DNA of 64,000 nucleotides from an uncultured Sunxiuqinia sp. (lineage in GTDB: Bacteria > Bacteroidota > Bacteroidia > Bacteroidales > Prolixibacteraceae): contig NZ_CANLZV010000012.1 of NCBI RefSeq assembly GCF_947495665.1, positions 1-64,000 on the forward strand, in the 5' to 3' direction. A program made the position numbers and the translations under genes. Below, one piece after another: positions 1-64,000 of this stretch (the first letter of the stretch is position 1; every line of letters starts with the position of its first letter). The notes below the pieces were generated by a model. That model had not been told where the DNA came from. It did no database searches and worked only from the letters and a program-made list of their open reading frames with translations.

Positions 1-573
1 GGTATGCCCCAAGATGATATAAACCGCCTTGCTGATGACCTGCCCATTCACCCGAACTTTAAAGTGCATCGCATCCAGCCAAATAATGGCGTAAACGGCT
101 TCTAAACGACGTCCCTGCCATTGCTGAATCAAGGGAATAACCTTGTCGGTAATGGCACTTAATTTCCCCACCGAAACATCCATGCCATACAGATCAAGCA
201 AATGCCCCTGAATGTCGGCATAACTCAGCCCCTTGGCATAAAGCGACAGGATGCGGTTTTCAAAAGCTTCTCCAATAACAGTCTGGCGCTTGCGGATCAA
301 CTCCGGTTCAAAATCACCGTTACGGTCACGTGGAGTTTCCAACTCAAAACTCCCCTGATCGGTTTTGAGCGTCTTGCGGTTATGCCCGTTACGACGATTC
401 GACTCTTCTGAATCCTTTAAATGATTATCCAGCTCGCCATCTAAGGCCCCTTCCAGAAAATCTTTAAATAAAGGCAATAAAACATTATCCGGACCACTCA
501 TCCCTTTGCCGGACTTAAGCCCTTCAAGCGCCTCTTTTTTGAACTTCTCGTAATCAAACTTTTCTTTTCCCAT
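1..573 (-). CDS. IS256-family transposase, 5' part (runs off window edge)
   Basis: The frame is open from an ATG at 573 down to base 1, giving 191 residues. It begins MGKEKFDYEKFKKEALEGLK and contains the IS256-family region with GMSGPDNVLLPLFKDFLEG, an RNGHNRKTLKT segment, and RDRNGDFEPELIRKRQ. It reaches WLDAMHFKV, where the aspartate is expected to be the first residue of the DDE catalytic triad. The other two catalytic residues lie beyond the window, so intactness cannot be judged; full-length members are about 400 residues. The enzyme would catalyse cut-and-paste or copy-out transposition of its element. A plausible element end lies upstream near 604-637. Family assignment is confident; whether the copy is active is unknown. 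Confidence 0.88.
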   Translation of the reverse strand, partial: MGKEKFDYEKFKKEALEGLKSGKGMSGPDNVLLPLFKDFLEGALDGELDNHLKDSEESNRRNGHNRKTLKTDQGSFELETPRDRNGDFEPELIRKRQTVIGEAFENRILSLYAKGLSYADIQGHLLDLYGMDVSVGKLSAITDKVIPLIQQWQGRRLEAVYAIIWLDAMHFKVRVNGQVISKAVYIILGHT

Positions 574-603
574 ATCATGTAAATTTTAAAACATTCATTT
601 TTG

Positions 604-637
604 TTTACATGACACAGTTAGTTGAACACTCTCAAGA
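604..637. mobile_element. Candidate terminal end of the IS256-family element
   Basis: The short stretch between the transposase start and the gene-free region contains the complement of GTTCAACTAACTGTGTCA, which looks like a transposon terminal sequence. The matching inverted repeat would lie outside the window, so the boundary is a guess from position and composition. Confidence 0.35.
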
Positions 638-665
638 TGACTGCTCTCTTCGAAGTCTCCATCAA

Positions 666-720
666 TCCGTCAATCTGAGCATCCGATAACAGACAATAGA
701 CATTAGATTTTAGACAAGAG
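666..720. repeat. 55-bp direct repeat, copy 1
   Basis: This 55-bp block, beginning TCCGTCAATCTGAG and ending TTTTAGACAAGAG, recurs at 931-985 with two differences (C/T at unit position 18; C/T at unit position 28). It is AT- and purine-rich and lies in non-coding DNA. Both copies are followed by GA-rich sequence. Confidence 0.85.
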
Positions 721-930
721 ACAAGGCTAAAGGAGAAAGGAAGAAGGTTAAAGTAAGCAGGCAGCAGCCAGAAGAAAGCCGGAAACGCATGACCCCCAAA
801 ACCTGAAAGGCTTTGATCAATTCAACCCGGGGCACAGCGAGCGCACCCCCGGGAAAGCAAGATATTTAGGAAAAAGGCAGTAGGTAGAAGGAGAACTCAT
901 GTACTTATACACCCATGAACGTTATAAAAA

Positions 931-985
931 TCCGTCAATCTGAGTATCCGATAACAGATAATAGACATTAGATTTTAGACAAGAG
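931..985. repeat. 55-bp direct repeat, copy 2
   Basis: Second copy of the block at 666-720, about 265 bp downstream and in the same orientation. It differs from copy 1 at two positions by eye. Confidence 0.85.
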
Positions 986-1137
986 AAGCTAGGGAGAAGA
1001 AGGCATGAACGGAAAACTGATAACGGACAACCGACAACTGTGGTGCTCTCGGCCTTCTGGGTACTCATGACTATCGTTTAATCACCATGCATCCGTTATC
1101 CTGGGGCGGGGCCAACACGGCATCCGTTTAGCCCAAA

Positions 1138-1176
1138 GAAAAAGAGGCTGTCCAAAATGAAATGGACAGCCTCTTT
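1138..1176 (-). terminator. Rho-independent terminator of the sdhCAB operon
   Basis: A perfect 14-bp stem, AAAGAGGCTGTCCA at 1141-1154 and its complement at 1163-1176, encloses an 8-nt loop. On the minus strand the stem is followed by a T-rich run. It sits about 50 bp past the sdhB stop codon, so it ends the operon transcript. Confidence 0.92.
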
Positions 1177-1227
1177 AAGTTTATTTTAATTGATTGGAGC
1201 GTTTAAAGTCCCCAGTCAATAATCAGT

Positions 1228-1983
1228 CTATTCTGAAAAACGTGCTTTCAGGTATTCGCGGTTCAAGCGAGAGATGTGTGAGATCGAAATGCTTTTGGGG
1301 CACTCTACTTCACAAGCTCCGGTGTTGGTACAACCTCCAAAGCCCAGTTCATCCATTGTGCTGATCATGGCTTTGGCACGACGTTTGGCTTCAATTTTTC
1401 CTTGTGGCAACAAAGCCAGCTGGCTCACTTTGGCCGATACAAAAAGCATAGCCGATGAGTTTTTACAAGCCGCAACACAAGCACCACAACCAATACAAGC
1501 CGCAGCATCCATCGCTTCTTCAGCAGCCGGACGGGCAATTGGAATGGCGTTGGCATCAGGAACACCTCCGGTATTGACGGATACGTAACCACCGGCACTG
1601 ATGATCTTGTCAAAAGCCGTACGGTCTACAATCAAGTCTTTGATAACCGGGAAAGCTGCAGCGCGCCAAGGCTCGATGGTAATGGTCTCACCATCTTTAA
1701 ACTTACGCATGTGCAACTGACATGTTGTAATTTCCTGATCCGGTCCGTGCGGACGTCCATTGATGTACAGTGAACACATTCCGCAGATTCCTTCACGGCA
1801 ATCGTGGTCAAAGGCAATGGGTTCTTTGTTTTCGTTGACCAACTGCTCGTTCAAAATATCCATCATTTCGAGGAATGAGCTGTCAGTTGAAATATTTGAT
1901 ACCTGGTAGGTTTCGAAGCGGCCTTTCTCTTTGGGACCGTTCTGACGCCAAACCTTAAGCGTGAGATTTATTGTTTTTTCCAT
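1228..1983 (-). CDS. sdhB: Succinate dehydrogenase/fumarate reductase iron-sulfur subunit
   Basis: This 251-residue subunit carries electrons between the flavoprotein and the membrane cytochrome b in complex II or quinol:fumarate reductase. The plant-type [2Fe-2S] ligands are visible as C62, C67, C70 and C88 (CREGICGMC). A ferredoxin-like half follows, with C163, C166, C169 and C173 ([11 protein letters not shown]), and then C218, C224 and C228 ([12 protein letters not shown]) for the [4Fe-4S] and [3Fe-4S] centres. Length is normal for the Bacteroidetes type. It is the last gene of an sdhC-sdhA-sdhB operon, 24 bp after sdhA, and is followed by a strong terminator. Sequence alone does not say whether the complex mainly oxidises succinate or reduces fumarate; in anaerobic Bacteroidia it usually reduces fumarate. 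Confidence 0.96.
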
Positions 1984-2007
1984 GATTGATCTCCTTTTAA
2001 AAAGCCA

Positions 2008-3945
2008 TTATTTGTAATTACGTTGAAGCATTTCTACGAATTCATAAACCAGATCTTCCTTATGCATGATCGGCTCTGCATCTTCGCCTTTGTATTCCCA
2101 GCAGGATACGTAAGCGAATTTGTCATCCTGACGTAAGGCTTCACCTTCCGGTGTCTGGTATTCCTCGCGGAAGTGACCTCCGCAGGATTCTTCACGGTTC
2201 AACGCGTCACGTGCCATTAGTGCACCAATTTCGATGAAATCGGCCAAACGGCTGGCTTTTTCCAATTCAATGTTCATTCCTTCTTTCGATCCCGGAATGC
2301 GTACGTTGGTCCAGAACTCTTTTTTGATTTCGGCAATGCGTGTGATGGCTTTTTTCAGACCTTCAGCATTCCGGCCCATACCAACAAAGTCCCACATAAC
2401 CAATCCAAGCTCTTTGTGAATGCTGTCAACTGAGCGGTTACCTTTAATGCTAAGCAGTTTTTCGAAACGCTCTTTTACCGCTTTTTCAGCTTCCACAAAC
2501 TCTTTCTCTTCGGTCGTCATTCGTGGCGTACGAATATCGTCAGCGAGGTAGTTCTGAATGGTGTATGGCAATACGAAATAACCATCAGCCAATCCTTGCA
2601 TCAATGCCGATGCTCCCAAACGGTTTGCACCGTGATCAGAGAAGTTGGCCTCTCCGGCTGCGAACAAGCCCGGAATATTGGTTTGCAATTCATAATCAAC
2701 CCAGATACCACCCATGGTGTAGTGGATAGCCGGATAAATCATCATTGGTGTTTCGTATGGATTGTCGTCTACAATTTTTTCGTACATCTGGAACAGGTTA
2801 CCGTAGCGGGCCTCAATCACATCTTTACCTAAGCGGTCGATGGCTGATTTGAAATCCAGGTAAACAGCCAGTCCGGTACCAACACCAAAGCCTGCATCGC
2901 AACGCTCTTTGGCGGCGCGTGAAGCTACGTCACGAGGAACCAGGTTCCCGAAAGCAGGATAACGACGCTCCAAATAGTAGTCGCGATCTTCTTCTGCAAT
3001 CTCTGTTGGTTTTAGTTTTCCGGCGCGAATGGCTTCTGCATCTTCTTTCTTGGCAGGTACCCAAATACGGCCATCATTCCGAAGCGACTCCGACATCAAA
3101 GTCAGTTTACTTTGGAATTCGCCATGAACAGGAATACAAGTCGGGTGAATTTGAGCCATACAAGGGTTGGCAAAAATAGCACCTTTGTGGAAGGCTTTCA
3201 ATGCAGCCGATCCGTTGGATCCCATAGCGTTGGTTGACAGAAAGAAGGTATTTCCATAACCTCCGGTTGCCAGTACAACGGCGTGTCCGAAGTGGCGTTC
3301 CAGTTTTCCGGTTACCAGGTCGCGGGTAATAATTCCACGAGCTTTACCGTCAACAATGACGATTTCTACCAACTCGTTGCGGGTGTACATTTGTACGGTG
3401 CCTTTGTTTACCTGGCGCATTAAAGCCTGGTAAGCTCCCAACAGCAATTGCTGACCAGTTTGCCCACGGGCATAAAATGTCCGGCTAACCTGAGCACCAC
3501 CGAACGAACGGTTGTCCAGCAAGCCGCCGTATTCGCGTGCAAAAGGAACACCTTGAGCCACACACTGGTCAATGATTTCGTTGCTCACCTCGGCCAAACG
3601 GTAAACGTTAGCTTCGCGGGCACGGTAGTCACCACCTTTAATTGTATCGTAAAACAAACGGTAAACTGAGTCACCGTCGTTGGGGTAGTTTTTGGCTGCG
3701 TTAATTCCACCCTGTGCAGCAATCGAGTGCGCACGACGAGGAGAATCCTGGATGGTAAAGTTTTTTACATTGAAGCCCATTTCGCCCAGCGAGGCAGCTG
3801 CCGATGCTCCGGCCAATCCGGTACCTACAATGATTACATCCAGTTTACGTTTATTGGAAGGATTCACCAGCTTTTGGTGATCTTTATAATTTGTCCACTT
3901 CTGAGCCAATGGCCCTTCGGGTGTTTTTGAATTTAGAATGCTCAT
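2008..3945 (-). CDS. sdhA: Succinate dehydrogenase/fumarate reductase flavoprotein subunit
   Basis: This 645-residue catalytic subunit interconverts succinate and fumarate at a covalently bound FAD on the cytoplasmic face of the membrane. The Rossmann FAD motif [12 protein letters not shown] begins near residue 40. The flavinylated histidine is expected at H73 in [12 protein letters not shown]. Substrate-site sequence [11 protein letters not shown] and the FAD-binding C-terminal block [18 protein letters not shown] are present. It lies between sdhC (18 bp upstream) and sdhB (24 bp downstream) on the same strand, so the three are almost certainly co-transcribed. The length and the extended C-terminus match the Bacteroidetes/epsilon-type enzyme. 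Direction of the reaction in vivo cannot be told from sequence. Confidence 0.97.
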
Positions 3946-3963
3946 AATTTCTTTTCTTTTCGA

Positions 3964-4647
3964 TTAAAACTTAATCTGGAAATACAAAGGAATAACGGAA
4001 AATCCGATGGCAATGATGATTGCAAAGATTGTTCCTACAAATTGTAGTCTTTTGAGCCAGATTGTATTGGCAAAACCAATGGTTTGGAAGGCTGACCAAA
4101 AGCCGTGAGCCAGGTGTAGTCCAAGTAACACGCCTCCAACAACGTAAATCAGGCTGTAAATCAGACTTTCTTTAAACAAGCCAGCAACCAGGGCATAAGT
4201 GTTTTCCATTTCTTCACCGCCTACCATAACATGTGCCAACAGAGGGTCGCCTGTGATTTTAATCTTCCAGAAAAACTGAATAATGTGCATTACCAGGAAT
4301 ACAAAAATTAAAGAGCCCAGGATGAACATGTTACGCGATGCCCAAGTACTCGACTTTGAATTGTTTAACTGTTTGTATCCGATTGGTCGAGCTTTCATGT
4401 TCTGAATGGTGACAACAAGTGACCAAATGATGTGTACTAAAAAACCCAAGGCAAGAACCGGTTCCATGATTTTAATCGCCGGGTTAGTCGCCATGAAGTG
4501 AGCCCCTTGGTTGAAAAGGTCACCACTGTCATCAAAAATTAAAAGCATGTTGATGCCAAGGTGAACGATAATAAACATCATCAGGAACAGACCTGTAATG
4601 CTCATTAAGAACTTTCTTCCAATTGAGGTAGTCAGAAAATTGCTCAT
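3964..4647 (-). CDS. sdhC: Succinate dehydrogenase cytochrome b subunit (b558 type)
   Basis: This 227-residue integral membrane subunit anchors the complex and passes electrons to or from the quinone pool. Five hydrophobic helices can be seen: FLMSITGLFLMMFIIVHLG, a helix around VLALGFLVHIIWSLVV, one around SLIFVFLVMHIIQFFW, one around YVVGGVLLGLHLAHGFW, and a last one around FAIIIAIGFSVIPLYF. Histidines within the helices (IVHLG, LVHII, VMHII, LHLAHG) are candidate haem ligands. A single five-helix subunit with no separate SdhD is the form found in Bacteroidetes and epsilon-proteobacteria. It is the first gene of the operon, with a promoter-like sequence about 50 bp upstream. Confidence 0.93.
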   Translation of the reverse strand: MSNFLTTSIGRKFLMSITGLFLMMFIIVHLGINMLLIFDDSGDLFNQGAHFMATNPAIKIMEPVLALGFLVHIIWSLVVTIQNMKARPIGYKQLNNSKSSTWASRNMFILGSLIFVFLVMHIIQFFWKIKITGDPLLAHVMVGGEEMENTYALVAGLFKESLIYSLIYVVGGVLLGLHLAHGFWSAFQTIGFANTIWLKRLQFVGTIFAIIIAIGFSVIPLYFQIKF

Positions 4648-4693
4648 AGGATAATAGTTTTATTAAAAATTAATGATTCTCATAAAAGTGCAA

Positions 4694-4726
4694 CAAAAGT
4701 AGACTTAACAGGGGTGAACAACAATA
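4694..4726 (-). promoter_or_regulatory. Candidate sdhCAB promoter
   Basis: On the minus strand the sequence TACTTTTG (4701-4694) matches the Bacteroidetes -7 element TAnnTTTG. A TTG-containing stretch (TTGTTGTTC) lies about 20 nt further upstream as a possible -33 element. The placement about 50 bp ahead of the sdhC start is right for an operon promoter. Confidence 0.6.
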
Positions 4727-4893
4727 AAGTCCCTTCAAAAATAGGTAATTTAAAACGTTTCTAAGAAGGAAACTCCATTAATGTAATTAAAAAGCACCGG
4801 CTTAGGCTTTTGTGAAAAGATGACTTGTAAAATTAGTGTTAATAAATCGGATTTTTGCTCCTCGGCAGTTTGCGGGCGAGGAAACTTTTATTT
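4727..4893. other. Divergent intergenic region between sdhC and tRNA-Arg
   Basis: This AT-rich spacer separates the sdhC promoter (minus strand) from the tRNA-Arg promoter (plus strand). No gene is seen in it. Confidence 0.6.
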
Positions 4894-4923
4894 TTTGAAT
4901 CCGTTTGCTTTTTTCTATTTTTG
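4894..4923 (+). promoter_or_regulatory. tRNA-Arg promoter
   Basis: TTTG at 4894-4897 and TATTTTTG at 4916-4923 are separated by 18 bp. This matches the Bacteroidetes housekeeping promoter (-33 TTTG, -7 TAnnTTTG). The tRNA begins about 45 nt downstream, leaving a short leader. Confidence 0.7.
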
Positions 4924-4971
4924 TAGCGCTTTTTAAGCACTGTCCGTAAAGAAAAGCCATTCAGAAAGTCT

Positions 4972-5043
4972 GGTCCCGTAGTTCAACGGATAGAATAGCA
5001 GTTTCCTAAACTGTAGATATGGGTTCGATTCCCGTCGGGACTA
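4972..5043 (+). tRNA. tRNA-Arg (anticodon CCT)
   Basis: The sequence folds as a full cloverleaf. The acceptor is GGTCCCG with CGGGACT (one G-T pair), the D stem is GTTC with GAAT, the anticodon stem is GCAGT with ACTGT around loop TTCCTAA, and the T stem is ATGGG with CCCGT around TTCGATT. Bases 34-36 are CCT, which read the arginine codon AGG. The 3' end, from the T-stem into the acceptor, is duplicated at 17964-17977 and is the likely integration site of the element to the right. The gene remains intact because the element restored the 3' end. CCA is not fully encoded. Confidence 0.95.
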
Positions 5044-5045
5044 CA
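5032..5045 (+). repeat. Left attachment repeat of the integrative element (tRNA 3' end)
   Basis: The 14-bp sequence CCGTCGGGACTACA covers the last bases of the tRNA-Arg T stem and acceptor. An identical copy is at 17964-17977. The two copies bracket about 12.9 kb that ends with a tyrosine recombinase gene, the standard arrangement for a tRNA-integrated element. Confidence 0.85.
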
Positions 5046-5066
5046 GAGTGTATGTTTAATCAATTG

Positions 5067-5100
5067 AAAGAGAGCACATTGGCGGCTCTCTTTCTTGTTT
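5067..5100 (+). terminator. Terminator downstream of tRNA-Arg (element-borne)
   Basis: A 9-bp perfect stem, AAAGAGAGC at 5067-5075 and GCTCTCTTT at 5085-5093, is followed by a T-rich run. It lies just inside the left attachment repeat and would end the tRNA transcript after insertion of the element. Confidence 0.8.
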
Positions 5101-5412
5101 TAGGCAACATACTGGAAACCATTCTCTAAAAAGTGCAAAACTTATCTTTCGGGCTAACATGGATATTTGATATCATAATTTCCGGACAGGAAGCTTGAAA
5201 ACCTAACCAATAATCAATTGGTGGCTATCATATAACAATATGTTTACTCTCCGTATTGCAGCATTTTGGGCGTTCATATATTCAGAAGTAGATTACCCCT
5301 ACCGGCATAGAGAAAATTGATTTATCCCCAATACGGGAGGCTTAAAACGAATCTTATTTGAAGTTGGATGTATTGAGCAGAAATGTTTAAGTGCTCTGTC
5401 CTATAGCTTTTA
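5101..5412. other. Gene-free left end of the element
   Basis: About 310 bp with no open frame worth calling. It lies between the tRNA terminator and the terminator of the DUF6266 gene and may hold recombinase arm sites, but no clear repeats were recognised. Confidence 0.5.
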
Positions 5413-5449
5413 ATTAAAAAAAAACCGCCCTCATTGCTGAAAGCGGTTT
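5413..5449 (-). terminator. Terminator of the DUF6266 gene
   Basis: On the minus strand AAACCGC (5449-5443) pairs with GCGGTTT (5428-5422) and is followed by an uninterrupted T run. It sits 24 bp past the stop codon of the gene at 5473-6114. Confidence 0.8.
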
Positions 5450-5472
5450 AAAAGTAGCTCTACGGTTAAGAC

Positions 5473-6114
5473 CTACAGAGCAACGACTTCACCTAGGTAA
5501 GTACTGTTAGATACTTCAGATTGGTTTTCGTTTTGAAATGCAATGTAGCAGTTCAACTCATCACCGGTGAAAGTAGTAGGCACCATGACTTCCTGGCTTC
5601 CGCTGGCACGTGTATTACCACCATTAATGGTTACGGCTTGCTTTTTAGCGCTATTGTAAATTACCAACATCGCTTTGTCTGTTGCCAGTGCTGTTCCTGT
5701 ACCGGAATTATCCACCCAAGAGAAATCGATTAGCCCTGGGGTTGTTACCAGAACAGATGGATTGAGTGCCCCTGTTAAACTGCCTCTGGATACTAATGCG
5801 TCAGCGTAAGTTATGCCATACTCGGGATAAATACCACTAATGGCATTTTGAATGGTGTAAGACATCGCGGCATTAAATGCACTCATTTTAACGGCATAGT
5901 CCTTAAACCCGGTTCGAAGAATAGAAGTGAGCGGTTGTAAGAAGTTTAATACCGTTACGAACTTGGTTCGCTGATCTACCTGAGCAGGAGTTCTGGGATT
6001 TGCTACACTTATAGGTTTGCTACGCATGTAGTCGATACCTTTCCAACTGCCACCAATGACTGTTCCGACCTTGCCGGAGAATCCACCCAGGATTCCTTGA
6101 TTGATTACTGCCAT
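5473..6114 (-). CDS. DUF6266 family protein
   Basis: This 213-residue protein begins MAVINQGILGGFSGKVGTVI followed by GGSWKGIDYMRSKP and NPRTPAQVDQRTKF, a signature I associate with the Bacteroidetes family DUF6266. Function of the family is unknown. There is no signal peptide and no membrane segment. The C-terminal half contains short beta-rich stretches (PGLIDFSWVDNSGTGTA, KAMLVIYNSAKKQAVTI) that suggest an immunoglobulin-like or structural fold. It stands alone in the left arm of the element with its own terminator. Family assignment is from memory of the N-terminal motif and is fairly sure; the role is not known. Confidence 0.8.
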   Translation of the reverse strand: MAVINQGILGGFSGKVGTVIGGSWKGIDYMRSKPISVANPRTPAQVDQRTKFVTVLNFLQPLTSILRTGFKDYAVKMSAFNAAMSYTIQNAISGIYPEYGITYADALVSRGSLTGALNPSVLVTTPGLIDFSWVDNSGTGTALATDKAMLVIYNSAKKQAVTINGGNTRASGSQEVMVPTTFTGDELNCYIAFQNENQSEVSNSTYLGEVVAL

Positions 6115-6784
6115 ACTGTTTCTGTTTTAATTACTTTAATGGACTTGGTAATGAGATGGTATGGCTTAATACCTTTCTCAAAACCATCTATATAAAATTA
6201 ATCATAAAAAATAACTTTGATTCTTGCCCTTCTATGCTATAGGCTGAGGATGAAAGTGTTTAGTCTTGTATGGCCTGAGTAGGCTTAATTGAACGCTTAG
6301 GCACCCGAATTCTGAGGGGATGAAATGGACAAAAGGAAGCGGAATAAATAGATTGTGGGGTGGCATGTGGGTTTATGCCGAACACTTTTGGACAATTTCA
6401 GAGCCGAGGCATAACTTTCCTAAGCGGGCCATTAAGCCAAGGAGAAAAAGGTCTGGGGTGAACAGACGGGGTGAACAATAAGCAGGGCAAACCGCAGATT
6501 AGGTTTGGGAAGGCAAGGTTGGAGCCGGAACGCAGTGGAGGCATCAATCTTGTGTGGGATGCTGAGGTGGCTGAGCTGAATGCAACGCAGTGGCACGAAG
6601 GTCAGTTATACGTCAGTATAGTGCCGGAGTAGCCCGGAGTGGAGAGAAGCGAAGCTACCGCAGGCATAGGACGTTAAACAATGATGCCCTGCACCGCTGA
6701 AAGGGAGGTGGGGTCAATGAGGTTTTCAGTACGTGACGGATAGCGGATAAGCAAGCTGGTTGGGTGTGCGGGGTGAGGCAATTT
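6115..6784. other. Gene-free, strand-asymmetric G-rich DNA
   Basis: About 670 bp without a credible gene. From about 6300 the plus strand is strikingly rich in G and poor in C, with frequent stops in all plus frames. The composition is unlike the genes on either side. It may be a decayed or structured non-coding segment leading into the palindrome at 6785-6861. Confidence 0.55.
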
Positions 6785-6861
6785 TTACATAATTGACTTA
6801 TAGGACGGCTTTGGACTGGCGGGGCTTTGTGCGGCTGTTCCTATAAGAAGCGATTATGTAA
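6785..6861. repeat. 77-bp bipartite imperfect palindrome (attC-like layout)
   Basis: Outer arms TTACATAAT (6785-6793) and ATTATGTAA (6853-6861) are perfect complements. After asymmetric spacers of 4 nt and 6 nt, inner arms TTATAGGA and TCCTATAA are also perfect complements. A G-rich loop of about 33 nt lies between them. Two paired boxes per arm separated by unpaired spacers of unequal length resembles integron attC sites in geometry. The core bases do not match the classical GTTRRRY, however, and only one copy was found here. Confidence 0.7.
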
Positions 6862-7276
6862 CTATTGCTATGGGTTGTTTGTTTTTGGCGCAAGGACACC
6901 AGGGGCGCATTGGCGTGACCGTCTTTTTGTTTCTGTGTGTAGGGAATAGCTTTTGGGCTTTGAGGGACGAAAAGACCAAGTGCTATTGGTGGGTTAGCCT
7001 TACAAAAAGTGTGACGAAAACAAACAACAGAAGGGCTGGCGTGAGTTGGCAATTCTGGTTGAGAAACGTGATAGGCAGACGGAGCCCAGTTTTTGTTTCT
7101 GATTGATTTGCCTCAAGGAGTAACGTGTTCTGATTTGTTTTACAGACTTTGTGTTTTGCGACTTTAGAGACGTTATTTTGTTTGAGTGGACACCTATATC
7201 ATCTGCCGGAAAATTCGGGGTCTGAGGGAAGCAGAGCATACTTATTTTAAAGGATTAGGGCACTTTAAACCGGGTA
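6862..7276. other. Gene-free region, continuation of the G/T-rich tract
   Basis: The plus strand remains G- and T-rich. Short frames of 60-80 codons exist on both strands, but they are low-complexity translations of the skewed composition with no recognisable domain. No gene is called. Confidence 0.5.
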
Positions 7277-7571
7277 TTAAAACAAGCTTTGTTGACTAAA
7301 ATCCAATTCAGGATAAACTACTTTTGCATTGGCTTCGGGGATATTCCCAACAGCATTCTTTCCCCTTAGAGAGCCGACTGTATAGGAATCCATTTGGTCT
7401 TGACTGTATGGTTTTATCAAATCTTTTATTAGTTGTTTGTCGGAATCAGACTTTATCGGTTTAAGCCATGTCTGCGTAGTTTTCCGGTAGAATTAATGGC
7501 ATTCGAGGGCCTTGTAATTTAGGGTTATTGTGAATCTTTGCCATCATAAGGTTGGCTTTGGTGGTGTCGAT
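7277..7571 (-). pseudogene. SRAP (YedK/HMCES-type) gene remnant, frameshifted
   Basis: Minus-strand translation from about 7571 gives KANLMMAKIHNNPKLQGPRM then PLILPENYADMA and a stop. Moving one frame at that point continues WLKPIKSDSDKQLIKDLIKP, then YSQDQMDSYTVGSLRGKNAV and GNIPEANAKVVYPELDF to a stop at 7277. These segments correspond to the C-terminal half of SOS-response-associated peptidases, which crosslink to abasic sites in single-stranded DNA. The N-terminal half with the catalytic Cys2 is missing and a frameshift breaks the rest, so the fragment is dead. Confidence 0.8.
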
Positions 7572-8137
7572 AGGCGACTTGCTGCGGGGAGATTGTTCGG
7601 CTGGGATTTGGAGAGGAGTAGAAGGGTAACGGCATGACTCTTCACAGGGCTTATTTTTTTGAGTGGATGGCTGCGTTGTTTAGAGTGAGATCGTGGGTTC
7701 TGCGGGAGGAGAGCTGTGTTATTTGGGTAGAATGGTGAGAGGTGAACCGAGCCAAATGTAAATGTTTTTGGTAAGCTTGGTTTTTGAAACAATAAATATC
7801 TATTTTTATGCACAGTAATTAGTTAACCTATAAACCAACAACCAATGAAGGAACCAGCTTGCGGACACTAAGCTCATGCCACCAGTGTTTCTGCCAAGGA
7901 CGATACAACCAGATAAAACCAATATATTCACAGGGCTTTGGATAAGCAAACGTTAGTCACAATTGCAATGAAATTATACAATGACTTTACGGGTAAATTT
8001 CAAATGGATATTCCATTAGATTGGGAATATAAAAATCCTGCGTTGTAAAGAAAAACAGAAGAAGGGACAGGGGGTTTTGAAAATACGAGATAGAAGCCGA
8101 TGTTTGATTATTTTTGCGGCTAAAGCTTTATGCGGGA
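7572..8137. other. Gene-poor region with short coding vestiges
   Basis: No intact gene is seen. A 26-residue open frame at 7968-8048 (MKLYNDFTGKFQMDIPLDWE...) ends at a stop and may be a fragment of a lost protein. A cysteine-rich vestige (SCHQCFCQGRYNQIKP) can be read around 7880-7945. Neither is recognised. The segment lies just upstream of the restriction-modification genes. Confidence 0.4.
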
Positions 8138-8233
8138 ATGGAGAGAATCAAAGATATACTTGAAGAAAATGGAATAAGAAATATGCTTGAATTTGATGAA
8201 AAGGAATTATTAATATCCAATAAAGAAAATTAA
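8138..8233 (+). pseudogene. Internally deleted XRE-type regulator remnant (31 codons)
   Basis: The frame reads MERIKDILEENGIRNMLEFD followed by EKELLISNKEN and a stop. The first 13 residues look like the start of small XRE-type helix-turn-helix regulators that precede restriction-modification genes in Bacteroidetes, and the last dozen look like the end of such proteins. The DNA-recognition helices between them are absent. It stops five bases before the GTG of the next gene. I infer an in-frame internal deletion of an original controller gene. It could also be a genuine leader peptide. Confidence 0.4.
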
Positions 8234-8237
8234 ACGG

Positions 8238-9254
8238 GTGCGAACTGGAATCGATATACTAGAAAATGAAATAGTCGCTCAGTACCCTGATGTACTCGAT
8301 AAACTACTGCGTGACCACACAACTCAAAAAAATATTTTTTGGGCTACTAACAACTATGAAAATCTTGGAGCACCATACAATTCTGATGCTTACATCTTAC
8401 CAGAATTAATTACAGGAGAAAACGGCAATATTATCATGCCTAGAATTCATAAAGACAAGATTTTGCAACAGACCAGATCCAAAGAAATGGCAGAGGTATT
8501 TACCCCATCTTGGATATGCAACGCGCAGAATAACCTAATTGACAATGCATGGTTCGGAAAAGAAGGAGTTTTCAATCAAGAAAGAACGATGGCTGACGGA
8601 ACCAAAGGTTGGGAAATAAACACGGATAAAATCACTTTTCCGAAAGGCAAAACTTGGAAAGGTTATGTGAGAGATACACGGTTAGAAATTGCTTGTGGAG
8701 AAGCTCCTTATATCACTAGTCGCTATGACAGTACAACGGGAGAATTCATTCCTATTCAAAATAGAGTTGGAATTTTAGACCGTAAGTTGAGAGTGATTAA
8801 CGAAAATGTCGATTCTACAGGTGAATGGCTAAAAGCAGCTCAAACGGCTTACAAAAACACCTATGCTTTCGAATGGCAAGGCGATAGCTTACTACTCGCA
8901 AGAGAAGCCATGCTTGCCACTTTTATTGAAAATTACACAGTTAAATTTGAAAAAGAGCCATTGCTAAAATCAATTCAATATATAGCCTACATTATTTCTT
9001 GGAATGTATGGCAAATGGATGGACTGAAAGGCGTAATTCCAAACAGTTGTGGCCATAAAACGGAGACAATCGTAAATCTTTTTGGAGAAACGGAGACCAA
9101 ACACACTTTTTGCGAAGGTTGCGAGAAAGGTAATATCCAAAAACACAACGGTATATATGCTCTAATAAAGGATTGGTCAAATAAAGATTCAAAAACAGGT
9201 AAAATGGGCAGAAAAATCAGGTTCATTGACCTATTAAATCATCGCGGAAAATGA
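8238..9254 (+). CDS. Restriction-modification methyltransferase component carrying motifs X and I-III
   Basis: This 338-residue protein resembles the front half of an N6-adenine methyltransferase. Motif X appears as EVFTPSWICNAQNNLIDNAW near residue 85. A variant SAM-binding motif I, LEIACGEAPYITSRYD, lies at about 148-163. An acidic motif II-like GILDRKLRVIN follows, then YAFEWQGDSLLLARE as motif III. A CGH...CEGC segment near residues 275-300 could bind zinc. The catalytic D/N-P-P-Y motif is not present here but is found in the next protein. The GTG start is the only good one and follows an upstream stop; the stop overlaps the next ATG by 4 bp (ATGA), implying coupled translation. I infer that the two proteins form one methyltransferase. 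Confidence 0.75.
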   Translation: MRTGIDILENEIVAQYPDVLDKLLRDHTTQKNIFWATNNYENLGAPYNSDAYILPELITGENGNIIMPRIHKDKILQQTRSKEMAEVFTPSWICNAQNNLIDNAWFGKEGVFNQERTMADGTKGWEINTDKITFPKGKTWKGYVRDTRLEIACGEAPYITSRYDSTTGEFIPIQNRVGILDRKLRVINENVDSTGEWLKAAQTAYKNTYAFEWQGDSLLLAREAMLATFIENYTVKFEKEPLLKSIQYIAYIISWNVWQMDGLKGVIPNSCGHKTETIVNLFGETETKHTFCEGCEKGNIQKHNGIYALIKDWSNKDSKTGKMGRKIRFIDLLNHRGK

Positions 9255-12200
9255 AGTTTACATCATCTTTAAAACTCAAGTTAATCTATGTTTTCCGCAT
9301 CAATGATGCAGCGCACAGCGGTTGTTTGAAAATTGGAGAAGCAACTTCTGATAGTGAGAATATTTTAGGACTAGAACCAAATAGTTCAAAGCTTAATGCT
9401 GCTGCAAAAAAACGGATAAATAGTTACACTCAAACGGCTGGAATTGCATATGACCTACTTTACACTGAAGTTACTGTCTATCCAAAGAATGGTGTTCTAC
9501 ATTCGTTTTCTGATCATGAGGTGAGAAACGTGCTTTCAAGATCAGGTTTAAAAAAGAAAGTATTTGACATTGAAAACAAAGCCAATGAGTGGTTTGTAAC
9601 TGATTTGGAGACTGTTAAAAAAGCAATCACCGCAGTAAAAGAGGGTAAAGATTCGCTTCATGCCAGTGAAGTTTCAAAAAGCCAAAACCCAATTGTTTTC
9701 AGACCTGAACAAAAAGAGGCCATTGAAAAGACCATAAAGCAGTTTAAAAAAAGTAATGAAATGCTTTGGTTCGCAAAAATGCGTTTTGGAAAAACCCTTT
9801 CTGCTTTGCAAGTTGTAAAGGAACATGAATTCACTAGAACGCTTATTCTAACACATCGCCCTGTTGTTGATAAGGGTTGGTTTGAAGACTTTGGAAAAAT
9901 ATTCTATGATACGCCACAGTATTCGTATGGTTCAAAAAATCAAGGTAATCAGTTTGCCACACTAGAAAGAGTATGTAAAAAAGGAAATTCCAAGTACATC
10001 TATTTTGCATCCATGCAAGACCTTAGAGGTTCAGAATTGGTAGGTGGCAACTTTAATAAAAATGATGAAATCTTTGGAACAACTTGGGATTTCGTAATTG
10101 TAGATGAAGCACATGAAGGCACACAAACTGAACTAGGAACAAATGTGCTTAGAGAGCTTAAGAAGGAAAACACAAAGGTGTTACACCTTTCAGGAACACC
10201 TTTCAATTTGCTCGACAATTACCAAGAAGAAGAAATATATACTTGGGATTATGTAATGGAACAAAAAGCCAAAGCAGATTGGGATAAAATTCACTTTGGC
10301 GACCCAAACCCATATGCGTCACTGCCAAAACTCAATATTTTCACTTACGACCTTGGTAAATTACTACACGGCTATATTGACGAAGAAGTGGCATTTAATT
10401 TCCGTGAGTTTTTTAGAGTGAATGAAACGGGAAGTTTTCTTCACGAGAAAGACGTGTTTTCATTCTTAAATCTTATTTGTAAATCGGATACTGAAAGCAA
10501 TTACCCCTATTCAACAGTAGAATATCGTAATAATTTCAGGCATTCGCTTTGGATGGTGCCAGGAGTGAAAGAGGCCAAAGCACTGAGTGCCATGCTTAAA
10601 ACGCATCCTGTCTTTAGTCAATTTGACATTGTAAATGTAGCGGGTGATGGTGATGAAGAGGAAGCCAATGAAGAAGCCCTTAAAAAAGTAGAAAAAGCCA
10701 TTAGCGACAATCCGCATGAAACCTACACCATTACGCTTTCTTGTGGACGTTTAACTACGGGTGTTTCTGTAAAAGCTTGGACGGCTGTTTTTATGCTTTC
10801 AGGCTCACACAATACTTCGGCTTCTGCATATATGCAAACCATTTTTAGAGTACAAACACCAGCTACTATTAACGGTAAAGTAAAGGAAGAGTGCTTTGTT
10901 TTTGACTTTGCGCCTGACCGAACACTTAAAGTCATTGCCGAAACGGCTAAAGTTTCAGCCAAGGCAGGAAAGACCACAGGCGAAGACCGCAAAATTATGG
11001 GTGAGTTCTTGAACTTCTGCCCCATAATCGCCTTTGACGGTTCACGCATGACTGATTATGATGTGAATGGAATGCTCGAACAACTCAAGAAAGTGTATAT
11101 CGAGCGGGTGGTAAACAATGGTTTTGAAGACACACATCTTTACAATAGAGACCAATTGATGCAATTGGATGATGTGGAAGTAGAGGAATTCAATGGGCTT
11201 AAAAAAGTGATTGGAAGCACCAAAGCCATGCCCAAAAGCAAAGACATAGAAGTAAACAAACAGGGTTTTACAGAAGAAGATTACGAGCAGATAGAACAAG
11301 CCCAAAAGAAGAAGAAAAAAGAACTCAGCCCCGAAGACAAAGCACTTTTGGAACGGTACAATGAGCAGAAAAAAATGCGTGATACCGCAGTTTCTATTCT
11401 TCGTGGCATTTCTATTCGCATGCCTTTATTGATTTACGGTGCGGATGTAAAAAACGAAGAAACAGAAATATCCATAGACAACTTTACGGATTTGGTGGAT
11501 GACCAATCTTGGGAAGAATTTATGCCTAAAGGCGTAGATAAAGCCACCTTTAAAAAATTCAAAAAGTATTACGAGCCGGATGTTTTTCGTGCTGCAGGAA
11601 AACGCATCAGGGCTTTGGCTCGTGCTACCGACCATGTGACGATTGAAGAACGAATAGAGCGCATTACCCATATTTTCGGCACCTTCAGAAACCCCGACAA
11701 AGAAACCGTGTTGACGCCTTGGCGTGTAGTGAATATGCACTTAGGCGACTGTTTGGGCGGTTATGTCTTTTTGGATGAAGCCCGTGAAAAAACAATCGGA
11801 CATCCGAATTTTACATCACAAGGTCAAGTAACCGAAGAGGTTTTTGCCACAGATGCACATATTCTCGAAATCAATTCCAAATCGGGGCTTTATCCTTTGT
11901 ATGTGGCGTATTCCATTTTCCGAAACCGTATCAAGGAACAATATCCCGATAAAGAACCAAACACGCTTACGGTGGAGCAACAACAAGAATTGTGGGATAA
12001 GACCGTAGCAGAAAATGTGTTTGTACTCTGCAAAACTCCCATGGCAAAAAGTATTACCAAACGCACTTTGGTAGGTTTTAGAGCAGCCAATGTAAACACG
12101 CACTATTTTGAAGACATGGTGCGACAAATTACCCAACGTCCTGAAAAGTTTATTGCAAAAATCAAAAAAGGACAATCTTATTGGAAAGCAAATAAAAACA

Positions 12201-13237
12201 ACAACATGAAATTTAACGCAATCGTAGGCAATCCGCCTTATATGGAAATGGACGGTGGTGCACAAGCAAGTGCAAAACCTATTTACAACGAGTTTGTAGA
12301 TATTGCCAAGAAAATTGAACCTGAATATATATCTATGATTATGCCTACAAGGTGGTATTCAGGCGGCAAAGGACTTGATGATTTTCGTGAGTCTATGATA
12401 AAAGACAAAAGGCTTGCTATTTTGCACGATTACTTGAATCCAGATCAGATTTTCCCAAAAACCAACATCCGAGGTGGAATTTGTTATTTCTTATGGGATA
12501 AAGGATATGGTAAAAATGGAGAACTAACTAAAGTAGTTACTCACCGAGATGGTGAAGAGCCAACATCAATAATGCGTTCTTTAAAGAGCGGAGAAACAGA
12601 TATTTTTATAAGGCATAAAATTGCTTTAGATATTTTAGAAAAAGTAAAGGTTCACACAGAATTTAAAAGCTTTGAAAAACACGTTTCTGCAAGAAAGCCT
12701 TTTGGACTTGATGGAGCTTTTTCCAACAGCAAAAGTTTCAAGACTTCCAAAGAAGGTTTAATAGAGCCACTGATTTGCTATGGCAAAGCAAAGGCCGTTG
12801 GTTACGTTGAAAAAGGTAATTTTAATTTTAAGGATTCTCTGATAAATGCTTTTAAAGTATTTACTCCCTACGCCAATAATATTGGTACAGAATTGAATGA
12901 CGACAACTTAAACACATTTATTGGCATGCCAGGTTCAATTTGTACGGAGACTTTTATTATGCTTGGGCATAATCTAAAATTGAATGAAACTTCTGCGGCT
13001 AATCTATCAAAGTATTTTTCATCAAAATTTTCTAGATTCCTTCACAGCTTAGCTAAAGCTAGTCAGCACGGAACAGCAAAAACTTACAAGTTTGTTCCCG
13101 TTCAAGATTTCACCAGCAACTCAGACATTGATTGGACAAAATCCATTCCTGAAATAGACCAGCAGTTGTACAAAAAGTACCAATTGAGTGCTGAGGAAAT
13201 GGCGTTTATAGAAAGTATGATCAAGCCGATGGCGTAA
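9251..13237 (+). CDS. GIY-YIG / SF2 helicase / Eco57I-type methylase fusion (restriction enzyme)
   Basis: This 1328-residue protein combines three activities. Residues 1-120 look like a GIY-YIG nuclease of the T5orf172 type (LIYVFRINDAAHSGCLKIGE, a conserved R, HSFSDHEVRNVL, EWF). A superfamily 2 helicase follows, with Walker A in the variant form AKMRFGKT near 175, DEAH near 285, SGTPF near 315 and a motif VI region around YMQTIFRVQTP. A long linker with charged helices leads to an N6-adenine methylase catalytic motif IV, NAIVGNPPYMEMDGG, near residue 993, then a probable target-recognition C-terminus. No SAM-binding motif I was found in this protein; it seems to be in the upstream partner. 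Such single-chain enzymes translocate on DNA and cut unmodified target. The cleavage role of GIY-YIG is inferred. Confidence 0.8.
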   Translation: MKFTSSLKLKLIYVFRINDAAHSGCLKIGEATSDSENILGLEPNSSKLNAAAKKRINSYTQTAGIAYDLLYTEVTVYPKNGVLHSFSDHEVRNVLSRSGLKKKVFDIENKANEWFVTDLETVKKAITAVKEGKDSLHASEVSKSQNPIVFRPEQKEAIEKTIKQFKKSNEMLWFAKMRFGKTLSALQVVKEHEFTRTLILTHRPVVDKGWFEDFGKIFYDTPQYSYGSKNQGNQFATLERVCKKGNSKYIYFASMQDLRGSELVGGNFNKNDEIFGTTWDFVIVDEAHEGTQTELGTNVLRELKKENTKVLHLSGTPFNLLDNYQEEEIYTWDYVMEQKAKADWDKIHFGDPNPYASLPKLNIFTYDLGKLLHGYIDEEVAFNFREFFRVNETGSFLHEKDVFSFLNLICKSDTESNYPYSTVEYRNNFRHSLWMVPGVKEAKALSAMLKTHPVFSQFDIVNVAGDGDEEEANEEALKKVEKAISDNPHETYTITLSCGRLTTGVSVKAWTAVFMLSGSHNTSASAYMQTIFRVQTPATINGKVKEECFVFDFAPDRTLKVIAETAKVSAKAGKTTGEDRKIMGEFLNFCPIIAFDGSRMTDYDVNGMLEQLKKVYIERVVNNGFEDTHLYNRDQLMQLDDVEVEEFNGLKKVIGSTKAMPKSKDIEVNKQGFTEEDYEQIEQAQKKKKKELSPEDKALLERYNEQKKMRDTAVSILRGISIRMPLLIYGADVKNEETEISIDNFTDLVDDQSWEEFMPKGVDKATFKKFKKYYEPDVFRAAGKRIRALARATDHVTIEERIERITHIFGTFRNPDKETVLTPWRVVNMHLGDCLGGYVFLDEAREKTIGHPNFTSQGQVTEEVFATDAHILEINSKSGLYPLYVAYSIFRNRIKEQYPDKEPNTLTVEQQQELWDKTVAENVFVLCKTPMAKSITKRTLVGFRAANVNTHYFEDMVRQITQRPEKFIAKIKKGQSYWKANKNNNMKFNAIVGNPPYMEMDGGAQASAKPIYNEFVDIAKKIEPEYISMIMPTRWYSGGKGLDDFRESMIKDKRLAILHDYLNPDQIFPKTNIRGGICYFLWDKGYGKNGELTKVVTHRDGEEPTSIMRSLKSGETDIFIRHKIALDILEKVKVHTEFKSFEKHVSARKPFGLDGAFSNSKSFKTSKEGLIEPLICYGKAKAVGYVEKGNFNFKDSLINAFKVFTPYANNIGTELNDDNLNTFIGMPGSICTETFIMLGHNLKLNETSAANLSKYFSSKFSRFLHSLAKASQHGTAKTYKFVPVQDFTSNSDIDWTKSIPEIDQQLYKKYQLSAEEMAFIESMIKPMA

Positions 13238-13441
13238 TGAAGAGGGATGAAAAGTAGATTTCTGATTGACTGGGAGTAATTTTGCAAAAGATATTTTAGC
13301 TCAAAATGCTGAGGAATGTTTTTCTTGTGATGGTGAATCCGACGCTGTTATTCAAGGCAGTCATTAAGCTGTGGGAGGAAAAGTTTTTTGGATGGTTTTG
13401 GTTGGGAGAAAGAGTCTGTGGGGGCTGGAGAAGAAAACAAC

Positions 13442-13468
13442 AGGGATGCTAATCTATAAAGCATCCCT
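13442..13468. terminator. Bidirectional terminator between convergent genes
   Basis: AGGGATGCT (13442-13450) and AGCATCCCT (13460-13468) form a 9-bp perfect stem with a 9-nt loop. T-rich sequence follows on the plus side and T-rich CTTC on the minus side. It separates the rightward restriction genes from the leftward replication module. Confidence 0.7.
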
Positions 13469-13480
13469 GCTATTGTTTTG

Positions 13481-13618
13481 CTATTTGCCAAGTATGCGTT
13501 TGGCAAATTCAAGGATTCTCTTATAAACCGTTCTCACTTGCTGGATGAAAAGCAGAGCAAAGAGGAATAGCAGCGTATCTGTGGTAATAAGTGCAGCTGG
13601 GTTAAATATTATTGCCAT
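13481..13618 (-). CDS. Small single-pass membrane protein (45 aa)
   Basis: An ATG at 13618 opens a 45-residue frame ending at TAG 13481. The sequence begins MAIIFNPAALITTDTLLFLF and continues ALLFIQQVRTVYKRILEFAK. One hydrophobic helix of about 18 residues is followed by a basic amphipathic tail. It lies 16 bp after the 503-residue gene on the same strand and just before the terminator at 13442-13468, so it is probably the last gene of that transcript. The function is not recognised. A holin-like or toxin-like peptide is possible but unsupported. Confidence 0.55.
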   Translation of the reverse strand: MAIIFNPAALITTDTLLFLFALLFIQQVRTVYKRILEFAKRILGK

Positions 13619-13634
13619 AGTTTTTTGGTTTAGT

Positions 13635-15146
13635 TTATTTGACTGGTATTAGGTTGCAAACATTCTCGGGTCTTAGCTCTTCGATTTTATAAGGAGGTTT
13701 GGTTCCGATGAATATCTCGGTTTCCTCCTTTACAATAAGCTCCAAACGCTTCATATAAGAATTAGGACACATTACGCAATCATGCACTGGAAATATTGGT
13801 ATTCCGGGGAACTCCTTTATAAAACGAGGTACAATCCTCTCAAGAACCAATATCGCTTCAATATTCGACAGAGTACGATTAAGGTTCCTGTGATCTTTTG
13901 TTTTTAATGATTCAAAATATTCGATCACGGTGGGGAAATAAGTCTTCCACAGTTTATACGGAACTGTATAATCGCGATAGTAATTTTTCTTGCTTGTATC
14001 ACTATTCAGAACAGTAAAAATCAGCCGCTTTGCTTTTGGTTTTTTAATATCCTCATAGCCCTGCTGCTTCCTTAACTCGGAGACCATAAATTTATAAAAT
14101 TGATTATTATCGACTAGCTCAATATACTTCCGAACGTCTGTATTCATCGCTGTTGTAGAACTTTTTCCAAACATATATGAAGAGGCTGTGTAAGTTGTAT
14201 GTGTGAAATGAGGTGGGGGTGTACTGTTACTGTTGTTCGTTTTTACCAACTCATTTATGGGCTCAGGGGTAGAGTTCTTAACCTTCTGGCTTAAATTCCA
14301 ATAACAGACTTTATCGCCCGTTGAAGTATTAGTATAAAAGTCAGGAGCAAATAGAACCCTTGACAAAAAAAGCTGACTACCTGAAAAATCGAGTTGAGAA
14401 AAACTCTCCCCGTGAAATTTGAGAAAATGGCGATAGCCACCTCTACAGATTGCCCACTGTGGATAAAGTCTCTTATCTCCAAAATCATCGGGGAAGCTAC
14501 ATTTCGCGAATATACCCTCGGAATACCGACGAACAACAATCCGCTCTCGGTCTCTATCGAAAGTACATATTTTCCCTTTTCTATTCCTATACCTTTCAGG
14601 CTGTTTTGCAATCCACTGCAAAGCATTTTCCTCATCAAATTCTATCAATGAATTAAAACCATCTAAGGACTCAATTAAGGGGTGATATTTAATAGTATTC
14701 CTATTTTTTCTGGGCTTGTACGGATTATTCCTATACTTCACTTCTTTGTATCGCCCTTTGTAATTTGAAGAATATTTATAACCCCTGCTCTTTTCTCCGG
14801 GGGTATAATTTGTCCGATCTAAAATACCATTAAGCCATAAGTAGTCAAGAATCTTAGAAGCACCTTTTATATGTTTATTGATAGCTTCCGAATTAATCAC
14901 AACAAAACCTTCACTATTTACCAGATCTCTTGATTTAATAGGCAGCTCTACTAATAAGCCAAGCAAATAATACCAGTGATCGAGAAAGGAATCAAACGTT
15001 GGAGGTGTCTGTGCTAATTTTTCTTCTAATTCCAATTTCTCAGGTATATAGGCAATGCAAATTTTCCCGGATGTTTTACGTTTAATACTATTCGGGAGAG
15101 CTATGGAGTCCTTTACCCCACGTCCCAATAGGTTAGACACTTCCAT
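13635..15146 (-). CDS. Putative element replication protein with family-A-polymerase-like motifs
   Basis: This 503-residue protein has no close family I can name. Its C-terminal half shows a motif order like the palm of family A DNA polymerases or T7-like RNA polymerases. QLDFSGSQLFLSR at 251-263 is comparable to motif A, KAKRLIFTVLNSD near 371-383 to motif B, NLNRTLSNIEAILVLERI at 421-438 to the conserved region before motif C, and FPVHDCVM at 452-459 to the HD of motif C. The N-terminal 150 residues are basic and could contact DNA. It follows a helix-turn-helix gene by 2 bp. Position in the element, next to regulator and integrase genes, suits a replication initiator. Motif matching was done by eye and the assignment is tentative. 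Confidence 0.5.
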   Translation of the reverse strand: MEVSNLLGRGVKDSIALPNSIKRKTSGKICIAYIPEKLELEEKLAQTPPTFDSFLDHWYYLLGLLVELPIKSRDLVNSEGFVVINSEAINKHIKGASKILDYLWLNGILDRTNYTPGEKSRGYKYSSNYKGRYKEVKYRNNPYKPRKNRNTIKYHPLIESLDGFNSLIEFDEENALQWIAKQPERYRNRKGKICTFDRDRERIVVRRYSEGIFAKCSFPDDFGDKRLYPQWAICRGGYRHFLKFHGESFSQLDFSGSQLFLSRVLFAPDFYTNTSTGDKVCYWNLSQKVKNSTPEPINELVKTNNSNSTPPPHFTHTTYTASSYMFGKSSTTAMNTDVRKYIELVDNNQFYKFMVSELRKQQGYEDIKKPKAKRLIFTVLNSDTSKKNYYRDYTVPYKLWKTYFPTVIEYFESLKTKDHRNLNRTLSNIEAILVLERIVPRFIKEFPGIPIFPVHDCVMCPNSYMKRLELIVKEETEIFIGTKPPYKIEELRPENVCNLIPVK

Positions 15147-15148
15147 AC

Positions 15149-15430
15149 CTATTCGTTTAACGGGATTAAGCTTTGTTCTATTTCGTGCCGCTTATAATAG
15201 ACACGACTGCCAATACCATATGAGCGAAGTTTGCGTTTCTTTGTCCAAATGGAAATTGTGCACAGATTGACCTTTAGCAGGTCAGCCACTTCGTTGCGGG
15301 TTAAATACTGGGTTGGTTCTTTGGGCTGAAAGTTTTGAGCCAGACTTTCTAACTGTTGTTTTACACCGCTTAGAATAGCTTGTTGTAATTCTTCTGGTGT
15401 TACTTGGATCAATTGAATTTGTTGTACCAT
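15149..15430 (-). CDS. Helix-turn-helix (excisionase/MerR-like HTH_17) protein
   Basis: This 93-residue protein has a C-terminal winged-helix domain. YLTRNEVADLLKVNLCTISI followed by WTKKRKLRSYGIGSRVYYKR is the classic HTH_17 pattern seen in excisionase-like proteins of Bacteroidetes elements. The N-terminal 35 residues are a glutamine-rich helix. It starts the short operon with the replication-candidate gene (2-bp gap). In this position it may act as a recombination directionality factor or as a transcriptional regulator of the replication gene. No second HTH copy is seen nearby. Confidence 0.8.
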   Translation of the reverse strand: MVQQIQLIQVTPEELQQAILSGVKQQLESLAQNFQPKEPTQYLTRNEVADLLKVNLCTISIWTKKRKLRSYGIGSRVYYKRHEIEQSLIPLNE

Positions 15431-15525
15431 AAACTTTAATTTTTTAGTTCATGATGCAACTATAATATGGGTAAATTGAGGGTAAACTATGGGTATTACC
15501 CTATTTTATTGAATAGCGTAAAAAG

Positions 15526-16377
15526 TTATTCTTTAGGCTTAAAAAAGGCGGGGTCAATCTTTAGTTCAGATAAAATCCTATTAAACTCTCCTCTGGCTGT
15601 ATCATTAATTTTATTATTCTGTTTCCCATTTTTGGTATCATTCATCATTTTTCTCAAGTTTTCTGCATCTATATCTGTGAATTTACTTATTAATGCTGCA
15701 AGCCTCTTTTCGCTACATCCAACCGTGACTCTGCCTTTTAGAAAATCAATTATTCCAAGTTCATGAAGCATCACAAATTTTTCAGGAGGCGTTAAGCCAA
15801 TATGCTCATCTTTATGAGCTTTATTGAATCCGTCTTTTAGTTTATCTTCTAAATAACAGTACTCAATTTCTGGCTTAATAATTTCATATCCAAGTTTTTC
15901 AGACAAGAAAGATAGTTTCTTTTTGGTAGCCGCTTTAATGTTTGAGAATTGACTGTGATTTAAAAAGTCAATATTCATAGAATGCTTGGATGGCAGACTT
16001 GCTCCTTTATTAATTACAGAATATGAAAGATAAAATCCATCTGGTCTAATATTCTTTAGAATCTTTTCTTTTTCAATTTCTAAAAAATCAGATTCTGAAA
16101 GTTCTAAATTCTCTTCAAGAAATTTACCTAATCTTTTGCCATATGTTTCTGTATAAACAACCGAAGGGCAATAATCCCAGTAAAATTGTTCCTTGTTGCT
16201 TAATGTGAAAAGTTTTTCAAAGCAGGAAATCAGTTTGAAGCATAAATGCTGAACGTCTGGATTCTTTTTTTCTAAAGTAAGTTCTAACAAATCTACAAAA
16301 AGCAAGAATCCGTTTAGAGTGGATTCAGCTTCTGAGTTAAAGGACAATTCACCTAGGCTGTTGTAATCTAATATCAT
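15526..16377 (-). CDS. Element-borne protein of unknown function
   Basis: This 283-residue soluble protein has no recognised catalytic motif. The C-terminal third (PPEKFVMLHELGIIDFLKGR, then RLAALISKFTDIDAENLRKM) resembles a helical domain found at the ends of several accessory proteins of Bacteroidetes mobile elements. That domain typically has a final I-L-S-E-L-K motif such as the one here. The N-terminal part is mostly helical and acidic. It sits between the HTH gene and the integrase on the same strand, with 74-95 bp gaps on each side, so it may be transcribed separately. It could be a regulator or a defence cargo protein. Confidence 0.55.
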   Translation of the reverse strand: MILDYNSLGELSFNSEAESTLNGFLLFVDLLELTLEKKNPDVQHLCFKLISCFEKLFTLSNKEQFYWDYCPSVVYTETYGKRLGKFLEENLELSESDFLEIEKEKILKNIRPDGFYLSYSVINKGASLPSKHSMNIDFLNHSQFSNIKAATKKKLSFLSEKLGYEIIKPEIEYCYLEDKLKDGFNKAHKDEHIGLTPPEKFVMLHELGIIDFLKGRVTVGCSEKRLAALISKFTDIDAENLRKMMNDTKNGKQNNKINDTARGEFNRILSELKIDPAFFKPKE

Positions 16378-16451
16378 AGGAACATCAATTAGCTTTTTAA
16401 AATGGTCGGCAATTAATCCATAGCGACCTCCTAAATTTAAAGAATATGTAC

Positions 16452-17759
16452 TTAGTTGACTAATTTTCGAACCTTAGTTTTATTCTCTTCTCTTTGTTTT
16501 GCCAATTTTGTCCAATAATCTGCCTGTTGTTCAAGGTAATCAGGTGAACTTTTACCAATGTATTCGAGGAATTGTTTCTCGGTGCTGTGTGCCGTTATAT
16601 CCTTTAAAATAGAGGTTGGAATATCGCCGTAGAAATTGGTAGCAAAAGAACGGCGGCAAACATGAGAGGATAAAAGCATCCATTTTGGGTAAGCTCCCTG
16701 AATTTTACGGTTGGTTTCCTTGTCATTCCATCCACCCTTAGTAATCTTAGTGATTCCGGCTTCTTTGGCTACGTCTTTGATGTGGAGATTGAATTTCACA
16801 TCACTAATCGCTCTAGGAAAGTTACCATTTCGCTTATCCAGTATTTCTTTTACCTGCGGAGGCATCGCAATAGCGACCTTTTTACCTGTTTTTTGCTGTT
16901 CTAATTCAATCACTTCAAGACCGTTTCTATTTTGAACGTTTAACCGAGTGAGGCGAAGTAAATCAGAAACCCGCTGACCAATGAAACAACCTATAATAAG
17001 CCAATCCCGGGTATTATCTAAAGCTTCTCGCTTAAAGGTTGCATTCTTTATTTGCTCAATTTCATCGAAATCAAGGTAAATCGGTGTTACTTTCTCTGCA
17101 TAACCTTGTATCTCATTAACCTGCTTATGTGTTTCAACATACTTGTACTTATTAGCATACAAGCAGACTGTTTTCAAAGCCTTTACATAGCGACCAATAG
17201 AGTTTGTATTTAGTTTTTCTTCCTCTGCTAAATACTTTTCAAATTGGGCAACGAAATCAAGCCCGACATCCTTTACCTTAAATTGCTTGCCTTTATGAGC
17301 CTGAAAGCCTTCAATTTTGACCTTTAAAGCTTTGTATTTCTTTATGGTATTCTCGGCTACCCCTTTTACTTTGATGCCATTCTTGGAGTATAGCTTGAAG
17401 GGCAGATAGGCAATGTAATCGTTAAAGGCTGCTAATAAGCGGTCGGTTTCTGTTTCTTCAGCTTTATTCTGGAAGGCATTAACCTGTCTTTCGAGCCAAT
17501 CGCCATCGATGGGCCCTTCTTTTACATCGACATTGTAGTTGTCTTGAATCAGGGTGCTAAGCTTCTCCAAATCGCGTTTTAAGACTTTTAGCTTCTCATT
17601 GTCTCTGGGAATAGGCATACCTTTAGAAGTGCTCCAATTCCCGGGATCAATGAAGTAATTTGTTCTTCGCTTGAAAACATTGCTGCGGTCGATAGAAAAC
17701 CTTACGTAAATTGTAGCGTTCTCTTTTCTGCTTTGAAGGAAGTATTTTATTGTTGCCAT
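16452..17759 (-). CDS. Tyrosine recombinase (integrase) of the tRNA-Arg element
   Basis: The start is placed at the ATG at 17759 (MATIKYFLQSRKENATIYVR), the usual N-terminus of this Bacteroidetes family; the longer frame to 17813 adds an unlikely 18 residues. The 435-residue protein has an arm-binding N-terminus, a SAM-like core-binding domain around residues 95-200, and a catalytic domain. The catalytic domain shows the first arginine in IGQRVSDLLRL, the H-x-x-R box in SHVCRRSFATN, a downstream histidine in ITAHSTEKQ, and the nucleophilic tyrosine in FLEYIGKS. It would integrate and excise the element by recombination between the 14-bp sites. It lies about 205 bp from the right attachment site, as expected. 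Confidence 0.92.
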   Translation of the reverse strand: MATIKYFLQSRKENATIYVRFSIDRSNVFKRRTNYFIDPGNWSTSKGMPIPRDNEKLKVLKRDLEKLSTLIQDNYNVDVKEGPIDGDWLERQVNAFQNKAEETETDRLLAAFNDYIAYLPFKLYSKNGIKVKGVAENTIKKYKALKVKIEGFQAHKGKQFKVKDVGLDFVAQFEKYLAEEEKLNTNSIGRYVKALKTVCLYANKYKYVETHKQVNEIQGYAEKVTPIYLDFDEIEQIKNATFKREALDNTRDWLIIGCFIGQRVSDLLRLTRLNVQNRNGLEVIELEQQKTGKKVAIAMPPQVKEILDKRNGNFPRAISDVKFNLHIKDVAKEAGITKITKGGWNDKETNRKIQGAYPKWMLLSSHVCRRSFATNFYGDIPTSILKDITAHSTEKQFLEYIGKSSPDYLEQQADYWTKLAKQREENKTKVRKLVN

Positions 17760-17963
17760 AGGTAAAAAATTGGTATGTATAAATTTACAAAACAGTGTCA
17801 GCTTAGGCAACATTTAGGCAACCAAATCGCAATCACATCCAATTTATTCCAATTTAAATCAATTCCCAAAAACAATAAAAAGCTCTGAAGGTATTGTTTT
17901 TGCTGACTTGCAAGAGATTATGCGGGGGTTTAGTGATTTGAAGAAATAGGTAGTTCCTACTTC

Positions 17964-17977
17964 CGTCGGGACTACAA
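17964..17977 (+). repeat. Right attachment repeat of the integrative element
   Basis: This is a second copy of CCGTCGGGACTACA, identical to the tRNA-Arg 3' end at 5032-5045. The sequence just upstream (GTAGTTCCTACTT) does not continue the tRNA, showing that only the 3' end is duplicated. Confidence 0.85.
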
Positions 17978-18010
17978 AGCCTACTGACTATCAGTGGGCT
18001 TTTGTTTTTT
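17977..18010 (+). terminator. Probable original tRNA-Arg terminator, displaced by the element
   Basis: AAAGCCTACTGA (17977-17988) pairs with TCAGTGGGCTTT (17992-18003), giving 12 bp with one G-T pair and a 3-nt loop, followed by TGTTTTTTG. It abuts the right attachment repeat exactly as a terminator would follow a tRNA gene, so it is likely the pre-insertion terminator. Confidence 0.8.
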
Positions 18011-18867
18011 GCCCCCGCTATTGCACCCTCTTGTGGGTTGGGTTTAGTCAATAGTTCTACAAGTTGTCTCGAATTGTAGCATAAAACTAATGATTAAAAA
18101 TTTCTTCTTGTGTCTTGCTCAAATATTTCTCAAGAAACAATGGATTTATAGATGAAATTACCGGGGGGGGGTGTTTTCCCATGTTGTAAAATTTCATATT
18201 CTGAATATAGCAGGTTGGCGTGCTTTTAATACAAATGATTTGTGTTTTCTATTGAAGTAGAAACTAGAATAATATAATGGCTGATATTACACATAGATTA
18301 GGAGTGTCTACAATAGCCGTCCATCGTATAATGCTGAATATTATAGTTGCTTAGGTATTGATTTTTAGCATCTTTCTTTTGAAGCGTTTGTTAGGGGAGA
18401 GATACCCATTATGATATAATAATTTTCAAAACATATAAAGTTATTAATTATAGGTTTTCTAATTAAGTCTGTTATAGGTGTGGAAAACTTGGAGAATTTG
18501 TGTTCAAAAAATCAGCTGAAAAACCCGTGCCGTGCAATGTCGTATTATAGTATTGCTTGCTATTTCCTGAAGACTGTTGAAAAGACTAAAATCCCAGTCA
18601 TTTTAACCCACGTTTCTTCCCTCTTAACACAACCTCTTTTCCCGTTTGAGAAACTCGCTGTTTCTATAAGAATTGGACCACATTAGGAGATTTAAATAAA
18701 TGATTGTTGATCGGTTGCCCCTATTAAATCAAAGTTTGGTCATAAGCTTCGTTTGTCTTCTATTATTCTCAACTAAGAGTTTCCCAATACTCAATTTTTC
18801 CTAAATTTACTTTTTATTCTAAATTTCATACTTGGAAATTAAAAAGAACAACTTGAAAAGCTTTGAT
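18011..18867. other. Gene-free spacer between the element and the type III cluster
   Basis: About 850 bp of AT-rich DNA with no intact gene. It contains a run of nine G at 18163-18171 and a short LacI-type helix-turn-helix vestige at 18277-18354. The promoter of the downstream cluster should lie in its last 150 bp, where TAAATTT-type sequences occur, but none is a clean match. Confidence 0.5.
18277..18354 (+). pseudogene. LacI-family HTH remnant (25 codons)
   Basis: The frame reads MADITHRLGVSTIAVHRIML and then NIIVA and a stop. This closely follows the N-terminal helix-turn-helix of LacI-family repressors (typically MADIA..LGVS.STVSR.LN), but recognition positions are altered and the frame ends after 25 codons. 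It is best read as a decayed fragment. Confidence 0.5.
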
Positions 18868-20808
18868 ATGTCCGATAAACTCGATCTGCAGTCACCCGAC
18901 CTAGTGAACCAAAATATAGAGAAATTAGCCGCCCTGTTCCCCAATTGTGTCACAGAAACTGACAGCGGAAAAGCCATCGATTTCGACTTGCTGCGCCAGG
19001 AGCTGAACCACGAAGTGGTGGAAGGAACCAAAGAGCGCTACCGCCTCGAATGGCCCGGTAAGCGCGAGGCTATTGTTACGGCCAACCTGCCAACGACCAA
19101 TACCCTGCGCCCTGTCCCCGAAGAATCGGTCGATTTCGAAAACACCGAAAACCTCTACATCGAAGGCGATAACCTCGAAGTGCTCAAGCTCCTGCAGGAA
19201 AGCTACCTCGGCAAAATCAAAATGATTTACATCGACCCGCCCTACAACACGGGCAACGACTTTATTTATCGCGACAACTTTACGCAGGACTCCGACGAGT
19301 TTAAAGCCGAAAGCGGCCAGACCGACGAGCAAGGCAACCGCCTGGTACCAAACCTCGAGACCTCCGGCCGTTACCATTCCGATTGGTTAAGCATGATGTA
19401 CCCACGTTTAAAGCTGGCTCGAAATCTTTTGACGGATGATGGTGTCATTTTTATCTCGATTGATGATAATGAAGTTCATAATCTACGGAAACTTTGTGAT
19501 GAGGTGTTTGGGGAAGGGAACTTTGTAGCAAACATTATGTGGCAAAAGAAAACTTCTCCTGATGCAAGGATGAATATCAGTGCTGCTCATGATAACATTG
19601 TTGTTTATGGCAGAAACACTTTTGTCGAAAGTGGAGAGTTTAATTATTTGCCGTTAGACGCTACTCGAAAAAATAGTTTTACCAATCCTGATAATGATCC
19701 TCGTGGGGAGTGGGCTTCTGTTGATCTTACAGGACAAACAGGTAGGGCACCAAAGTCTCAGTTTTATACAATAACTACTCCAACTGGGATAAAAATGCCA
19801 CCTCCTGATGGTCGCTGTTGGGCTTTAGCTGAAGAAACGTTCAATAAACTTAGGGATGATAATCGAATTTGGTTTGGCCAAGAAGGTTCGAATCGACCAA
19901 GACTGAAAAAATTTCTATCTGAATCTAAAGGTCAGAGACCATGGACATGGTGGGATAATAAATCAGTTGGACACAATCAGGAAGGAGCTCAAGAGCTAAA
20001 ATCCCTGTTTGATGATAAAGTGATATTTGATAATCCGAAACCAACTAGGTTACTACGAAGAATTATACAACTTTCTACTAATAAAGATGATATTATTCTT
20101 GATTTTTTCTCAGGCTCTGCAACGATCGCTCATGCTTTATTTAAAGAAGAATTTGATAAGTGCCTTAATCGGAAATTCATTTTAGTGCAGTTACCTGAAG
20201 ATTTATCAGTAGGAACTAATGATTTTAAAGCTAATTCAGAGGCATACAAAGCAGGCTACAAAACCATTTGCGAAATTGGCAAAGAACGCATCCGCCGCGC
20301 TGGTAAAAAAATACAAAGTGAGCTGGAAGACAGGCAACAAAAGGAATCCGGAAAACTTGATTTTGACAACTCGAAACTCGAAACTCGAAACTCAAAACCG
20401 GATTTCGGTTTCCGTGTCTTCCGCCTCGACTCCTCCAACATGCAGGACGTCTATTACCGCCCGCAGGATTACAACCAAGGGATGATGGATCTCTTTGCCG
20501 ATAACCTCAAACCCGGGCGCACCGCCATGGATTTGGTAACACAAGTAATGCTCGATTGGGGCTTGCCGCTCTCACTTAAAATCGAGGAAGTGGAATTGGC
20601 CGGTAAAACCATCTACAAAGTAGCCGCCAACAGCCTCTACTGTTGTTTCGATGCCGGTATCAACGAAGCCTTTGCCAAAGAAGTAGCCAAAGAGCAACCC
20701 CTGCGCATTGTTTTCCGCGACAGTTCCTTCGCTAACGATACCGCCAAAGAAAACGTGAAACAATTACTCAAGCAATTGAGTCCCGATACGGAGATGCGGG
20801 TAATCTAA
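18868..20808 (+). CDS. mod: Type III restriction-modification methyltransferase subunit (Mod)
   Basis: The start is set at the ATG at 18868 (MSDKLDLQSPDLVNQNIEKL), the usual Mod N-terminus; a TTG further up is less likely. The 646-residue protein methylates adenine and supplies target recognition for the complex with Res. The catalytic DPPYNTG is near residue 122, before the SAM-binding motif I DFFSGSA near 411, the beta-class order typical of type III Mod. The segment between them holds the target-recognition domain. Codon and base composition are GC-rich up to about 19380, AT-rich from there to about 20230, then GC-rich again, pointing to a swapped central block. Four copies of a 7-bp repeat lie at 20368-20395. 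It is the first gene of a plus-strand cluster. Confidence 0.93.
   Translation: MSDKLDLQSPDLVNQNIEKLAALFPNCVTETDSGKAIDFDLLRQELNHEVVEGTKERYRLEWPGKREAIVTANLPTTNTLRPVPEESVDFENTENLYIEGDNLEVLKLLQESYLGKIKMIYIDPPYNTGNDFIYRDNFTQDSDEFKAESGQTDEQGNRLVPNLETSGRYHSDWLSMMYPRLKLARNLLTDDGVIFISIDDNEVHNLRKLCDEVFGEGNFVANIMWQKKTSPDARMNISAAHDNIVVYGRNTFVESGEFNYLPLDATRKNSFTNPDNDPRGEWASVDLTGQTGRAPKSQFYTITTPTGIKMPPPDGRCWALAEETFNKLRDDNRIWFGQEGSNRPRLKKFLSESKGQRPWTWWDNKSVGHNQEGAQELKSLFDDKVIFDNPKPTRLLRRIIQLSTNKDDIILDFFSGSATIAHALFKEEFDKCLNRKFILVQLPEDLSVGTNDFKANSEAYKAGYKTICEIGKERIRRAGKKIQSELEDRQQKESGKLDFDNSKLETRNSKPDFGFRVFRLDSSNMQDVYYRPQDYNQGMMDLFADNLKPGRTAMDLVTQVMLDWGLPLSLKIEEVELAGKTIYKVAANSLYCCFDAGINEAFAKEVAKEQPLRIVFRDSSFANDTAKENVKQLLKQLSPDTEMRVI
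20368..20395 (+). repeat. Heptanucleotide tandem repeat inside mod
   Basis: Three perfect units of AACTCGA and a fourth with one change (AACTCAA) occupy 28 bp in frame with mod, encoding NSKLETRNSK. Seven is not a multiple of three, so gain or loss of one unit would shift the frame and truncate the C-terminal quarter of Mod. The tract falls in a linker-like region after the methylase motifs. Confidence 0.8.
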
Positions 20809-20833
20809 AACGAACAATAGGAAATGGAGTGGT

Positions 20834-21535
20834 ATGAGTGAATTTAAAGCGAATATTTTAGAGTGGAGCCGGAATGTAGTTGCATATTGTCACGAGGTGG
20901 CTATGACCCCGGAATACGATATGGACCTTTCGTTCTATGCTTTTCAATCGTTGCCCAAAGAGCAACCGGAGCTGTTAATCCTTGGGATCAACCCGGCAGA
21001 ACAATTTTCCTATGCTGATCAGTATGAAAATCCGGTATGGCATTTAACAGAGGCAAAGCAAATGACGCCAGAGGTACTATTAGCTGGAAATCCGTTTTAC
21101 CACGAACATAAGAACTGGACAATTTGGAAAAATTTACAGAAGTCTTTTGCACAACAAGAGATGCAGCAGATTTTAGAGGAAAGCATGTATATGAATTTTG
21201 TCTATTTCAACTCACCGAATATCGAGGATTTGTTAAATCGTCGGTACGGAGCAACAGCATTTAAAAAATGTGCCGAATTTTCGCTTGGTCTCATTACCCG
21301 AATTGTAAAACCTAAGAATATATTGTGTCTCGGTACTGCCGGGTGTTTCGACTATTTGCCGATTACAAGTAACGGTGATAGCTGTTTGTTGCGCGATTCC
21401 CGGAGGTTGCTTTTGAAAGGCAAATTAGACGATATTAAAGCATTCGGAATTCCACATCCGTCGGGGGCACATCTTGCTGATAAAAAGAGGGTGCAAATAG
21501 GGGAGATTCTTAAACATGAAATTCTAGGGAAATAA
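20834..21535 (+). CDS. Uracil-DNA-glycosylase-fold protein
   Basis: This 233-residue protein has the bookend motifs of the UDG superfamily. ELLILGINPAEQF near residues 46-58 corresponds to the GxNPG-like motif 1, and FGIPHPSGAH near 213-222 corresponds to the HPS motif 2. Between them is a Rossmann-like region including PKNILCLGTAGC. Members remove damaged or modified bases, but some act on other substrates or only bind DNA. It sits between mod (25 bp upstream) and the AlbA_2 gene (3 bp downstream), which indicates co-transcription. A base-excising enzyme within a restriction cluster could target modified phage DNA, but that is inference. The exact UDG family is not determined. Confidence 0.65.
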   Translation: MSEFKANILEWSRNVVAYCHEVAMTPEYDMDLSFYAFQSLPKEQPELLILGINPAEQFSYADQYENPVWHLTEAKQMTPEVLLAGNPFYHEHKNWTIWKNLQKSFAQQEMQQILEESMYMNFVYFNSPNIEDLLNRRYGATAFKKCAEFSLGLITRIVKPKNILCLGTAGCFDYLPITSNGDSCLLRDSRRLLLKGKLDDIKAFGIPHPSGAHLADKKRVQIGEILKHEILGK

Positions 21536-21538
21536 GAT

Positions 21539-23185
21539 ATGGCTTTACCAATCAATATACACGATCTAATCCATGGTCAGACGGTCGAATGGGAGCGCCT
21601 GGAGTTCAAGCAAGGTTGGAATCCGGAAGATGTCATTCATTCCATCTGTGCCTTTGCTAACGATATTCACAATTGGGGCGGTGGCTATATCATCATAGGC
21701 GTTGACGAACAGAAGGGGCAGCCGGTGTTGCCCCCGCATGGGTTGCAGGCCAATCAGCTCGATGCCATTCAGGGAAAGATCATCCAACTCGCGAATCAAG
21801 TTCAACCGGCCTATTTCCCAATCGTTCAACCGTATGTCATCGACGACAAACATATTCTGGTACTCTGGTGCCCTGCCGGTGATAATCGGCCCTATTCGGC
21901 GCCGGACTCCCTGGGGAAATCAACTTCCCGAAATTATTACGTCCGCATTGGTTCCAGAAGCCTGGTGGCAAAAGGCGATCACTTACGTCAACTGAACGAA
22001 TTAGCCGCACGAATCCCTTTTGACGATCGCGTGAACAATCAGGCTGCGATGAATGATTTGGATCTGGGTACCATCCGTTCGTTTTTACAGGAAATAAAAA
22101 GTGACTTGTTCGACGAGAGTGCCCGAATGCCATTTCCCGACCTGTGTAAAACCATGCACATCGTCCGGGGGCCGACTGAGGATTGCCGTCCCGTCAATGT
22201 TGGGCTACTTTTCTTCTCGAAACAACCGGAAAAATTTTTCAGGCGTTGCTGGATTGAATTGGTCTGGCACCAGGATGGTTCAGGTAGAAATTTCAAGGAG
22301 TATTATTTTAAAGGCCCTTTGCATCAGCAATTACGCGATACATTATCCTTTCTTAAAACCAATATTATTGGTGAAAGGGTCGTAAAACACCCAGATCGGG
22401 CGGAAGCAGATCGCTTTGTTAACTTCCCTTTCGACGCAGTAGAGGAAGCTTTGTCAAATGCGGTCTACCACAAAAGCTACGAGCTGGGCTCGCCCATTGA
22501 AGTGCAGGTGTGGCCGGATAAGATCGAAATTTTGAGTTTCCCGGGACCGGTACCACCGGTGAATGCCGAAATCCTGAAAACACAACGAAGAATTGTTGCC
22601 CGGGAATACCGGAACCGCCGGATTGGTGACTTCCTGAAAGAGCTAAAATTGACAGAAGGTCGTGGTACCGGCTTTCCAACCATTTACGATGCGATGGAAA
22701 GAAATGGTTCCCCAGCTCCTTTGTTTGAGACCAATGAGCAAAGTACGCATGTGTTGGTAACGCTTCCGGTACATCCTTTTAATGAACTTGTTGTCCAATC
22801 CGGCAAACAAGTAGCTAGCCAAGCTAATATGTTTTCATTTAAGGATATAGAAGACGTTATGGCTTATGCTAACGGAACTACTAACGGAGCTACTAACGGA
22901 GCTACTAACGGAGCTACTAACGAAGTGATGGCTATTCTGAATGAGCAAATACATGAGCGAGTAGTAGAGATGCTAACGCTCTTAATTAATAAGATGAAAA
23001 GGGCAGATTTATTTGCCCGAATGAATTTAACCAATCAGACTTATAATCGCGAAAAATACTTAGATCCCTTGCTGGAAGCTGGTTGGGTGATCAAGGAGTT
23101 CCCCGAGGATAGAACGAATCCCAATCAAAGATATCAAACAACAGAAGCGGGGATGCGATTACTGAATTTACTGAATCAACAGTGA
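21539..23185 (+). CDS. AlbA_2 / GHKL-like ATPase protein with C-terminal winged helix
   Basis: This 548-residue protein begins with an AlbA_2 (Schlafen-type) domain. WERLEFKQGWNPEDVIHSIC, then FANDIHNWGGGYIIIGVDEQ, and YYVRIGSRS are characteristic. A HATPase_c_4-type region follows around residues 270-390 (FPFDAVEEALSNAVYHKSYE, EGRGTGFPTIYDAMERNG). A linker with tandem TNGA repeats at about 445-460 then leads to a C-terminal winged helix (LFARMNLTNQTYNREKYLDP). Proteins of this layout are often annotated as transcriptional regulators or RecG-like, but their biochemical role is uncertain. Here the gene overlaps the res start by one base (TGATG), so it is a full member of the type III operon. 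It could be a regulator of the cluster or an effector. Confidence 0.8.
   Translation: MALPINIHDLIHGQTVEWERLEFKQGWNPEDVIHSICAFANDIHNWGGGYIIIGVDEQKGQPVLPPHGLQANQLDAIQGKIIQLANQVQPAYFPIVQPYVIDDKHILVLWCPAGDNRPYSAPDSLGKSTSRNYYVRIGSRSLVAKGDHLRQLNELAARIPFDDRVNNQAAMNDLDLGTIRSFLQEIKSDLFDESARMPFPDLCKTMHIVRGPTEDCRPVNVGLLFFSKQPEKFFRRCWIELVWHQDGSGRNFKEYYFKGPLHQQLRDTLSFLKTNIIGERVVKHPDRAEADRFVNFPFDAVEEALSNAVYHKSYELGSPIEVQVWPDKIEILSFPGPVPPVNAEILKTQRRIVAREYRNRRIGDFLKELKLTEGRGTGFPTIYDAMERNGSPAPLFETNEQSTHVLVTLPVHPFNELVVQSGKQVASQANMFSFKDIEDVMAYANGTTNGATNGATNGATNEVMAILNEQIHERVVEMLTLLINKMKRADLFARMNLTNQTYNREKYLDPLLEAGWVIKEFPEDRTNPNQRYQTTEAGMRLLNLLNQQ
22871..22918 (+). repeat. 12-bp tandem repeat encoding an NGAT hinge
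   Basis: Four units of AACGGAGCTACT (the first is AACGGAACTACT) run head to tail. Twelve bases keep the frame, so unit number would change the length of the linker between the ATPase-like and winged-helix domains by four residues per unit, without loss of function. Confidence 0.9.
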
Positions 23186-26100
23186 TGAAACTACAATTTA
23201 AAGAACAACAATTCCAGATACAGGCAGTAGGCGCGGTAGTCGAATGCTTCAAAGGACAGCCGATGGCTACCCAGCATTTCACCCTTGAACGTACACGCGA
23301 TCTACAACGTCGCCAAAAAATGATGGCTGCTGGTGATACACAAGCTGCTCTGGCAATGGAGAATGAAATACTCGAGAACATCGGTTACCGAAACCGACAA
23401 CTCGCCGTTACAGAATCACAGTTGCTGGAAAATATACAAGAGGTTCAGCACACAAATGAAATTATTGCAAGTTCAAAAGTGGAGCGTCCTGCAGGCTATA
23501 AAAACGGTTACCACTTAACCATTGAAATGGAAACGGGTACTGGTAAAACCTACACCTATATTCGTACCATGTACGAGCTGCATAAACATTATGGCTGGAG
23601 CAAATTTATCATCGTTGTTCCCAGTGTTGCCATTCGCGAGGGGGTGTACAAATCCTTCGAAATTACACAGGATCACTTTCAGGAGCGTTATGGGCATAAA
23701 ATAAAACCCTTCATCTACAATTCTGCCCGGCCACAGGATATTGAAAATTTTGCAGCCGATAGCCGCATCAGTGTGATGATCATCAATACTCAGGCGTACG
23801 CCCGTCGAGGAAAAGATGCCTTGCTGATCCATAAAGAACAAGATAAGTTCGGAACCCGGGCGCCCATCCAAATTCTGGCACAAACCAATCCAATCCTGAT
23901 TATCGACGAACCACAGTCGGTTGATGGTAAGGTCTCGTTGGAAATGATGCAGCATTTTAATCCGTTGTTTACGGTGCGCTACTCGGCCACCCACAAGATT
24001 GAATACAACAAAGTATTTCGCCTCGATGCCCTTGATGCCTATAACCATAAACTGGTCAAGAAAATTCAGGTCAAAGGGATCAACCTCAAAGGTTCAACAG
24101 GGACCACCGGATATTTATATCTGGAACAAATCATCCTAAGCAGTAACAAGCCTCCCGTCGCAGTTATCGAGTACGAAAAACGCAATGGCTCCGGCGTAAA
24201 GCGAGTGCGCGAAAAGCTGAGTAAAGGAGCTAATATTTACCAGCTTTCCGGTGAAATGCCCCAGTACAAAAATTGTACGGTTCAGGAAATTGACGGCTAC
24301 TTCAACAAAATTGTTGTTAATGGCGAAGACCTTCATAGCGGTGAGGCCATGGGCGATTTGGATGAAAAAGCTTTCCGTCGGATTCAAATAAGGGAAACGA
24401 TCCTGTCGCATTTGGAGAAGGAAAAAGAACTCTACGGAAAAGGAATTAAAGTGCTGTCACTCTTCTTCATCGATTCAGTCGAAAAATACCGCAAGTACGA
24501 TGGGGACGGTAATGAGCTGTTGGGAGAATATGCCCAAATTTTTGAAGAAGAATACAATTTGATCCGTAACGAATTTATCGACCTGTTCAATCAGGAATAC
24601 AACGATTACCTGCAGAAACACAGTACCTCGGAAATACACCGGGGTTACGCACCAACATACCAGGAATACTTAAATCGCGACGAAGCCAGTCAGGTACATA
24701 ATGGCTACTTCTCCATCGATAAAAAGAACCGCTTGGTTGACCCTAAAGTGAAACGAGGTAAAGAGGATTCCGAGGACACTTCTGCCTATGACCTGATCAT
24801 GAAAAACAAAGAGCAGCTCATGAGCTTCGAGGAACCGGTACGATTTATCTTCTCGCACTCTGCTTTGAAGGAAGGATGGGATAACCCGAACGTATTCCAA
24901 ATTTGTGCGCTCAAACACGCTGAAAGTGGCAGTACAAATCGTCGCCGTCAGGAAGTGGGACGGGGAATGCGTCTATGCGTGAATAAACACGGTATTCGCC
25001 TCGACTACGACAGCATTGGAGATGAGGTACACGAAATTAACAAGCTCACAGTGGTTGCATCCGAAAGCTACGAAGCTTTTGCAAAAGGCTTACAATCCGA
25101 AATAGCCTCAACCCTGAAAGATCGTCCGCAAAAAGCCAATGTCGATTACTTTGTTGGCAAAGTCGTTAAAGATGAGAAAGGCGTTGAGATTCGAATTACG
25201 AAGGAACAGGCGAATCGCCTGAATAAAATCTTATACAAAAACGATATTATCGACGAGGATGACCGGATCACCGCTATTGGCCGTCAAATAATCGAATCTG
25301 GGAAAATCGATCTGCCCGAAGAATTCCAACCTTTCCAGACTGATGTCACCCGATTAATGAAATCAGTTTATTCTGGCGAACCGTTCAAACCGGAGGACGA
25401 GCGGGGCGCAGTCAAGGTTTCTGTCAATCAGAACTTCCATAAGAAGGAATTTCAGGAACTCTGGAATAAGATCAACTTGAAAACGATCTACGAGGTTAAT
25501 TTCAATTCAGAAAAACTGATTAGTGATAGCATCAATAAAATAAATGCAGACCTGCATATTTCAGATCGAATTTATGAGGTAAAAAGTGGTGAGTTGCTGG
25601 AAACAACCAAGGAGGAACTGGAAAATAAAGAAGCTTTCAAAGAAACACGCCGGGCAACCAAAAAACTCAATACCGATATTTACACGAATACGGCTTACGA
25701 TATCGTCGGCGAAATTGTCAATAAAACCAATCTGACCCGTCGTTCGGTGGTAGCAATTCTGAAGGGAATCAAGGAACAGCAATTCTACTTGGTACGCAAA
25801 AATCCGGAGGAGTTTATCGCCAAATCTGCCGGCCTGATCAACGAGGTAAAAGCCAGTTTGATCATCAACAATATCGTGTATCACAAAACAGAAGGGCGGC
25901 ACGATGCCCATACCATTTTTACAAACGATAAATCAGCCTTGCGTCAGTCTGAAATGCTGAAACGACACATTTACGACTACCTGATTACCGATTCCCAGGT
26001 AGAGCAGAAGTTTGCCGAAGCACTGGAGAACAGCGAGGAGGTAACGGTTTATGCGAAGCTCCCGAAGAGCTTTCATATTACAACGCCAGTGGCCAACTAC

Positions 26101-26319
26101 TCACCCGATTGGGCAATCGTATTTGATAAAGAAAAAGTCCGCCATATCTATTTTGTGGCCGAAACCAAAGGTTCCGAAAAAGATATGGATTTGAAAGGTA
26201 TTGAGGCTCTAAAAATTCACTGTGCCACCAAGCATTTCGATGAAATTAGTGATGGATTGGTGAAATACCATAAATTGAGCAGCTACGAAAAAATGCTCGA
26301 AATAGTACAGGTTAAATAG
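23185..26319 (+). CDS. res: Type III restriction endonuclease subunit (Res)
   Basis: The start is placed at the ATG at 23185 overlapping the previous stop (TGATG); the GTG one codon earlier is less likely. The 1044-residue protein is a superfamily 2 helicase-nuclease. Walker A is METGTGKTYT near residue 115, Walker B is the DEPQ variant in ILIIDEPQSVDG near 240, SATH near 270 is motif III, and RRRQEVGRGMRLCV near 585 is motif VI. The C-terminal PD-(D/E)XK nuclease shows PDWAIVF near 973 and ETKG near 991. With Mod it cuts DNA having two inversely oriented unmodified sites. Length and motif set are complete, so it is predicted to be active. Confidence 0.93.
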   Translation: MKLQFKEQQFQIQAVGAVVECFKGQPMATQHFTLERTRDLQRRQKMMAAGDTQAALAMENEILENIGYRNRQLAVTESQLLENIQEVQHTNEIIASSKVERPAGYKNGYHLTIEMETGTGKTYTYIRTMYELHKHYGWSKFIIVVPSVAIREGVYKSFEITQDHFQERYGHKIKPFIYNSARPQDIENFAADSRISVMIINTQAYARRGKDALLIHKEQDKFGTRAPIQILAQTNPILIIDEPQSVDGKVSLEMMQHFNPLFTVRYSATHKIEYNKVFRLDALDAYNHKLVKKIQVKGINLKGSTGTTGYLYLEQIILSSNKPPVAVIEYEKRNGSGVKRVREKLSKGANIYQLSGEMPQYKNCTVQEIDGYFNKIVVNGEDLHSGEAMGDLDEKAFRRIQIRETILSHLEKEKELYGKGIKVLSLFFIDSVEKYRKYDGDGNELLGEYAQIFEEEYNLIRNEFIDLFNQEYNDYLQKHSTSEIHRGYAPTYQEYLNRDEASQVHNGYFSIDKKNRLVDPKVKRGKEDSEDTSAYDLIMKNKEQLMSFEEPVRFIFSHSALKEGWDNPNVFQICALKHAESGSTNRRRQEVGRGMRLCVNKHGIRLDYDSIGDEVHEINKLTVVASESYEAFAKGLQSEIASTLKDRPQKANVDYFVGKVVKDEKGVEIRITKEQANRLNKILYKNDIIDEDDRITAIGRQIIESGKIDLPEEFQPFQTDVTRLMKSVYSGEPFKPEDERGAVKVSVNQNFHKKEFQELWNKINLKTIYEVNFNSEKLISDSINKINADLHISDRIYEVKSGELLETTKEELENKEAFKETRRATKKLNTDIYTNTAYDIVGEIVNKTNLTRRSVVAILKGIKEQQFYLVRKNPEEFIAKSAGLINEVKASLIINNIVYHKTEGRHDAHTIFTNDKSALRQSEMLKRHIYDYLITDSQVEQKFAEALENSEEVTVYAKLPKSFHITTPVANYSPDWAIVFDKEKVRHIYFVAETKGSEKDMDLKGIEALKIHCATKHFDEISDGLVKYHKLSSYEKMLEIVQVK

Positions 26320-26347
26320 CGAAGTAAAGAAACGAAAGTATAAAGGA

Positions 26348-27322
26348 ATGGTTGAATTATATTGCGTTAGGGCAGAATTTGGAACTTATACCGAACAATT
26401 CATTAGTGGGGGCTATGTTTCTATTGGTTGGCTCCCAAATAATAATCTTTCGGGAATAAAGAAAAGAGAAGATTTGTACCCCTTATATAAACAAGAATAC
26501 CCGAAAGACAAGAGCAACGTAGTTATTGGACAGCAAGTCGGACAGATAGCCCGTTTCTTATTGGATATTCAACCAGGGGATTATGTTATTACCCCGGCAA
26601 AAGATACTGAATACATTTACTATGGGGTGGTGGAGCAGAATCCGTACTATTTTGCAGACATGATGGTAGATGCTTGTCCTTACAAGCATCGTAAAAAGGT
26701 AAAATGGACAAAGGAGCCTATTCAACGCTCTCAGTTTTCAGTACCATTCCAAAATACAATTCGTTCATCGTTAACTGTGTTTTCCATCAGTCATAAAAAG
26801 AACTTCTTTTCGACAATCGGTCACTCTGAGTTACTTTCAAAATCAGAACAAAAAGCGGAATACGATTACTATACAACTGTGCTCAACAGAATACTTGAGC
26901 TTGATGCAACGGAATTTGAAATTTTGATAACTCACCTGCTCACAGCTTTAGGCTTTGAAGGCAGTGAGCACAAAGGGAAAGTCGGAGATGGAGGTGTTGA
27001 TGCTATTGGTGAGCTAAATATCTCTGGCATGGCAAAAATGAAGATTTTTGTTCAGGCTAAACGCTATAAGTTGGGAGCAAAGATTAAGGCCAATACCGTA
27101 AAAGAACTTCGTCAAAATATTCCTTCAAATGGGCAGGGGGCCTTCATTACAACTGCAGACTACCAGGATGCAGCTAAGAAAATTGCAAACGAGCAAGGCT
27201 TCCCACGTATTGGGTTGATTAATGGAACCCAATTGGTTGATATTTTAGTGGAACATTGGGATGATATTCCTGAAGAGTTTCAGAAAAAATTGAATCTGAA
27301 GATTGGTTTGGTAATCGCTTAA
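26348..27322 (+). CDS. Mrr-type restriction endonuclease with N-terminal PUA/EVE-like domain
   Basis: This 324-residue protein has two parts. Residues 1-140 form a beta-rich domain (GQQVGQIARFLLDIQPGDYV, YYGVVEQNPYYF) that resembles PUA/EVE-type readers of modified bases in Mrr and McrB-like proteins. Residues 185-300 are an Mrr catalytic domain, with E in FEILITHLLTALGF, D in GDGGVDAIG and Q-x-K in FVQAKRYK, which together form the PD-(D/E)XK site. Enzymes of this type cut DNA carrying methylated or otherwise modified bases. The gene lies 28 bp after res and 10 bp before the helicase gene. A modification-dependent nuclease beside a methyltransferase raises a self-protection question. The nuclease domain is confident; the reader domain is inferred. 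Confidence 0.82.
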   Translation: MVELYCVRAEFGTYTEQFISGGYVSIGWLPNNNLSGIKKREDLYPLYKQEYPKDKSNVVIGQQVGQIARFLLDIQPGDYVITPAKDTEYIYYGVVEQNPYYFADMMVDACPYKHRKKVKWTKEPIQRSQFSVPFQNTIRSSLTVFSISHKKNFFSTIGHSELLSKSEQKAEYDYYTTVLNRILELDATEFEILITHLLTALGFEGSEHKGKVGDGGVDAIGELNISGMAKMKIFVQAKRYKLGAKIKANTVKELRQNIPSNGQGAFITTADYQDAAKKIANEQGFPRIGLINGTQLVDILVEHWDDIPEEFQKKLNLKIGLVIA

Positions 27323-27332
27323 ACAGAATGCA

Positions 27333-30300
27333 ATGAAACTCATCGATAATATAAACTCAAGGCTAGTTGACGACCTGAAAGTCGAAATCAAAAAAGGAAG
27401 TAAGCTTTCAATTGCTGCCTCAACATTTTCGATTTACGCTTTTGAAGCGCTGGTAAAAGAACTAAAAAGCGTTGAGGAGATGCGTTTCATTTTTACCTCT
27501 CCCACCTTCATTGAGGAAAAGTTTCAAAAGGAAGTCCGTGAGTTTTATATCCCGCACATTTACAACGAGCAACACCTGTGTGGTGGTGAGTTCGAATTGC
27601 GATTAAAAAATGAGCTGAACCAGAGAGCCATTGCGAAAGAGTGTAGCGATTGGGTGAAAAATAAAGTGACCTTCAAGTCAAATATCCATTCCAATCAGCC
27701 CTTAAATGGAATGCTCCATATTAATCAGGCAGATGCTGACGGTAAAGCTTTTTCAAATATCAACGGCTTCACTACTTCTGATCTGGGCGTTACGCATAAG
27801 AAAGGCTTTCCTACACTCATCCAGAAGGTGGATTTTCCGGAAAGTAGAGCATACCTTGATTGGTTTAACCAGGTGTGGTCGGACAAAGAAAGCTTGCACG
27901 ACGTTACTGCCAAGGTTCAGGAGTACTTTAGAAACGCGTACAAAGAGAATAGCCCTGAATTCATCTACTTTGTGACCCTGTACAACATCTTCAATGAGTT
28001 TCTGAGTGACCTTTCACTCGAAAATTTACCCAACGAAGAAATTGGCTTTAAAGATACCGAAGTATGGCGGATGCTCTACAATTTCCAGCAGGATGCAGTA
28101 ATTGGGGCTATCAACAAACTCGAAAAATACAACGGCTGCATTGTGGCTGATAGCGTCGGTCTTGGAAAAACATTTACTGCGCTTGGTATTATCAAATATT
28201 ACGAGAAGCGAAACAAAGATGTCCTGGTGCTATGTCCAAAAAAACTGGAGGATAACTGGAATACTTATCGACACAACGACAAAGGAAATATATTGGCCAA
28301 AGATAAATTCAATTACGATGTACTATTCCATACTGATCTGTCCCGTGAGCGCGGCTTTAGTAATGGGCGCAAACTCGAGAATGTCAACTGGGGAAATTAT
28401 GGTCTGGTGGTCATCGACGAGTCTCACAACTTCAGAAACAACAACACCACTGTAGGAAAAGAAAATCGCTATCAGAAGTTACTCCGTAAAATTATTCAGG
28501 AAGGGATTGATACAAAAGTGCTGATGCTGTCTGCTACGCCCGTCAATAACAGGTTTAATGATCTGAAAAACCAGTTGGCACTAGCCTATGAAGGAATGCC
28601 GGAACTGATGGACAAAAAACTGGATACAGAGAAAGGAATCGAATCAGTCTTCCGAAGTGCACAAAAAGCCTTTAATAGCTGGTCAAAATTGGAATTGCAA
28701 CGACGATCAACAGAAACCCTGTTGGAAATGCTCGACTTTGACTTTTTCCAAATTCTTGACAGCTTAACCATTGCACGATCGCGGAAACACATTACAACCT
28801 ATTACGATACCTCGGCAATAGGAAAATTTCCTCAACGGAACAAACCCGTCTCAATTCAATGTCCATTGATCGAGTCGAATGAGTTAGACTTTAAGACAAT
28901 AGCAGAACAACTTTCATTACTCAATCTTTCAGTGTATTCACCTTTGAGTTACATTTTGGATAGTAAGGTCCAATTGTATGCCGAGTTGTATGACAAGGAG
29001 GTCAAATCAGGTCGCTTTACGCAGGTCGATCGTGAAAAGTCCCTGCAATTGCTCATGCGAATGAACTTGCTAAAACGGATCGAAAGTTCTGTGATGGCCT
29101 TTCGTTTGACAATCGAAAATATTCTCAGTCAGATTTACGATGCCCTGAAGGTAATTACAAACAATGCTGACGGTGACTTTACCTCCGCGCAATTCGACTC
29201 AACGACTGATGATTTAGACTGGGAACCAGACTGGGGTGACGAAGAAAACATTATTGGGAAGAAAGTGAAAGTCCATATCGGCGATATGGATATTGCACGT
29301 TGGGAGGAAGATTTGAATGAGGATAGAATTATTCTCGAACAGCTTTTGGATGGAGTAAAAGATATCACGCCCAAAGAAGACTTGAAACTGATTCGCTTAA
29401 AAAAGAATATCGCTGAGAAAATTGAAACACCGGTTAATTCCGGCAATCGGAAGATAATCATCTTTACCGCCTTTGCCGATACAGCAAACTACCTCTATGC
29501 ATCATTGAAAGAGCAACTCAGGAAAGATTTTGGGATTAATACAGCTTTAATAACAGGCTCAAAGCGAACCTGTACCATTAAAAATATTCCCTACGACCTC
29601 AATTCGCTTCTAACCTGTTTCTCTCCGGTGTCAAAAAATAAGGCACTGGCACATGCCAGCCTGAATGCAGACATTGACCTGCTAATAGCTACTGATTGTA
29701 TCTCGGAAGGTCAAAACTTACAGGATTGTGATTACTTAATTAACTATGATATTCACTGGAACCCGGTGCGGATCATTCAGCGCTTTGGGCGTATTGATCG
29801 GATTGGCTCCATTAATGAGTCGATTACAATGGTCAACTTTTGGCCCGATGTGACATTGGATACCTACATCAACCTGAAACAGCGGGTCGAAAATCGCATG
29901 TTAATAGCAAATATGGCAGGTACCGGTGATGATAACATTCTGAATGCAGAGGAGAAAGACCTGGAGTATCGAAAAATTCAGCTCCAACGCCTGAAAGAGG
30001 AAGTAGTGGATTTGGAGGATTTACGGGAAGGAGTAAGCATCACAGATTTGGGATTGAATGACTTCCGGGTCGATTTAGCAAATATGATTAAGGAGTATGG
30101 CTACCTCAAGAATATTCCGGAAGGACTGCATGCCATAACAGGAACAAACGAGTTCCTGCCGCAGGGGGTGATCTTTGTCCTCAAAAATGTAAATACCCAA
30201 GTCAATATTAATAAAATGAACCGCTTGCATCCATATTATTTGGTTTATCTGAATAACGAGGGCGAGCTAATAAACAATCATGTTGATGCGAAGAAAATTC

Positions 30301-30560
30301 TGGATAAATTCCGCATGTTATGCAAAGGTAAAAAAGATCCTTTGAATCAACTGTGCGAAGAGCTCAGTGCAGAAACGAGCGATTATCGGAATATGGATAA
30401 ATACTCAGGTCTGCTTCGTAAGTCAATTAGCACAGTCCTTCAAACGGAAGAGGAGCGGGATGTACTTTCCTTGTTTAAAGCTGGAGGAACAACAGCTTTG
30501 CAGAACACCATCAAAGGAATTGAGGATTTTAAGCTGATTTCATTTATAATCGTTAAATAG
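27333..30560 (+). CDS. SNF2-type helicase with N-terminal phospholipase-D-like domain
   Basis: This 1075-residue protein has an N-terminal region of about 200 residues resembling the PLD-like domains of defence helicases (KLSIAASTFSIYAFEALVKE, MRFIFTSPTFIEEKF). A canonical HKD catalytic motif is not obvious. The helicase core has Walker A ADSVGLGKTFTA near 271, Walker B VVIDESHNFRN near 362, LMLSATPVNNRF near 400, and the C-terminal lobe with ATDCISEGQNLQDCDYLINY and IIQRFGRIDRIGS near 815. A long helical C-terminus follows. Genes of this type often pair with DUF4391, as here (7-bp gap). It probably translocates on DNA in a defence complex. Confidence 0.85.
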   Translation: MKLIDNINSRLVDDLKVEIKKGSKLSIAASTFSIYAFEALVKELKSVEEMRFIFTSPTFIEEKFQKEVREFYIPHIYNEQHLCGGEFELRLKNELNQRAIAKECSDWVKNKVTFKSNIHSNQPLNGMLHINQADADGKAFSNINGFTTSDLGVTHKKGFPTLIQKVDFPESRAYLDWFNQVWSDKESLHDVTAKVQEYFRNAYKENSPEFIYFVTLYNIFNEFLSDLSLENLPNEEIGFKDTEVWRMLYNFQQDAVIGAINKLEKYNGCIVADSVGLGKTFTALGIIKYYEKRNKDVLVLCPKKLEDNWNTYRHNDKGNILAKDKFNYDVLFHTDLSRERGFSNGRKLENVNWGNYGLVVIDESHNFRNNNTTVGKENRYQKLLRKIIQEGIDTKVLMLSATPVNNRFNDLKNQLALAYEGMPELMDKKLDTEKGIESVFRSAQKAFNSWSKLELQRRSTETLLEMLDFDFFQILDSLTIARSRKHITTYYDTSAIGKFPQRNKPVSIQCPLIESNELDFKTIAEQLSLLNLSVYSPLSYILDSKVQLYAELYDKEVKSGRFTQVDREKSLQLLMRMNLLKRIESSVMAFRLTIENILSQIYDALKVITNNADGDFTSAQFDSTTDDLDWEPDWGDEENIIGKKVKVHIGDMDIARWEEDLNEDRIILEQLLDGVKDITPKEDLKLIRLKKNIAEKIETPVNSGNRKIIIFTAFADTANYLYASLKEQLRKDFGINTALITGSKRTCTIKNIPYDLNSLLTCFSPVSKNKALAHASLNADIDLLIATDCISEGQNLQDCDYLINYDIHWNPVRIIQRFGRIDRIGSINESITMVNFWPDVTLDTYINLKQRVENRMLIANMAGTGDDNILNAEEKDLEYRKIQLQRLKEEVVDLEDLREGVSITDLGLNDFRVDLANMIKEYGYLKNIPEGLHAITGTNEFLPQGVIFVLKNVNTQVNINKMNRLHPYYLVYLNNEGELINNHVDAKKILDKFRMLCKGKKDPLNQLCEELSAETSDYRNMDKYSGLLRKSISTVLQTEEERDVLSLFKAGGTTALQNTIKGIEDFKLISFIIVK

Positions 30561-30567
30561 CAAGCTG

Positions 30568-31206
30568 ATGTTCCAATTGCCTCAAACAACTATCGTAAAC
30601 AAGGTAATTCCGAAAAACGCTTTCGATAATTATACCTCTTCTAAGCAAAAGCGAATGTTTATCGATAAGGTGGCAAAAATCAAATGGGAAAATAAACTAT
30701 CTGCTACTACTATTAACCTGGAAGGGATTGAGGTTGAGGAAATACAGATCTTTAGTATCTGCCTAAAGGAAAAAGATCAGATCGCTGATCTGATACAAAT
30801 TATCGATCGGTCAATTCCGTATCCAATCATTTTTTTAGTTACTCACGGTGAGGAAGCAATGATTTCGTTGGCAAAGAAACATCCTCATCCTACGAACGAA
30901 AACACGGCAGTTATCGATTGGACCTTCACCTCCGCTTGGTTTGATAAAGCAGAAAATCCCTACCAGCTGAATCTCCGGCAAAGCCTCGACTTCATTTTCA
31001 ATGACCTATGTTTTCAGCTTTCAGGTAAGACCCAATCCGACTCCTCAGACATATCAGCCCTGATCGAAAACGTGCAGCAGATCAAACAGCTCCAACAAAA
31101 AATCACCAAACTCGAACAGGAAATAAAACGCTGCAAACAATTCAACCGAAAAGTCGAACTAAACCTGGAGCTGCAGGAATATAGGTCGATACTAATTTCA
31201 CTATAA
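30568..31206 (+). CDS. DUF4391 family protein
   Basis: This 212-residue protein begins MFQLPQTTIVNKVIPKNAFD and continues KRMFIDKVAKIKWENKLSAT, matching the DUF4391 family as I know it. It ends in a coiled coil (IKQLQQKITKLEQEIKRCKQ) that suggests oligomerisation. The family is found beside PLD-SNF2 helicases and methyltransferases in bacterial defence loci, but its biochemical function is unknown. It starts 7 bp after the helicase gene and is the last member of the plus-strand cluster. It may be a structural partner of the helicase. Confidence 0.82.
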   Translation: MFQLPQTTIVNKVIPKNAFDNYTSSKQKRMFIDKVAKIKWENKLSATTINLEGIEVEEIQIFSICLKEKDQIADLIQIIDRSIPYPIIFLVTHGEEAMISLAKKHPHPTNENTAVIDWTFTSAWFDKAENPYQLNLRQSLDFIFNDLCFQLSGKTQSDSSDISALIENVQQIKQLQQKITKLEQEIKRCKQFNRKVELNLELQEYRSILISL

Positions 31207-31264
31207 GCTACTAGGGACGATCAGGACACTAACTTTTTAGATTTATTTGAGTTATGTGTGAGAA

Positions 31265-32470
31265 TTATTCACCATACAGTTCTTTAATTTTTGACAGCAT
31301 GGATCTTCTTTGTGCTGCAACGTAAATATTCCACTCTTTACTTATTAACTCTTTTGTAGATGTGAATCTTCGAGCTCTATTTAAGATGGACGATTCATCC
31401 CATTTATTCATAAATGTCATCATGTGTGAGCATACATCATCAATAATTTTGAGGTCCAAGGCTGCATTATATGCTCCTGGACTACCATCGCGAAACTGAG
31501 TTCTTATAGTATATTTTTGTGCTTCTTTAGCTATCTTTTTAGGCGTCCAGAATCTTCTAGCACCTCCCAATGCTCCTGTTTTGTTCTTGTTTAAACAAAT
31601 GTAGCCTTCATTTATGAATTCTTTTCGATACTTCTCTTCAAGTTTTCCTGCTTTGTTCATTGGAACATTTTTAATTATTTCAATTGCTTTGAAAGGAGTA
31701 TGCCGGGCCATTAGCTCTCGAACTGCTTGGTTTGAGCTGTTGTTTTTATGCATTGCGATCCGTTTTGAAAAATTGTAAGTGAGACCTACGTAGAATGAGT
31801 TTTTAATAGGAAAGAAGATTACATAGATACTTCTCTCTTTTAGGTTGGCAACTTTTTTCATGTGTGAGCAGACCTCTTCTAATATGTTTTTATTTCTTGC
31901 TGCTTGATAGGCTGATCTATTGCTGGATTGAAATTCGCCTAAAGTTCGGTATTTTAATGCTTCTTTAGAGATAGTAATTGCATTCCATTCTTTACGTTTG
32001 TTCTTCATGTGAGAAGTAATCATTCTCATGATTCCATTTTTGCATGCATAACGGTATGCCTGCAAGCTATTTTTCTTAAACTCGACTTTTGATTCATATT
32101 TTAAGGCCTCGTTTCTTGCTAGTTCTGTATTCCATTGAATTCGCTCCGGAATCATGTGACAACAAACCTTGTCCAGTATTCCGTGATGTCTTGCAGCATC
32201 ATAGGCTTTTGAAGATTGTTTTTGGAAATCAATACGCCTATTGTATTTGTTAGCTTCTTTTTGGATTTTCTCTTCGGACCAGGATTTTCTCTGTTTTTCC
32301 ATATGACCGCAAATCTGATCCAGTAACTTCAACTTCCGTGCACGATCATATGCTTTAGGTGAGCCTTTTTTGAAGTCATTTCGATGTTGGTACATTAACG
32401 CTTTATCATGAAGTCTTCTCTCTGTCCATTTCTCTCTCATGAGGGGCATTATTAAATGGGACAAATGCAA
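31265..32470 (-). CDS. GIY-YIG endonuclease with six helical repeats
   Basis: This 401-residue protein has an unusual layout. Four copies of a unit of about 49 residues come first, each following the pattern W-t-x4-i-x-x-e-A-x-x-Y, then F-x5-s-x-A-Y-x-A-A, then i-x-x-v-c-x-H-M (for example KAYDAARHHGILDKVCCHM). A GIY-YIG catalytic core of about 105 residues follows (SIYVIFFPIKNSFYVGLTYN, an arginine in KRIAMH, glutamate in KLEEKYRKEFI, and CLNKNKTG). Two more copies of the unit follow. The repeats probably bind DNA in the way modular NUMOD-like elements do. The gene is convergent with the type III cluster, and a degenerate IS5-type gene lies behind it. M1 is the reported start; M8 or M11 are possible alternatives. 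Confidence 0.78.
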   Translation of the reverse strand: MHLSHLIMPLMREKWTERRLHDKALMYQHRNDFKKGSPKAYDRARKLKLLDQICGHMEKQRKSWSEEKIQKEANKYNRRIDFQKQSSKAYDAARHHGILDKVCCHMIPERIQWNTELARNEALKYESKVEFKKNSLQAYRYACKNGIMRMITSHMKNKRKEWNAITISKEALKYRTLGEFQSSNRSAYQAARNKNILEEVCSHMKKVANLKERSIYVIFFPIKNSFYVGLTYNFSKRIAMHKNNSSNQAVRELMARHTPFKAIEIIKNVPMNKAGKLEEKYRKEFINEGYICLNKNKTGALGGARRFWTPKKIAKEAQKYTIRTQFRDGSPGAYNAALDLKIIDDVCSHMMTFMNKWDESSILNRARRFTSTKELISKEWNIYVAAQRRSMLSKIKELYGE

Positions 32471-32524
32471 TAGTAAATATGATATTCTTACGTGAGGGAT
32501 TGATTGTTTGTTATTTGTTTTAAT

Positions 32525-32965
32525 CAGTGCATCATTGCTGCCTTTAATCTCATCTCTTTTGGTTCGAATGGAAGCCTCTAATATTTTTTCTGCCCCTTGT
32601 CATGCAATGCGTTTGCGGAAGTGAACCATGTCAGATGGATCACACGGTGCTTCCTACTAAAACTTTGCTTCCCCACAAAAGTATTGTAAGTAACGATTCT
32701 GAACCCATTGCGCCATGACTGTTTCATCTCCTGAGTTGTAAATCCTTTTTAACAAAAGTAAGCCAACCATCGTTCGTATAGGCACCTAGGCTGCCCTGTA
32801 TGAGAGTAGAGTGGACTGAAGCTTTCTTCAAAATATTGTCAGTTCGTGCTTAGGATTAATGATGTCTTTGAGTATGGGACGGAATAAATTTTTTTGATCT
32901 TGATTAGGCAATCTCCCTTTCATAATTTCTGCAAGGTTTTTCCCTGATATACTAATAATCTTGCA
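32525..32965 (-). pseudogene. IS5-family transposase remnant
   Basis: Minus-strand sequence can be read in broken frames as MKGRLPNQDQKNLFRPILKD (from 32923), IINPKHELTIF, then VPIRTMVGLLLLKRIYNSGD, ETVMAQWVQNRYLQYFCGEA and CDPSDMVHFRKRIA. This is the N-terminal part of an IS5-type transposase, with several stops and frameshifts. The catalytic domain is missing. It lies in the 570-bp gap behind the two-component regulator gene and marks an old insertion. Confidence 0.8.
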
Positions 32966-33043
32966 ATTTAACACCTTGAAATCACGAATTTTCATTCATT
33001 AATCCTGCTGACAATCAATGGTTTGTTTTGTTTTGAGAATTGA

Positions 33044-36000
33044 CTAGCTATCATCTTCTATCTGGTTTAGTTTGGCTATGTACTCTTTGGGTGTTTGGTT
33101 GTAATGCTTTCTGAAACTTCTGGTAAAATAAGAGTGAGTAGAGAACCCAACTATATGAGCTGCTTCATCAATGTTGTATTGATTTGTTTTAAGTAAATTA
33201 ATGGCTTTTTCCAAGCGATATATACGAATGTATTCAGAAGTTGAATAGCCGGTCAGATTTTTAAGCTTACGATGCAGTTGGGAGCGACTAATGCCAATCA
33301 GACTTGTCAGTAGCTCAATATCGAATTTTTCGTTATTTAGGTGTTCTTCAATGATATTGTTTAGTTTTTTTAGGAAGTAATTATCGAGTCCATTCATCTC
33401 GGATGATTCAGTAGCCGGTATTTTAGGACCAAAATATTTGCGAAGCTTAGCACGCTGTCCCAGTAGGTTGCTTATTTGAGTTAGTAACAGCTCGTCGTCA
33501 AACGGTTTTGGTAGAAAGGAATCAGCACCCAATTGCATTCCTGTAATCTGATTCTCTGTTGATGAAAGGGCTGTTAAGAGAATGACCGGTATATGAGAAG
33601 TGGCCATGTCGCTTTTTATTTTAGCGCAAAGTTTGAATCCGTCTATTTCAGGCATCATAACATCCGAAACAATTATATCCACTGCTGTTGATTGAAGTAT
33701 ATCCAGTGCAATTTTCCCATTTTCTGCTGTTTTTGTCTGGTACTGTGGCTTTAGTACGGAGCTTATATATGTTCTTAAGTCCGGATTATCTTCCACAATC
33801 AGAACCATAGCATTTGATTTTTGACTTTTTTCTTTAGCTTCATGAATTACTAAATCCTGAGAAATAGTTGTGCTATAGGATTCAAAATATATGTTTTCAC
33901 CCTCTTGCTTTAGCGGTAGCTGAACGACAAAACAGCTGCCTTTGCCCGGTGTGCTGTATGCATGCAGGCAGCCTTTGTGCATAAGCGTAAAGTCGCGACA
34001 CAATGAAAGGCCAATGCCTGAACTGTTTTTGCGTAAGTCTTTGCCTTGTTCAAAGCGGTCGAATACTTTCCTGAGGTCTTGCGCATCTATTCCCGGACCT
34101 TCATCTTCTATTAAAATAGATATAGTTTCGTCGGTGTGGAGTTCGCCAAAACTGGTGTGGTTTTGATACTCATCCTTTGGAGGTTGGTGTTTACCTTTTT
34201 TTAATGAAAGACTAATTTTTTTGTTGTTGGTTGTGAACTTAAAGGAGTTCGAAAGCAAATTAAAAATAATGTAATCTAGCTTTTCAGGATCAAACTCCAT
34301 TTTAATGTGTTTATCCGGGTAGCTTTCCGTAAAAGAAATGGACTTCGATTGGATGTCAAAAGAAAAATGCAAGCTTCGCTCTTTAAGAAAACCAATGACA
34401 TCATCGGTCAAAAGGTTTAATTTCTCTTTTCCTTCTTCCAATTTACGAAAGTCGATGATTTGATTAATCAGTATAAGTAACCGCTTTGAGTTGCGCTGAA
34501 TAATATCTACCATCTCTCTCTGAGAATCTGTTAAGTTATCAGCTTCGATTAATGATTTGGTAGGCCCTGAAATAAGTGACAGAGGGGTCTTGAATTCATG
34601 CGATACGTTGGTAAAAAAGCTTAGCTTCAGTTCATTGATATCCTCTTCCTGTTGGTGTTGTATTTTCTGTATAATGATGTCATTTCTCAGTTTTGTCCGT
34701 GCCTTTAATATTCTTATTAAGAAAAACAGGATGGAGCCAACAAGTAGTAAATAAGTAATATAGGCTGTGTTTGTTGCATAAAGCGGTTTGGTTATGGTTA
34801 TGTGTATACGTGCAGGCTCCAAGCACCATATGCCATCATTATTACAGCTTTTTACTTCAAATATGTATGAGCCCCATTTCAGGTTGGTGAACATGGCTGA
34901 AGCCTCCTGGCCTGCTTCAATCCACTCATCATAGAAATTGACCAGCCGGTACTGGAAGCGGTTTTTTTCGGGTAATAAGTAATTGTCCGAAGTGAATTTA
35001 AAGCGGAGGGTGGTTTCATTTGGTTTAAGACGTAGTTGATTGGTAACGGAGTCCATGTTGGTATAGAAAAGATTGCAGTGCTTCTCATTATTAATGATGG
35101 CATCGCTTATAATTACCTTTGGTGGTCGGGTATTAATTTTTATGTTATCTGTATTTACAGTAGTGAAACCATTAGTGCCTCCAAAGTACAATAAGTTATC
35201 TTGGTCTTTAAATATCGATTGTGGATTAAACCAAAGGCCTTGTATTCCGTCTGAGGTCTTAAAATGCCTTGCGGTTTGGTGTTCTGGTTTATACAATACC
35301 AGACCATTATTGGTTGTAATCCAGATGTGTTGATTGAAGTCTTCTAAAACGCCATAAACGGCATTGTTGTTTAATAGATTGTTGGCATTGAAACTGGTAA
35401 ACTTGTCATCTTTTGGATTATAAATAATGAGATCCGTTTTAGTTCCTATCCAGATTGTTCCGTTCTTGAGTTCTGTAATGGAGTAGATTAATCTGTTTAA
35501 CCCGGCTTGTGCATTTTTTTTAATAGGAGTATTAGGTTTAAGCGGAATGCACCTGATATCGCTCACGGTTCCTATCCAGATATTTGAGTTGGAATCCACA
35601 ATGATGGATTTAATGAACGGCGAGTTGTTTGGTATTTCGTTGGGGAATATTGACGATTGAAAAGAAATTTTCTTGGTTTTGTGATGGTAGAAGTTGAGAC
35701 CTCCCCCGTGTGTACCTATCCATACTCCTGAATCAACCGGGAAAAGCGAATAAACTTCATTGAAAGAAATATGCTTCCCATCTTCCGGACCGGCATCAAA
35801 ATGCGTATAAGAGCTGTAGCCCGCTGGTTTATGCCAAAGTCCGTTTGCTTTTGTTGCTACCCAGTGCCCGTCGAAGCTATCAAAACATTGGTATTTAATA
35901 TTGTAGGTATTTTGGTCGTTGGAGAGAGGTACTGTTGTAAAGGTGCCTTGTTGCTTATCAAAGCTGTTGAGCCCTCCCCTTTCGGTTCCAACAAATATTT

Positions 36001-37078
36001 TTCCATTGCTATCCTGAGCAAAACAACTGACCATATTATTACTGATAGATGATGGATCTTTAGAATGTGAATAGTTGATAAACTGATTATTGGCATAGTG
36101 ATAATAACTAATGCCACCGGCCCATGTTCCGATCCAGATTCCATTTTGTTTGTCTTCAAACAGTTCAAAGATAGAGGAGTTGGGCAGTCCTTCATTCTTG
36201 TCACTGTCAATCCATAATAGCTGCTGTCCTGGTTGCTGGATAAACAGCCCATAGTAGGTTGCTATCCAGAATGCACCACTTCGATCCTTGATGACTTTAC
36301 GAATATCCCAGCTATCATAATTAACCCCCATCGCTTTATTAAAATCAAACTTCTTTGTTTGGGTGCCATCCATTGAATAGGAGATGAGACCATTTTTTAT
36401 ATAGCCTATCCAAATGTGATTATTGTCTCTATATATGGAAGTTATCTTATTCCCTTGGGCAGTGATAAATAACTCTGGTTTTAGGTCTGTAAATTCTGCT
36501 TTATAAACACTTCCTTCTTGAGTGCCAATCCATATATTGTTGTGTAAATCAAAATAGAAGTATACAGGTCTTTCATTGTTATCAATGGACAGACGTTCTA
36601 GGTAACCACTGTCAGCATTAAGCCGACCGATGCCAGCCTGATCTGCTATCCATATATTTCCTTGATGATCGCTCGCTATGTGATGTATATATTTGTTTTT
36701 AACTATGCCATCTTTATCATTGTAGTGAAATTGACTAAAAAGCTGAGTAGCTTTGTCCATTACGCATATTTTATCACTGATAGCTACCCATATTCGTCCG
36801 TCAAGGTCAATGGCTAGGGAATTAATAGCACCATTTTTAAGACAGTCACTTTTCTGTTCTTCGTTGCTGAACTTGTTTTTATCCCGCATACTGTATTTGA
36901 GTAGCCCATGATTGGTTCCTACCCAAATAAAATCATTTTGATCTTGAATAATTGCATTAACCGATTCGGATGAAAATCCACCAAGTGGTGATATGCGATG
37001 AAATGTAAAATCAGTGTTACTGCCATTCATTTCGTGCCCAAAAAAACAAAGCAGAAATATTATGAGTACGATTTTCAT
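33044..37078 (-). CDS. Hybrid two-component system sensor/regulator (HTCS)
   Basis: The start is placed at the ATG at 37078 (MKIVLIIFLLCFFGHEMNGS); a TTG two codons earlier is less likely. The 1344-residue protein has a signal peptide, a periplasmic two-component propeller region with repeated GxIWVG.. blocks (IWVGTNHGLLKYS, IWIGTWAGGISYY) to about residue 700, a Y_Y_Y domain, and a membrane helix near 765-790. HisKA follows with H near 826 (NVSHEFKTPLSL), then HATPase (DEGPGIDAQDLRKVFDRFEQ), a receiver domain with D in IIVSDVMMPEID near 1140, and a C-terminal AraC DNA-binding domain. It senses a glycan breakdown product in the periplasm and activates the divergent PUL. All signalling residues are present. 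Confidence 0.95.
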   Translation of the reverse strand: MKIVLIIFLLCFFGHEMNGSNTDFTFHRISPLGGFSSESVNAIIQDQNDFIWVGTNHGLLKYSMRDKNKFSNEEQKSDCLKNGAINSLAIDLDGRIWVAISDKICVMDKATQLFSQFHYNDKDGIVKNKYIHHIASDHQGNIWIADQAGIGRLNADSGYLERLSIDNNERPVYFYFDLHNNIWIGTQEGSVYKAEFTDLKPELFITAQGNKITSIYRDNNHIWIGYIKNGLISYSMDGTQTKKFDFNKAMGVNYDSWDIRKVIKDRSGAFWIATYYGLFIQQPGQQLLWIDSDKNEGLPNSSIFELFEDKQNGIWIGTWAGGISYYHYANNQFINYSHSKDPSSISNNMVSCFAQDSNGKIFVGTERGGLNSFDKQQGTFTTVPLSNDQNTYNIKYQCFDSFDGHWVATKANGLWHKPAGYSSYTHFDAGPEDGKHISFNEVYSLFPVDSGVWIGTHGGGLNFYHHKTKKISFQSSIFPNEIPNNSPFIKSIIVDSNSNIWIGTVSDIRCIPLKPNTPIKKNAQAGLNRLIYSITELKNGTIWIGTKTDLIIYNPKDDKFTSFNANNLLNNNAVYGVLEDFNQHIWITTNNGLVLYKPEHQTARHFKTSDGIQGLWFNPQSIFKDQDNLLYFGGTNGFTTVNTDNIKINTRPPKVIISDAIINNEKHCNLFYTNMDSVTNQLRLKPNETTLRFKFTSDNYLLPEKNRFQYRLVNFYDEWIEAGQEASAMFTNLKWGSYIFEVKSCNNDGIWCLEPARIHITITKPLYATNTAYITYLLLVGSILFFLIRILKARTKLRNDIIIQKIQHQQEEDINELKLSFFTNVSHEFKTPLSLISGPTKSLIEADNLTDSQREMVDIIQRNSKRLLILINQIIDFRKLEEGKEKLNLLTDDVIGFLKERSLHFSFDIQSKSISFTESYPDKHIKMEFDPEKLDYIIFNLLSNSFKFTTNNKKISLSLKKGKHQPPKDEYQNHTSFGELHTDETISILIEDEGPGIDAQDLRKVFDRFEQGKDLRKNSSGIGLSLCRDFTLMHKGCLHAYSTPGKGSCFVVQLPLKQEGENIYFESYSTTISQDLVIHEAKEKSQKSNAMVLIVEDNPDLRTYISSVLKPQYQTKTAENGKIALDILQSTAVDIIVSDVMMPEIDGFKLCAKIKSDMATSHIPVILLTALSSTENQITGMQLGADSFLPKPFDDELLLTQISNLLGQRAKLRKYFGPKIPATESSEMNGLDNYFLKKLNNIIEEHLNNEKFDIELLTSLIGISRSQLHRKLKNLTGYSTSEYIRIYRLEKAINLLKTNQYNIDEAAHIVGFSTHSYFTRSFRKHYNQTPKEYIAKLNQIEDDS

Positions 37079-37094
37079 ATGCAAATGTTTGCCT

Positions 37095-37123
37095 CAAAAA
37101 TAGATGAATTAAACTACAAGAAC
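37095..37123 (-). promoter_or_regulatory. Candidate HTCS promoter
   Basis: On the minus strand TATTTTTG (37102-37095) matches the Bacteroidetes -7 element, with CTTGTAG about 19 nt further upstream as a weak -33. Transcription would start only about 10 nt ahead of the ATG at 37078, giving a very short leader. Confidence 0.5.
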
Positions 37124-37508
37124 TAATATATATGTTGCAAGGTAACTGCATTTATCTCATTAGCGAATAATGCATGAAAGAATATGCAATATGTGTGGCA
37201 GAAGTTAGCTTAATGTTGTATTTATATTTGAAAGGAAGAACGTTAGAAGGGGGGCTGACATGGAGTGGAGGATTAATAGCTGATATAATGTAGGAGCATT
37301 CTTATTCTGATTCAAATCAATTTGATAGCGTTGAAGGCAGAGACCTAGACCCACGATTATTGCGTAACTATTCAGATGGTGTTATGTTGATCAATTTGAA
37401 GATGAAAGAAGAGCAAAATAAAGAAGTTGTAGAGATGACAATTAAATGTAAGCAAGAAATCCTTGTCTTTATTTAGGACCCTGTAAGAGAAGAATAAACA
37501 CAATAGAT
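37124..37508. other. Divergent PUL regulatory region
   Basis: This spacer of about 385 bp lies between the divergent HTCS gene and the first PUL gene. It contains TATATTTG at 37223-37230, a possible -7 element on the plus strand, and a short open stretch from about 37300 to 37476 (including NYSDGVMLINLKMKEE) that lacks a start and is not recognised. HTCS binding sites are expected here. Confidence 0.45.
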
Positions 37509-39527
37509 ATGAAGAAATCTTTTTTATTACTGTTGTTAATTGTTGGTTTTATAGCAATAGCATCAGGACAACGAGAGCAGATGGTAATTAATGACAAGTG
37601 GCGTTTCACTTATGGATATGAAGTGCGAAAAAATGTATTTACCGAGATAAATCTGCCTCACACATGGAATACCAAAGATGCATTGGGAGGCAATGTTGAT
37701 TATTATCGGGGACTAGGTAATTACGAGCGGACACTTAAAGTGGAAAAAAGCTGGAAAGGAAAGCGATTGTTTGTTCGTTTTCTCGGGGTCAATACGGTGG
37801 CTAATGTGTTTATCAACGGTAAACATGTAGGCGAGCATCGTGGTGGTTACACGGCCTTTGCATTTGAAATAACTGATTTAGTCAATTATGGAGAGGACAA
37901 TACGCTTTGGATTCGTGTCAATAATGCGCCGCAACTTGATATCATGCCTTTGGTAGGCGATTTTAATATGTATGGTGGTATATACCGCGATGTAGAACTG
38001 TATATAACCGATACCGATCTAATATCGTTGCTGGACTATGGCTCTAAAGGAGTTTACCTTCATCAGCAGGAAGTGTCATCAAGCAAAGCCCGGGTAAATG
38101 CAGTCGTTAAAACATTGGGGTATTCAGAGTCTGTCGTACGTTTGTTCGTTGAAGATCATAGCGGTAAGATCATACTCAACAAGTCTGTTTCTGTATCTCC
38201 AGGTAAGAACCAAACTGGCGAAGTAGTTATTCCTTTCGAGATGCAGGCACCGCGCTTATGGAATGGGCGTAAAGATCCCTATTTGTATACCGTGCGAACG
38301 CAGTTGATTAAGCAGGGAAACGTTGTGGATGAGGTTGTTCAACCATTGGGTTTGCGTTTTTTCCATGTTGATCCTGATAAGGGCTTCTTTTTGAATGGTG
38401 AGCATTTACAGCTAAAAGGTGTGTGTCGGCATCAGGACAGACCAGAGCTGGGGAATGCCGTATCCTACTTGCACCATGCCGAAGACATCGCCATTATGGA
38501 AGAGATCGGGGCCAATGCTGTGCGCTTGTCTCATTATCCGCAAGATCCGCAAGTGTACCGGTTGTTGGATGAGAAAGGTTTTGTCGTTTGGAGTGAAATT
38601 CCTTTTGTCGGTCCGGGAGGGTATCGCGATAAAGGATTTGTAAATCAGGCTTCTTTTAAAGAAAATGGTAAGCAGCAACTGCTGGAAATGATACGTCAGC
38701 AAATCAACCATCCTTCGATTGTTATGTGGGGTTTGTTTAATGAGCTGAAGGAACAAGGAGATAATCCTGTTGAGTACATTAAGGAGCTGCATGCACTCTC
38801 TCATTCCGAGGATTCGTCGCGAATAACTGTGGCTGCAAGTAATCAGGGAGGTGCTTTAAATACAATTACAGACATTATTGCCTGGAACAAGTATTATGGC
38901 TGGTACGGCGGAAACCCCTCTTCTATTGGAACCTGGGCCGATAATCAACACAAGCAAATGCCTTCAACACCTATTGGAGTGAGTGAGTATGGTGCCGGAG
39001 CAAGCTTGTATCACCAGCAGGAAGAACTAATTCAGCCTGCTCCCAATAGTTTCTGGCACCCGGAAAACTGGCAAACGCATTTTCATGAAGGCCATTGGGT
39101 AGCTATCGATCAACGTCCTTTCCTATGGGGAACATTCATTTGGAATCTGTTTGATTTTGGAGGAGCGCATCGCACCGAAGGGGAAGTTCCGGGGAAGAAT
39201 GACAAAGGCTTGGTGACTTTTGACCGGAAAGATAGAAAAGACGCTTTCTTCTTTTATAAAGCTAATTGGAACCAGACCGAACCAATGGTTTACGTGGCCG
39301 AACGACGCATTGCTAATCGGACAAAAGCAGCACAAACCATTAAAGTGTATTCCAATCAAAAGCGAGTGGAGCTATGGATAAATGGAAAGAAAGTAGGTAA
39401 AGCCACCGGTGATTATGCACGTTTCTATTTCGAGGTGACCTTAGAGCCTGGCATGAACGAAATAATCGCCAAAGCGGGAAAAGAATTAATAGATAAGATT
39501 TACATTAATTTGCAGATTAATAATTAA
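37509..39527 (+). CDS. Glycoside hydrolase family 2 (beta-galactosidase/glucuronidase-like), secreted
   Basis: This 672-residue enzyme has a signal peptide (MKKSFLLLLLIVGFIAIASG). The GH2 sugar-binding domain (LPHTWN, YYRGLGNYERTL) and immunoglobulin-like domain come first, then the TIM barrel (LKGVCRHQDRPELG). The acid/base glutamate is in WGLFNELKE near residue 413 and the nucleophile in IGVSEYGAG near 492. A C-terminal beta domain follows ([16 protein letters not shown]). It hydrolyses a terminal beta-linked sugar; whether galactose, glucuronate or mannose cannot be told. It is the first gene of the rightward PUL, 4 bp from the GH95 gene. Confidence 0.92.
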   Translation: MKKSFLLLLLIVGFIAIASGQREQMVINDKWRFTYGYEVRKNVFTEINLPHTWNTKDALGGNVDYYRGLGNYERTLKVEKSWKGKRLFVRFLGVNTVANVFINGKHVGEHRGGYTAFAFEITDLVNYGEDNTLWIRVNNAPQLDIMPLVGDFNMYGGIYRDVELYITDTDLISLLDYGSKGVYLHQQEVSSSKARVNAVVKTLGYSESVVRLFVEDHSGKIILNKSVSVSPGKNQTGEVVIPFEMQAPRLWNGRKDPYLYTVRTQLIKQGNVVDEVVQPLGLRFFHVDPDKGFFLNGEHLQLKGVCRHQDRPELGNAVSYLHHAEDIAIMEEIGANAVRLSHYPQDPQVYRLLDEKGFVVWSEIPFVGPGGYRDKGFVNQASFKENGKQQLLEMIRQQINHPSIVMWGLFNELKEQGDNPVEYIKELHALSHSEDSSRITVAASNQGGALNTITDIIAWNKYYGWYGGNPSSIGTWADNQHKQMPSTPIGVSEYGAGASLYHQQEELIQPAPNSFWHPENWQTHFHEGHWVAIDQRPFLWGTFIWNLFDFGGAHRTEGEVPGKNDKGLVTFDRKDRKDAFFFYKANWNQTEPMVYVAERRIANRTKAAQTIKVYSNQKRVELWINGKKVGKATGDYARFYFEVTLEPGMNEIIAKAGKELIDKIYINLQINN

Positions 39528-39531
39528 ATAG

Positions 39532-41907
39532 ATGAAGAGGAGAGTTTTACTGTTTGCCTTGGGTGTATTGGCATTATTGGCTTGTGAGCAACCACAGGAT
39601 TTTACTGAAAAGCTCTGGTACAAGCAGCCGGCAAAAGAGTGGTTTGAGGCCTTGCCAATTGGTAATGGACGCATAGGTGCTATGGTGCATGGGGGTATAA
39701 ATCGCGAGCATTTGCAGCTAAATGAGGAAAGTTTGTGGGCCGGATGCCCTGAACAGCCCTATCCGGAGGATGTACAGAAACACTATAAGCACTTTCAGAA
39801 ACTAAACTTGGACGGAAAGTTTGAACAAGCATATGAATATGCGAGTAAGTATCTGGTTACTAATCCAACTGGCTTTAGGTCATACGAGCCATTTGGTGAC
39901 CTGTATATAGGCTTTGACCACTCAGATGGGCAGAATTATCGCCGTGAAATTGACTTAAGCACAGGCGTTGCTACTGTAGAATATGAGATAGAGGGAAAAC
40001 GCTTCCGTAGAGAAACCTTTGTATCGATGGAGCACGATGTGTTGGTTTATCATTTTAAAAGTTTGGACGGTCAGAAAGTAAATGCCGAAGTGGCGTTTAG
40101 CCGTAAAAAAGATGTGCGAACAAAAGCTGTAGTGGACGGTATTGTTATTCAAGGTCAGATCTTTGATGATCCTGACGGTTATGATGATAATGTTGGAGGA
40201 TCCGGAAAAGGTGGCTACCACATGAAATTTGCAGGCCGTGCCAAAATAATTGCTGATGGTTCTGAAATTGTTCGTAACGATGAGGCTTGTCAGATAAAAG
40301 AGACTTCGTCATTTACCATCCTGTTTGGTGCCGCCACTAATTACAATTTGGCCGTGCTTAATTTTGAAGAATCCATTGATGCCTCAAAAAAAGTTGTAGA
40401 GGACATTGAAAAGGCTGAGACATTCACGTATGCCGAATTGAAAGAGGCCCATGTGAAAGTTCATTCGGAATTATATAAGCGCGTGAACCTGGATCTGGCT
40501 AAGATGGTAGTGGATACCATTCCTACAGACAAGCGCCTGGATGCTTTAAAAGCTGGGGACGACGATGTGTATTTGCAGCAATTATTATTTCAATACGGAC
40601 GATACATGTTAATAACCAGTTCGGGAGGCAAAGCCAACTTGCCGGCTAATCTTCAGGGTATTTGGAATAAGGATATGTGGGCGGCTTGGGAGTCGGATTA
40701 CCATATGAACATTAATTTGCAAATGAACTACTGGCCAGCCGATATTTGTAATCTCCCTGAAACTGTCAGACCGTTATCTGAATACTTAACCCAACTGGCG
40801 GCTAAAGGAAAGGAAACGGCCAGGGAGTTTATCGGTTCTGAAGGTTGGATGTTTCATGCAACCAGTAATGTATTCGGAAGAACTACGCCTTCTGCTTCAA
40901 ATGCTTTTTATCAGATAAGTGTCGGATATAGCTTTCCTTTGGCAGGAGCTTGGATGACACAGACACTGTGGAGGCATTATCAGTTTACCCGCGATGAACA
41001 GTATTTACGCGAAACGGTTTACCCAATGCTAAATGGTTCAGCCCGTTTCATCATGGACTTTCTTCAAGAGGACGAAAACGGTCTGTTAGTAACAGCTCCG
41101 TCTTATTCGCCTGAAAATGAATACATCGATCCTAAAACGGGTAAGGTGTTGTCCAACACAGTCGCTTCTTCTGTAGATATTCAGATTATTCGTGATGTAT
41201 TGAGCAGTTGTTTGGAAGCTGAGCGGTTGCTTGGTCAATCTAACCTCACAGTTGAGATAAAGTCAGTACTGCTTAAGCTGCCTGAGATTAACATTGGTGC
41301 CAATGGCACCATCATGGAATGGATTCAGGATTATGACGAAGCTCAGCCCGGGCATAGACACATCTCGCATCTATATGGCTTGCACCCATCCACTCAAATC
41401 AATCCTTCAAAACCCGAACTATTTGCTGCTGCTCGCAAAACCTTAGAGAGGCGGTTGTCATTTGGTGGTGGTCAAACAGGTTGGAGCCGTGCCTGGATGG
41501 TGAATTTTTATGCGCGTCTGTTTGATGGTGATGAATCGTATAAGCATATCAATGCACTGCTAAAAGAGCAAATGACCAATAACCTGTTTGACTTGCACCC
41601 ACCGCGTATTTTCCAAATAGATGGTAACCTTGGTATTACGGCCGGAATAGCCGAAATGTTGTTGCAGTCGCATGAGCCAGGTATCATTCGCTTATTGCCC
41701 GCATTACCACAACAATGGCAAGAGGGTGCTGTGAGTGGGCTCAAAGCAAGGGGGAATTATGAAATAGGTATGGCCTGGTCGGAAGGTCAACTCACAAATG
41801 TACAGGTAAAAGCTTTCAATGATGGACAGGTTTCTTTGGTGTATCAATCAAAGGAGGTGCTGGTTGATATGAAAGCCGGCGAAACTAAAGAAGTGGTGTT
41901 TTTATAG
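39532..41907 (+). CDS. Glycoside hydrolase family 95 alpha-L-fucosidase (lipoprotein)
   Basis: This 791-residue protein is a GH95 enzyme: the N-terminal beta-sandwich starts WYKQPAKEWFEALPIGNGRI and includes LNEESLWAG, and an (alpha/alpha)6 catalytic domain follows. Candidate catalytic residues are the glutamate in APSYSPENEY and the aspartate region FQIDGNLGITAGIAEMLLQS. A lipobox (LGVLALLACEQ) indicates lipidation at about residue 18. GH95 members cleave alpha-1,2-linked L-fucose, or alpha-L-galactose in some cases. It follows the GH2 gene by 4 bp and precedes a strong terminator-like hairpin. The other fucosidase in the locus is GH29, so at least one fucose linkage is expected in the substrate. 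Confidence 0.92.
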   Translation: MKRRVLLFALGVLALLACEQPQDFTEKLWYKQPAKEWFEALPIGNGRIGAMVHGGINREHLQLNEESLWAGCPEQPYPEDVQKHYKHFQKLNLDGKFEQAYEYASKYLVTNPTGFRSYEPFGDLYIGFDHSDGQNYRREIDLSTGVATVEYEIEGKRFRRETFVSMEHDVLVYHFKSLDGQKVNAEVAFSRKKDVRTKAVVDGIVIQGQIFDDPDGYDDNVGGSGKGGYHMKFAGRAKIIADGSEIVRNDEACQIKETSSFTILFGAATNYNLAVLNFEESIDASKKVVEDIEKAETFTYAELKEAHVKVHSELYKRVNLDLAKMVVDTIPTDKRLDALKAGDDDVYLQQLLFQYGRYMLITSSGGKANLPANLQGIWNKDMWAAWESDYHMNINLQMNYWPADICNLPETVRPLSEYLTQLAAKGKETAREFIGSEGWMFHATSNVFGRTTPSASNAFYQISVGYSFPLAGAWMTQTLWRHYQFTRDEQYLRETVYPMLNGSARFIMDFLQEDENGLLVTAPSYSPENEYIDPKTGKVLSNTVASSVDIQIIRDVLSSCLEAERLLGQSNLTVEIKSVLLKLPEINIGANGTIMEWIQDYDEAQPGHRHISHLYGLHPSTQINPSKPELFAAARKTLERRLSFGGGQTGWSRAWMVNFYARLFDGDESYKHINALLKEQMTNNLFDLHPPRIFQIDGNLGITAGIAEMLLQSHEPGIIRLLPALPQQWQEGAVSGLKARGNYEIGMAWSEGQLTNVQVKAFNDGQVSLVYQSKEVLVDMKAGETKEVVFL

Positions 41908-41970
41908 TTGAAACATTGAATAAGCGGTTTATTTTAACGAGATAACTGCAAAAAACATAGAATTACTTCT

Positions 41971-42003
41971 AATCCACACGATCATTGATCGTGTGGATTT
42001 TTC
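41971..42003 (+). terminator. Terminator after the GH2-GH95 pair
   Basis: AATCCACACGATCA (41971-41984) is immediately followed by its complement (41985-41998), giving a hairpin of about 12 bp with a 4-nt loop, then TTTTTC. It separates the first two enzyme genes from the SusC/SusD block. Confidence 0.85.
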
Positions 42004-42521
42004 ATTATCGGTGTTTTCTTGTTAGTATATTTTGTCAAGTCTATTGGGGCTTCAGGCAAGGTACATGTATTTATCACTATGGAAATAAATAACATGAGTT
42101 CGATTTGAATTGTGAGATTCAGATTGAATTAATGACATAGCTTTAGATGGATATGCTGAATGTCGTCTGTATGATAAATCCTAACGCCGTAGTGCGGCTT
42201 TTATGAAAAGCTATTGTGATACCTTTGTACAACATCCATAAGCTATTGAATAACTTAAATGAGCGCGCTTTTCTTTCATTATCTATATCTGTGCCAATGT
42301 GTTCTCGAGTGGCGTTTCTAAAGTTGGTATTATTCTCCATTTTTCCGGTGAGCACCGAAAAACTTAATGGCAACAAGAAGAATCTTTTTGAAACTTTAAA
42401 ATTCTAAAAAAAGTTAAATGCTGCCGTCGAGGATGTTGCATTTGCGAAACAATAGTGAAAATGTGCAGCATGTGTCTCAGAACTAAACTTAAAAGTGCAA
42501 AAATCATAGGAGTACTTCATG
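42004..42521. other. Intergenic region upstream of susC
   Basis: This stretch of about 520 bp contains no convincing gene. It ends at a promoter-like element at 42522. The upstream sequence may include HTCS operators, but no repeat was recognised. Confidence 0.5.
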
Positions 42522-42529
42522 TAAGTTTG
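42522..42529 (+). promoter_or_regulatory. Candidate susC promoter (-7 element)
   Basis: TAAGTTTG matches the Bacteroidetes -7 consensus TAnnTTTG, 84 bp ahead of the SusC start. No clear -33 TTTG is seen, which would fit activator-dependent expression. Confidence 0.5.
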
Positions 42530-42612
42530 AATTTAAAGAATGGAAACTGTAGGAAAGCACAGTGGTGCTTGGTTTTCTTTTTTTATAATAGTGTAATTCT
42601 AATCAACCATTT

Positions 42613-45600
42613 ATGAAAAAAAACAAAGTTGTTTATTGGACTCAACTAAAAAAGTTTGTCTCCAATAAATTGAAGTTTAGCTTACTGTTTTTGGGATGGA
42701 GTTTATTCCATACATCAGTAATAGCTAATTATTCTAGCGGTGATGGTTTTAAGGAATCAGGACGTGAGACTGATAGAACGGTTTTTCAAGAGCCTAGCCG
42801 AATAATGACAGGTGTAGTTAAAGATGGGCAAGGGCTAACACTGCCAGGTGTAACCGTGTTTTTAAAGGGCACGACTACTGGTACGGTAACACAAACAGAC
42901 GGTAGCTATCAGCTTCAGATTCCGGAGAATGGTGGTATCTTAGTATTCTCATTTATCGGAATGGAAACTAAGGAGGTTGTAATTGGTGATCAGGTGGTTA
43001 TCAATTGTGTCCTGGTTAGTTCAGTAACAGCGCTTGACGAAGTAGCTGTTATCGCGTATGGTACTCAAAAGAAAGTGACTATCACGGGAGCTATCTCATC
43101 AATGGATACTGAAGAGTTGGGAAGAATGCCTGTTGCTTCGGTTAGCAATATGCTGGCCGGTAACATGACGGGAGTGTCAGCTGTACAGTATTCAGGTCAG
43201 CCAGGTTCAGATGCCGCGCAAATTTATATCCGTGGTGAAGCGAATCCTTTAGTGTTAGTAGATGGTGTTGAAAGATCATTCTCTCAAATTGATCCGAACG
43301 AAATTGCCAATGTAACTGTATTAAAAGATGCATCTTCAACAGCTGTGTTTGGAGTGCGAGGAGCCAACGGGGTGATTTTAATAACCACCCGACGAGGGCA
43401 GGAAGGGTCTGCTAAAATTCATGTAAACTCGTCAGTTGGGGCACAGGTACCAACCAGCTTAGGTAAATATGTGAATGCCAAAGACTTTATGACTTATGTG
43501 AATGAAGCCAACTCAAATGATGGGCAGTCACCTACCTATTCTGAGGAAACATTGGCTCAATATGATGATCCTAACAGAAATGCATTATTATATCCCGATA
43601 CAGATTGGCAGGAGATGTTTTTTGATGATTATGCAATTCAGCATCAGCATAATATGAATGTAAGTGGAGGCTCAAAAAGAGTTAAATATTTTACTTCTAT
43701 GGGAATGCTTAGCCAGAATGGTATTTTTAATGGAAATGATGAGCTTGAATCTAACGGAAACTTTACCTACCGACGTTACAATTTAAGAAGCAACCTCGAT
43801 TTTGAGATTACATCGAGTACTACCATGTCGGTAAACATTGGTGCCCGTCTAGAAAATCGCAACGAACCCAATGCTTACAAAGATGGTGAATTTTTCCGCT
43901 CATTTAAAGAAGCGAATCCTCTTGGTGGTGCCGGAATAGTGGATGGTAAAGTTATTTTGGGCAACACAGAGGTGTATGTACCACTTGCCAGCAGCGCCAT
44001 GGATTTTACGGGGCGGGGAACCACGTCTAAATCTAAAAATGCTTTAAACTTGGACTTTAATCTGAGGCAGAAGCTCGACTTTGTCACTAAGGGGTTGGAG
44101 TTAAGTGTTAAAGGTTCTTATAATAGTGCGTATGAGCAATGGAAGACCTTTAAGACGCAACGCCCCAGGTACACACCTTGGTTGCGAAAAGACATTCCAT
44201 GGCTGCAAGATGTACCATATACTGAAGAGGAAGGCGAACAAGTAATTCTGATTAAAGATGGTGATGATGGACAAACTGAGTTCAACACTGGTGTTGGTAA
44301 AGGGCGTGATTTTTATACCGAAGCAGCCCTAAACTTTAAACGAAGCTTTGGTGGGCATAATCTATCGGCCTTAGCTATGTATAATGCCAGGCGTATTTAT
44401 TATCCTGCAAATGCAGTTAATCAGGATTTGCCGGCTGGTTATGTGGGTTTGGTAGGACGTATCACCTATGATTACGACACCCGTTACATGGTCGATTTAA
44501 GTGTGGGGTATAATGGTTCTGAGAACTTTCATAGCGATCGCCGTTATGGAACGTTCCCTTCTGTCTCTGTTGGTTGGGCTGTAACTGAAGAAGACTTTCT
44601 GAAAGATAATAATATTATTAATTACCTGAAACTACGTGCTTCATATGGTATTGTTGGTAAAGACCGGCGATACAATGATTACAGATATCGATTTGGATAC
44701 GTTCCTAATTCATGGACTTCATCTGGTGGCTATCGATTTGGAGATGTATCAGGGGGAACGTGGTATGGTGGTTACAATGAAGGTAAAATTCATGATGAAT
44801 TTACTACATGGGAAACGGCTCATAAGCAGAATTACGGGGTAGATATGCGATTCTTAGACAGTAAATTATCTATTTATTTAGATTACTTTAATGAAGAACG
44901 CGATGATATCTTAATTGCTCGTCAGACTTACCCAACTTTTGTAGCCTTTACACCACCAGAGGTCAACATGGGGTCAAGAGAGATCACCGGATGGGAATTT
45001 AATATCGGTTGGAAATCACGTGTTAATGAGGTTTCTTACAATGTATCTTTTAATGGTTCATATGCTAAGCGCATTGTTACCTTTATGGACGAGGTACCAA
45101 ATCCTGAAAATCCTTGGACCTTGCGCACAGGATATGAGGAGGGTCAACCATTCGGATATAAATTTATTGGATTCTACCAGGAAGGTATGCTTAATAACAA
45201 CGGAGTAGATGCTAAAGAAGTGCAGCCTTCTATAGCAGAAGGAGACTGTGTGTATGAGGATATTAATGGTGATGGCGCTATTGATAGCAATGATATGGTT
45301 GCTATTGGTAACACAAACAACCCACGCTTTACAGCAGGTTTAAATATGGGTTTTGAGTGGAAAAACTTATCCTTTTCCATGCAATGGAATGGTGCTACCG
45401 GTGTTTCACGTGTGTTGGCAGGTGCCTACCGCGAGCCATTAGGACCTACAGGTAACCGCTCATTAATGCAAGAGCAGTTTGATAACCGATGGACACCAGA
45501 GACAGCAGAGACAGCTACGTTGCCACGTGCTTCAATGAGTTCATTGCCAAATAATAGCATGGTCTCTGATCTTTGGATTCGAGATGCCAGCTATATCAGA

Positions 45601-45807
45601 TTGAAGAACTTCCGTATAGGTTATGATATTCAGTCTCAGTTTATAAAGGGTCTGGGGATTAGTAAGTTTAACGTTTTCGTTGCCGGACAAAATGTGTTGA
45701 CATTTGATAAATTGAAAGTACTGGATCCGGAATCTCGCACAACAGCACTAAATCCTGCTTATCCGGTAATGGCTGTATACAACCTTGGGGTTAACCTTAG
45801 TTTCTAG
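42613..45807 (+). CDS. SusC/RagA-family TonB-linked outer-membrane transporter 1
   Basis: This 1064-residue protein has a signal sequence, a CarboxypepD_reg-like domain (MTGVVKDGQGLTLPGVTVFL), and a TonB-box region (LDEVAVIAYGTQKK). The plug domain has the SusC signature FGVRGANGVILITT near residue 250. A 22-strand barrel follows and ends MAVYNLGVNLSF, whose terminal aromatic residue suits outer-membrane insertion. It imports glycan fragments across the outer membrane with TonB energy, in complex with the SusD partner encoded 31 bp downstream. Length is normal. Confidence 0.97.
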   Translation: MKKNKVVYWTQLKKFVSNKLKFSLLFLGWSLFHTSVIANYSSGDGFKESGRETDRTVFQEPSRIMTGVVKDGQGLTLPGVTVFLKGTTTGTVTQTDGSYQLQIPENGGILVFSFIGMETKEVVIGDQVVINCVLVSSVTALDEVAVIAYGTQKKVTITGAISSMDTEELGRMPVASVSNMLAGNMTGVSAVQYSGQPGSDAAQIYIRGEANPLVLVDGVERSFSQIDPNEIANVTVLKDASSTAVFGVRGANGVILITTRRGQEGSAKIHVNSSVGAQVPTSLGKYVNAKDFMTYVNEANSNDGQSPTYSEETLAQYDDPNRNALLYPDTDWQEMFFDDYAIQHQHNMNVSGGSKRVKYFTSMGMLSQNGIFNGNDELESNGNFTYRRYNLRSNLDFEITSSTTMSVNIGARLENRNEPNAYKDGEFFRSFKEANPLGGAGIVDGKVILGNTEVYVPLASSAMDFTGRGTTSKSKNALNLDFNLRQKLDFVTKGLELSVKGSYNSAYEQWKTFKTQRPRYTPWLRKDIPWLQDVPYTEEEGEQVILIKDGDDGQTEFNTGVGKGRDFYTEAALNFKRSFGGHNLSALAMYNARRIYYPANAVNQDLPAGYVGLVGRITYDYDTRYMVDLSVGYNGSENFHSDRRYGTFPSVSVGWAVTEEDFLKDNNIINYLKLRASYGIVGKDRRYNDYRYRFGYVPNSWTSSGGYRFGDVSGGTWYGGYNEGKIHDEFTTWETAHKQNYGVDMRFLDSKLSIYLDYFNEERDDILIARQTYPTFVAFTPPEVNMGSREITGWEFNIGWKSRVNEVSYNVSFNGSYAKRIVTFMDEVPNPENPWTLRTGYEEGQPFGYKFIGFYQEGMLNNNGVDAKEVQPSIAEGDCVYEDINGDGAIDSNDMVAIGNTNNPRFTAGLNMGFEWKNLSFSMQWNGATGVSRVLAGAYREPLGPTGNRSLMQEQFDNRWTPETAETATLPRASMSSLPNNSMVSDLWIRDASYIRLKNFRIGYDIQSQFIKGLGISKFNVFVAGQNVLTFDKLKVLDPESRTTALNPAYPVMAVYNLGVNLSF

Positions 45808-45838
45808 GTAGTAATTAACAGATAAAAATGTTTGTAAA

Positions 45839-47860
45839 ATGAAAACAATAATATATAGATTGCTGTTTGTTGGTGCCATTGTTGCCGGCTTGTTTGCAAC
45901 ATCGTGTGTTGATGAATTTGAAGTAGGAGATGACTTTCTGGTAAAAAAACCCAGTGGAGATATTTCGATTGATACCGTATTTAGTGATGCGGTTAGTGCT
46001 AAAGGTGTGCTATGGAATGCATATGCTACACTGTATTATGGCTTAACCGATAGGACTACCTATTTTCATAATCTGGAAGGATTAAACTCTTTAGGAGATG
46101 ATTACGAGAGTTTTTTGAATCAGTCGCGTGGAACATCGGTTTATTATTCTGGTCAAATGAATCCATCAAGGGAATATAATGACTCAAAAGGATATTATAC
46201 AAAACCCGAGAGATGGAAAGGAATACGTTATGCCTATACTTTTATTGAAAATGTTGATAAAGTACCAAATTTCGAGCAAGGAGAGAAAGAAAGGCTAGTT
46301 GGAGAGGCCAAGATGATAATCGCAAGCCATTATGCGAATATGTTTCGTCATTTTGGAGGTCTACCATTGTTGAAAAAGGCATATCAGCCTGCTGATGATA
46401 CTAATATTGAACGTGCTACCGTAGAGGAAACTGTAAGTTTTATTACCAATTTGTGTGATGAAGCGGCAAGTGCTCTTCCCTGGCAGTTGAGTAATGATGA
46501 GATAGGAGCATGGGCGGGCAGATTTACAGCTGCTGGAGCAAAGGGATTAAAGGTAAGGGTGTTGCTGTTTGCTGCTAGTCCGTTGTTTAATTCTTCAGAT
46601 ACTTGGAATACATCTGGAAACGAATCGGTTAGCAACTTGCAAACAACCTATGGTAGTTATGATGCCAGTCGCTGGCAAGATGTGGTGAAGGCTTGCGAAG
46701 ATTTCTTTACACTTAATGGAGGTATTGCGCCAAACACAGGTACATACTACCTGAATCAGCCTACAGGTACTGATCTGCAATCATATCGTGAAGGCTATCG
46801 CGAAGGCTATTACAACAGAAGTAACCCCGGAATGCTTATCTCAGTGCGAAGAGCTGATAAATCACCTTCTAAATGGGATTATTATTATTTCCCAACCATA
46901 TGGGTACGTTGGAATGGTATGTTACCGACATTAACCGGATTGAATGCCTATCCAAAAGCAGATGGAACACCTTTCCTGGAAGCAGATATGCCATGGAAAA
47001 GGACCAACGCGGAACAGCAGATGGCCTTGGACAATGGTACATATGTTGATCCTTTCGCTGATCGCGACCCTCGCCTGTATGAAGTAAGTAACATAACCGG
47101 TAAGACCTACCATAACGGGAGATTGTTTGAAGGGTATATGGGGGGATCTCACCGTGGCGATAAAGAAGATGGATCGCAGGTTAAGACGGACAAAGGGTTG
47201 GCGGCATCAGGCTTTACAAATTATAAGTTCACGCTTGACTTTGCTGGAGAATATGATGGTCGTACAATCCATTGGCCTGAATTACGAATAGCTGAGATTT
47301 ATCTAAGCTATGCAGAGGCACTGACAATGGTTGGCCGTTCAGGTGAAGCTTATCCATGGGTGGATGCAGTGCGTGCCCGCGTTGGACTTAAGGGCTTGTT
47401 GGAAGCCAATCCAACACGAAGTGCCATTGATGTAACACATCCTGATTTCAGTGTGGCGGCACCAGCTGATGAGTTTTTATTAAAAGAAATCTTGAGAGAA
47501 AGAAAATGTGAATTAGCGCTTGAGGATGTACGTTTCTACGATTTAATCCGCTGGCGTTGTGCCGAAGACTTCAAAAAGCGTTTGTCTGGCTTATTAATAT
47601 GGAGATATAAAAAATATGACGGTACAATAGTAGATGATAATGTCTCATTTGTATTTAATGAATTCCAGATAAGAAAGCGCTTTGTTCAGGATGGCGAGTC
47701 TGGTAAAGAACAAATTATTAAAATTTATCCTGGTGATGCCGAAACTGCTATCAATAAAGATGCACACGGGTCGATGTGGGAGCCTAAATGGTATTTGTCA
47801 GCTTTCCCAACAACTGAATTAAATAAGAGCTATGGTTTAACTCAAAACCCAGGCTGGTAA
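45839..47860 (+). CDS. SusD/RagB-family surface glycan-binding lipoprotein 1
   Basis: This 673-residue lipoprotein (lipobox GLFATSCVDE) is a SusD/RagB protein. SusD-like features include helical TPR-like sequence around RYAYTFIENVDKVPNFEQGE, ELRIAEIYLSYAEALTMVGR, and the C-terminal block LLKEILRERKCELALEDVRF with YDLIRWR. It captures glycan at the cell surface as the lid of the SusC barrel upstream. At 673 residues it is longer than the usual 500-600, and insertions could form an enlarged binding surface. It is followed 19 bp later by the second susC-like gene. Confidence 0.96.
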   Translation: MKTIIYRLLFVGAIVAGLFATSCVDEFEVGDDFLVKKPSGDISIDTVFSDAVSAKGVLWNAYATLYYGLTDRTTYFHNLEGLNSLGDDYESFLNQSRGTSVYYSGQMNPSREYNDSKGYYTKPERWKGIRYAYTFIENVDKVPNFEQGEKERLVGEAKMIIASHYANMFRHFGGLPLLKKAYQPADDTNIERATVEETVSFITNLCDEAASALPWQLSNDEIGAWAGRFTAAGAKGLKVRVLLFAASPLFNSSDTWNTSGNESVSNLQTTYGSYDASRWQDVVKACEDFFTLNGGIAPNTGTYYLNQPTGTDLQSYREGYREGYYNRSNPGMLISVRRADKSPSKWDYYYFPTIWVRWNGMLPTLTGLNAYPKADGTPFLEADMPWKRTNAEQQMALDNGTYVDPFADRDPRLYEVSNITGKTYHNGRLFEGYMGGSHRGDKEDGSQVKTDKGLAASGFTNYKFTLDFAGEYDGRTIHWPELRIAEIYLSYAEALTMVGRSGEAYPWVDAVRARVGLKGLLEANPTRSAIDVTHPDFSVAAPADEFLLKEILRERKCELALEDVRFYDLIRWRCAEDFKKRLSGLLIWRYKKYDGTIVDDNVSFVFNEFQIRKRFVQDGESGKEQIIKIYPGDAETAINKDAHGSMWEPKWYLSAFPTTELNKSYGLTQNPGW

Positions 47861-47879
47861 GCAGTAAAAAGTTGAATTT

Positions 47880-50855
47880 ATGAAGACAAGATATTTTAAA
47901 TTTATTATTGGGCTTTTCCTTGTATTTGCAGTTCAAAAGTATGCCAATGCAGACGAACTGACGGGCCGTGTGTTGGATGCAAAAGGAAAACCAGTTTCAG
48001 GAGCATTGATTTATTTGGTGCAGTATCCTGATGTTAAAGCGACTACTGACAGGAATGGTGAGTATACTATTGCTGCCACAGAAAATTCTGAAGCAGTTAT
48101 TAATTCAGCTGATAATTTTTCTAAGTCAGTAATATTATCGGATAGCCTTGTGATTGCTATGGGCTTGGAAACGAGCCCGGTGAACCGTGGTTATGATTTA
48201 ATTAACGCAACAAAAAACACTGCAGCATCTGCTCATACTGTATTTGCAGAAGATCTGGAGAAGAACGACTCAAAAGTGAATGCGTCCAATGCATTGTTTG
48301 GCGAGTTGTTGGGGCTTAGTGTGTTACAGAAAAGTGGAACGGTTGCCGAAAACCAGGCTAGATTGAACTATCGCGGTTTAGGACATCCTTTGGTCTTGGT
48401 GGATGGTTTCGAACGTGATCTTGATGGACTGACCGTGGAGGAAATTGAGTCAGTAACCTTGTTAAAAGACGCAGCATCGCAAGCTATTTATGGCATGCGT
48501 GGAGCAAATGGTGTTTTGTTGGTAAATACCAAAAAAGGTAAATACAATACCATGGAGATTGATCTTAAATACGACCATGGGGTTAAGTTTGCCAAGTCAA
48601 CTATTCCAATGGTTGATGCTTTCACCTATGCGAGTGCCATGAACGAAGCATTAGCCAATGATGGGTTAGCACCTGAATTCAACCAGTATCAGCTTAATGC
48701 CTACAGAGATGGAAGTCAGCCCGGAATTTATAGCAATGTAAACTGGGCCAATGAGCTATTTAAGGATGTAGCTCACTCTAACTCCTACAATGTACAAGTT
48801 AGAGGCGGTAATGGCATAACTCGTTTCTATGGGGCGGTTGCCTATGATACTGATGAAAGTTTTATTAAGCTCGACGCGCCTGATCCTTCAATCCCGAACC
48901 AGTTCAAATATTCAAACCTGAATGTACGCACCAATGTAGATGTCAACATATCAAGAAATACACTGTTGACAATTAACATGCTGGGTAAGCTACAGGAGAA
49001 CAGCCGGGGAATGCTAAGTGAATCGGACCTGATGAAAAGTATTTATAATACACCTGCCGGAGCATTTCCAATTAAAACCGAAAATGGTAATTGGGGAGCC
49101 AGCACAACCTGGAAAACCAATCCGGTTGCTGAATTATCGACAGCCGGTTTTACAAGGTTTCATACGCGTACTCTTTATGCCAATATAAATATTAAGCAAA
49201 ACCTTGATGCGATTACCAAAGGTCTGAATGCTAGTGCCAGGTTTGGTATGGACTCTTATTCTGTTATTAGAGAGAAAAAGTATAGAACTTACCAAACAGA
49301 GACAATTACGCCTGTATTTGATAATGATGGTAACCCAACTGATCTTGAATATAACCTGATTGGAGAGCGCATGACCAACTTTCAGGAGTGGAATGCAGGC
49401 ACCATCGATCAGTGGAGAAAACTTACCGGTCAGGGACAGCTCGATTACAAACGCATGTTTAACAAGTCAACCGTAGGTGGTGGATATATCTTTGAGATAT
49501 CGAGTTATTCCGGTTACGGGCAGCACAAAATGTTTAACCGGGTAAATAATGTCTTGTATGCTTCGTATGGCTATGATAATAAATATTTGCTGGATGCTAC
49601 ATTCTCAGTTGGCTCTTCTAACGTGTTGAACCCCCGTAGAAAGTGGGGCTATTTCCCTGCCATTTCTGCCGGATGGGTTGTTTCGCAAGAAGACTTTGCT
49701 AAAAACAGCGAGTCCATTGATTACCTGAAAGTAAATGCTTCCTGGGGTATTACCGGAAGTGATAACATGAACTTTGATCTGTACAAAGTATACTATCAAA
49801 CAGGTAAAAGCTATTTATTTGGAAACTTCCAGGGAGTGGGTACTATTGAGCCCGGTAGCTTACCAGTGGTTAATCTTACTTATCCTAAAACCCGAAGTGT
49901 CAATGTTGGTGCTGAAGGTACATTCTTCGGTGGTATGAATGTGAGTGTTGATGTGTTTGACATTAAGAAGTATGACCAATTGATTGAAAGCAAGAATATT
50001 GTTTCATCAGTCATTGGTATTGCCCCGGGCATGACGAACAGTGCAGAATATGCTTACAAAGGCGTTGAGTTAGGATTAGGATATACAGGCGCAAAAGGTG
50101 ACCTTAAATATTCGGCGATGGGACATTTCACTTTTACAAGAAGTGAAATAATTAATAACAACGAGCAAGTATGGAAGAATGATTTTAACAGGGCTACCGG
50201 ACATCCGGTTGGTCAGATCTTTGGTTACGAATCGATAGGTTTTTTCAAAGATCAGGCTGATATTGATAATAGTCCTGTTCAAACTTTCTCAGAAGTGCAG
50301 CCCGGAGATATAAAATACAAGGATCAGGATGATAATGGCATTATCGACCAATACGATAGAATTGCTATTGGCAATAATTCAATTGTACCCGAAATGTATT
50401 TTTCATTGGATTTGAATGTTGAGTATCGTAAGCTAGGTATCAATCTTCTGTTCCAGGGAACCGCTAACCACAGTGCCATCATGCAAGCAGATGGTATTTA
50501 CCGTCCGTTGGTTAATAATAAGAATATATCGCAGCATTATTACGATAATCGCTGGACTGAGACAAATCAGGATGCATTGTACCCACGTTTAACAAACGCG
50601 CTAAATGAAAACAATAATGTGGCCTCAACTATTTGGTTGCAAGATTTATCCTATCTAAAACTTAGGACAGCCGAGATTTACTATACACTGCCAAAACAAT
50701 GGGTTGAACGTGTAAAGCTGGGCAACGCCACAGTCTTTGCCAGGGGCTATAACCTGTTTTCGATCGATAAAATGAGAGTTGGTGATGCTGAGGCCTTTGG
50801 GCTTAATTTCCCAGTGTATAGTTCTGTTAATCTTGGAGTGAAGATCAATTTCTAA
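47880..50855 (+). CDS. SusC/RagA-family TonB-linked outer-membrane transporter 2
   Basis: This 991-residue protein has a signal peptide, a carboxypeptidase-regulatory-like domain (ELTGRVLDAKGKPVSGALIY), a plug domain with the signature YGMRGANGVLLVNT, and a barrel ending SVNLGVKINF. It is a second, divergent transporter in the same locus. It lacks the long N-terminal extension of the first SusC protein. With the SusD-like partner 11 bp downstream it could import a different fragment of the same glycan. Confidence 0.96.
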   Translation: MKTRYFKFIIGLFLVFAVQKYANADELTGRVLDAKGKPVSGALIYLVQYPDVKATTDRNGEYTIAATENSEAVINSADNFSKSVILSDSLVIAMGLETSPVNRGYDLINATKNTAASAHTVFAEDLEKNDSKVNASNALFGELLGLSVLQKSGTVAENQARLNYRGLGHPLVLVDGFERDLDGLTVEEIESVTLLKDAASQAIYGMRGANGVLLVNTKKGKYNTMEIDLKYDHGVKFAKSTIPMVDAFTYASAMNEALANDGLAPEFNQYQLNAYRDGSQPGIYSNVNWANELFKDVAHSNSYNVQVRGGNGITRFYGAVAYDTDESFIKLDAPDPSIPNQFKYSNLNVRTNVDVNISRNTLLTINMLGKLQENSRGMLSESDLMKSIYNTPAGAFPIKTENGNWGASTTWKTNPVAELSTAGFTRFHTRTLYANINIKQNLDAITKGLNASARFGMDSYSVIREKKYRTYQTETITPVFDNDGNPTDLEYNLIGERMTNFQEWNAGTIDQWRKLTGQGQLDYKRMFNKSTVGGGYIFEISSYSGYGQHKMFNRVNNVLYASYGYDNKYLLDATFSVGSSNVLNPRRKWGYFPAISAGWVVSQEDFAKNSESIDYLKVNASWGITGSDNMNFDLYKVYYQTGKSYLFGNFQGVGTIEPGSLPVVNLTYPKTRSVNVGAEGTFFGGMNVSVDVFDIKKYDQLIESKNIVSSVIGIAPGMTNSAEYAYKGVELGLGYTGAKGDLKYSAMGHFTFTRSEIINNNEQVWKNDFNRATGHPVGQIFGYESIGFFKDQADIDNSPVQTFSEVQPGDIKYKDQDDNGIIDQYDRIAIGNNSIVPEMYFSLDLNVEYRKLGINLLFQGTANHSAIMQADGIYRPLVNNKNISQHYYDNRWTETNQDALYPRLTNALNENNNVASTIWLQDLSYLKLRTAEIYYTLPKQWVERVKLGNATVFARGYNLFSIDKMRVGDAEAFGLNFPVYSSVNLGVKINF

Positions 50856-50866
50856 TAGACTGAAGT

Positions 50867-52543
50867 ATGAAAAATAAATATAAACACAAAATAGTATTAC
50901 TGCTTAGTGCAGTGATGTTGACGTTTACTGCCTGCAACGACTTCCTGGAGTATAGCGAAACAGATACTCTCAATGAAGAGTTGGCATTTAGTAATCTGCA
51001 GCGAGCCACCTCCGCAGGTTTAAACTGTTACACTTATTTACAGGATAATTTTGGATCGGCCATGCGTTCTTCTGGTTGCGATGAATCGCAGTATGCCTGG
51101 CCTGCAAGTTATATTCATAAATACTATAATGGCAGTTGGTCGTCTTTTAATACGGTCGATGATCAATGGGGCCATTTTTACCAGGGCATCTTTGTGTGTA
51201 ACAACTTTCTTGAAAAAGCGGCAGATAAGGAGTTTGAAGAGTATCTGTACAATGAGGATTATGAAAGATTGTATACCAACTTTAAAAATCTGAAATGGGA
51301 AGTAAGAGCCCTGCGTGCTTACTTTTACTTCGAATTGGTTAAACGCTATGGCAATGTGCCTTTGGTTACTGATGTGCTTAACAAGGAGGAAGTTAATAGT
51401 GTGTCGCAAACTGATGCCAAAAAAGTGTTGGAATGGATTGCCAGCGAGAGTCATACTTGTTCTGATTATCTGCCCGATACCTATGATGTTAATGAGTATA
51501 GTAAACAAACCGGTCGTGTTACAAGGTTGTTTGCAAAGGCCTTGGAAGCACGCGTACTGTTATATGCAGCCAGCCCCTTACACAACAATGGTACTTATGA
51601 CCTGGATCTGTTACGTTCGTCTGGCTTGGCTTCGTTATCCATCATTAACACAATGGAAGCCAACGGTGTTAGCTTGTCTTCTATCGAGTACTCGGATTTG
51701 TGGAACTCAGAAGGCGATACACATGCAAAATGCCCTGAAGTTATAGCTAATATCATGAAAGGTGCAACAAACTCGTTTGAGCGAGAAAATTTTCCGATTT
51801 CAGTAGAAGGTGGAAAAACAGGTAATTGTCCGACACAGAACCTGGTCGATGCTTACGACATGCAATCTGGCTTTACTTACGATCCGGCCAATCCATATGC
51901 TAATCGCGATCAGCGTCTGCAACAAACCGTGGTGGTCAATCAGTCGGAATGGGCCTATAACGAAACCATGGATATTTTCTTTGGCGGAAAAGATGGTTTG
52001 CCAAACAAAGGTGCCACTCCAACCGGCTATTACCTGAAAAAATATGCGATGAAAAACACCAACCTTAATCCGGTTGGTACCACACAGCATAAAATGGTTT
52101 GGATCCTGTTTCGTTTAGGGGAAGTGTATTTGAATTATGCAGAAGCAGCCAGCCAAATCAATGGTGTGTCAGGTACTGATGCTGACTTGCCGCTTTCAGC
52201 TGTTGATGCGATTAATAAGGTGCGCACACGCAAAGGCTTAACCATCGATGTTATTTCAAATGCTTTATCTCTGGAGGATTTTACCGCTCAGTATCGAAAA
52301 GAGCGCATGGTAGAGTTGGCTTTTGAAGATCACCGTTTCTGGGATGTTCGACGCTGGATGATTGGAGATGCTACCGTTGCGATAAAAACAATGAAGATTG
52401 AGAAAGCAGTTGATGGTTCATTTATCTACACAAAAGAAGTAGATAATAGCACTCGTCTATGGGAGGATAAATATTACTTCTATCCGATAAATCAAAGTGA
52501 GTTGAATATTAATCCAAATTTGAAACCAGGTAAAAATTGGTAA
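50867..52543 (+). CDS. SusD/RagB-family surface glycan-binding lipoprotein 2
   Basis: This 558-residue lipoprotein (MLTFTACNDFLE lipobox) belongs to the SusD/RagB family. Typical elements are LKWEVRALRAYFYFELVKRY, GNVPLVTDVL, LFRLGEVYLNYAEAASQING, and the C-terminal YRKERMVELAFEDHRFWDVR followed by RWMIGDA. It is the binding partner of the second SusC protein. Its stop overlaps a longer possible start of the next gene, but the preferred start of that gene is 59 bp downstream. Confidence 0.96.
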   Translation: MKNKYKHKIVLLLSAVMLTFTACNDFLEYSETDTLNEELAFSNLQRATSAGLNCYTYLQDNFGSAMRSSGCDESQYAWPASYIHKYYNGSWSSFNTVDDQWGHFYQGIFVCNNFLEKAADKEFEEYLYNEDYERLYTNFKNLKWEVRALRAYFYFELVKRYGNVPLVTDVLNKEEVNSVSQTDAKKVLEWIASESHTCSDYLPDTYDVNEYSKQTGRVTRLFAKALEARVLLYAASPLHNNGTYDLDLLRSSGLASLSIINTMEANGVSLSSIEYSDLWNSEGDTHAKCPEVIANIMKGATNSFERENFPISVEGGKTGNCPTQNLVDAYDMQSGFTYDPANPYANRDQRLQQTVVVNQSEWAYNETMDIFFGGKDGLPNKGATPTGYYLKKYAMKNTNLNPVGTTQHKMVWILFRLGEVYLNYAEAASQINGVSGTDADLPLSAVDAINKVRTRKGLTIDVISNALSLEDFTAQYRKERMVELAFEDHRFWDVRRWMIGDATVAIKTMKIEKAVDGSFIYTKEVDNSTRLWEDKYYFYPINQSELNINPNLKPGKNW

Positions 52544-52602
52544 AAATTACAGGTGCAGAGCTATCTCTGTATCTGTATTACAAAATTTTAAAAAGTTTAA
52601 TT

Positions 52603-54303
52603 ATGAAGAAAAAATTAAGCTATATATGGATATTGACCATTGCTGCAGTGGCTTTTATCTACGGATGTAACAAAGAAGATATATTGCATAATAGTCAGGA
52701 AAAGGAAGATGTTGCCTTAAAAATGACAGTGAAGAATGATGTACTGGTTTCGGGTGACAGCCTAAGTATTGTTTTCGATGTTGAGGAAGACGCTGTTGCC
52801 GGTAAAGACATTGAAATTACACTGTCGGTAAGCAATGCAAACGGAGAAGATGCTTCTCAGCACTTTCTGGGGTTTATTGAAACGGTTGTTTTTCCAAGAG
52901 GTGAGAAATCACTTACTAAAAACTATTCAGTCAGTAAACTTAAAATGGCTAAAATTAATGTGGAGCTGGGTGCCAGTTGTGAAACGAACACTATTACTAG
53001 CGAAAAGATTCCTTTAACGATTACCAATAATCCATCGTGTAACCTGAACTCTTTTCTTCTTGATGGCAGAGAGGCCGAGATTAACCAGGAAGATCGCACT
53101 GTTTTGGTATACATGGTATACGGTGCTGATCTGACAGCTTTGGAGCCAGTGTTGGAAGTATCGCTCGATGCAACATATTCACCGGAAGGTAAGCAGGATT
53201 TTTCATCTCCGGTTGAGTATACCATTACAGCGCAAGATGGTGAAACTAAAAAGGGATACACCGTTTCTGTTAAGTATGCTAAAAATGATAAAGCTGTTAT
53301 CGAATCATTCATACTTGGTAATTACCCTGCTGTTATCGATCAGGCTAACCGGGTAATCAATGTAAATGTGCCAACAGGAACCAATGCTGCTGAGTTGACC
53401 GGTTCACTGACAGTTGCCTATGGAGCCACATATGAAAAAGTGGGAGACACTTATACGGTAACCGCTGAAGATGGAGTGACAACGCAGGAATATAGCGTAA
53501 ACATTGTTGAAAAAGCAGTTACGCCGCTAATGGTATTTGTTGAAGGAGGCACCTTTACGATGGGAGCCGGAGGAGCCTCTATGTTTGAAGCTACTATTTC
53601 TAAAGATCTATTTGTAAGTACTTTAGAGATTACGTGGGGAGAGTATGGTAATTTATTAGGCGAAGACAGAGCCAGTGTTCAAGGCTGGAGATGGAAACCT
53701 GCCGGACCAACTATTCCTATGACTTGCTTGTCATGGTTTGATGCTTGTGACTTTACTAATAAGCTGAGTATTGAGCATGGCTTAGAACCATATTATACAA
53801 TATCAGATGTAGTGACTGAGGCAACTGGTCGTATTTCTTCAGCAACTGTAACCATCAATGATCCTAACGGTAAAGGTTACCGTTTGCCAACTGAAGCAGA
53901 ATGGGAATTCATAGCACGTGGAGGAAACCAATCTCTTGGATACATTTATCCAGGTGGTGATGTGGCAACAGAGCTTGGATGGGTACAAGCTAATGCGACA
54001 AAAGTTTATAATAACTGGGGAGAACCACATCCTGGTGCAAACTTTAAAGCCAACGAGCTAGGTATTTACGATATGTTGGGTAATGTGAGAGAATGGTGTT
54101 GGGATTGGTCTGGCGGTGAGCATCCAGCAAACCCAACTACAGATCCTATGGGGCCTGAAGCGGGTACTGATAAAGTGACTCGCGGAGGAGCCTATTGGAC
54201 TCGTCCAACAGATGGTGAGATGGAATTGTGGGAACGCGGTAAGGCGTTTGGCGTTAATCCAAACCATATGTCGATTGGATTTAGAATTGTTCGTAATAAG
54301 TAG
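52603..54303 (+). CDS. Surface lipoprotein: DUF5018-like stalk plus formylglycine-enzyme-fold domain lacking catalytic cysteines
   Basis: The start is set at the ATG at 52603 (MKKKLSYIWILTIAAVAFIY then GCNKED); the frame extends further upstream but lacks a signal peptide there. The 566-residue lipoprotein has two DUF5018-like beta domains up to about residue 305, then a FGE/SUMF1-type domain (MVFVEGGTFTMGAGG, GYRLPTEAEWEFIARGG, YDMLGNVREWCWDW, TRGGAYW). Aerobic FGE has copper-binding cysteines just after its RGGSF-type motif; none is present here in the C-terminal 45 residues. It is therefore unlikely to convert sulfatase cysteines and may serve as a glycan-binding or structural protein. The stalk is shared with the next lipoprotein. 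Confidence 0.82.
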   Translation: MKKKLSYIWILTIAAVAFIYGCNKEDILHNSQEKEDVALKMTVKNDVLVSGDSLSIVFDVEEDAVAGKDIEITLSVSNANGEDASQHFLGFIETVVFPRGEKSLTKNYSVSKLKMAKINVELGASCETNTITSEKIPLTITNNPSCNLNSFLLDGREAEINQEDRTVLVYMVYGADLTALEPVLEVSLDATYSPEGKQDFSSPVEYTITAQDGETKKGYTVSVKYAKNDKAVIESFILGNYPAVIDQANRVINVNVPTGTNAAELTGSLTVAYGATYEKVGDTYTVTAEDGVTTQEYSVNIVEKAVTPLMVFVEGGTFTMGAGGASMFEATISKDLFVSTLEITWGEYGNLLGEDRASVQGWRWKPAGPTIPMTCLSWFDACDFTNKLSIEHGLEPYYTISDVVTEATGRISSATVTINDPNGKGYRLPTEAEWEFIARGGNQSLGYIYPGGDVATELGWVQANATKVYNNWGEPHPGANFKANELGIYDMLGNVREWCWDWSGGEHPANPTTDPMGPEAGTDKVTRGGAYWTRPTDGEMELWERGKAFGVNPNHMSIGFRIVRNK

Positions 54304-54320
54304 AATGTTTATCTATAAGG

Positions 54321-54344
54321 GTTGGTATTTTGAGGGATACCAAC
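54321..54344 (+). terminator. Hairpin terminator after the FGE-fold gene
   Basis: GTTGGTAT (54321-54328) pairs with ATACCAAC (54337-54344), and TCTTATTTCTTTA follows. It could attenuate transcription between the binding-protein genes and the downstream enzyme genes. Confidence 0.7.
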
Positions 54345-54582
54345 TCTTATTTCTTTATGATTCGATCAAATACTCATGAATATTGTGTTGGTCGGGAAAA
54401 GGTTATGGATAGCTTGTTATTGAATACTTTATAGAATAAATGAGAAAGCATTGATCTGGAGTTTGTGAATCCTCAATGGGGGCAGATAAGAATCGAACTG
54501 ATTATAAGATGGTTTATTCGTTAGCTAGTCAATATTGTTAATAGAAATAACTAGTGTAGTTGTTTTTTTAAGTAGAGAAATT

Positions 54583-56268
54583 ATGAAATATCTTGTATGG
54601 GTAGTAGTTATCGCAGCTTGCTTTATCGCTGCATGTGGTCAAGATGAGATTTTGGAAAAGGACAAGCCGATTGCTGCGATTCCTTTAAAAATGGCTCTGG
54701 AAGAAAAGAGTCTTGTTTCCGGAGATAGTCTCGAAGTAGTGTTTAGCTCGGTGTATGGTACACCCGCAAAATTGGATATCCCAATTTCTATTGCCATTAG
54801 CGATGGTGATGGTGTAGATATTTCGAATTATTTCAATGATTTTGAAAAGACGATAACCTTTCAGAAAGGGCAAACTGTTCTGGCAAAAAAATTTCAGCTG
54901 GGTGATGCGCAGATGACTAAAGGAGAGGTCCAACTGATCGCTGGTTCAGAGATAACATCAATTGCCAATAGTTCAGTGAGTTTTACTATCTCAAACAGCG
55001 AGTTGTGCAACCTGGTATCTTTTCAGCTTAGCGAGGCTGTTGAAATTGTAAAAGATGGAAGTACAATATATGTAACAATGCCTGCCGGTGCTGATTTAAC
55101 CCGTTTGACGCCTGAATTGGAGGTGTCTGCCAAGGCTACCTATTCACCGCAAGGTCCACAGGATTTTTCATCTCCTGTTGAATTTACCGTTACCGCGCAG
55201 GATGGTGTGACAAATAATAAGTATACCATCATTGTCAATGCAGTAATGCCTTACTTGTCAAACTTAGTGGCTGATTTGGAGATGTACAATGCCGCGGTGA
55301 AAGAGCTGGAAGAATCAGGTGCAGCGAGGAGCGCGTTTAACAAATGGATTACAGAAGTGGCCAATGCCGCCATGACAAGTGAACCATACGCCGTACAACA
55401 ATTAACCCAGGAAAACCAGGCAACTGCAAAGGAAAATGCCCAAAATATTTACGCCATTGCAGTTGATTGGATGTTCATGGATAAAAAAAGTGAACAAGCC
55501 GGTTTATACCTTCAAAAAGCAACCGCTTTAATAAAAGCATGGGCGAGTATTAATGAGCCCACCGAGCATACTCCGCGTGAATCGTTAATAACTCCTTTGT
55601 ATGAAGCTTACTCGGTAATAAGACAACACATTGGTGAGCAGGATCGTGTCGCAATTGATGGCTGGATACGTAAGCGGGCTGACTATTATAAGCAATTGAG
55701 CTTTACCGGCAACCTGCTCGAAAACAACTGGAATACGATACGAATCAATTTCCTGTTTTATTTTTCTCAGATATTAGACGATGAAACACTCTATAATACC
55801 TCTGTGGATAACTTGAAAAGTCACATTGAGCTCAATATTCTGGAAAATGGTGTTTCTCATGACTTTGTTAACCGCGATGCGTTTGCTTATCATTCATACA
55901 ACCTGCTTTTTTATGCGCGTATATTAAAGGCAGCTGGCATGTACAAAGATAAAGCAGCTGCCACAGCGCTTTATCAGTTGCAGAACAAAAAAGGAAGTTC
56001 CATCGAAAGTTGTGTGAAGTTCTGGGAACCATATATGATGGATACCGAGAATTATGTTCACCTGGAGTTTGTGAATACCGAGTGGGCTCCGGATAAGGAC
56101 CGCAACGATTACAACAAGCCTTATAACCCAATGGGAACAGTATACGTTTTGGATGAGCTCCGGTATATTGACACTAAATGTGCCGAATATGTGCTGAAGA
56201 TAACATCGATGAATAAATACGGGCGGACTTTTAATTATTGGATGAATAGTCTTCAGCCTGCAAACTAG
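54583..56268 (+). CDS. Surface lipoprotein with alginate-lyase-like (alpha/alpha toroid) domain
   Basis: The start is set at ATG 54583 (MKYLVWVVVIAACFIAACGQ), which gives a proper lipobox; the frame opens 16 codons earlier. The 561-residue protein has the same N-terminal stalk as the preceding gene (matching LVSGDSL and ATYSPQGPQDFSSPVEFT), about 220 residues long. An alpha-helical toroid with alginate-lyase-superfamily features follows: ENNWNTIRINFLFYFSQ near residue 382, and SHDFVNRDAFAYHSYNLLFY near 425, with histidine and tyrosine candidates for catalysis. Enzymes of this fold cleave uronate-containing polysaccharides by beta-elimination, leaving unsaturated ends for GH88 to remove. The exact PL family (PL5, PL38 or other) is undetermined. 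Confidence 0.82.
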   Translation: MKYLVWVVVIAACFIAACGQDEILEKDKPIAAIPLKMALEEKSLVSGDSLEVVFSSVYGTPAKLDIPISIAISDGDGVDISNYFNDFEKTITFQKGQTVLAKKFQLGDAQMTKGEVQLIAGSEITSIANSSVSFTISNSELCNLVSFQLSEAVEIVKDGSTIYVTMPAGADLTRLTPELEVSAKATYSPQGPQDFSSPVEFTVTAQDGVTNNKYTIIVNAVMPYLSNLVADLEMYNAAVKELEESGAARSAFNKWITEVANAAMTSEPYAVQQLTQENQATAKENAQNIYAIAVDWMFMDKKSEQAGLYLQKATALIKAWASINEPTEHTPRESLITPLYEAYSVIRQHIGEQDRVAIDGWIRKRADYYKQLSFTGNLLENNWNTIRINFLFYFSQILDDETLYNTSVDNLKSHIELNILENGVSHDFVNRDAFAYHSYNLLFYARILKAAGMYKDKAAATALYQLQNKKGSSIESCVKFWEPYMMDTENYVHLEFVNTEWAPDKDRNDYNKPYNPMGTVYVLDELRYIDTKCAEYVLKITSMNKYGRTFNYWMNSLQPAN

Positions 56269-56350
56269 CAGTGCTATGGCGATTATGGTAGGTGGGTAAA
56301 CCAATGTCGCTATGTTTCCTGTATGAATAGAAATTTAAATAATTAAAAGA

Positions 56351-57946
56351 ATGAAGAAGCGTATTTTGCTGATGGTTTCGCTTATTTTTTTGGCAGTAGT
56401 AATTGGTTTTGCGCAAGAGAATAGCACAATAATAGTTCCTTATCCCAATCATTATGAGGCTAAAAAGGGGCACTTCGATTTTACCAATCGGTTAACCGTG
56501 TCAACAGATGCAGATGGGTTCGATGATATAGTCAGGGTATTTACGACACAGGCCAAGAGCTATGCCAATATCAATGTGCGTCAAAAGAAACAAAACGCGC
56601 GGGTTAAGCTGGTCAGATCAAGCGAAGTAACAGCCAAAGAAGCTTATCGTTTGGTAATTGAACCGGACGAAATTGTTATTGAAGCAAACGCTTCGGAAGG
56701 AACGTTTTACGGGCTGCAGTCACTCCTTCAGTTGCTTATTAATGCGCAGCAAAAGGGTAATACATCCATTCCCTGTGGTGTGGTAGATGATAGTCCACGC
56801 TATGAGTGGCGCGGTTTTATGCTCGATGAGTCTCGTCATTTCTTTGGTATGGAAGAAGTGAAAAAGATACTGGACATGATGGCGCTGCAAAAACTAAACA
56901 AGTTTCACTGGCACCTGACAGATGAGCCCGCATGGCGTATCGAAATAAAACAATATCCTTTGTTAACCGAAGTGGGTGGTGCCGGAACCAAATGGGATAA
57001 GAATGCACCCGTCAGGTTTTATACCCAAAACGAGATTAAAGAAATAATTGAGTATGCAGCCGAACGTTTTATCGAAATTATCCCTGAAATAGATATGCCC
57101 GGTCATGCAACGGCTGCTGTTAGAGCATATCCCGAATTTGGCGGAGGTGGTTCAGAAAGAAACCCTGATTTCACCTTTCACCCGGGCAAAGAAGGAACAT
57201 ACCAGTTTCTGACCAATATCCTTAAGGAAGTGGCTGTTTTATTCCCTTCTGAATTTATCCATATCGGAGGTGATGAAGTGCACTATGGTAATCAACAGTG
57301 GGCAAGTTTTCCTGAAGTACAGGATCTGATGAAAAGAGAGGGCTTGAAAGACCTGGTTGATGTAGAGCATTACTTTTTAAACCGGATGGCCGATTCGGTT
57401 AAATGCATTGGGAAAACAGTAATGGGATGGGACGAAGTGACGAATGCGGGTTTAAGAAACGAGCATACCTGGGTAATGTGGTGGCGACACGATAAGCCAC
57501 AAATGTTACAGACGGCGGTTGATAAGGAGTACGCAACAATTATGTGTCCTCGCAGACCGCTTTATTTTGATTTTGTGCAGCATGATTCGCACCAGGACGG
57601 AAGACGATGGGGGGGATTTTGTCCTATTGAAGACGTATATGCTTTCCCCAATGAGGAAATGACAGGTGGTCAGTTTTATAAAAGTGACTTTGTTAAAGGA
57701 ATTCAGGCCAATGTATGGACGGAAACCATGCATACTGTCGAACGACTTGAGTTCATGATATTCCCACGTTTGTCGGCACTGGCTGAAGCAGCCTGGACCA
57801 AGGAACGAAACAAAGATTATGAGGGCTTTAATAGTCGCCTTGGCTGGTTAATTACATTTTTCGAGGGGCAGAATATTAGCCTGTTTGATCCGCTTCGTCC
57901 GGAGCGTATCTCAGAAATCAATGGGGTGAGTGAAGAGAAACACTAA
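56351..57946 (+). CDS. Glycoside hydrolase family 20 beta-N-acetylhexosaminidase
   Basis: This 531-residue secreted enzyme has a signal peptide (MKKRILLMVSLIFLAVVIGF). A GH20b N-terminal domain (VPYPNHYEAKKGHFDF, GTFYGLQSLLQLL) comes first, then the catalytic barrel starting WRGFMLDESRHFFGMEEVKK. The catalytic Asp-Glu pair is in FIHIGGDEVHYG near residue 311, and QANVWTETM later in the barrel completes the sugar-binding site. It removes terminal beta-GlcNAc or beta-GalNAc. The C-terminus is short, with no extra binding module. Its presence indicates an amino sugar in the glycan. Confidence 0.94.
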   Translation: MKKRILLMVSLIFLAVVIGFAQENSTIIVPYPNHYEAKKGHFDFTNRLTVSTDADGFDDIVRVFTTQAKSYANINVRQKKQNARVKLVRSSEVTAKEAYRLVIEPDEIVIEANASEGTFYGLQSLLQLLINAQQKGNTSIPCGVVDDSPRYEWRGFMLDESRHFFGMEEVKKILDMMALQKLNKFHWHLTDEPAWRIEIKQYPLLTEVGGAGTKWDKNAPVRFYTQNEIKEIIEYAAERFIEIIPEIDMPGHATAAVRAYPEFGGGGSERNPDFTFHPGKEGTYQFLTNILKEVAVLFPSEFIHIGGDEVHYGNQQWASFPEVQDLMKREGLKDLVDVEHYFLNRMADSVKCIGKTVMGWDEVTNAGLRNEHTWVMWWRHDKPQMLQTAVDKEYATIMCPRRPLYFDFVQHDSHQDGRRWGGFCPIEDVYAFPNEEMTGGQFYKSDFVKGIQANVWTETMHTVERLEFMIFPRLSALAEAAWTKERNKDYEGFNSRLGWLITFFEGQNISLFDPLRPERISEINGVSEEKH

Positions 57947-58032
57947 GGTGATTAATTCTGCATTTCTAATTTTTAAACTGGATGCGAGTTGTCAGTTCGA
58001 ATTCGGTTGTTGGATTATAAAACAGCTATTAT

Positions 58033-59475
58033 ATGAAACGGATTATTACATTGGCCATCTTCGTGCTTAGTTCTTGTTTTTGGGTAAATGCGGGTACAGA
58101 TGGCGGAACAAAAGAAAATAAGAGTGAAATAAGTAATAAGCTGACATGGTGGGAGGATGCCAAGTTTGGCATGTTTATTCACTGGGGCTTATATTCAAAA
58201 ACAGCCGGATATTGGAAAGATAGGAAGGCAACAGGGTTTGAGCATTTTATGCTTTACGAACGTATTCCCTGGAAAGAGTATGCCACTATTGCTGACGACT
58301 TTAACCCGGTTAACTACAATGCCGAAGAGTGGGTGTTGACCGCAAAAAATGCCGGGATGAAATACCTGGTTATTACCGCCAAGCATCATGATGGTTTTGC
58401 CCTTTATAATTCACCTTCGAGTGATTATGACATTGTAGATTGCACGCCATATGCAAAAGATCCAATGAAAGAATTGGCTGCTGCTTGTCATAAACATGGC
58501 ATCAGGCTTGGGTTTTATTATTCCCTGGGGCGCGACTGGCAAGATCCGGATGTGCCGACCAACTGGCCGGTTAAGGGAGGGAGAAGTAATACCTGGGACT
58601 ATCCTGATGAGGATAAAAAGGTGTTTAACAAGTATTTTGAACGAAAAGTTAAACCTCAAGTACGAGAACTGCTCACCCAATACGGAAAAGTTGACGTTTT
58701 ATGGTTCGATACGCCCGGATTAATCAGTGAAGCCGAAAGCGAAGAGCTGCGTAATTTTATATTAACGATTCAGCCCGAATGCATTATCAATAGCCGCATC
58801 GGAAACGGGAAAGGCGATTACAACGTTCACGAACAAAACATTGTACAAAAAGGAGATACCAGCCTTTGGGAATCATGTATTACAATGAGTCGCAACTGGG
58901 GGTTTGTAGAGTATGATACAGCTTACAAAAGCCCGGAGCTAATGGTACGTCAGCTGCTCGAAATAGTGAGTAAAGGAGGTAATTTCTTGCTTAATAATGG
59001 GCCTACAGCTAAAGGCGATATGACGGAGCAGACGCTTATCAGCTTAGAAAAGATTGGTGAATGGATGAAGCTCAATGCAGAAGGAGTTTATGGTACACAG
59101 CCGTGGCATGTGGCTAATGAGCGACTTGATAATAAAATCAGCGAGCATACGCTTCAAAAGCACGATGATAAAAACACTATGAAAGATGCTGTAAATGATG
59201 CAACATCGAAGCAGATTTTTCCGGAAGTTCGCTTTACATCAAAGGGAAATAATGTGTATGCCTATGTGTGCAGCCCTGTAAGCTCTGAAGTATGCATTAA
59301 AGCTCTGGTAGCCGGTAAAGTCAGTGAAATTGAAGATGTTGAAATGCTGGGAACATCAAAAAAGATAAAGTGGAAACAATCAAAGGAGGGATTAATACTT
59401 GAGGTATCAGATAATCCAATTGAAGAAGTACCGGTGATTGGTTTCAGAATTAGATTTAGTAAATCTAACGGATAA
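58033..59475 (+). CDS. Glycoside hydrolase family 29 alpha-L-fucosidase
   Basis: This 480-residue secreted enzyme begins with a signal peptide (ITLAIFVLSSCFWVNAG). GH29 hallmarks are WWEDAKFGMFIHWGLYS, YLVITAKHHDGFALYNSPSS, the nucleophile aspartate in VLWFDTPG near residue 234, and GGNFLLNNGPTAKGDM. A C-terminal beta-sandwich follows. It retains configuration while removing alpha-linked L-fucose. This and the GH95 enzyme are the two fucosidases of the locus, so two linkages or branch positions are likely. It follows GH20 by 86 bp on the same strand. Confidence 0.94.
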   Translation: MKRIITLAIFVLSSCFWVNAGTDGGTKENKSEISNKLTWWEDAKFGMFIHWGLYSKTAGYWKDRKATGFEHFMLYERIPWKEYATIADDFNPVNYNAEEWVLTAKNAGMKYLVITAKHHDGFALYNSPSSDYDIVDCTPYAKDPMKELAAACHKHGIRLGFYYSLGRDWQDPDVPTNWPVKGGRSNTWDYPDEDKKVFNKYFERKVKPQVRELLTQYGKVDVLWFDTPGLISEAESEELRNFILTIQPECIINSRIGNGKGDYNVHEQNIVQKGDTSLWESCITMSRNWGFVEYDTAYKSPELMVRQLLEIVSKGGNFLLNNGPTAKGDMTEQTLISLEKIGEWMKLNAEGVYGTQPWHVANERLDNKISEHTLQKHDDKNTMKDAVNDATSKQIFPEVRFTSKGNNVYAYVCSPVSSEVCIKALVAGKVSEIEDVEMLGTSKKIKWKQSKEGLILEVSDNPIEEVPVIGFRIRFSKSNG

Positions 59476-59514
59476 GTGGTTTGGTGTACCAGACTGCTTT
59501 TTAATACTGTTACA

Positions 59515-60654
59515 ATGAAAATTGAGAGAATCACAACTATTGGTATCCTCGTCCTTAGCGCCATGTTCTTATTGACGGGATGTTCAGGGACGAAAACCAA
59601 TGAAGAAACCGAAATGCCGGAATGGACAAACCTGGTGTACGATCGCATTGGCGAGGCTCCTGTGGGAGGTGGTTTTGAGATGGAAGATTACTGGGTTTGG
59701 GGGAGTTCAGTAGTGAAAGGCGACGATGGCTTGTATCACATGTATGCTAGCCGTTGGCCCAAAAAATTGCCTTTTCATCCAGGCTGGATGACTGATTCAG
59801 AAATTGTACACGCTACTTCTGACAATTCCGAAGGCCCCTTTGAGTTTAGCGATGTGGCTCTTGGTGCCCGGGGTGCGCAATATTGGGACGGGCGCTCTGC
59901 CCATAATCCAAGGGTATTGCGCTACAAGGATTTATACGTCATGTTTTACACCGGATCAACTCACCCCTTTGATGATGTTACCAATCCGGATACATTGAAA
60001 CTGGGTACTGCTTATCCGATTGTCGCGCGTTCCAATAAACGCATTGGCATTGCTACCTCTAAAAGTCCATATGGACCCTGGGAGCGTCGTGATGCACCTG
60101 CTTTAAACACAAAACCCGATTCTTTTTACAGCTTCCTAACTTCAAATCCATCGCCTTGGATTAACGAGGATGGAAGTGTGGTGCTGATGTTTAAATCGAG
60201 AGCTTATGGTGATAAGTATCCTTTCCAAAGCAGAATGTTCATTGGTATGGCCATGGCTCCCGACATTAACAGCCCGCTAAAGGTGGTTTCTGACGAACCT
60301 GTATTTAGTAAAGACAAATTTGGTGTTATAGAAGATCCTTTCATTTGGAAAGATGAAAATGGGTATCATATGATTGCCAAAGACCAGTACGGTGAAATCA
60401 CAGGACATCATCATGCGGGTGTAATGGCACACTCTGTTGATGCAATCAACTGGATGGTAGATGATCAGCCTCTGGCCTATGAACGTGTCATCAACTGGAG
60501 CGATGGACAGGCCGTTAAAATGGGACAACTGGAAAGGCCTTTTGGATTAATTGAGCAGGGAAGACTTACGCACTTGTTCTTTGCCACAATGGATGGTCCG
60601 GGAGGCTTTAATCGTTCTACAAAATCGTGGAATATGGTATTGCCTCTGAAATAG
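59515..60654 (+). CDS. Five-bladed propeller glycosidase (GH43/GH117-like), lipoprotein
   Basis: The start is set at ATG 59515 (MKIERITTIGILVLSAMFLL followed by TGCSGTKTNE), since the longer frame puts 13 extra residues before the lipobox. The 379-residue lipoprotein has five propeller repeats: WGSSVVKGDDGLYHMYASRW, SAHNPRVLRYKDLYVMFYTG, TSNPSPWINEDGSVVLMFKS, and VIEDPFIWKDENGYHMIAKD. The acidic residues at the start of each blade are in the usual positions of clan GH-F/GH117-type enzymes. The acidic residue pair D/E is plausible, but the family cannot be fixed by eye, and the substrate is unknown. It is located 39 bp after the GH29 stop. Confidence 0.72.
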   Translation: MKIERITTIGILVLSAMFLLTGCSGTKTNEETEMPEWTNLVYDRIGEAPVGGGFEMEDYWVWGSSVVKGDDGLYHMYASRWPKKLPFHPGWMTDSEIVHATSDNSEGPFEFSDVALGARGAQYWDGRSAHNPRVLRYKDLYVMFYTGSTHPFDDVTNPDTLKLGTAYPIVARSNKRIGIATSKSPYGPWERRDAPALNTKPDSFYSFLTSNPSPWINEDGSVVLMFKSRAYGDKYPFQSRMFIGMAMAPDINSPLKVVSDEPVFSKDKFGVIEDPFIWKDENGYHMIAKDQYGEITGHHHAGVMAHSVDAINWMVDDQPLAYERVINWSDGQAVKMGQLERPFGLIEQGRLTHLFFATMDGPGGFNRSTKSWNMVLPLK

Positions 60655-60783
60655 GTTCGACCGTTCTAAAGTACGGCATTGAAGCGATGTGCAACGATGG
60701 TGAAAGAAACCACAAAGACGGTTTGCTAAGTTTAAAGTCGTGAAAAGTGCGAAAAATAGAAATTGATAATTATAAATAGTGTT

Positions 60784-61989
60784 ATGAGATTTTTGGGACA
60801 GCTTTTTTTTATTTTGATTTCCATAGGAGTCTTTTTCGGATGTAAGAAGGAAAATGCAAATCAAACTTTTATAGAAGAGAATATAGAATTTGCATCTGGT
60901 CAAATCGGATTGCAATTGGATGCAATTCGTAAAACCAATAAGGTGTTGAATCCAAGAACAATTAATGAGGATGGGACTACCCGCTATGTGAATCCGCAAT
61001 GTTGGACAAGTGGCTTTTTTCCTGGTACGATGTGGTATATGTATGAACTAACTGGCGAGCAGAAATGGATCGATTACGGGACTGAATTAACTGAATCGTT
61101 GGAGAGTGTGCAATACCTGAAGTGGCATCACGATGTGGGTTTCATGATCGGATGTAGTTATGGCAATGCATACCGATTAAACAAAAAAGAGAAGTATGCC
61201 AACGTGATTGTCCAGGCAGCTAAGTCGTTATCAACCCGATTCAGACCCGGAGCAGGCGTTATACAATCGTGGAATACCACAAACGGATGGATGTCGCAGC
61301 GTGGTTGGGAATGTCCGGTCATTATAGACAACATGATGAACCTCGAACTGTTGTTTAATGCCACGCGCCTGAGTGGTGATTCCACTTTTTATAACATTGC
61401 AGTACAGCATGCTAACACTACTTTAATAAACCAGTTCAGGGAGGATTTTAGCTCGTGGCATGTTGTTGACTATGACACTATTACCGGGGATGTGCGTCAG
61501 AAAAATACCGCGCAGGGGTATTCCGATGATTCGGCCTGGGCCAGAGGGCAAGCCTGGGGCTTGTACGGCTACACAGTGTGTTATCGCGAAACAAAGGATC
61601 CCAGGTATCTTAAGGTGGCCGAAGAAATAGCTAATTTCATTTTTAGCTCACCAAGTTTACCGGATGACTTAGTGCCGTTTTGGGATTACAATGCACCGAA
61701 TGTTCCTAATGAGTTGCGCGATGCTTCAGCCGCTGCTATAACGGCGTCTGCCTTGTACGAACTTAGCGGTTTCTCTGAAAACAGGGAGCTTTATCTTGTA
61801 AAAGCGAAAAAGATAATGGAATCATTGGCCTCGTCGGTCTACAGAGCAAAGTTAGGAGAAAACAATTTCTTTTTATTAAAACACTCAGTAGGAAGCATTC
61901 CTCATGGAGCCGAAATTGATGTACCTCTCAATTATGCTGATTACTATTTCCTTGAAGCACTCAAACGGTTTAGGGAATTAGAACAATAA
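60784..61989 (+). CDS. Glycoside hydrolase family 88 unsaturated glucuronyl hydrolase
   Basis: The start is set at ATG 60784 (MRFLGQLFFILISIGVFFGC), giving a lipobox at FFGCKK; the frame opens 7 codons earlier. The 401-residue protein has the GH88 alpha/alpha-barrel motifs CWTSGFFPGTMWYMYELTG, LKWHHDVGFMIGCSYGNAYR with the nucleophilic-position aspartate, and DDSAWARGQAWGLYGYTVCY with the second catalytic aspartate. It hydrates and releases the 4,5-unsaturated uronic acid created by a polysaccharide lyase. This is a strong clue that the substrate contains uronic acid and that the upstream alginate-lyase-like protein acts as a lyase. Lipidation at the surface or periplasmic side is predicted. 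Confidence 0.94.
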   Translation: MRFLGQLFFILISIGVFFGCKKENANQTFIEENIEFASGQIGLQLDAIRKTNKVLNPRTINEDGTTRYVNPQCWTSGFFPGTMWYMYELTGEQKWIDYGTELTESLESVQYLKWHHDVGFMIGCSYGNAYRLNKKEKYANVIVQAAKSLSTRFRPGAGVIQSWNTTNGWMSQRGWECPVIIDNMMNLELLFNATRLSGDSTFYNIAVQHANTTLINQFREDFSSWHVVDYDTITGDVRQKNTAQGYSDDSAWARGQAWGLYGYTVCYRETKDPRYLKVAEEIANFIFSSPSLPDDLVPFWDYNAPNVPNELRDASAAAITASALYELSGFSENRELYLVKAKKIMESLASSVYRAKLGENNFFLLKHSVGSIPHGAEIDVPLNYADYYFLEALKRFRELEQ

Positions 61990-62010
61990 TTAATCTGTTT
62001 CACTCCCATC

Positions 62011-62028
62011 CGCCAAGAATTCTTGGCG
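62011..62028. terminator. 18-bp perfect palindrome between GH88 and GH2 genes
   Basis: CGCCAAGAATTCTTGGCG is its own complement. It lies 22 bp past the GH88 stop. As RNA it forms a stem of about 7 bp with a 4-nt loop, but no T-tract follows (AAATAATAATTAG), so it may be a weak terminator, an mRNA processing or stability hairpin, or a protein-binding site. Confidence 0.4.
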
Positions 62029-62041
62029 AAATAATAATTAG

Positions 62042-64000
<1,959 letters not shown>

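Follow-up and report, generated by a model that had tools for sequence, protein, structure and literature searches.

A locus encoding a predicted split adenine methyltransferase and motor-nuclease, with two candidate halves for one NPPY domain

The window, by which is meant the whole stretch of 64,000 nucleotides from an uncultured Sunxiuqinia sp. that was analysed here, contains two overlapping genes, P1 and P2, which we take, with slightly more confidence than doubt, to form a restriction-modification locus in which two half-domains, P1 itself and a part of P2 referred to below as HB, compete for a single partner, the C-terminal part of P2 (NT), P1:NT marking the DNA and HB:NT directing a motor-nuclease. 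According to this scheme a methyltransferase would have been cut between motifs III and IV, so that P1 would be a genuine SAM-binding half, NT would supply the NPPY motif together with target recognition, and the modification enzyme would be P1 docked on NT. HB would be a second such half, with an altered cofactor loop (a near-invariant Lys, and no motif II acid), fused to a T5orf172 nuclease and an SF2 motor; it would fit the same face of NT as P1, and the two would therefore compete for one NT. P1:NT would methylate, HB:NT would connect the recognition half with motor and nuclease and, since NT is common to both, both activities would read the same site.

The anatomy, the split, the natural P1-NT fusions, the predicted folds of both pairings, the conservation and the homology to M1 and M2 of DrdVI are computed results; beyond these, we infer that P1 would displace HB, that HB would not use SAM, that the exchange would decide between marking and cutting as set by the balance of P1, and that P2 on its own, if anything, would be the form that restricts. 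A fuller version, which we hold more tentatively and with some preponderance of doubt, is that one NT with two mutually exclusive halves (P1 and its Lys-bearing look-alike HB) makes a swap, not the addition of subunits, the switch between marking and cutting, and that inversion of a cassette at the NPPY codons re-aims both. For restriction systems it is a long-standing problem how an enzyme can mark and cut one and the same site and yet spare its host; half-domain exchange on a shared catalytic half, if true, would answer it simply and in a testable way. It would account, too, for the presence of P1 and NT in two kinds of phage (PTm1/PTm5 and FNU4) that have no intact HB or motor, and for the possibility that switching cassettes at the NPPY codons re-aims both activities.

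The two genes and their setting

The features of the region are as follows.

4972-5044: tRNA-Arg(cct)
5032..5048, + strand: att-like direct repeat at tRNA-Arg(cct) (3' end), marking where the presumed element starts on the left (17 nt, 16/17 identical to 17963-17979)
8138..8233, + strand: 31-aa ORF upstream of P1
8238..9254, + strand: P1, 338 aa, predicted stand-alone SAM-binding half of a gamma-type N6-adenine DNA methyltransferase with motifs X, I, II and III (ORF; PADLOC MTase_II PDLC03390, 1e-117; motifs; fusions)
8682..8711, + strand: motif I of P1, LEIACGEAPY
9251..13237, + strand: P2, 1328-aa motor-nuclease with HB and NT (ORF; Pfam and PADLOC matches)
9251..9670, + strand, right border approximate: N-terminal T5orf172 (GIY-YIG-like) nuclease domain of P2 (T5orf172 matches in relatives)
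9671..11590, + strand, borders approximate: SF2 helicase/translocase and following region of P2 (ResIII match; motifs)
11591..12196, + strand: HB, predicted alternative half of Rossmann type, its motifs X, I and II altered (VLTPW, LEINSKSGLY, VLCKTPMA) (HMM; AlphaFold2 fold with NT; Lys conservation)
11864..11893, + strand: motif I variant of HB, LEINSKSGLY (conservation; AlphaFold2 fold)
12197..13234, + strand, left border approximate: NT, from motif IV (NPPY) to the target-recognition half (PADLOC MTase_II PDLC03375 over P2 residues 984-1327; stand-alone or fused to P1 elsewhere)
12230..12241, + strand: catalytic motif IV, NPPY (GNPPY invariant in 15 rows of A6)
15149-15430: HTH gene
16452..17813, - strand: tyrosine integrase of the element (Phage_int_SAM_5, 5e-11; Phage_integrase, 4e-5, below its cut-off)
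17963..17979, + strand: att-like direct repeat (17 nt), right end of the presumed element

P1 begins with a GTG start codon, precedes P2 and overlaps it by 4 bp (ATGA). An earlier note on this DNA had reported this overlap and had read motifs X and I and motifs resembling II and III in the first protein, with no D/N-P-P-Y, and all of this holds: FTPSWICNAQ lies at residues 88-97, LEIACGEAPY at 149-158, GILDRKLRV at 178-186 and EWQGDSLLLARE at 212-223. In a set of 102 P1 sequences (the window included; matches longer than 200 aa, with 5 duplicate loci dropped and 3 fusions trimmed at the start of NT) the motif I pattern CG[ED][AG]P is found in every member, that of motif II, with its acid, in 101, and those of motifs III and X in 100 each, and [NDS]PP[YFWH] occurs in none. 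Because the motifs are kept across these sequences they are not chance matches, and the possibility that P1 is a broken gene is ruled out on the same grounds. No Pfam or NCBIfam family reached its cut-off for P1, and a PDB sequence search with it gave no match. A distant protein with a canonical SAM half (FFEPSAGEGAF), denoted P1' and still weakly matched by the PADLOC model for P1 (1.4e-6), adjoins the same NT and helicase-HB families; as P1 can thus be replaced by an ordinary SAM half, it is most simply itself a SAM half.

For P2, the order of an SF2 helicase followed by NPPY, also read previously, is confirmed by a ResIII match (6.9e-14), with helicase motifs MRFGKT (9779-9796) and DEAH (10103-10114), and by an Eco57I match over residues 921-1068 (6e-30). 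The GIY-YIG-like start is a T5orf172 domain, which matches 9 of 11 aligned N-termini, the best at 3.7e-8; the window protein's own match falls below the cut-off (E 0.015). PADLOC labels P2 REase_MTase_IIG, type IIG enzymes being those in which a single chain restricts and modifies and can methylate by itself. PDB sequence searches gave no match with P2, one weak match with A4 (7lo5, E 0.1) and two weak matches, to another kind of protein, with A2; scanning viral contigs with the whole of P2 yielded 12 pattern stretches, with no relative among them.

The P1/P2 system looks like the cargo of an integrated element of about 12.9 kb at tRNA-Arg(cct). By tblastn, 17 of 110 loci have an HTH controller ahead of P1; among them are L019, which is the closest relative, the phage from which the query was taken, and L065, where there is a stop inside the controller. 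The 31-aa ORF upstream of P1 in the window resembles, when compared by eye with L019, only both ends of this controller, and tblastn at E 0.01 gave no match to it. Scans for promoters and terminators gave results no better than chance.

Candidate halves for the NPPY domain

It had been thought that P2 has no recognisable SAM-binding motif I, but the predicted structure points to a motif that is altered and not missing. Residues 820-831 (VLTPWRVVNMHL) fall at the motif X position and 872-881 (LEINSKSGLY) at the motif I position, and AlphaFold2 gives residues 711-1328, which include HB and NT, as one continuous, methyltransferase-like fold, superposed by VIA-align, from model residue 109 onwards, on M.TaqI 21-413 (these being first and last aligned residues only); that P2 simply lacks motif I is rejected on the strength of this superposition. 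The first Gly of the motif is replaced by Lys in 92 of 92 HB sequences (67 from group A, 18 from A' and 7 from C; 2 of the 67 escaped the first pattern and were then read directly). After strand 2 one finds [CA][KN]TPMA in 61 of the 67 group A sequences (with CKTQ, CKTE, CKTK, CQTK or APTP in the other six), IPTS in 18/18 of A' and AP[TS] in 7/7 of C, implying that there is no acid directly after this strand. A wider set of 103 helicase-bearing chains shows the lysine pattern in 97, two of these matches sitting on an upstream stretch in chains that do carry the true motif. As for the six misses, L105 does have the Lys, L133, L134 and L135 are truncated where their loci end (with a GGKIGEF variant in L135), L141 has Thr, and in L137 no HB of the window's kind was recognised; the last two cases count against half-exchange.

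HB mostly retains the acid with which motif I opens, and groups A' and C, read by eye, have an aspartate where motif III falls. Together with the complete methyltransferase fold that AlphaFold2 gives for HB and NT, these residues favour the view that P2 alone is a complete enzyme of type IIG/ISP-like character, in which HB binds SAM through its altered motif and P1 is an accessory or a regulator. We regard this as improbable, however, in view of the Lys that occupies the Gly loop in all 92 HB sequences, the missing acid directly after strand 2, the retention by P1 of the acids of motifs II and III (101/102 and 100/102), and the existence both of P1 and NT without an intact HB and of P1 fused to NT.

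Such fusions, with P1 and NT in one chain, are found at L016, L110, L111 and L152; the one that was folded, from L111, gives a single methyltransferase as its predicted structure. The prediction that P1:NT is a methyltransferase is well supported, and the models also support P1 as a SAM half that the NPPY half of P2 could complete and HB as a probable alternative half in the same slot of NT. On the other side of the argument, the P1-NT fold is a single-chain prediction made on one natural fusion, and P1 in that fusion shares about 40% identity with the P1 of the window; all but two rows of the L111 alignment are P1-only or NT-only, so that the P1-NT interface draws no support from paired sequences. 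It also tells against half-exchange that P1 and HB have no significant sequence similarity: hhalign of P1 against HB found nothing significant beyond motif X, with probabilities of 0.8 and 2.3% against groups C and A' respectively (HB of group A' and HB of group C meet at only 49%).

The earlier note held that the two proteins make one active site, and this stands to the extent that P1 completes NT in the fusions and in the L111 fold; it does not take account of the alternative half that P2 has of its own. Among homologues, motif I is in the small partner without exception (102/102), but the large partner has an altered copy, with its Lys in 92/92, and so comes close to a complete motif I in the same slot. 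The further claim, that the helicase-nuclease is active only in a complex with P1, finds no support given that P2 carries HB in that slot. An interlock of this sort, in which P2 stays inactive as long as P1 has not completed the active site, and HB is a dead remnant, would agree with the ability of P1 to complete NT in the predicted fold and with the position of P1 upstream of P2 with a 4-bp overlap. It is nevertheless very improbable, since the HB motif is near-invariant across chains only about 25% identical, since HB is kept on the helicase chain even where NT is separate, and since a dead remnant should decay, as HB did in PTm1.

Relatives and phages

Layouts were surveyed in 155 loci with any HMM match (the window included; 11 duplicates removed, other near-copies kept). 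In 81 loci P1 is followed by helicase-HB-NT. Three loci have P1 / NT / helicase-HB, one of them (L012) with an insertion sequence between P1 and NT, and L018, counted besides these, is of the same type with a divided helicase. P1-NT / helicase-HB occurs three times and P1-NT alone once, while P1' / NT / helicase-HB occurs five times (L144 and L145 being identical), with L141 and L142 in other orders besides. P1 alone was found at 19 loci, many of them at contig ends or in phage records, and 6 loci reached no threshold. L143 has helicase-HB-NT with no P1 or P1' in its 28-kb record, which is a fragment, and this too is a point against half-exchange; the record of L138 was also searched for P1 or P1', and neither was found.

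Median identities to the window in group A (60 loci) are 64% for P1, 69% for the helicase, 62% for HB and 49% for the NT core; in group A' (17 loci) the corresponding figures are 69%, 27%, 25% and 36% (the NT core reaching 64% at most), and in group C (7 loci) 43%, 37%, 24% and 34%. Judged from these identities, the divergence of P1 is decoupled from that of the motor chain and is not closely coupled to that of NT either, the latter point (NT core medians of 49% in A and 36% in A') being another that weighs against half-exchange. P1 was found in 7 of 395 genomes of the phylum, its own genome included, and an HB of the window's kind in 3; in all 3 a P1 lies on the same contig within about 4 kb, and 2 of these P1 frames contain a stop. 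Among the matches listed for genome contigs, 584 of 591 pattern stretches encode P1 relatives. Database records label parts of the family 'restriction endonuclease' or 'subunit M'. In a family that is common and whose parts bear such labels, the layout is easily overlooked.

The Tenacibaculum phages PTm1 and PTm5 and the Fusobacterium phage FNU4 match P2 of the window only from residue 991 to 1325-1327, i.e. over NT. A group C helicase-HB query gave no match to the whole PTm1 and FNU4 records; a group A' query, with its own genome as positive control, gave none to FNU4 and matched PTm1 only immediately ahead of NT (query residues 854-960), in a stretch that contains stops. PTm1 has P1 (gp279) and NT (gp277), and its leftover of HB is broken. 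The simplest reading of these sequences is that P1 and NT have been kept in the phages and HB lost. Larger phage records (G154, G157 and G158) do show helicase matches, in frames of 1796-1928 aa.

These phages bear on another scheme, an asymmetric assembly without exchange, in which each complex would hold at least two copies of P2, one NT being bound by P1 and methylating and another by its own HB and serving the motor, as in enzymes whose two modification subunits have unequal roles. The fold and slot evidence on which it rests is the same as that for half-exchange, and it has the merit that in the fusions of L110, L111 and L152 a tethered P1 need not leave NT; with half-exchange, HB on the separate helicase-HB chain beside such a fusion would have to displace that tethered P1. 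In PTm1 and FNU4, however, P1 and NT are present without an intact HB, implying that HB is probably not needed for the methylating pair, and we consider the asymmetric assembly rather unlikely.

Known systems and a possible re-aiming by NT

No described mechanism was known to the earlier note, but the family has been published as the 'split methylase/RM' genes of DrdVI and MaeIV, with a GIY-YIG domain and translocase belonging to it (PMC6430315 and, in the parts available, PMC10113651 and PMC4996451), and the idea that the split itself is undescribed is rejected for this reason. M1-M2.MaeIV cloned in E. coli gives m6A at GCACY (PMC10113651, available part), cloned M1-2.DrdVI gives m6A at GCAGCC (PMC6430315), and a 'new class of split DNA methyltransferases' is named in the accessible part of PMC4335053. 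On pDrdVI, M1 (212 aa) is a canonical SAM half (FLEPACGSGNF), M2 consists of HB (RFLDPCTKSGVF) and NT, and DrdVI (R) is a T5orf172-like/helicase chain, to which no HB model gave a match. Models of the window's family score 271 bits (NT) and 53 bits (HB, group C model) on M2.DrdVI and 387 bits (HEL) on DrdVI; PDLC03375 matches both M2.DrdVI and the NT of the window, and P1 aligns with M1.DrdVI only in patches (24 bits). Three further plasmid sets resemble pDrdVI, and the HB lysine is present in 4/4. With the HB region of M2.DrdVI, tblastn finds helicase-annotated proteins in other plasmids, the match in Bifidobacterium being near the C-terminal end, so that HB occurs on NT, on the motor or, as in the window, bridging both.

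The window thus shares with DrdVI/MaeIV a separate small SAM half lacking NPPY (M1; P1), an NPPY-recognition half homologous to M2 and a GIY-YIG-type and translocase chain homologous to DrdVI. It differs in that R, HB and NT make up one chain, whereas in DrdVI M2 (HB and NT) is apart from R, and in that P1 has 338 aa and CGEAPY as against 212 aa and EPACGSGNF in M1.DrdVI. Separation of the M2/R type is also seen at L012, L018, L109-L111, L144 and others; with chain layout varying in this way among relatives, the window is a variant of the DrdVI/MaeIV family and not a plain member. The DrdVI/MaeIV texts do not mention the second half in M2 (PMC6430315; accessible parts of PMC10113651 and PMC4996451).

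Type ISP enzymes unite all their activities, SAM binding among them, in a single polypeptide, and have an Mrr-like PD-(D/E)XK nuclease domain, in contrast to the T5orf172-like N-terminus of P2. Compared with the type ISP enzymes LlaGI and LlaBIII (5ffj, 4xqk), moreover, P2 is predicted by AlphaFold2 to have the full methyltransferase fold in one chain, but with an altered motif I and cofactor loop, and a stand-alone SAM half, P1, exists separately. In DnmA-YeeB-YeeC loci, as in the window, a methyltransferase adjoins an SF2 helicase and a T5orf172 protein, but DnmA is an MmeI-like methyltransferase by itself, and a second half is not mentioned in the available part of the source (PMC9973331).

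In Prevotella corporis (L097) and in a prophage contig (L101), two extra copies of NT stand downstream of P2, accompanied by a tyrosine-recombinase gene (Pfam Phage_integrase, 4.8e-26 and 4.3e-28 respectively). At L097 the NPPY codons of P2 (11968-11979) and of one extra copy (13989-14000) are connected by an inverted repeat of 28 nt (96%), while the other copy is linked to P2 by arms of 160 nt (73%); at L101 a 33-nt repeat (97%) links the two extra copies to one another, and 160-nt arms (76%) match P2. Inversion of these cassettes is putative, but a swap of NT alone could re-aim marking and cutting together. The literature open to the search, which had REBASE and most subscription papers outside it, makes no mention, for the split methylase/RM family, either of a second Rossmann half or of the NPPY codons as a site of inversion. 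Type I shufflons swap hsdS. Both there and, putatively, in the window's family, recombination changes the specificity of restriction and modification together; in the latter, by contrast, the swappable module would be the recognition domain together with the NPPY-bearing catalytic half, and it is on the NPPY codons that the repeats are situated.

Genomic setting of the window system

The restriction system formed by P1 (the SAM-binding methyltransferase half) and P2 (the protein joining helicase and NPPY parts) is presumed to be cargo of an integrative element, for which the relevant features are as follows.

Window 5032-17979, at tRNA-Arg(cct): presumed integrative element, with 17-nt att-like repeats, an integrase and an HTH gene
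Window 5473-6114, within the presumed element: DUF6266 protein (DUF6266 match, 1.2e-79)

A 31-aa ORF at window 8138-8233 resembles, by eye, only the two ends of the HTH controller that is found 5' of P1 in relatives (e.g. L019), and tblastn with this controller at E 0.01 did not find the ORF.

Additional recognition halves

In the Prevotella corporis locus L097 (11838-15994) and the prophage contig L101 (11060-15210), two additional cassettes of NT (the C-terminal part of P2, from NPPY to the end) and a tyrosine-recombinase gene lie 3' of P2, and in both cassette regions inverted repeats are sited at the NPPY codons. This arrangement is likely to be a specificity shufflon of the NPPY-recognition half.

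Several tandem NPPY-recognition ORFs also occur in phage contigs L157, L159 and L167, together with a single small canonical SAM half (motif DPSCGDGQF or DNSCGDGQF); in L159 two of these ORFs begin at the NPPY strand and lack a motif I of their own. It is possible that the single SAM half is common to the several recognition halves.

Separated and broken parts

In phage PTm1 (L099:6107-7607) HB, the alternative Rossmann half of P2, is present in its A' sequence type as a broken remnant immediately 5' of an intact NT gene; P1 is intact, and a search for the helicase in this phage record gave no match. The Bifidobacterium longum plasmid L012 encodes P1 and an IS256 transposase, and has the NT-type and helicase-HB parts as two distinct proteins. 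A short P1 is present in large phage records of 233-412 kb (locus L129 and records G154, G157 and G158), elsewhere on which lie frames of 1796-1928 aa with helicase matches, that of G157 carrying NT too.
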